The notes below the pieces were generated by a model that saw only the letters and a list, made by a program, of their open reading frames with translations, made no database searches and was not told the DNA's origin. From an archaeon (GTDB taxonomy: Archaea > Hydrothermarchaeota > Hydrothermarchaeia > JALTZZ01 > JALUTC01), in the NCBI GenBank assembly GCA_027051265.1, contig JALTZH010000099.1, forward strand, positions 1 through 16,586: a DNA stretch of 16,586 bases, given 5' to 3'. Below are positions 1-16,586 of this stretch, one piece after another; the stretch's first letter is position 1, and every line of letters starts with the position of its first letter. The position numbers and the translations under genes are program-made.

Positions 1-1638
1 TATTGTGATAACGTTAACGAATCCAAATCAAGCAAGAGGAAAAAAATACTGATAATAGGATCTGGTCCGATTAGAATAGGGCAAGGTATAGAGTTTGATT
101 ATTGTTGCGTTCATGCTGTCAAAGCGTTAAAAGAAGAGGGTATTGAAGCTATAATAATAAATAACAATCCAGAAACAGTTTCAACAGATTACGATGTAAG
201 CGATAAATTATATTTTGAACCAATAACTTTTGAAGATGTTATGAACGTAATAGAGCATGAAAAGCCCGATGGGGTAATACTTCAATTTGGAGGTCAAACA
301 CCTATAAATTTAGCTTTAGATTTAGATAAAGCAAATGTTAAGATTTTAGGAACTCAGGCAAAGCATATTGATATAGCAGAAGATAGAGAAAAGTTTGCCA
401 AGCTCTTAAATAGTCTGGGGATAAATTATGTTCCATATGGTATTGCATATAGTAAAGAGGAAGCAAAGGCTATAATCAAAAAAATAGGCTTCCCTGTACT
501 TTTACGACCAAGTTATGTCTTAGGTGGAAGAGGAATGGAGATAATATATGATGAAAAATCTCTAGAAGAATATTTTGAAGAGGCAGTTAAAGTTTCAGAG
601 GACAAACCAGTGATAATAGATAAGTTTTTAGAAGATGCTATTGAAATAGATGTTGATGCAATTTCAGATGGCGAAGATGTATTTATTGCAGGAATTTTAG
701 AGCATATAGAACACGCTGGTGTACATAGTGGAGATTCCTGTATGGTTCTTCCACCACAATCTATTAGTGAGGATGTTATAAAAGTAATAAAGGATTATAC
801 AATACGTCTCGCTAAAGCTTTAAACATAAAAGGGTTGTTTAACATTCAGATGGCAGTTAAGGATAACAAGGTATATGTTCTTGAAGTTAATCCAAGAGCT
901 AGTAGGACCGTACCATTCGTAAGTAAAGCTATAAACATACCATTGGTTAAGATCGCAACAAAAATATTACTCGGTAAAAAACTTAAAGATTTTAATCTAG
1001 GAAGTGATGTTGAAGTAAAAATGGATTACATATGCATAAAAGAATCCGTTTTCTCGTTCATAAAATTACCCGGAATAGATCCGGTATTAGGTCCAGAAAT
1101 GAAAAGTACGGGAGAAGTTATGGGAATAGATTATGATTTTGGTGTTGCTTATTATAAATCACAACTCGCTGCTGATAATAGACTTCCGATAAACGGTAGG
1201 GTCTTTATTTCTGTTAGAGATGAAGATAAAGTAAAGATTTTAGATATTGCAAGAGAATTTATAAATCTCGGGTTTGAAATACTTGCAACAAGAGGAACTG
1301 GTAAATTCCTAATTGAAAATGGAATACCATGTAAGATCGTTAAAAAAGTTTCCGAAGGAAGGCCGAACGTTGTTGATCTTATAATTAATAAAGAAGTAGA
1401 TTTAATAATAAATACACCAACAGGAGGTAAAAAACAATACTCCGATGGATATAAAATAAGAAGAGCTGCTGTAGACTTCAAAATACCATACATAACGACG
1501 ATAACAGCTGCAAAAGCTGCGGTTCTTGCAATAAAAAGTATTAAAAAGAACAACAACATATCCGTTAAATCTCTTGAAGAGTATTATAGTAAGAGATTAA
1601 AAATCTATAGAAAAAAAGAAATAATCAAACAATTTTAA
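1..1638 (+). CDS. carB: Carbamoyl-phosphate synthase large subunit, C-terminal half (5'-partial)
   Basis: CarB makes carbamoyl phosphate from bicarbonate, ATP and glutamine-derived ammonia for pyrimidine and arginine synthesis. The frame is open from base 1, so the gene begins outside the window and the ATG at 241 is internal. Visible residues (about 545) cover the second ATP-grasp half. They open with KILIIGSGPIRIGQGIEFDY and continue with NNNPETVSTDYD, QFGGQTPINLALD, RPSYVLGGRGMEI, HSGDSCMVLPP and EVNPRASRTVPFVSKA. The C-terminal MGS-like allosteric domain follows (from about VFISVRDEDKVKILD to the end, with INTPTGGKK). In the known family each half is about 530-550 residues, so this half looks complete. 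The residues before the GSGPIRIG motif look like the inter-half linker, with no start codon near. This suggests a fused carB, unlike the split carB of some methanogens. The downstream gene seems to have its own promoter. Confidence 0.96.
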   Translation, partial: YCDNVNESKSSKRKKILIIGSGPIRIGQGIEFDYCCVHAVKALKEEGIEAIIINNNPETVSTDYDVSDKLYFEPITFEDVMNVIEHEKPDGVILQFGGQTPINLALDLDKANVKILGTQAKHIDIAEDREKFAKLLNSLGINYVPYGIAYSKEEAKAIIKKIGFPVLLRPSYVLGGRGMEIIYDEKSLEEYFEEAVKVSEDKPVIIDKFLEDAIEIDVDAISDGEDVFIAGILEHIEHAGVHSGDSCMVLPPQSISEDVIKVIKDYTIRLAKALNIKGLFNIQMAVKDNKVYVLEVNPRASRTVPFVSKAINIPLVKIATKILLGKKLKDFNLGSDVEVKMDYICIKESVFSFIKLPGIDPVLGPEMKSTGEVMGIDYDFGVAYYKSQLAADNRLPINGRVFISVRDEDKVKILDIAREFINLGFEILATRGTGKFLIENGIPCKIVKKVSEGRPNVVDLIINKEVDLIINTPTGGKKQYSDGYKIRRAAVDFKIPYITTITAAKAAVLAIKSIKKNNNISVKSLEEYYSKRLKIYRKKEIIKQF

Positions 1639-1647
1639 TATTTTTGG

Positions 1648-1656
1648 TTTAAAATA
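1648..1656 (+). promoter_or_regulatory. TATA-like box for the arginine decarboxylase gene
   Basis: The sequence TTTAAAATA lies with its centre about 28 nt before the ATG at 1680. That is the usual archaeal TATA-to-start distance if the transcript begins at the start codon (leaderless). No Shine-Dalgarno sequence precedes the ATG. This is inferred from spacing only. Confidence 0.45.
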
Positions 1657-1679
1657 CAATTTATTGTTTTTTTATTTAT

Positions 1680-2237
1680 ATGGTGATTCAATTCTTAGTA
1701 CCTAAGAAGTTCTTTCTAACTAGAGGGGTGGGAGAGCATAAAGATAAACTGCAGAGTTTTGAATTAGCTCTTAGAGATGCGGGGATTGCTGAATTTAATC
1801 TGGTTAAAGTTTCTAGTATAATTCCTCCATATTGTGAATTAATAACACGAGAAGAGGGGCTTAAGTTGTTAAAACCAGGACAAATAGTATTCTGTGTACT
1901 TAGTTACAATGCAAGTAACGAAAAGAATAGATTAATCTCAGCAAGTATAGGATGTGCATTACCTAAGGATAGAAGTATGTATGGTTATTTAAGTGAATTT
2001 CATGCATATGGATTAGATGAAAAAGAAACCGGTGAATATGCGGAAGATTTAGCAGCAACGATGCTTGCAACAAGACTTGGAATAAAATTCGATCCTGCAA
2101 AGAATTGGGATGAGAAAAAACAAGCCTATTTGATGAGTGGAAAAATCATATACACAACGAACATCACTCAAACAGCAGTAGTTAGAAAAAACGGTATATG
2201 GACGACTGTTATTGCTGCTGCTGTTTTTATACTATAA
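1680..2237 (+). CDS. pdaD: Pyruvoyl-dependent arginine decarboxylase
   Basis: The enzyme decarboxylates arginine to agmatine, the first step of archaeal polyamine synthesis. The 185-residue proenzyme should cleave itself in the VSSIIPP motif, between Ser45 and Ser46, so that Ser46 becomes the pyruvoyl group of the alpha chain. Other family signatures are LALRDAGI before the cleavage site, [11 protein letters not shown], the [12 protein letters not shown] segment (Glu106 is a candidate catalytic acid), [14 protein letters not shown], and the C-terminal end [15 protein letters not shown]. The length is normal for the Euryarchaeota form. The ATG at 1680 is supported by a TATA-like box about 28 nt upstream. 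The last 11 bases overlap the convergent membrane-protein gene. The family call is very likely. Confidence 0.95.
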
Positions 2238-2694
2238 GAATGATAGGGATTGTTACTATTAATATTGAAATCAAACCACCAGAAGAAAGTATGAAAAAGG
2301 ATTTAAGTCTATCTAAACCTAAAATGTATGAAAGAAAGCTTCCAGTATATATTCCAGAAACTGGTAATGGAATTGCAACAAAAATTATCAATCCTAAAAT
2401 ACCATATTTCTCATACCTTTTAAATCTTCTTCGAATATTGTTTAAATACTTATGATAGAGTTTGTTTATAATTTTAACTCTTTTTGAAATTCTAACTATT
2501 ATTACATCTAAAACTCCTATAAACATTGATAGGATTAAAGAAAGCATCACTACACTAAATCCTCCTAAAATAATTGACAACTTAACATCCATACCTTTAT
2601 ATATTCCGTACAGTACAGCATATCTAGCTTCAACTCCAGGTAAGAAAGAAAGTAAAATGATCTCGAAATATATATTGTCTTTGAACGAAATCAA
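2227..2694 (-). CDS. COG2426-type small integral membrane protein (putative small multidrug exporter family)
   Basis: This is a 155-residue hydrophobic protein of the archaeal and bacterial family annotated as putative small multidrug export protein (Sm_multidrug_ex, COG2426). Its transport role is not firmly established. Seen in the sequence: an N-terminal [16 protein letters not shown] motif, a long hydrophobic stretch (about residues 36-68), a basic loop [14 protein letters not shown], a second signature [20 protein letters not shown], and a hydrophobic C-terminus. The two P-containing segments look like an inverted-repeat pair. The start is TTG at 2694. No in-frame ATG lies close upstream, and a GAGGG purine run precedes the TTG by a few bases. 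The gene converges on pdaD with an 11-base overlap and diverges from the gfcR-like gene 38 bases away. Confidence 0.8.
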
Positions 2695-2705
2695 AGCCCA
2701 TCCCT

Positions 2706-2715
2706 CTTAAATTTA
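2706..2715 (+). promoter_or_regulatory. TATA-like box for the GfcR-like gene
   Basis: CTTAAATTTA is centred about 23 nt before the ATG at 2733, in the short divergent region between the two starts. The position would give a leaderless transcript. Motif and spacing are the only evidence. Confidence 0.35.
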
Positions 2716-2732
2716 ATCCTTTTATTATTATT

Positions 2733-3338
2733 ATGAGATTAGAGGATTTGATAAAAAAAGCAAAAGAATTGAAGAGAATGGGTTACACTATAGGACAAAT
2801 TGCTGATGCGTTAAATATCTCAAAAAACACGGCTCTATGGTTAGTTACGCATGAAGAATTGAAGGAAAAAATAAGAGCTGAAGATATTTTCATAGATATT
2901 TCAGAGATTTCACGGGATCCTTATTGTATTTATAAAATCTCATCGGTAATGTCTCACTTGATTAAGAAGAATGTTAAAGATAGTGAAAAGATTGATGTTA
3001 TTGCTGGAATTTCCAATGCTGGAATACCTTTCGCTTTATGTATTGCTAAGATTTTAAATGCCGAAATCGGTATAATAATTCCAAGAAAACATATGTGGGA
3101 ACCACCAGAAACTGGTAGAAATACATTCTTACTTGATGGTTTTGCATGTGTTAAAAATAAAAATGTTGTAATAGTAGATGATGTAATTACTTCAGGTACA
3201 ACTATGAGAGAAGCTATAAGCCTTATAAAAAATTTAAAAGGTCGTCCAATTCTAGCATGTGTAATCGTTGATAAAAAAGGTTTAAAATCGATAGATAATG
3301 TTAAAGTAGTATCTTTAATAAAGTTAACAATAATTTAA
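2733..3338 (+). CDS. GfcR-like transcription regulator: N-terminal HTH plus orotate phosphoribosyltransferase-like domain
   Basis: This 201-residue protein joins a short helix-turn-helix (about residues 10-40, IGQIADALNISKNTALWLVT) to a type I phosphoribosyltransferase domain. The PRPP-binding motif VVIVDDVITSGTT is at 145-157, and NAGIPFAL and PRKHMWEPPETGR are also visible. This architecture is that of archaeal PyrE-like proteins. In haloarchaea it is known as GfcR, a regulator of sugar catabolism genes. Because of the HTH, it is more likely a PRPP- or nucleotide-sensing regulator than the housekeeping orotate phosphoribosyltransferase, though catalytic activity cannot be excluded. It lies one gene from carB, so a link to pyrimidine supply is possible but is only inference. 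It probably starts leaderless from the box at 2706. Confidence 0.88.
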   Translation: MRLEDLIKKAKELKRMGYTIGQIADALNISKNTALWLVTHEELKEKIRAEDIFIDISEISRDPYCIYKISSVMSHLIKKNVKDSEKIDVIAGISNAGIPFALCIAKILNAEIGIIIPRKHMWEPPETGRNTFLLDGFACVKNKNVVIVDDVITSGTTMREAISLIKNLKGRPILACVIVDKKGLKSIDNVKVVSLIKLTII

Positions 3339-3358
3339 TAAATAGTATAACAGTATAT

Positions 3359-3431
3359 GCCGCCGTAGCTCAGTAGGTAGAGCGTCCGGCTGTTAACCGG
3401 ATGGTCGGCGGTTCGAATCCGCCCGGCGGCG
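3359..3431 (+). tRNA. tRNA-Asn (anticodon GUU)
   Basis: A full cloverleaf can be drawn: acceptor GCCGCCG/CGGCGGC with discriminator G at 3431, D-arm GCTC/GAGC, anticodon stem TCCGG/CCGGA with loop CTGTTAA (anticodon GTT), variable loop TGGTC, and T-arm GGCGG/CCGCC with loop TTCGAAT. There is no intron and no encoded CCA; AATAAT follows directly. Stems are almost wholly G:C although the surrounding DNA is AT-rich, as is usual in thermophiles. A TTTAATAAAG tract at about 3314-3323, within the end of the preceding gene, could be its TATA box. Confidence 0.97.
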
Positions 3432-3468
3432 AATAATCTTTAATCAAGTTAATATTTTACTATCCTCT

Positions 3469-4485
3469 ATGCAATTTTTACCAAGAATTGTTGCAATTGA
3501 AGTTACCAACAGATGTAATTTAAACTGTATACATTGTAGACTTGGCTATAAAGAGCAACAAGAACTTGATTTCTCTACTGTTAAAAGAATATTGGATGAA
3601 ATTAAAGAATTAAACGATAAAGTTATAATAATTTTAACTGGTGGAGAACCATTGCTTAATAAAGATATATATAAAATGATAGAATATTCAAGTTCCTTAG
3701 GTTTTATTACAACATTAGCAACCAATGGAACATTAATAGATTTAGATACGGCAAGAAAGTTAAAAAATTCTGGACTTAAACGTATAAGTATAAGTATTGA
3801 TTCTCTAAAAAAACATGACTGGATAAGAAATATGAACGGCGCTTTAAATCAGATTCTAAAAGGTATTGAGAATATAAAAAACGTTGGCTTAGAGTTCCAG
3901 ATAAATACAACCGTTTCTAAATTGAACTATAAAGAATTGGATGATATATACGATTTCTCAATAAAAATAGGTGCTAAAGAATTGCATTTATTCTTTCTCG
4001 TGCCAACAGGTCGTGGAAAAGAAATATATTACGAAAGCTTAGATGCAAAGGAGTATGAAGAAGTTATAAATTGGATTTATGAGAAATTAAAAACCGGAAA
4101 TTTGTTTATAAAACCAACATGTGTCCCTCATTTCTATAGAGTTTTATATTCAAGAGAACCAATAAAAGCAAAATCTCGATTCGTAAGGTTTACGAGGGGC
4201 TGTCTTGCAGGTTTATCTTATTGTTTGGTAACGGTAAATTTAGACGTTCAACCGTGTGGTTACTTTCCAATTTCTGCAGGAAATTTGAAGCGTAATAGTT
4301 TTAAAGAAATATGGTTTAATTCCGAAGTATTCAGGACATTAAGGGATTTTAACAACTTAAAAGGAAAATGTGGCATCTGCGAATTCAAGATGGTATGCGG
4401 AGGATGTAGAGCAAGAGCTTTAGCATTAAGGAATGATTATTTAGAAGAGGAACCATTTTGTATATATAAACCATCAAAAGCGTAG
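3469..4485 (+). CDS. Radical SAM/SPASM protein of the AhbC/AhbD/NirJ type
   Basis: The 338-residue protein carries the radical SAM cluster motif C16xxxC20xxC23 (CNLNCIHC), the GGEP motif at 58-61 and TNGTL. The C-terminal SPASM/twitch part has TRGCLAG (C244), C252, QPCGY (C263), GKCGICEF (C301, C304), VCGGCRARA (C310, C313) and EEPFC (C331). The arrangement RGCLAG, QPCGY, AGN, then CGxC, VCGGCRARA is characteristic of the heme-branch enzymes: AhbC (12,18-didecarboxysiroheme deacetylase), AhbD (Fe-coproporphyrin III to heme b) and NirJ. Which reaction it performs cannot be read from sequence alone. No siroheme or heme genes are nearby, so it may act on another substrate. Start: ATG at 3469, with TCTTTAATC about 28 nt upstream as a weak TATA candidate. 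The end overlaps the convergent diphosphatase gene by 12 bases. Confidence 0.85.
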   Translation: MQFLPRIVAIEVTNRCNLNCIHCRLGYKEQQELDFSTVKRILDEIKELNDKVIIILTGGEPLLNKDIYKMIEYSSSLGFITTLATNGTLIDLDTARKLKNSGLKRISISIDSLKKHDWIRNMNGALNQILKGIENIKNVGLEFQINTTVSKLNYKELDDIYDFSIKIGAKELHLFFLVPTGRGKEIYYESLDAKEYEEVINWIYEKLKTGNLFIKPTCVPHFYRVLYSREPIKAKSRFVRFTRGCLAGLSYCLVTVNLDVQPCGYFPISAGNLKRNSFKEIWFNSEVFRTLRDFNNLKGKCGICEFKMVCGGCRARALALRNDYLEEEPFCIYKPSKA

Positions 4486-5025
4486 CTTTCTTAAGAACAT
4501 CGCCATTTTTTCCAGAGCCAATTTTCTGTGGCTTATTTTCTTTTTCAGTTCATAATCTTCAGCAAAAGTTTTGTTATAACCTCTAGGTATAAAGATTGGA
4601 TCGTATCCAAATCCTTTGTCTCCTCTAATTTCGTTGGAAATATAACCTTCAACTTTTCCTTTAAAAATATGAATCTTGTTATCAATTTTCAAACCAATTA
4701 CTGATATGAAATAAGCTTCTCGAGATTTTATACCGTTCATGAGTTTCAATATTCCTTCTAAACCTATTGTGTTATATACGTATTTTGAATATACACCGGG
4801 AAACCCTCTTAATGCTTTAATGAACAATCCGGAATCTTCTATGAAAAAATTGTTAACATCGGATATGTTTTCAATGGCATATTTAACAACATCATCCAAA
4901 TTTTCTGCTTGTATTTCAGGATAACGTTTCGTTTTTTGTTCGATATGAATTCCATGCTTCGTAAGAAATTCTTTTGCTTCAAGAAATTTATATCTATTCG
5001 TTGTTATAAAATATAATTTAATCAT
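4474..5025 (-). CDS. XTP/dITP diphosphatase (Ham1/RdgB family)
   Basis: This enzyme removes non-canonical purine nucleotides by hydrolysing XTP, ITP and dITP to the monophosphates and pyrophosphate, so they are not built into DNA or RNA. The 183-residue length is typical. Signatures are TTNRYKFLEAKEFL near the N-terminus (phosphate-binding, the family's S/TxNxxK), FIEDSGLFIKALRGFPGVYS with Asp64, GDKGFGYDPIFIP near 135-147, and ISHRKLAL near 164-171. It is last in a minus-strand operon, only 4 bases after the small CxxC protein. Its 3' end overlaps the convergent radical SAM gene. Confidence 0.94.
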   Translation of the reverse strand: MIKLYFITTNRYKFLEAKEFLTKHGIHIEQKTKRYPEIQAENLDDVVKYAIENISDVNNFFIEDSGLFIKALRGFPGVYSKYVYNTIGLEGILKLMNGIKSREAYFISVIGLKIDNKIHIFKGKVEGYISNEIRGDKGFGYDPIFIPRGYNKTFAEDYELKKKISHRKLALEKMAMFLRKLRF

Positions 5026-5029
5026 AATA

Positions 5030-5170
5030 TTAAATGTGCTTTAGCTTTGTATAGCAATCGATACATAAACCATGATATGAGTAACAGTTTTTACATATTG
5101 TTCTTTTACATCTTCTACATTTATATGATGCGAGAACTCTTTTGCAACGTTTACAAATTATACGTTTCAT
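5030..5170 (-). CDS. Small protein with four CxxC pairs (probable two-site zinc-binding protein)
   Basis: A 46-residue frame, read by hand, begins MKRIICKRCKRVLASY and ends YTKLKHI. Eight cysteines form four CxxC pairs: 6/9, 18/21, 26/29 and 36/39. The rest is rich in Lys and Arg with few acidic residues. The spacing would suit two cross-braced or tandem zinc sites, as in RING/B-box-like or ribosomal zinc-ribbon proteins. I do not recognise a named family. Reality is supported by context: its ATG directly abuts the TAA of the reductase gene, its stop is 4 bases before the next start, and the frame contains no interruption. Nucleic-acid or protein binding is a guess from composition. A coding assignment is likely, a function unknown. 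Confidence 0.8.
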   Translation of the reverse strand: MKRIICKRCKRVLASYKCRRCKRTICKNCYSYHGLCIDCYTKLKHI

Positions 5171-6382
5171 TTATGTTTTAAGAAGAGATGCCGCAAATTT
5201 TAATAATTTTGGTGCTTTTTGTGTAATCAATTTTAAAAAAGTTTCAATCTTTCTTCCATGAACGATATCCAGAATTAGTTTTGGATCATCTATGAAGATA
5301 TCAGCTAGAGTATTGAGTTGCTCATCGTTCAAACGTTCGAGAAATCTTCTAAACCTATATGCTTTAAGTAGTTCTTTTCCTCTTGTTTCATACCATTTTT
5401 CTTCGAATTTTTTTAAAAATTTTTCGGAATAATCTTTTGAAACAATAGCTTCTTTTATAACTTCCGATGCTATAGTTGCCGCTTCTAAACTTATACCTAT
5501 TCCACCACCATGTAAAGGATGAGCCATCCTTGCAGAATCTCCTACTATTACCAAACCGTTTGATATAAGTTTATCTACAGGTTTTGTAACTGGAACTACA
5601 CCAGCGTTTATTTCAATTGGTGATGAATTTTTAAATTTCTCCCAATTTTCCTTTATAAAGAGGTCAAGATAATATTTAGCAGATTTCTTTGCATTTCGAA
5701 CACCTAAACCTACGTTGGCAACATCTTCTCCTTTTGGAAATATCCATACATAACCACCTGGTGCATATCTACTCGAAAAATATATCTCTATGTAATTTGG
5801 ATTGTATAGAGCTACGTTTGCCATCTCATACTGAAATCCTGATGCAAATTCATATGGATTCATCGCCGTATTAATACCAGCGATTCTTGGAATCCTTGAA
5901 TCAACACCATCAGCAGCGACTACAATTTTTGAACGAATTTTTATCGTTTCATTAAAATATTTTGCAACCACACCTTTTACATAACCGTTTTCCTTTATTA
6001 AATCGATGACGTTTGTTTTCAGCATTATTTTTGCACCACGTCTTACAGCTTCTTCGGCCAATCTTTTTTCAAACTGTTGTCTTTCTATTATGTATCCTAT
6101 TCTTCCAATTTTTTCAGTATCTATTTCGATATATTTTTTGTTTGGAGAATAAACAACAACTCCGGTGATCTTCTGCTTAACCCAATCCTTTGATATTTTT
6201 ATATCCAGGAATTTAAACCATCTTTCACTTAAACCTTCACCACATCTCTTTGGAGATCCTATTTGTTGTTTCCTATCGACTATTAACGTTTTTATACCAT
6301 TTTTTGCAAGTTCTACTCCACATTTCAATCCTGCTGGACCTGCACCAACTATTACGACATCGAACTCTTCTTCAAACTTCAT
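5171..6382 (-). CDS. Digeranylgeranylglycerophospholipid reductase (geranylgeranyl reductase family)
   Basis: This FAD enzyme saturates the isoprenoid chains of archaeal membrane lipids. Seen in the 403-residue protein: the N-terminal dinucleotide motif DVVIVGAGPAGLKCGVELAK (G13, G15, G18), KRCGEG at about 45-50 with the conserved Cys47, VVAADGVDSRIPR, the substrate-domain motif GGYVWIFPKGEDVANVGLG, and the second FAD motif LVIVGDSARMAHPLHGGGI. The length and motif order match the archaeal GGR family. The start ATG overlaps the ferredoxin stop as ATGA, so the two are translationally coupled. Ferredoxin is a plausible electron donor, as in other archaea with this pairing. The next gene's ATG abuts the stop. 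Confidence 0.94.
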   Translation of the reverse strand: MKFEEEFDVVIVGAGPAGLKCGVELAKNGIKTLIVDRKQQIGSPKRCGEGLSERWFKFLDIKISKDWVKQKITGVVVYSPNKKYIEIDTEKIGRIGYIIERQQFEKRLAEEAVRRGAKIMLKTNVIDLIKENGYVKGVVAKYFNETIKIRSKIVVAADGVDSRIPRIAGINTAMNPYEFASGFQYEMANVALYNPNYIEIYFSSRYAPGGYVWIFPKGEDVANVGLGVRNAKKSAKYYLDLFIKENWEKFKNSSPIEINAGVVPVTKPVDKLISNGLVIVGDSARMAHPLHGGGIGISLEAATIASEVIKEAIVSKDYSEKFLKKFEEKWYETRGKELLKAYRFRRFLERLNDEQLNTLADIFIDDPKLILDIVHGRKIETFLKLITQKAPKLLKFAASLLKT

Positions 6383-6555
6383 GTTTTAACCTCCAAGGCA
6401 TTTACAGGGCAAACTTTTACACAGTTTCCACATTTAACGCATAGATTTTCTTCAAAATAGAGCCACGTATCTTTTAATTCGAGAGCATTTTTAGGACAAA
6501 CAGCTGAGCAACCACCGCAATAACAGCAAAGGTCGCGATTTATTTTAATTGTCAT
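6379..6555 (-). CDS. Small 2[4Fe-4S] ferredoxin
   Basis: The 58-residue protein has two cluster motifs, CCYCGGCSAVCP and CVKCGNCVKVCP, each CxxCxxCxxxCP, in a tandem ferredoxin fold. It is cytoplasmic and probably donates electrons to the reductase encoded immediately downstream, whose start codon overlaps its stop by 4 bases. I chose ATG at 6555. An upstream in-frame TTG at 6570 would add five residues but would lie only 6 bases from the divergent GINS ATG. The divergent starts are so close that the promoters must overlap or lie inside the opposite genes. Confidence 0.92.
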   Translation of the reverse strand: MTIKINRDLCCYCGGCSAVCPKNALELKDTWLYFEENLCVKCGNCVKVCPVNALEVKT

Positions 6556-6576
6556 ATTTATAAGTTTCAAAGTTTC

Positions 6577-7230
6577 ATGAGAAAAAAATTAATAAAAAAT
6601 ATGGAAGATTTATCTGAAATAGCAAATCTACATATCAAAGAAAAAAAGCTTCCCTATTTGCAACCAGTAGAAAAAGATTTTTATAAAAGACTTGTTAATC
6701 GTTACAAAAAGTTACGTGAAATGTTTAACCGTTCCTTAAAGGATGGTAATCTCGATAATATATTTAGAATTAAAACTGAAATGGATAATTTTTATAATAT
6801 AATTTTAGATATATATAAGATAAGATTAGAAAAGATTATAAAAAAAGCCATAAAAATTGTTGAGGATGAAGATTCAATTCCTGAAGGTTTAGCTGAGGAG
6901 GAAGAGATCCTAATAAAGGAACTGGTTGAATTGTTAAGGAAGAATAAGGAGATGATATTTAGTGTTGAAGAAAGTGTTGAAAAATTCGAAGATAAGGAAA
7001 CGATTGCTGAAACTTCTAAAAGAGAGGAATTAGGTGAAGAAATTAAAGAGGAAAAACGTGAAGAGGAAAAAGAAGTAGAATATATTGTAGTAAGAACATT
7101 AAATGATCTTCCAGAAATTGTAGGAATAGATGGAATGACATATGGGCCGTTTAAGAAAAACGATATAGCTCTTCTTCCAAAAGAAAATGCCAACGCACTT
7201 AAGAATAAAAAACTTGTTGAAATTGTTTAA
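6577..7230 (+). CDS. DNA replication factor GINS, archaeal Gins51 (Gins15) type
   Basis: GINS binds MCM and the Cdc45/RecJ-like factor in the archaeal replicative helicase complex. The 217-residue protein has an N-terminal helical A-domain with the family motif LPYLQPVEKDFYKRL, then long helices. An acidic-basic linker rich in Glu/Lys (about residues 140-168) follows, and then a compact C-terminal B-domain VVRTLNDLPEIVGIDGMTYGPFKKNDIALLP plus LVEIV. A-then-B order marks the Gins51/Sld5-like class rather than Gins23. Two starts are possible: ATG 6577, or ATG 6601 (MEDLSEIANL), which fits better with a TATA-like ATATTTATAA at 6554-6563. Its 3' end overlaps the next gene by up to 44 bases. Confidence 0.9.
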   Translation: MRKKLIKNMEDLSEIANLHIKEKKLPYLQPVEKDFYKRLVNRYKKLREMFNRSLKDGNLDNIFRIKTEMDNFYNIILDIYKIRLEKIIKKAIKIVEDEDSIPEGLAEEEEILIKELVELLRKNKEMIFSVEESVEKFEDKETIAETSKREELGEEIKEEKREEEKEVEYIVVRTLNDLPEIVGIDGMTYGPFKKNDIALLPKENANALKNKKLVEIV

Positions 7231-8089
7231 TCTCGTATTATTATTTACGGTTCTTTTTAACGTTTCATACTCTCAGGAATTCGATTTAATCTTAGTTAGA
7301 GGTGATTTATTATACGATTACATTTCTATTGTTCCGTATTCATGTAAATACGACATACCAATATATTTTGTTAAAGATACGATAGATTATAATTTATTTA
7401 AAGATTTTTATAAAAAATATAAAAAAATATTAATAATAGGTGGATATGAGGCTGTTAGTAAAGACATTGAAAGAAAACTTTTAGAAATAGGATTTTATGT
7501 AAAAAGAATAGGATATCAAAATAGATATGAAACGTCATCACATGTTGCGATTGAACTTTTTAAAAAGAGCTCAAGAGCTATATTGGTTAGTGATGATTAT
7601 AATCTTTTAGAAGTTTCGGTTATTGCATGTAGATTAAAATATCCCGTTTTAATTTATAGAAACGAATATGTACCTTTTTCAGTAAAGCTTGCATTGGAGA
7701 AATTAGGTGTTAAAGAAATATTGGTATTAGGTAAGGAAAACATGGATATTAAAATGCTAAAAGTAAAGAGGATTCGTTTAAACGATATTGAAAAGAGAAA
7801 CTTGGACTCGTATTTTTTTATTCCGATTTTAATCTTTACTTTTATCTTTATCATAATAATTTTATTACGGAAGATATATAGAAGAAGGACTATAGTTTTA
7901 ACGGATGATGAGAAAAAAATAATTGAAGTTTTAAAGACATTCGGAGAGTTAACACAGGATAGATTGCCATTTATAACAGGATTTTCAAAAACAAAAATTT
8001 CTAACATCGTTAGGGAGCTCGAGAAAAAAAATCTAATAAAAAGAATACCGTACAAGAAAACGTGGAAAATAATTTTAAAAGAAAAATGA
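7187..8089 (+). CDS. Membrane-anchored protein: CWB2-like extracellular domain, one transmembrane helix, cytoplasmic winged helix
   Basis: The 300-residue protein reads as a one-component sensor. A signal peptide or N-terminal anchor (about 9-29, LLKLFNLVLLFTVLFNVSYS) is followed by a domain with alternating strands and helices and a cell-wall-binding-repeat-2-like signature. That signature includes KILIIGGYEAVSKDIERKL and RIGYQNRYETSSHVAIELF (compare the family RxGGxdRYeTA). A transmembrane helix at about 208-228 (FFIPILIFTFIFIIIILL) is followed by RKIYRRR, which by the positive-inside rule places the C-terminus in the cytoplasm. Residues 240-300 form a MarR-like winged helix (TDDEKKIIEVLKTFGELTQDRLPFITGFSKTKISNIVRELEKKNLIKR). 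The ATG at 7187 overlaps GINS by 44 bases; TTG codons at 7214 or 7217 would shorten that. Target genes are unknown. Confidence 0.75.
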   Translation: MPTHLRIKNLLKLFNLVLLFTVLFNVSYSQEFDLILVRGDLLYDYISIVPYSCKYDIPIYFVKDTIDYNLFKDFYKKYKKILIIGGYEAVSKDIERKLLEIGFYVKRIGYQNRYETSSHVAIELFKKSSRAILVSDDYNLLEVSVIACRLKYPVLIYRNEYVPFSVKLALEKLGVKEILVLGKENMDIKMLKVKRIRLNDIEKRNLDSYFFIPILIFTFIFIIIILLRKIYRRRTIVLTDDEKKIIEVLKTFGELTQDRLPFITGFSKTKISNIVRELEKKNLIKRIPYKKTWKIILKEK

Positions 8090-8157
8090 CAATATTTCAA
8101 AATTTTAACTTCATTTAAACTTTTTTAAACAGGTTTTATTATAAAATTGTATTCATA

Positions 8158-8165
8158 ATATTTAT
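8158..8165 (+). promoter_or_regulatory. TATA-like box for the nucleotide-sugar dehydrogenase gene
   Basis: ATATTTAT is centred about 29 nt before the ATG at 8191 and would start transcription at or just before that codon. This supports 8191 over the TTG at 8179 as the start. Evidence is motif plus spacing only. Confidence 0.4.
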
Positions 8166-8190
8166 CTATCCTTTTATTTTGTATAAAATT

Positions 8191-9462
8191 ATGGTTGTTG
8201 AAAAATTAGCAAGCAGAGATGTAACAGTCGGTATTCTTGGATTAGGATATGTTGGAACAACACTAGCTGCAGTCTTATTAAAAAACGGTTTTAAAGTAGT
8301 CGGATGTGATATAAACAAAAGTATCGTTGAAACATTAAAACATGGATGTTGTCATATAAAAGAGAAAAATTTGGATCACATCTTTAATAAGTACAAAATA
8401 GATGTTACGACAGATGTCGATCTTACTGTACGAAACTCTGATATAGTTATAGTTACTGTTCAAACTCCGTGGTTTTCTTCTGGACCTGATCTTTCATATG
8501 TAATTAACGCATGCAAAACAATCTCAAAAAATTTAAGCAAGAGGAAATTGATAATAATCGAAAGTACTTTACCAATAGGTACGATGAGAAATGTTGTTCT
8601 TAAAATTTTAAAAAGTTCTGGATTAAATCTTGGAGAATTTTATTTAGCATATGTACCGGAAAGAATCCTACCAGGAAATGCATTATACGAAATTGAACAT
8701 AATTCCAGAATAATAGGAGTAGCTGATGAAGAAAGCGGAATCGTTACAAAAAAATTCTATTCAACATTTGTAAAAGGTAAGTTGTATTTGACAAGTTTCG
8801 AGATTGCAGAAATGGTTAAACTTGTCGAAAATACATATCGTTACGTTAACATCGCTTTATCAAACGAGATTGCAATTCTATGCAAGAAACTTGGTTTAAA
8901 TTCAAAAGAGGTTATAGAGCTCGCGAATACACATCCAAGAGTTAATCTCTTAAATCCTGGGCCCGGAGTAGGAGGGGAATGTTTACCAAAAGATACAAGA
9001 TTCTTACTTAAAGTATTTGAGGAAATGGGTATTGAATCCAAAATTATAAAGGCATCAATAATGATAAACGAATCCATGCCTGAATATATTGCTGAATTAA
9101 TCATAAATTCAGTTCCCAAAGGAAAGATTTCCATCCTTGGATTAGCATATAAAGGAAATGTTGCTGATATAAGGAATTCTCCTTCCTTAAAAGTTATACG
9201 TAAAATAAAAGATCATTACAACATATACGTACATGATCCTTATATAAAAATCAACTGTAACGGAATTAAAGTATCCGATAATTTGGAAGAAGTTTTAAAA
9301 GATAGTAATGCGATAGTTATTTTAACAGATCATGATATATATAGATATATCGATTTAAATAAGATATCAAAACTCATGAAGAATAAAATAATCATAGATA
9401 CGAGAAATATCATAAATAAAAAACTTGCAGAAAGTTATGGTTTTAAAGTGTTATCCGTATAA
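8191..9462 (+). CDS. UDP-glucose/GDP-mannose dehydrogenase family enzyme, probably UDP-N-acetylmannosamine dehydrogenase type
   Basis: The enzyme oxidises the C6 alcohol of a nucleotide sugar twice, giving a uronic acid for surface polysaccharide or protein glycans. The 423-residue protein (from ATG 8191) has an N-terminal NAD-binding motif TVGILGLGYVGTTLA, then ESTLPIGTM and YVPERILPGNALYEI. The central helix carries EMVKLVENTYRYVNIALSNE. The catalytic-cysteine motif is NPGPGVGGECLPKD, and the C-terminal UDP-binding domain begins LGLAYKGNVADIRNSPS. The PERILPGN wording resembles WecC-type enzymes for N-acetylated sugars more than UDP-glucose dehydrogenase, but the substrate is inferred. An in-frame TTG at 8179 adds four residues and is less likely given the promoter spacing. 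It stands alone, convergent with DUF371. Confidence 0.88.
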   Translation: MVVEKLASRDVTVGILGLGYVGTTLAAVLLKNGFKVVGCDINKSIVETLKHGCCHIKEKNLDHIFNKYKIDVTTDVDLTVRNSDIVIVTVQTPWFSSGPDLSYVINACKTISKNLSKRKLIIIESTLPIGTMRNVVLKILKSSGLNLGEFYLAYVPERILPGNALYEIEHNSRIIGVADEESGIVTKKFYSTFVKGKLYLTSFEIAEMVKLVENTYRYVNIALSNEIAILCKKLGLNSKEVIELANTHPRVNLLNPGPGVGGECLPKDTRFLLKVFEEMGIESKIIKASIMINESMPEYIAELIINSVPKGKISILGLAYKGNVADIRNSPSLKVIRKIKDHYNIYVHDPYIKINCNGIKVSDNLEEVLKDSNAIVILTDHDIYRYIDLNKISKLMKNKIIIDTRNIINKKLAESYGFKVLSV

Positions 9463-9470
9463 TTAACAGG

Positions 9471-9487
9471 GATTTTCTTTTCTTTCT
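9471..9487 (+). terminator. Pyrimidine-rich T-tract terminator after the dehydrogenase gene
   Basis: The run GATTTTCTTTTCTTTCT begins 9 bases after the stop codon. Such T-rich tracts without a hairpin are a usual archaeal termination signal. It sits in the 47-base gap between two convergent genes. On the other strand, a TTTTT at about 9495-9499 could serve the DUF371 transcript. Confidence 0.4.
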
Positions 9488-9509
9488 AATGAACAAAAAG
9501 TTTTAAACA

Positions 9510-9926
9510 TCATAAAATATATAATAATATTTTAATTCTTTTATTTCTATTCTTAATCCGTTCTATAATTCTTCGATCCAAATCTTTTGCTGCTTTGTTT
9601 GAATTTATTGCCAACGTTCTTTTATCGATATAATTGCTTTTTCTAACAACAATATCTCTATTATCAGATAGGATTAATTTTTTAGAACCATGTGCAATAA
9701 CATGTTCCGTAATGTTATCTACTTTTATAATTATCTTTAGAATTGTTTCATCGTTTTTCAATTCGTTTTTAAAATCTTCATCTAATTCAGATAGCGATTT
9801 GTTACATCTTACTCCTATTATACAATCAGCTCGTATTGAGATTTCTTCATCTTTCGTTATTTCAAATGTTGTTCTATGTTTAGCTGTTATGTTCTCATGC
9901 CCATACGCTATGATCTCTTCCTTCAT
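9510..9926 (-). CDS. DUF371 family protein
   Basis: DUF371 is a conserved archaeal family of unknown function. The 138-residue protein shows its typical features: EEIIAYGHENITAKHRTTFEIT at the N-terminus (the GHxNIxAxHRTT motif), ISIRADCIIGVRCNKS, a central ITEHVIAHGSKKL, and IVVRKSNYIDKRTLAINSNKAAKDLDRRI near the end. No signal peptide or membrane segment is seen. Its ATG overlaps the FKBP stop by 4 bases (ATGA), so it is translated in tandem with the isomerase. The meaning of that pairing is not known. The tail is rich in Arg, Lys and Ile. Confidence 0.9.
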   Translation of the reverse strand: MKEEIIAYGHENITAKHRTTFEITKDEEISIRADCIIGVRCNKSLSELDEDFKNELKNDETILKIIIKVDNITEHVIAHGSKKLILSDNRDIVVRKSNYIDKRTLAINSNKAAKDLDRRIIERIKNRNKRIKILLYIL

Positions 9927-10630
9927 TTATGAGTTTTTTCTTCCTTTCTCTTATATGTTTCCTCAAATTTTATCTCTTTAATCTCTTTTAAATATTTAAA
10001 GACGTTATCTACAAATCTTGATTTTTCTGCTTGTATTAATGATAAGTTTTTAACATTTTCAGGAAGCTTAATCAATATCTTATCGTTTTCCACTTTTATA
10101 TTAACTTTATTCAGATCTAAACTCGTTATACTCATCTCAAAAAGAAACGATATCTTTTCCTCCAATGTTTTAGCAATGCTTTCAACCTTAACTTCATATT
10201 CAACAACTTTTCCAGCAAGTTCTGGATTGAAATCAACTTTAACTCTTCCTCCATCAACACTGATAATTTTTCCTACTACACCGTTAATTTCAACAATAAG
10301 GCCAGGAAGGGGAGTGATTCCTTGTTTTTTAAATTGTTTCATTGGAAATATTTTTATCAAACGATCATCTCTCTTACCAAAAGCTTTTTCTGGTGGTATT
10401 TCAACTCTTTTAGTTTCTCCAACTTTCATTCCAATAATTGCTTCTTCAAGTCCTTTGATAACATGTCCCTCACCAACAATTATGTTAATTGGTTTGTATT
10501 TATAACCTTCTTTATAAATCCCATGCTTTTTTGCTACGTCCTCATATGTTGTGTCGAAAACTCTTCCATCTTTGATTTTTCCTGTAAAACTTATTTTTAC
10601 GAAATCTCCAACCTTTACTTCTTCAGACAT
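9923..10630 (-). CDS. FKBP-type peptidyl-prolyl cis-trans isomerase, long archaeal form
   Basis: This is a cytoplasmic proline isomerase and chaperone. The 235-residue protein begins MSEEVKVGDFVKISFTGKIK, has FDTT and the FKBP core motif VGEGHVIKGLEEAIIGMKVGETKRVEIPPEKAFG, and then the insert-in-flap segment (about residues 88-130). The core returns with NPELAGKVVEYEVKVESI. A C-terminal extension of about 75 residues marks the long form found in Euryarchaeota. ATG 10630 is chosen because the family begins here; an in-frame TTG at 10660 would add ten residues of poor fit. A GTTTAAAC at about 10660-10667 is a possible TATA box about 34 nt upstream. It is the first gene of a two-gene operon with DUF371. 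Confidence 0.93.
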   Translation of the reverse strand: MSEEVKVGDFVKISFTGKIKDGRVFDTTYEDVAKKHGIYKEGYKYKPINIIVGEGHVIKGLEEAIIGMKVGETKRVEIPPEKAFGKRDDRLIKIFPMKQFKKQGITPLPGLIVEINGVVGKIISVDGGRVKVDFNPELAGKVVEYEVKVESIAKTLEEKISFLFEMSITSLDLNKVNIKVENDKILIKLPENVKNLSLIQAEKSRFVDNVFKYLKEIKEIKFEETYKRKEEKTHK

Positions 10631-10714
10631 AATAAATAAAAAATAATTGTTCTGTTGCAAGTTTAAACAATGGTAATAAAAAGCAAAATATGTATAGCAC
10701 CTTTCTTACTCTAA

Positions 10715-10780
10715 ATGATAAAAGTTCCAGTAGAATTAGATAATAAACTTAGAGAAAATAATTTTATTCTTATAGAATAA
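10715..10780 (+). pseudogene. Short open frame (21 codons) abutting the left end of the element; possible gene remnant
   Basis: The frame MIKVPVELDNKLRENNFILI plus Glu ends in TAA one base before the hairpin at 10782. An ATATGTATA about 20-28 nt upstream could be a TATA box for a leaderless start. It may be the 5' part of a gene cut by insertion, or a chance frame. I found no convincing continuation beyond the right end near 11558 (only MKPKRLVKNFYQA, then stop). I do not recognise a family. Confidence 0.25.
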
Positions 10781-10781
10781 T

Positions 10782-10796
10782 CCACTTTAGCAGTGG
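10782..10796. repeat. Left-end hairpin CCACT-TTAGC-AGTGG
   Basis: This is a perfect 5-bp stem with a 5-nt loop at the left edge of the gene-free stretch. The TTTAG string across stem and loop recurs in the loop of the right-side hairpin at 11461-11512, which suggests a shared terminal structure. Confidence 0.5.
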
Positions 10797-11265
10797 TTCA
10801 TCCCTATAAAGAAATAAACCTAAGTTTTCTTTCATTTTTGTGTACTTTCCGCAGAAGAGATTAGTTTTTGACAAATATTTCTCTTTAACTGAAACTTTTG
10901 TGAAACATTCTAAGATCATTACGAAAGACTATAGATTCAACTAAAATTAAATTTAACCATTACTACTTTGATCATTATTTTGCTACCTTTTTTTGCATAT
11001 TTATTTACTGTGTAACTATGGATCACAAAATTGATTTGAACTCGTTGTATAGATTCTTAACATCATTTTTCCTAGCTAAATTTGTTTTCAAAGAATACCA
11101 TTGCAAGCAATTAACATTTAGATAGAAAAATGTAGAAAAAAATCCTAAAGATTTTAAAAATTTAAAATTTCTTAAATATTAAAAATTATATAAAAATATT
11201 AGATAAAGAAATCAATAACAACTCAATCCCCAATATGGGTATATAACTAGAGACCTAATGGGACA

Positions 11266-11512
11266 GGTGCTACATTATGAAAATTTTAAATTTTGAAAAA
11301 TTTTATTTATCGATGAAGAAGTAACCTCCTGCTCCAATGACGGTATCGTAACCATCAGGAGCGGGAGATTATTCCTCATATCTCGTAAGGCCACTCATGT
11401 GGTAGCGGTCAATGTAGCTCCCAATGAGCCACTGATAAACATGAGGTGGCTGAGGAAGAAGCCCGTGCACGTATCCAAAATCCTTAAAATCCCTAAAATT
11501 TAGTGCACGGGC
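11266..11512 (+). ncRNA. GC-rich, highly structured segment; candidate omega RNA (reRNA)-like non-coding RNA
   Basis: About half of 11321-11470 is G or C, against roughly a third around it. Pairing read by hand is as follows. Stem A: 11326-11335 with 11358-11367 (10 bp), extended inside by 11338-11340/11355-11357 and 11342-11344/11351-11353. Stem B: 11372-11378 with 11451-11457 (7 bp), continued by 11391-11400 with 11439-11449 (10 bp, one bulge). Stem C: 11461-11470 with 11503-11512 (10 bp). The loop of B (11411-11418) can pair with 11269-11276 (8 bp, plus 2 more after a mismatch), making a pseudoknot. Stem A has a U:G pair on this strand that would be A:C on the other, which favours plus-strand transcription. 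Structure and position before a right end resemble TnpB omega RNA. No expression evidence exists. Confidence 0.4.
11297..11503 (+). pseudogene. Possible C-terminal tail of a lost TnpB-like protein
   Basis: A 68-codon stretch is open from the stop at 11294 to TAG at 11501, with no good start codon. It reads across the structured segment. Its tail, NEPLINMRWLRKKPVHVSK, is loosely reminiscent of the poorly conserved tails of archaeal TnpB proteins, whose coding ends overlap the guide RNA. The zinc-ribbon and RuvC residues are absent. The frame may be open only because this segment is GC-rich. Confidence 0.25.
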
Positions 11513-11546
11513 AACCATCAATAATTTACTCCCCAATGAAAGGGGG
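11461..11546. repeat. Right-end hairpins of the element
   Basis: The first hairpin has perfect 10-bp arms, GCCCGTGCAC (11461-11470) and GTGCACGGGC (11503-11512). The loop has 32 bases and holds three degenerate AATCC(n)TAAA-like units before TTTA. Without those units it would be a compact TTTA-loop hairpin like those at archaeal IS605 right ends, so the loop looks expanded. The second hairpin is CCCC (11531-11534) and GGGG(G) (11542-11546) with a 7-base loop, followed by CTGATGTCAATGA. Confidence 0.55.
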
Positions 11547-11635
11547 CTGATGTCAATGAAGCCTAAAAGACTAGTGAAAAATTTTTACCAGGCCTGAATC
11601 CCTATTTTCTTATGTAATTATGAAGATAAAATTGT

Positions 11636-12793
11636 TTATCCTTTTTCAAATATATGAATAACTGATGTTGAGCCACTTCCTCCTATATTATGAGTTAAAC
11701 CATAATCCGCATCCACTTGATTATAAGCTTTACCTCTCAACTGTAAAACAATTTCAACTGCCTGTGCTACACCTGTAGCTCCAACCGGATGTCCTTTAGC
11801 TTTCAAACCTCCACTTGGATTTATTGGGATTTTACCACCAATCCACGTTTCACCTTCTTCTACTGCTTTACCACCTTTACCTATTTGAACAAAACCTAAT
11901 GCTTCAATTGCAAGAATTTCTCCTATTGTAAATGCATCGTGAACCTCAGCTACTTGTATGTCTTTTGGTTCTAGTCTTGCCATCTTGTAAGCTTGTTTAG
12001 CAGCATATAATGTTGCTTCTTGAATAACTAAACTTCTTCTGTCAGATAGATTTATACTTGAAGATGCTTGAGCTGAAGCAATTATATATACTGGACTATC
12101 CGTATATTCCTTAGCAATTTCCTCATCCGCTAATATTATACATGCTGCTCCATCACTTATTGGTGAACAATCCAATAATCTTAAAGGATCAGCAACTAAT
12201 GGTGATCGTAGAACATCTTCAACAGTTATTTCTTTTCTAAATTGAGCTAAAGGATTTTTTGTTGCATGTTTATGATTCTTAACAGCAACCAATGCTAATT
12301 GCTCTCTTGTTGTTCCAAACTCATACATATGTCTTCTTGCTATTAATGCATATAGTCCAGGAAACGTCAACCCTATAAATGCTTCCCATTCCTGGTCAGC
12401 TGCTGTTGCTAAGATTTCTGTTGTTTTTTCAGTAACAACATCGGTCATTTTTTCAACACCAGCAACAGCAACGATTTTATGCATTCCAGATAATATTGCC
12501 ATAACTCCTTGTCTTAATGCAACACCTCCAGATGCGCAAGCATTTTCAACTCTAACTGCTGGTATTGGAGTTAAACCTGCATGATCAACTATAAGACTAG
12601 CTATATGTTCTTGATCAATGAATCTACCTGCAGACATATTTCCTATATACAACGCCTCTATATCCTTCCCTTCTATTCCAGCATCTTCTATTGCTTTAAT
12701 ACCAGCTTCTAAGAAGAGGTCACTAAAGCTTTTATCCCATAATTCTCCGAATTTTGTTATACCAACTCCTAGTACTGCAACTCTTTTTTTCAC
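11636..12793 (-). CDS. Acetyl-CoA C-acetyltransferase (archaeal thiolase of the mevalonate pathway)
   Basis: It condenses two acetyl-CoA to acetoacetyl-CoA, the first step toward archaeal isoprenoid lipids. The 385-residue protein shows the nucleophile motif [13 protein letters not shown] (Cys86 from this start), [16 protein letters not shown], the [10 protein letters not shown] histidine and [14 protein letters not shown]. The C-terminus [18 protein letters not shown] is typical of the archaeal subfamily, which lacks the usual C-terminal catalytic cysteine. I chose GTG at 12793: a GAGGTG lies 6 bases upstream. An in-frame GTG at 12802 would lack that site and overlap the HMG-CoA synthase stop. 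In methanogens and Thermococcales this enzyme binds HMG-CoA synthase through a DUF35 protein; no such gene follows here. Confidence 0.93.
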
Positions 12794-12795
12794 AT

Positions 12796-13833
12796 TTACC
12801 ACCTCAACTTATTTCTAAACTTTGCATATATCGAATAATCTATATATCTTTTATTGTTTATGTAAAAATCAACAGTTCTATTGTTATTTCTTTTCTTTGT
12901 TATACAATCTTTGACAACAAAACTAAACGCATCACTTCCAGCTCCAGATCCATATGAAACGAGTAAAATCCTTTCTCCTGGATTTGCTTTATCCAATACT
13001 CTACAGAAACCTATTAGACTTGATGCCGAGTACGTATTACCAATCTTATCTACTACGAATCCATGCTTAAGCTGTTCTTTATTAAAACCAAGCATCTTTG
13101 CTACTCTTATTGGAAATTTTCCGTTGGGTTGATGAAAGACTACATGATTAAAGTCCTTTGGCTTTAAGTTAAGTTTTTCCATCAAACCTTTAGCAGCGTT
13201 GTATATATGTTTAAAATATGCAGGCTCTCCTGTAAATCTACCTCCATGTTTTGGATAATCTTGCTTTGCTCTTCTCCAAAAATCTGGAGTATCTGTTGTA
13301 TATGAAAATGTTCCTTCCAATTCTGCAATAACCTCATTTCTTCCTATAATAAAAGCAGCTGCTCCACTTGCAGCTGTATATTCTAAAGGATCTCCAGGTG
13401 ATGATTGAGCAGTATCACTACCTACTGCTAAACCGTATTTTATCATATTGGATTTAACTAAACCAAAACATATTTGCATTGCAGCAGTTCCTGCTTTGCA
13501 TGCGAATTCTAAATCAACTAGCATAACATCTGGCGTAGCTCCAATAGCTTCTGCAACTATAGTTCCACTTGGTTTAACTGCATATGGATGAGATTCCGAT
13601 CCTATAAATATTGCTTGAATATCTTTTGGATTAATTTTTGCCATTTTTAACGCGTTTCTACTTGCTTCTACTGCTAATGTAACAACATCCTCATCAAGAG
13701 ATGCGACAGCTTTTTCTGATATTAATAAACTAGATCGTATTTTGACAGAATCTTGCCCCCATATTCTAGCGATTTCTTCAACTTTAATTCTATAGAGAGG
13801 AATATAGACACCATATGCAACTATACCAACCAT
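12796..13833 (-). CDS. Archaeal hydroxymethylglutaryl-CoA synthase
   Basis: It joins acetyl-CoA to acetoacetyl-CoA giving HMG-CoA for the mevalonate pathway. From ATG 13833 the protein has 345 residues, the usual archaeal length. It opens [20 protein letters not shown]. Active-site motifs are [12 protein letters not shown] (Glu near 80), [11 protein letters not shown] (Cys112) and [11 protein letters not shown] (His near 234), with [13 protein letters not shown] near the end. The upstream GTG at 13842 would add three residues, but AAGGTG 6 bases before 13833 supports the ATG. The start overlaps the regulator's TAA by one base (TAATG). The last 35 residues are Asn/Lys/Tyr-rich and extend past the catalytic domain. 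Regulator, synthase and thiolase form one operon. Confidence 0.95.
12800..12805 (-). promoter_or_regulatory. Shine-Dalgarno GAGGTG that fixes the thiolase start
   Basis: GAGGTG stands 6 bases before the GTG at 12793 and lies within the last codons of the HMG-CoA synthase gene. It argues that the thiolase is re-initiated inside the operon at 12793, not at 12802. Confidence 0.6.
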
Positions 13834-14549
13834 TATAGACACCTTAATTTTTCTTTAAGTTTATTCACATCATCACACTTAGCAACAGAAATTGCATCAA
13901 TTTTAGCAAGTTCGATTCCAAATTCATCAATATTACCGCATATAACAATTAAAGAAGGTTTTATAGGAGAAATGCGTACAGCAATAAAAGGACTGCGACC
14001 AAACTTAACGTTTGTAAAAATTAGAGCTCTATCAGAAGTTAAACCAAATATTTTTAAGAAATCTTCATAACTATATTCTTTTATAACTTTTAAACTATCT
14101 AATAGAGTATATCCATATATCTTTCTATCATTTCCTTTTAATATTAATTCTAATTCCAGTTTTTTACAGAAATCTTCTATATCATAAGGAAATGCAAACT
14201 CTTTAATCTCGATGAAATCTTTTCTCTTTATAGTTTTTACGTTAAGATATTTTTTCAGTACTCTAAAATTATTTTTTTTATCAAGTTTTATTAACGCATT
14301 TACGAACCTTTTGATAAACATTGCTCCAGGATTTTTTCGTCTACATCTTTCATAATCGGATAGAACACTTGGGGATACCTTTAAAAGCTTTGATAATTCA
14401 AGTTTAGAAACGTTAAAGATCTCACGCCATTTTTTCAAGGTTAAACATGGATTTTCAGAGAGAACAATTTCACCGGCAATTCTCTCTTTAAACTCCTTAA
14501 TAATATCGTCTATGTTATCACTTTCCAATGTCTGCATATAAAAATTCAT
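13833..14549 (-). CDS. COG1709-type HTH transcriptional regulator of the mevalonate operon
   Basis: This 238-residue archaeal protein has an XRE/Cro-type helix-turn-helix at about residues 37-75 ([38 protein letters not shown]). A C-terminal domain follows with [34 protein letters not shown], presumably a ligand-sensing or dimer domain. Genes of this family commonly precede archaeal HMG-CoA synthase and thiolase, so control of isoprenoid precursor synthesis, and of its own operon, is the best guess; the ligand is not known. ATG 14549 is used. An in-frame ATG at 14537 lies about 27 nt from a TTTAAAT box and could be a leaderless start instead. Confidence 0.85.
13840..13845 (-). promoter_or_regulatory. 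Shine-Dalgarno AAGGTG for HMG-CoA synthase
   Basis: AAGGTG lies 6 bases before the ATG at 13833, inside the last codons of the regulator gene. It supports translation from 13833 within the operon. Confidence 0.55.
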
Positions 14550-14560
14550 CAATTTTTAAA

Positions 14561-14567
14561 ATTTAAA
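14561..14567 (-). promoter_or_regulatory. TATA-like box before the mevalonate operon
   Basis: TTTAAAT is centred 15 nt before ATG 14549 and 27 nt before the in-frame ATG 14537. The second spacing is the normal one for a leaderless archaeal transcript. It implies the operon has its own promoter, separate from ilvB. Confidence 0.35.
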
Positions 14568-14593
14568 TCGACAAAAATCTAAATCAGTAATGG

Positions 14594-16282
14594 TTATATA
14601 TTAAGATCTATATAATCTTTTAAACATTTACCTGGAGGAACCATTGGTAAAATGTTATACTCAGGATCTATAATGAAGTCAATTACAACCGGTTTTTTTT
14701 CTTTAAAAGCTTCTATAAACGCTTCTTTTATCTCACTCGGTCTTTCTACTCTAATACCTTTAGCTCCAAAACCTTCTGCAATTTTAACGAAATCCGTTGT
14801 TTTCCCAAGATATACAGCTGAATATCTTCTGTTATAAAATAATTCCTGCCATTGTCTTACCATTCCTAGATAATTGTTATTCATAATAGCTACTATTACA
14901 TTGATACCATATTCAACACACGTTGCTAATTGTTGCATCGTCATTAAGAAACTACCATCTCCAGCAATATCTATTACATTCACATCCGGTTTTGCAACTT
15001 TAGCTCCTATTGCTGCAGGAAAACCGAAACCCATTGTTCCTAGACCACCACTCGTTATAAAAGTTCTAGGCTTCCTTCTGGTAATAAAGTGTGCTGCAAT
15101 CATTTGACATTGTCCTACTTCTGTTGTTATTATATCATCATCACTAATTACTTCTTGAAGTTCTTTCATGATTCTTGGTGGTTTTAATGGTATATCATCA
15201 TAATCCATTTTTACAGGATATTCCTTTTTCAATTCCTGAACTCTCTTATACCATTCGGTGTTCTCTTTTTTTCTATATTGTTTAAGAATATCTATTAAAA
15301 TCCTTAAAGATTTTTTAGCATCTCCAATGATTCCCAGATAAGGCTCTACGTTCTTTCCAATTTCTGATGCATCGATATCTATATGAATTATCTTAGCTTG
15401 AGGTGCAAAACATTGAATGTTTCCTGTACTTCTATCTGAAAATCTAGTACCTATAGCTATTAGAAGATCACATTCATATGTTATATGATTTGCTGCTTTT
15501 CTGCCATGCATCCCTATCATTCCTAAAGATAATGGATGATCCTCTGGAAATGCTCCTTTTCCCATTAATGTTGTAACTACAGGTATTAACATCATTTCCG
15601 ACAATTTTAAAACTTCATTGGATGCGTTAGATAAGATGACCCCTCCTCCTATAAGAAGTAATGGTCTCTCAGCATTAACTATAAGCTTTGCTGCTTCTTT
15701 CAGTTTTTCTAGACTTGGTTCTGGTATTTTTTTCAAACCTCGTATTTTTATATCTTCTGGAAATTCTACTTCCGCATCCTTCTCCTGAACATCTTTTGGA
15801 ATATCTATAAGAACAGGGCCTGGTCTTCCATGGGTTGCAATTTTAAACGCCATCTTAATTATTTTAGGTATGTCTTTTGTATCCCTTATTTGAAAGTTAT
15901 ACTTTGTTATAGGCATGGTTATTCCAACAATATCCGTTTCTTGAAATGCATCCCTTCCTATCATAAGTGTTGGAACTTGTCCGGTTAGTGCAATTATTGG
16001 AATTGAATCCATGTAAGCATTAGCTATACCTGTTGTTAAATTGGAAGCACCAGGGCCAGAAGTTGCAGCACATACACCAACTTTACCAGAAGCTCTAGCA
16101 TATCCATCAGCTGCATGAGCAGCACCTTGCTCATGTCTCATTAGTATGTGTTTAATATCTGAATCGTATAAGGAATCATAAAACGGTAACATTGCACCAC
16201 CGGGAATTCCAAAGATTACTTCCACTTTTTCTCTTCTTAAAGCTTCAACTAGAATTTCTGAACCTTTCATATTATTTTTCAT
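14594..16282 (-). CDS. ilvB: Acetolactate synthase large (catalytic) subunit
   Basis: This ThDP enzyme makes acetolactate or acetohydroxybutyrate, the first common step to valine, leucine and isoleucine. The 562-residue protein begins MKNNMKGSEILVEALRREKV. The catalytic glutamate is in LMRHEQGAAHAADGYARASG (Glu51). Also seen are SGPGASNLTTGIANAYMDS, GQVPTLMIGRDAFQE, the central FAD-type domain (LMGKGAFPEDHPLSLGMIGM) and the ThDP/Mg motif GDGSFLMTMQQLATCVEYG with MNNNYLG. The end MVPPGKCLKDYIDLNI is family-like. ATG at 16282 or 16270 is possible. Regulatory-subunit gene ilvN usually follows; here the next gene is the COG1709 regulator, 44 bases away, so ilvN must be elsewhere or absent. A TTTTTTAAAA tract about 40 nt upstream may hold the promoter. 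Confidence 0.95.
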   Translation of the reverse strand: MKNNMKGSEILVEALRREKVEVIFGIPGGAMLPFYDSLYDSDIKHILMRHEQGAAHAADGYARASGKVGVCAATSGPGASNLTTGIANAYMDSIPIIALTGQVPTLMIGRDAFQETDIVGITMPITKYNFQIRDTKDIPKIIKMAFKIATHGRPGPVLIDIPKDVQEKDAEVEFPEDIKIRGLKKIPEPSLEKLKEAAKLIVNAERPLLLIGGGVILSNASNEVLKLSEMMLIPVVTTLMGKGAFPEDHPLSLGMIGMHGRKAANHITYECDLLIAIGTRFSDRSTGNIQCFAPQAKIIHIDIDASEIGKNVEPYLGIIGDAKKSLRILIDILKQYRKKENTEWYKRVQELKKEYPVKMDYDDIPLKPPRIMKELQEVISDDDIITTEVGQCQMIAAHFITRRKPRTFITSGGLGTMGFGFPAAIGAKVAKPDVNVIDIAGDGSFLMTMQQLATCVEYGINVIVAIMNNNYLGMVRQWQELFYNRRYSAVYLGKTTDFVKIAEGFGAKGIRVERPSEIKEAFIEAFKEKKPVVIDFIIDPEYNILPMVPPGKCLKDYIDLNI

Positions 16283-16333
16283 AAATTTATAATTTTAACA
16301 ATACCTTTATTATGTTCTTTTTAAAAAATTATT

Positions 16334-16585
16334 TTAGAATTCATTTCGTTCGTATTTCTTAAGTAGATAATTGATTAATCCAGGAGTTATTATGGGTTTT
16401 CCTTGAAATACTACATAACCGTAAGGTAATACTATACTTTCTATCTCGTTTATCTTAATCTCAACTTCATTTGATATTTGAATCTCATCCAAGTTAAGAC
16501 CCATATAGATAAGCTTAGCAACTAAAGCTGCGGTATCTATAGTTAATTGAACCTTACCAAGATTTCTTACAATTGCTTTTTTCGT
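16334..16585 (-). CDS. Unrecognised protein, C-terminal end only (5'-partial)
   Basis: A minus-strand frame enters from the window edge and ends TAA at 16334, giving 83 residues. They read in part TKKAIVRNLGKVQLTIDTAA, LVAKLIYMGLNLDEIQI, ESIVLPYGYVVFQGKPIIT and a Lys-rich end LLKKYERNEF. It looks like a soluble alpha/beta protein with no membrane segment. I do not recognise the family. It lies 51 bases upstream of ilvB on the same strand. Confidence 0.6.
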   Translation of the reverse strand, partial: TKKAIVRNLGKVQLTIDTAALVAKLIYMGLNLDEIQISNEVEIKINEIESIVLPYGYVVFQGKPIITPGLINYLLKKYERNEF

Positions 16586-16586
16586 T

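Follow-up and report, generated by a model that had tools for sequence, protein, structure and literature searches.

The segment described here is very probably the right end, with its omega/reRNA, of an IS607-type TnpB transposon of archaea, residing in a non-autonomous, protein-less derivative of that transposon. It lies on contig C99, which constitutes the window (the whole stretch of DNA that was analysed, 16,586 nucleotides) and belongs to a 1.46-Mb archaeal assembly of 257 contigs that is ~95% complete. An earlier note on this DNA had proposed that the right-end-derived RNA of a TnpB element may survive here without its nuclease. This idea is supported, since the same genome holds one tnpB-linked copy and at least seven other protein-less copies. 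The type of element is already known, but the family itself appears to be undescribed.

The repeat character of the segment was revealed by a search of its own genome, a check that the earlier note had suggested. Positions 11284-11517 proved to be a dispersed repeat with ~10 further places, the best at an E value of 6e-98. Strong matches were found on C71 (94%), C139, C49 (91%), and C119. Those on C22, C191, C52, C155, C104, and C90 were weaker, and two more copies, C178 and C40, came from a second query. Short AT-rich matches on C208, C113, C85, C26, C20, C27, and C59 were judged to be due to chance.

The candidate region had been placed at 11266-11546. Homology to the element was indeed found there, but it spans ~11274 to 11517 only, and the sequence beyond is target-site flank, which includes the guide position. 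All features of the element and of its host repeat given here lie on the plus strand. When the left-end (LE) remnant of the IS607-type element (11274-11325) is aligned with the LE/tnpA leader of the C49 parent, 44 of 52 positions are identical. Its outermost ~38 bp are gone, and with this outer part lost the window copy is probably immobile. The right-end (RE) segment, an omega/reRNA-like scaffold (11326-11518), is 91% identical to the 3′ end of the C49 tnpB gene plus RE and is present at ~10 other genomic places. The conserved RE body has its last position at 11517 (..GGGCAACCA), and in all copies the similarity ends directly after AACCA(C/T). In ISDra2, the reRNA takes in the 3′ end of tnpB and the RE together with ~16 nt of flanking sequence (PMC8612924). 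By analogy, the putative guide position, i.e., the first ~16–20 nt of target flank past the RE, would occupy 11519-11538, with a boundary uncertain by 1–2 nt; the copies share no similarity here. The tnpB frame of the window copy is still open as far as the stop of the gene, although other stop codons immediately precede the open part. Rfam scans of the window and of the parent gave no relevant family and no RAGATH-18 match.

The copy on C49 forms the 3′ end of a tnpA-tnpB element and comprises the last ~60 tnpB codons and ~14 nt past the stop. Because of this composition, the window segment can be recognized as a TnpB right-end (omega/reRNA-like) segment. The C49 tnpB stop is located at 4038 and the RE, together with the shared sequence, ends at ~4052; the final ~60 codons of the gene are thus also part of the RNA segment. 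It is thus found at the tnpB 3′ end and terminates at the transposon right end, as is known for omega RNA/reRNA. Copies adjoining tnpB had been named beforehand as a supporting sign, and this one is flush with the gene and overlaps it. The upstream tnpA gene (2103-2723) encodes a protein of 206 aa with a Resolvase domain (PF00239, E 5.8e-26) and HTH_17, and is separated by 7 bp from tnpB (L038, 2731-4038). The 435-aa TnpB matches PF07282 (2e-12) and resembles Cas12f/TnpB structures. A serine-recombinase TnpA with a MerR-like HTH, upstream of tnpB, is the arrangement of IS607 elements, and no match to a Y1 (HUH) TnpA (PF01797) was obtained in this ~95% complete assembly. The parent is therefore of the IS607 type, and the IS200/IS605 parentage that had been assumed was abandoned. 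Close relatives of the C49 TnpB occur in public MAG records labelled S141. Among 23 genomes of the phylum, its relatives were limited to the copy in genome G002 and the distant C39 protein, and the viral contigs searched with TnpB gave no match. The 1.46-Mb genome (G000) contains 16 PF07282 matches on 15 contigs, many of them truncated or stop-bearing.

The plus strand of the segment folds strongly. The energy of 11240-11560 is -96.3 kcal/mol (z = -4.6), and 11320-11518 reaches z = -6.3. Eleven copies were compared, and they fall into two subfamilies: A (window, C71, C139, C119, C49, and G002) and A′ (C22, C155, C90, C178, and C40). Of the three stems drawn by hand in the earlier note, A and C were borne out as perfect or near-perfect helices that are present in other copies, while stem B was only partly retained. 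Stem A corresponds to hairpin P1 (11326-11367), in which 11326-11335 pairs with 11358-11367 and an inner GGU/ACC helix is formed by 11342-11344/11351-11353; one pair of the inner helix shows a U-A to G-C double change. Stem C is the terminal hairpin P4 (11461-11512), which has 10 bp, 92% of cells paired in nine copies, and two pairs with double changes. Several protein-less copies carry A-C mismatches in P4, which indicates that some of them are decaying. Stem B can form in the window, where RNAfold also finds it, but its inner half (11391-11400/11439-11449) can be formed neither in the C49 tnpB copy nor in subfamily A′. For this reason, inner stem B can characterize no more than a single lineage. 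Between the two confirmed hairpins, hairpin P3 (11427-11432/11446-11451) and its short closing helix P5 (11418-11420/11452-11454) are arranged around an AATGA motif (11418-11454 in total). The P5/P3 arrangement recurs in C49, C22, C155, and C90. It is also seen at two less closely related tnpB ends, those of C39 and C153, where P3 is likewise closed around an ATGA motif and a long terminal hairpin then leads to the end of the element. The order of P5, P3, P4, and end is common to other IS607-type tnpB ends of the genome; at the C17 tnpB end, the arms can be placed by eye and the ordered pattern is not matched.

A pseudoknot between the loop of stem B and 11269-11276 had also been suggested. 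The two strands (GCTACATT and, at 11411-11418, AATGTAGC) are exact 8-bp complements in the window. However, 11269-11273 lies within a decayed neighbouring repeat and the strand is missing from every other copy, so this pairing is not a feature of the family. An H-type pseudoknot at 11376-11410, composed of S1 (11376-11380/11398-11402) and S2 (11389-11392/11407-11410), is better supported, and the support may be described as moderate. Both sides change between the subfamilies in 4 of 5 pairs of S1 and in 3 of 5 pairs of S2. The two helices form the pseudoknot in both subfamilies, which is true of 0.7% of shuffled segment pairs, a figure computed after the geometry had been seen. The conserved stems and pseudoknot typical of omega RNA/reRNA can thus be recognized here, the stems by covariation and the pseudoknot with moderate support.

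Compensatory changes between copies had been proposed as a check and were found. The counted structure comprised 22 pairs (inner P1, S1, P3, and P4). The consensus that RNAalifold derived from the 11 aligned rows was weak, owing to the truncation of some copies and to indels that set the subfamilies apart, and the named 22-pair structure was counted in its place. Across the 11 copies, 86.8% of cells were paired vs. 79.0% in shuffles, double-change cells numbered 22 vs. 9.8, and the covariation score was 0.276 vs. 0.158; none of 500 shuffles reached the observed values, although kin sequences can beat shuffles even without structure. Versions of the structure that were slid along the alignment were at most 45.7% paired, so the stems exceed both types of control. 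Since most double changes separate A from A′ and represent few independent events, the covariation support is good but not overwhelming.

In at least eight copies, including that of the window, the left end is joined directly to the RNA segment, and neither tnpA nor tnpB is present. The set consists of the window, C71, C139, C22, C155, C90, C178, and C40, and some of its members are truncated at the ends. C119, which ends at a contig edge, was left out of this classing. The left end (GACTATTCGTTTATTTGAGG...ATTACGAAAA...) abuts P1 and is complete in six protein-less copies, whereas in C71 it is cut by the contig end. The right end is missing in C139 because of the contig end and in C40 because of truncation. 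Stops in the tnpB frame are present in C139 and C155. The G002 copy represents an internal deletion that brought the start of tnpA against the end of tnpB. As in MITEs and PATEs, the copies are dispersed and the ends of the parent are present, some truncations aside, while the transposase gene is absent. Two further loci, L053 (C191:5115-5204) and L054 (C104:135-217), are chimeric protein-less copies, in which the LE and P1 of the family run into a right-end segment like that of the tnpB on C17; the C17-derived part is 94.7% identical over 151 nt, and C17 has no P1 of its own.

These features can be compared with several known systems. As in the omega RNA/reRNA of TnpB proteins (ISDra2 type, IS200/IS605; PMC8612924, PMC10278001), the tnpB 3′ end and the right end are followed by a putative guide position in the flank, and the stems lie close to the 3′ end. 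Unlike ISDra2-type omega RNA, the window family has an IS607-type parent, differs in details of sequence and fold, lacks an Rfam match, and occurs mostly without tnpB. The RAGATH-18-type reRNA of IS607 TnpB (PMC11061315) is also associated with an IS607-family TnpB and is a right-end RNA of ~180–200 nt; it lies outside the coding sequence, whereas the RNA segment of the window family extends from within tnpB to ~14 nt past the stop. Transposase-free archaeal elements are represented by the Haloquadratum PATEs (PMC3119063) and by Sulfolobus MITEs such as SMN1 (PMC3718332). PATEs are relatives of IS605 elements that have kept the near-terminal palindromes of IS605-type transposons (PMC3119063). 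The window family differs from PATEs and SMN1 in its IS607-type parent and in a kept right end that contains the RNA segment over its full ~190 nt. ORF-less IStrons (PMC4227781) are another parallel, as TnpB-family elements, some with IS607-type parts, that occur as ORF-less copies, but the window family has no group I intron. For protein-less archaeal copies of an IS607 omega RNA, the open-access literature yielded no prior account. The present family thus appears to be an undescribed IS607-type omega-RNA family, without an Rfam match and lying almost wholly within the tnpB coding sequence.

The anatomy of the copies fits a mechanism in which the serine recombinase TnpA of the element would have spread them in trans. 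A plus-strand transcript of each copy, if produced, would then supply a scaffold ending just before 11518 and a guide from the copy’s own insertion flank. A TnpB from elsewhere would bind this RNA and target the empty site, an activity that would favour retention of the copy. The proposal that such an RNA is produced and serves a TnpB in trans is tentative, and somewhat less than an even chance is assigned to it. If it holds, protein-less guide-RNA elements would mean that the spreading unit can be the RNA and not the nuclease gene, with TnpB acting in trans. One small genome containing copies with differing guides and one altered TnpB makes such spread testable.

The strongest rival, a serious one that also falls a little short of even probability, accepts this identity of the segment but no function: the copies would be inert MITEs that all derive from one internal deletion, with ends kept for the serine recombinase and an RNA that is either not made or not used. 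Retention of the RE could accordingly reflect end recognition by the recombinase or descent from one deletion and not a function of the RNA. The mismatched stems of several copies, the loss of the outer left end from the window copy, and the replacement of a catalytic Asp in TnpB agree with inert copies, but stem covariation above the shuffled and slid controls does not. Furthermore, IS607-type recombinases are thought to require short ends only, yet ~190 nt, from P1 onward, is kept in all copies.

The replaced residue is the third Asp of the RuvC D-E-D triad. When the TnpBs of the genome are aligned, the C49 protein has His here (CGFTFNIHYVACLNL), whereas every other one that reaches this position has Asp. 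Alignment with PDB entries sets the C49 His against the Asp of Cas12f-type chains, and the G002 TnpB has the same His. In a bacterial IS607 TnpB, D371A, at the corresponding residue, is reported as one of the active-site substitutions that eliminate interference (PMC11061315). The C49 TnpB is therefore predicted to be inactive as a nuclease. Guided cleavage is doubtful, since the only cognate TnpB found has this His. The D-to-H gene adjoins a seemingly intact serine-recombinase tnpA. An unlikely alternative is that the dispersed RNAs form a trans-acting guide set for the nuclease-dead TnpB, which would bind many RNAs and repress or mark sites instead of cutting them. In its favour, the His is shared by C49 and a distinct copy from a second genome, while the other tnpBs of the C49 genome that cover the position keep Asp, and TldR offers a precedent (PMC13418256). 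Nevertheless, the TnpB still stands beside an apparently intact tnpA and not beside a host gene, a signal of domestication is absent, and the guides derive from insertion flanks, the intact targets of which are empty sites. The notion that, in an archaeal IS607-type family, a nuclease-dead TnpB works with scattered protein-less guide RNAs, binding DNA under RNA guidance as a repressor or site marker instead of serving as a nuclease, must be considered very improbable.

It is also quite unlikely that the structure belongs to the DNA or to the minus strand, as transposon-end palindromes would. The minus-strand fold is slightly better, but tnpB is encoded on the plus strand, and S1 needs a U-G pair in 11/11 copies, which would be A-C on the minus strand.

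The earlier note had further considered reuse as a host RNA. The segment lies between genes which, named by eye, we take to be an FKBP-type gene (9923-10660, minus strand) and a thiolase/HMG-CoA-synthase pair (11636-13842, minus strand). When it was sought in 40 relatives, only the G002 copy was found, at a different place; in the 22 other genomes of the class that were covered, this copy was likewise the sole match. In all 12 relatives for which the downstream genes were read, thiolase is followed by an OB-fold/DUF35 gene (in G002, a partial ORF and a PF01796 match). With no RNA at this site in any of these relatives and the OB-fold/DUF35 gene after thiolase instead, the RNA is no long-standing occupant of the site, and the idea of a long-kept host RNA is not supported. 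A domesticated host RNA maintained at the window locus, to which the strong fold and the intergenic location might point, is thus highly improbable given these relatives and the dispersal of the copies. In this assembly, the OB-fold/DUF35 gene is intact and located on C207 after a prenyltransferase-like gene, and the repeat insertion occupies its expected place beside thiolase; the loci concerned are 11636-12802 in the window and L147 1363-1758.

The element itself sits inside another decayed repeat, repeat B. The 5′ remnant of this host (11215-11273) shares 78% identity with the C139 copy of repeat B at its start, and the 3′ remnant (11529-11579) is 85% identical to C139 and 78% to C50. Approximately 80–110 bp of repeat B is absent between the remnants, and the element is found in that place. 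No tnpB parent of repeat B was present among the loci read. Repeat B is dispersed, with copies at C139:440-800, C50:20803-20939, and C232:8043-8337, and its terminal hairpin is long; it also has a CTCCCCAATGA motif, as in TnpB right ends.
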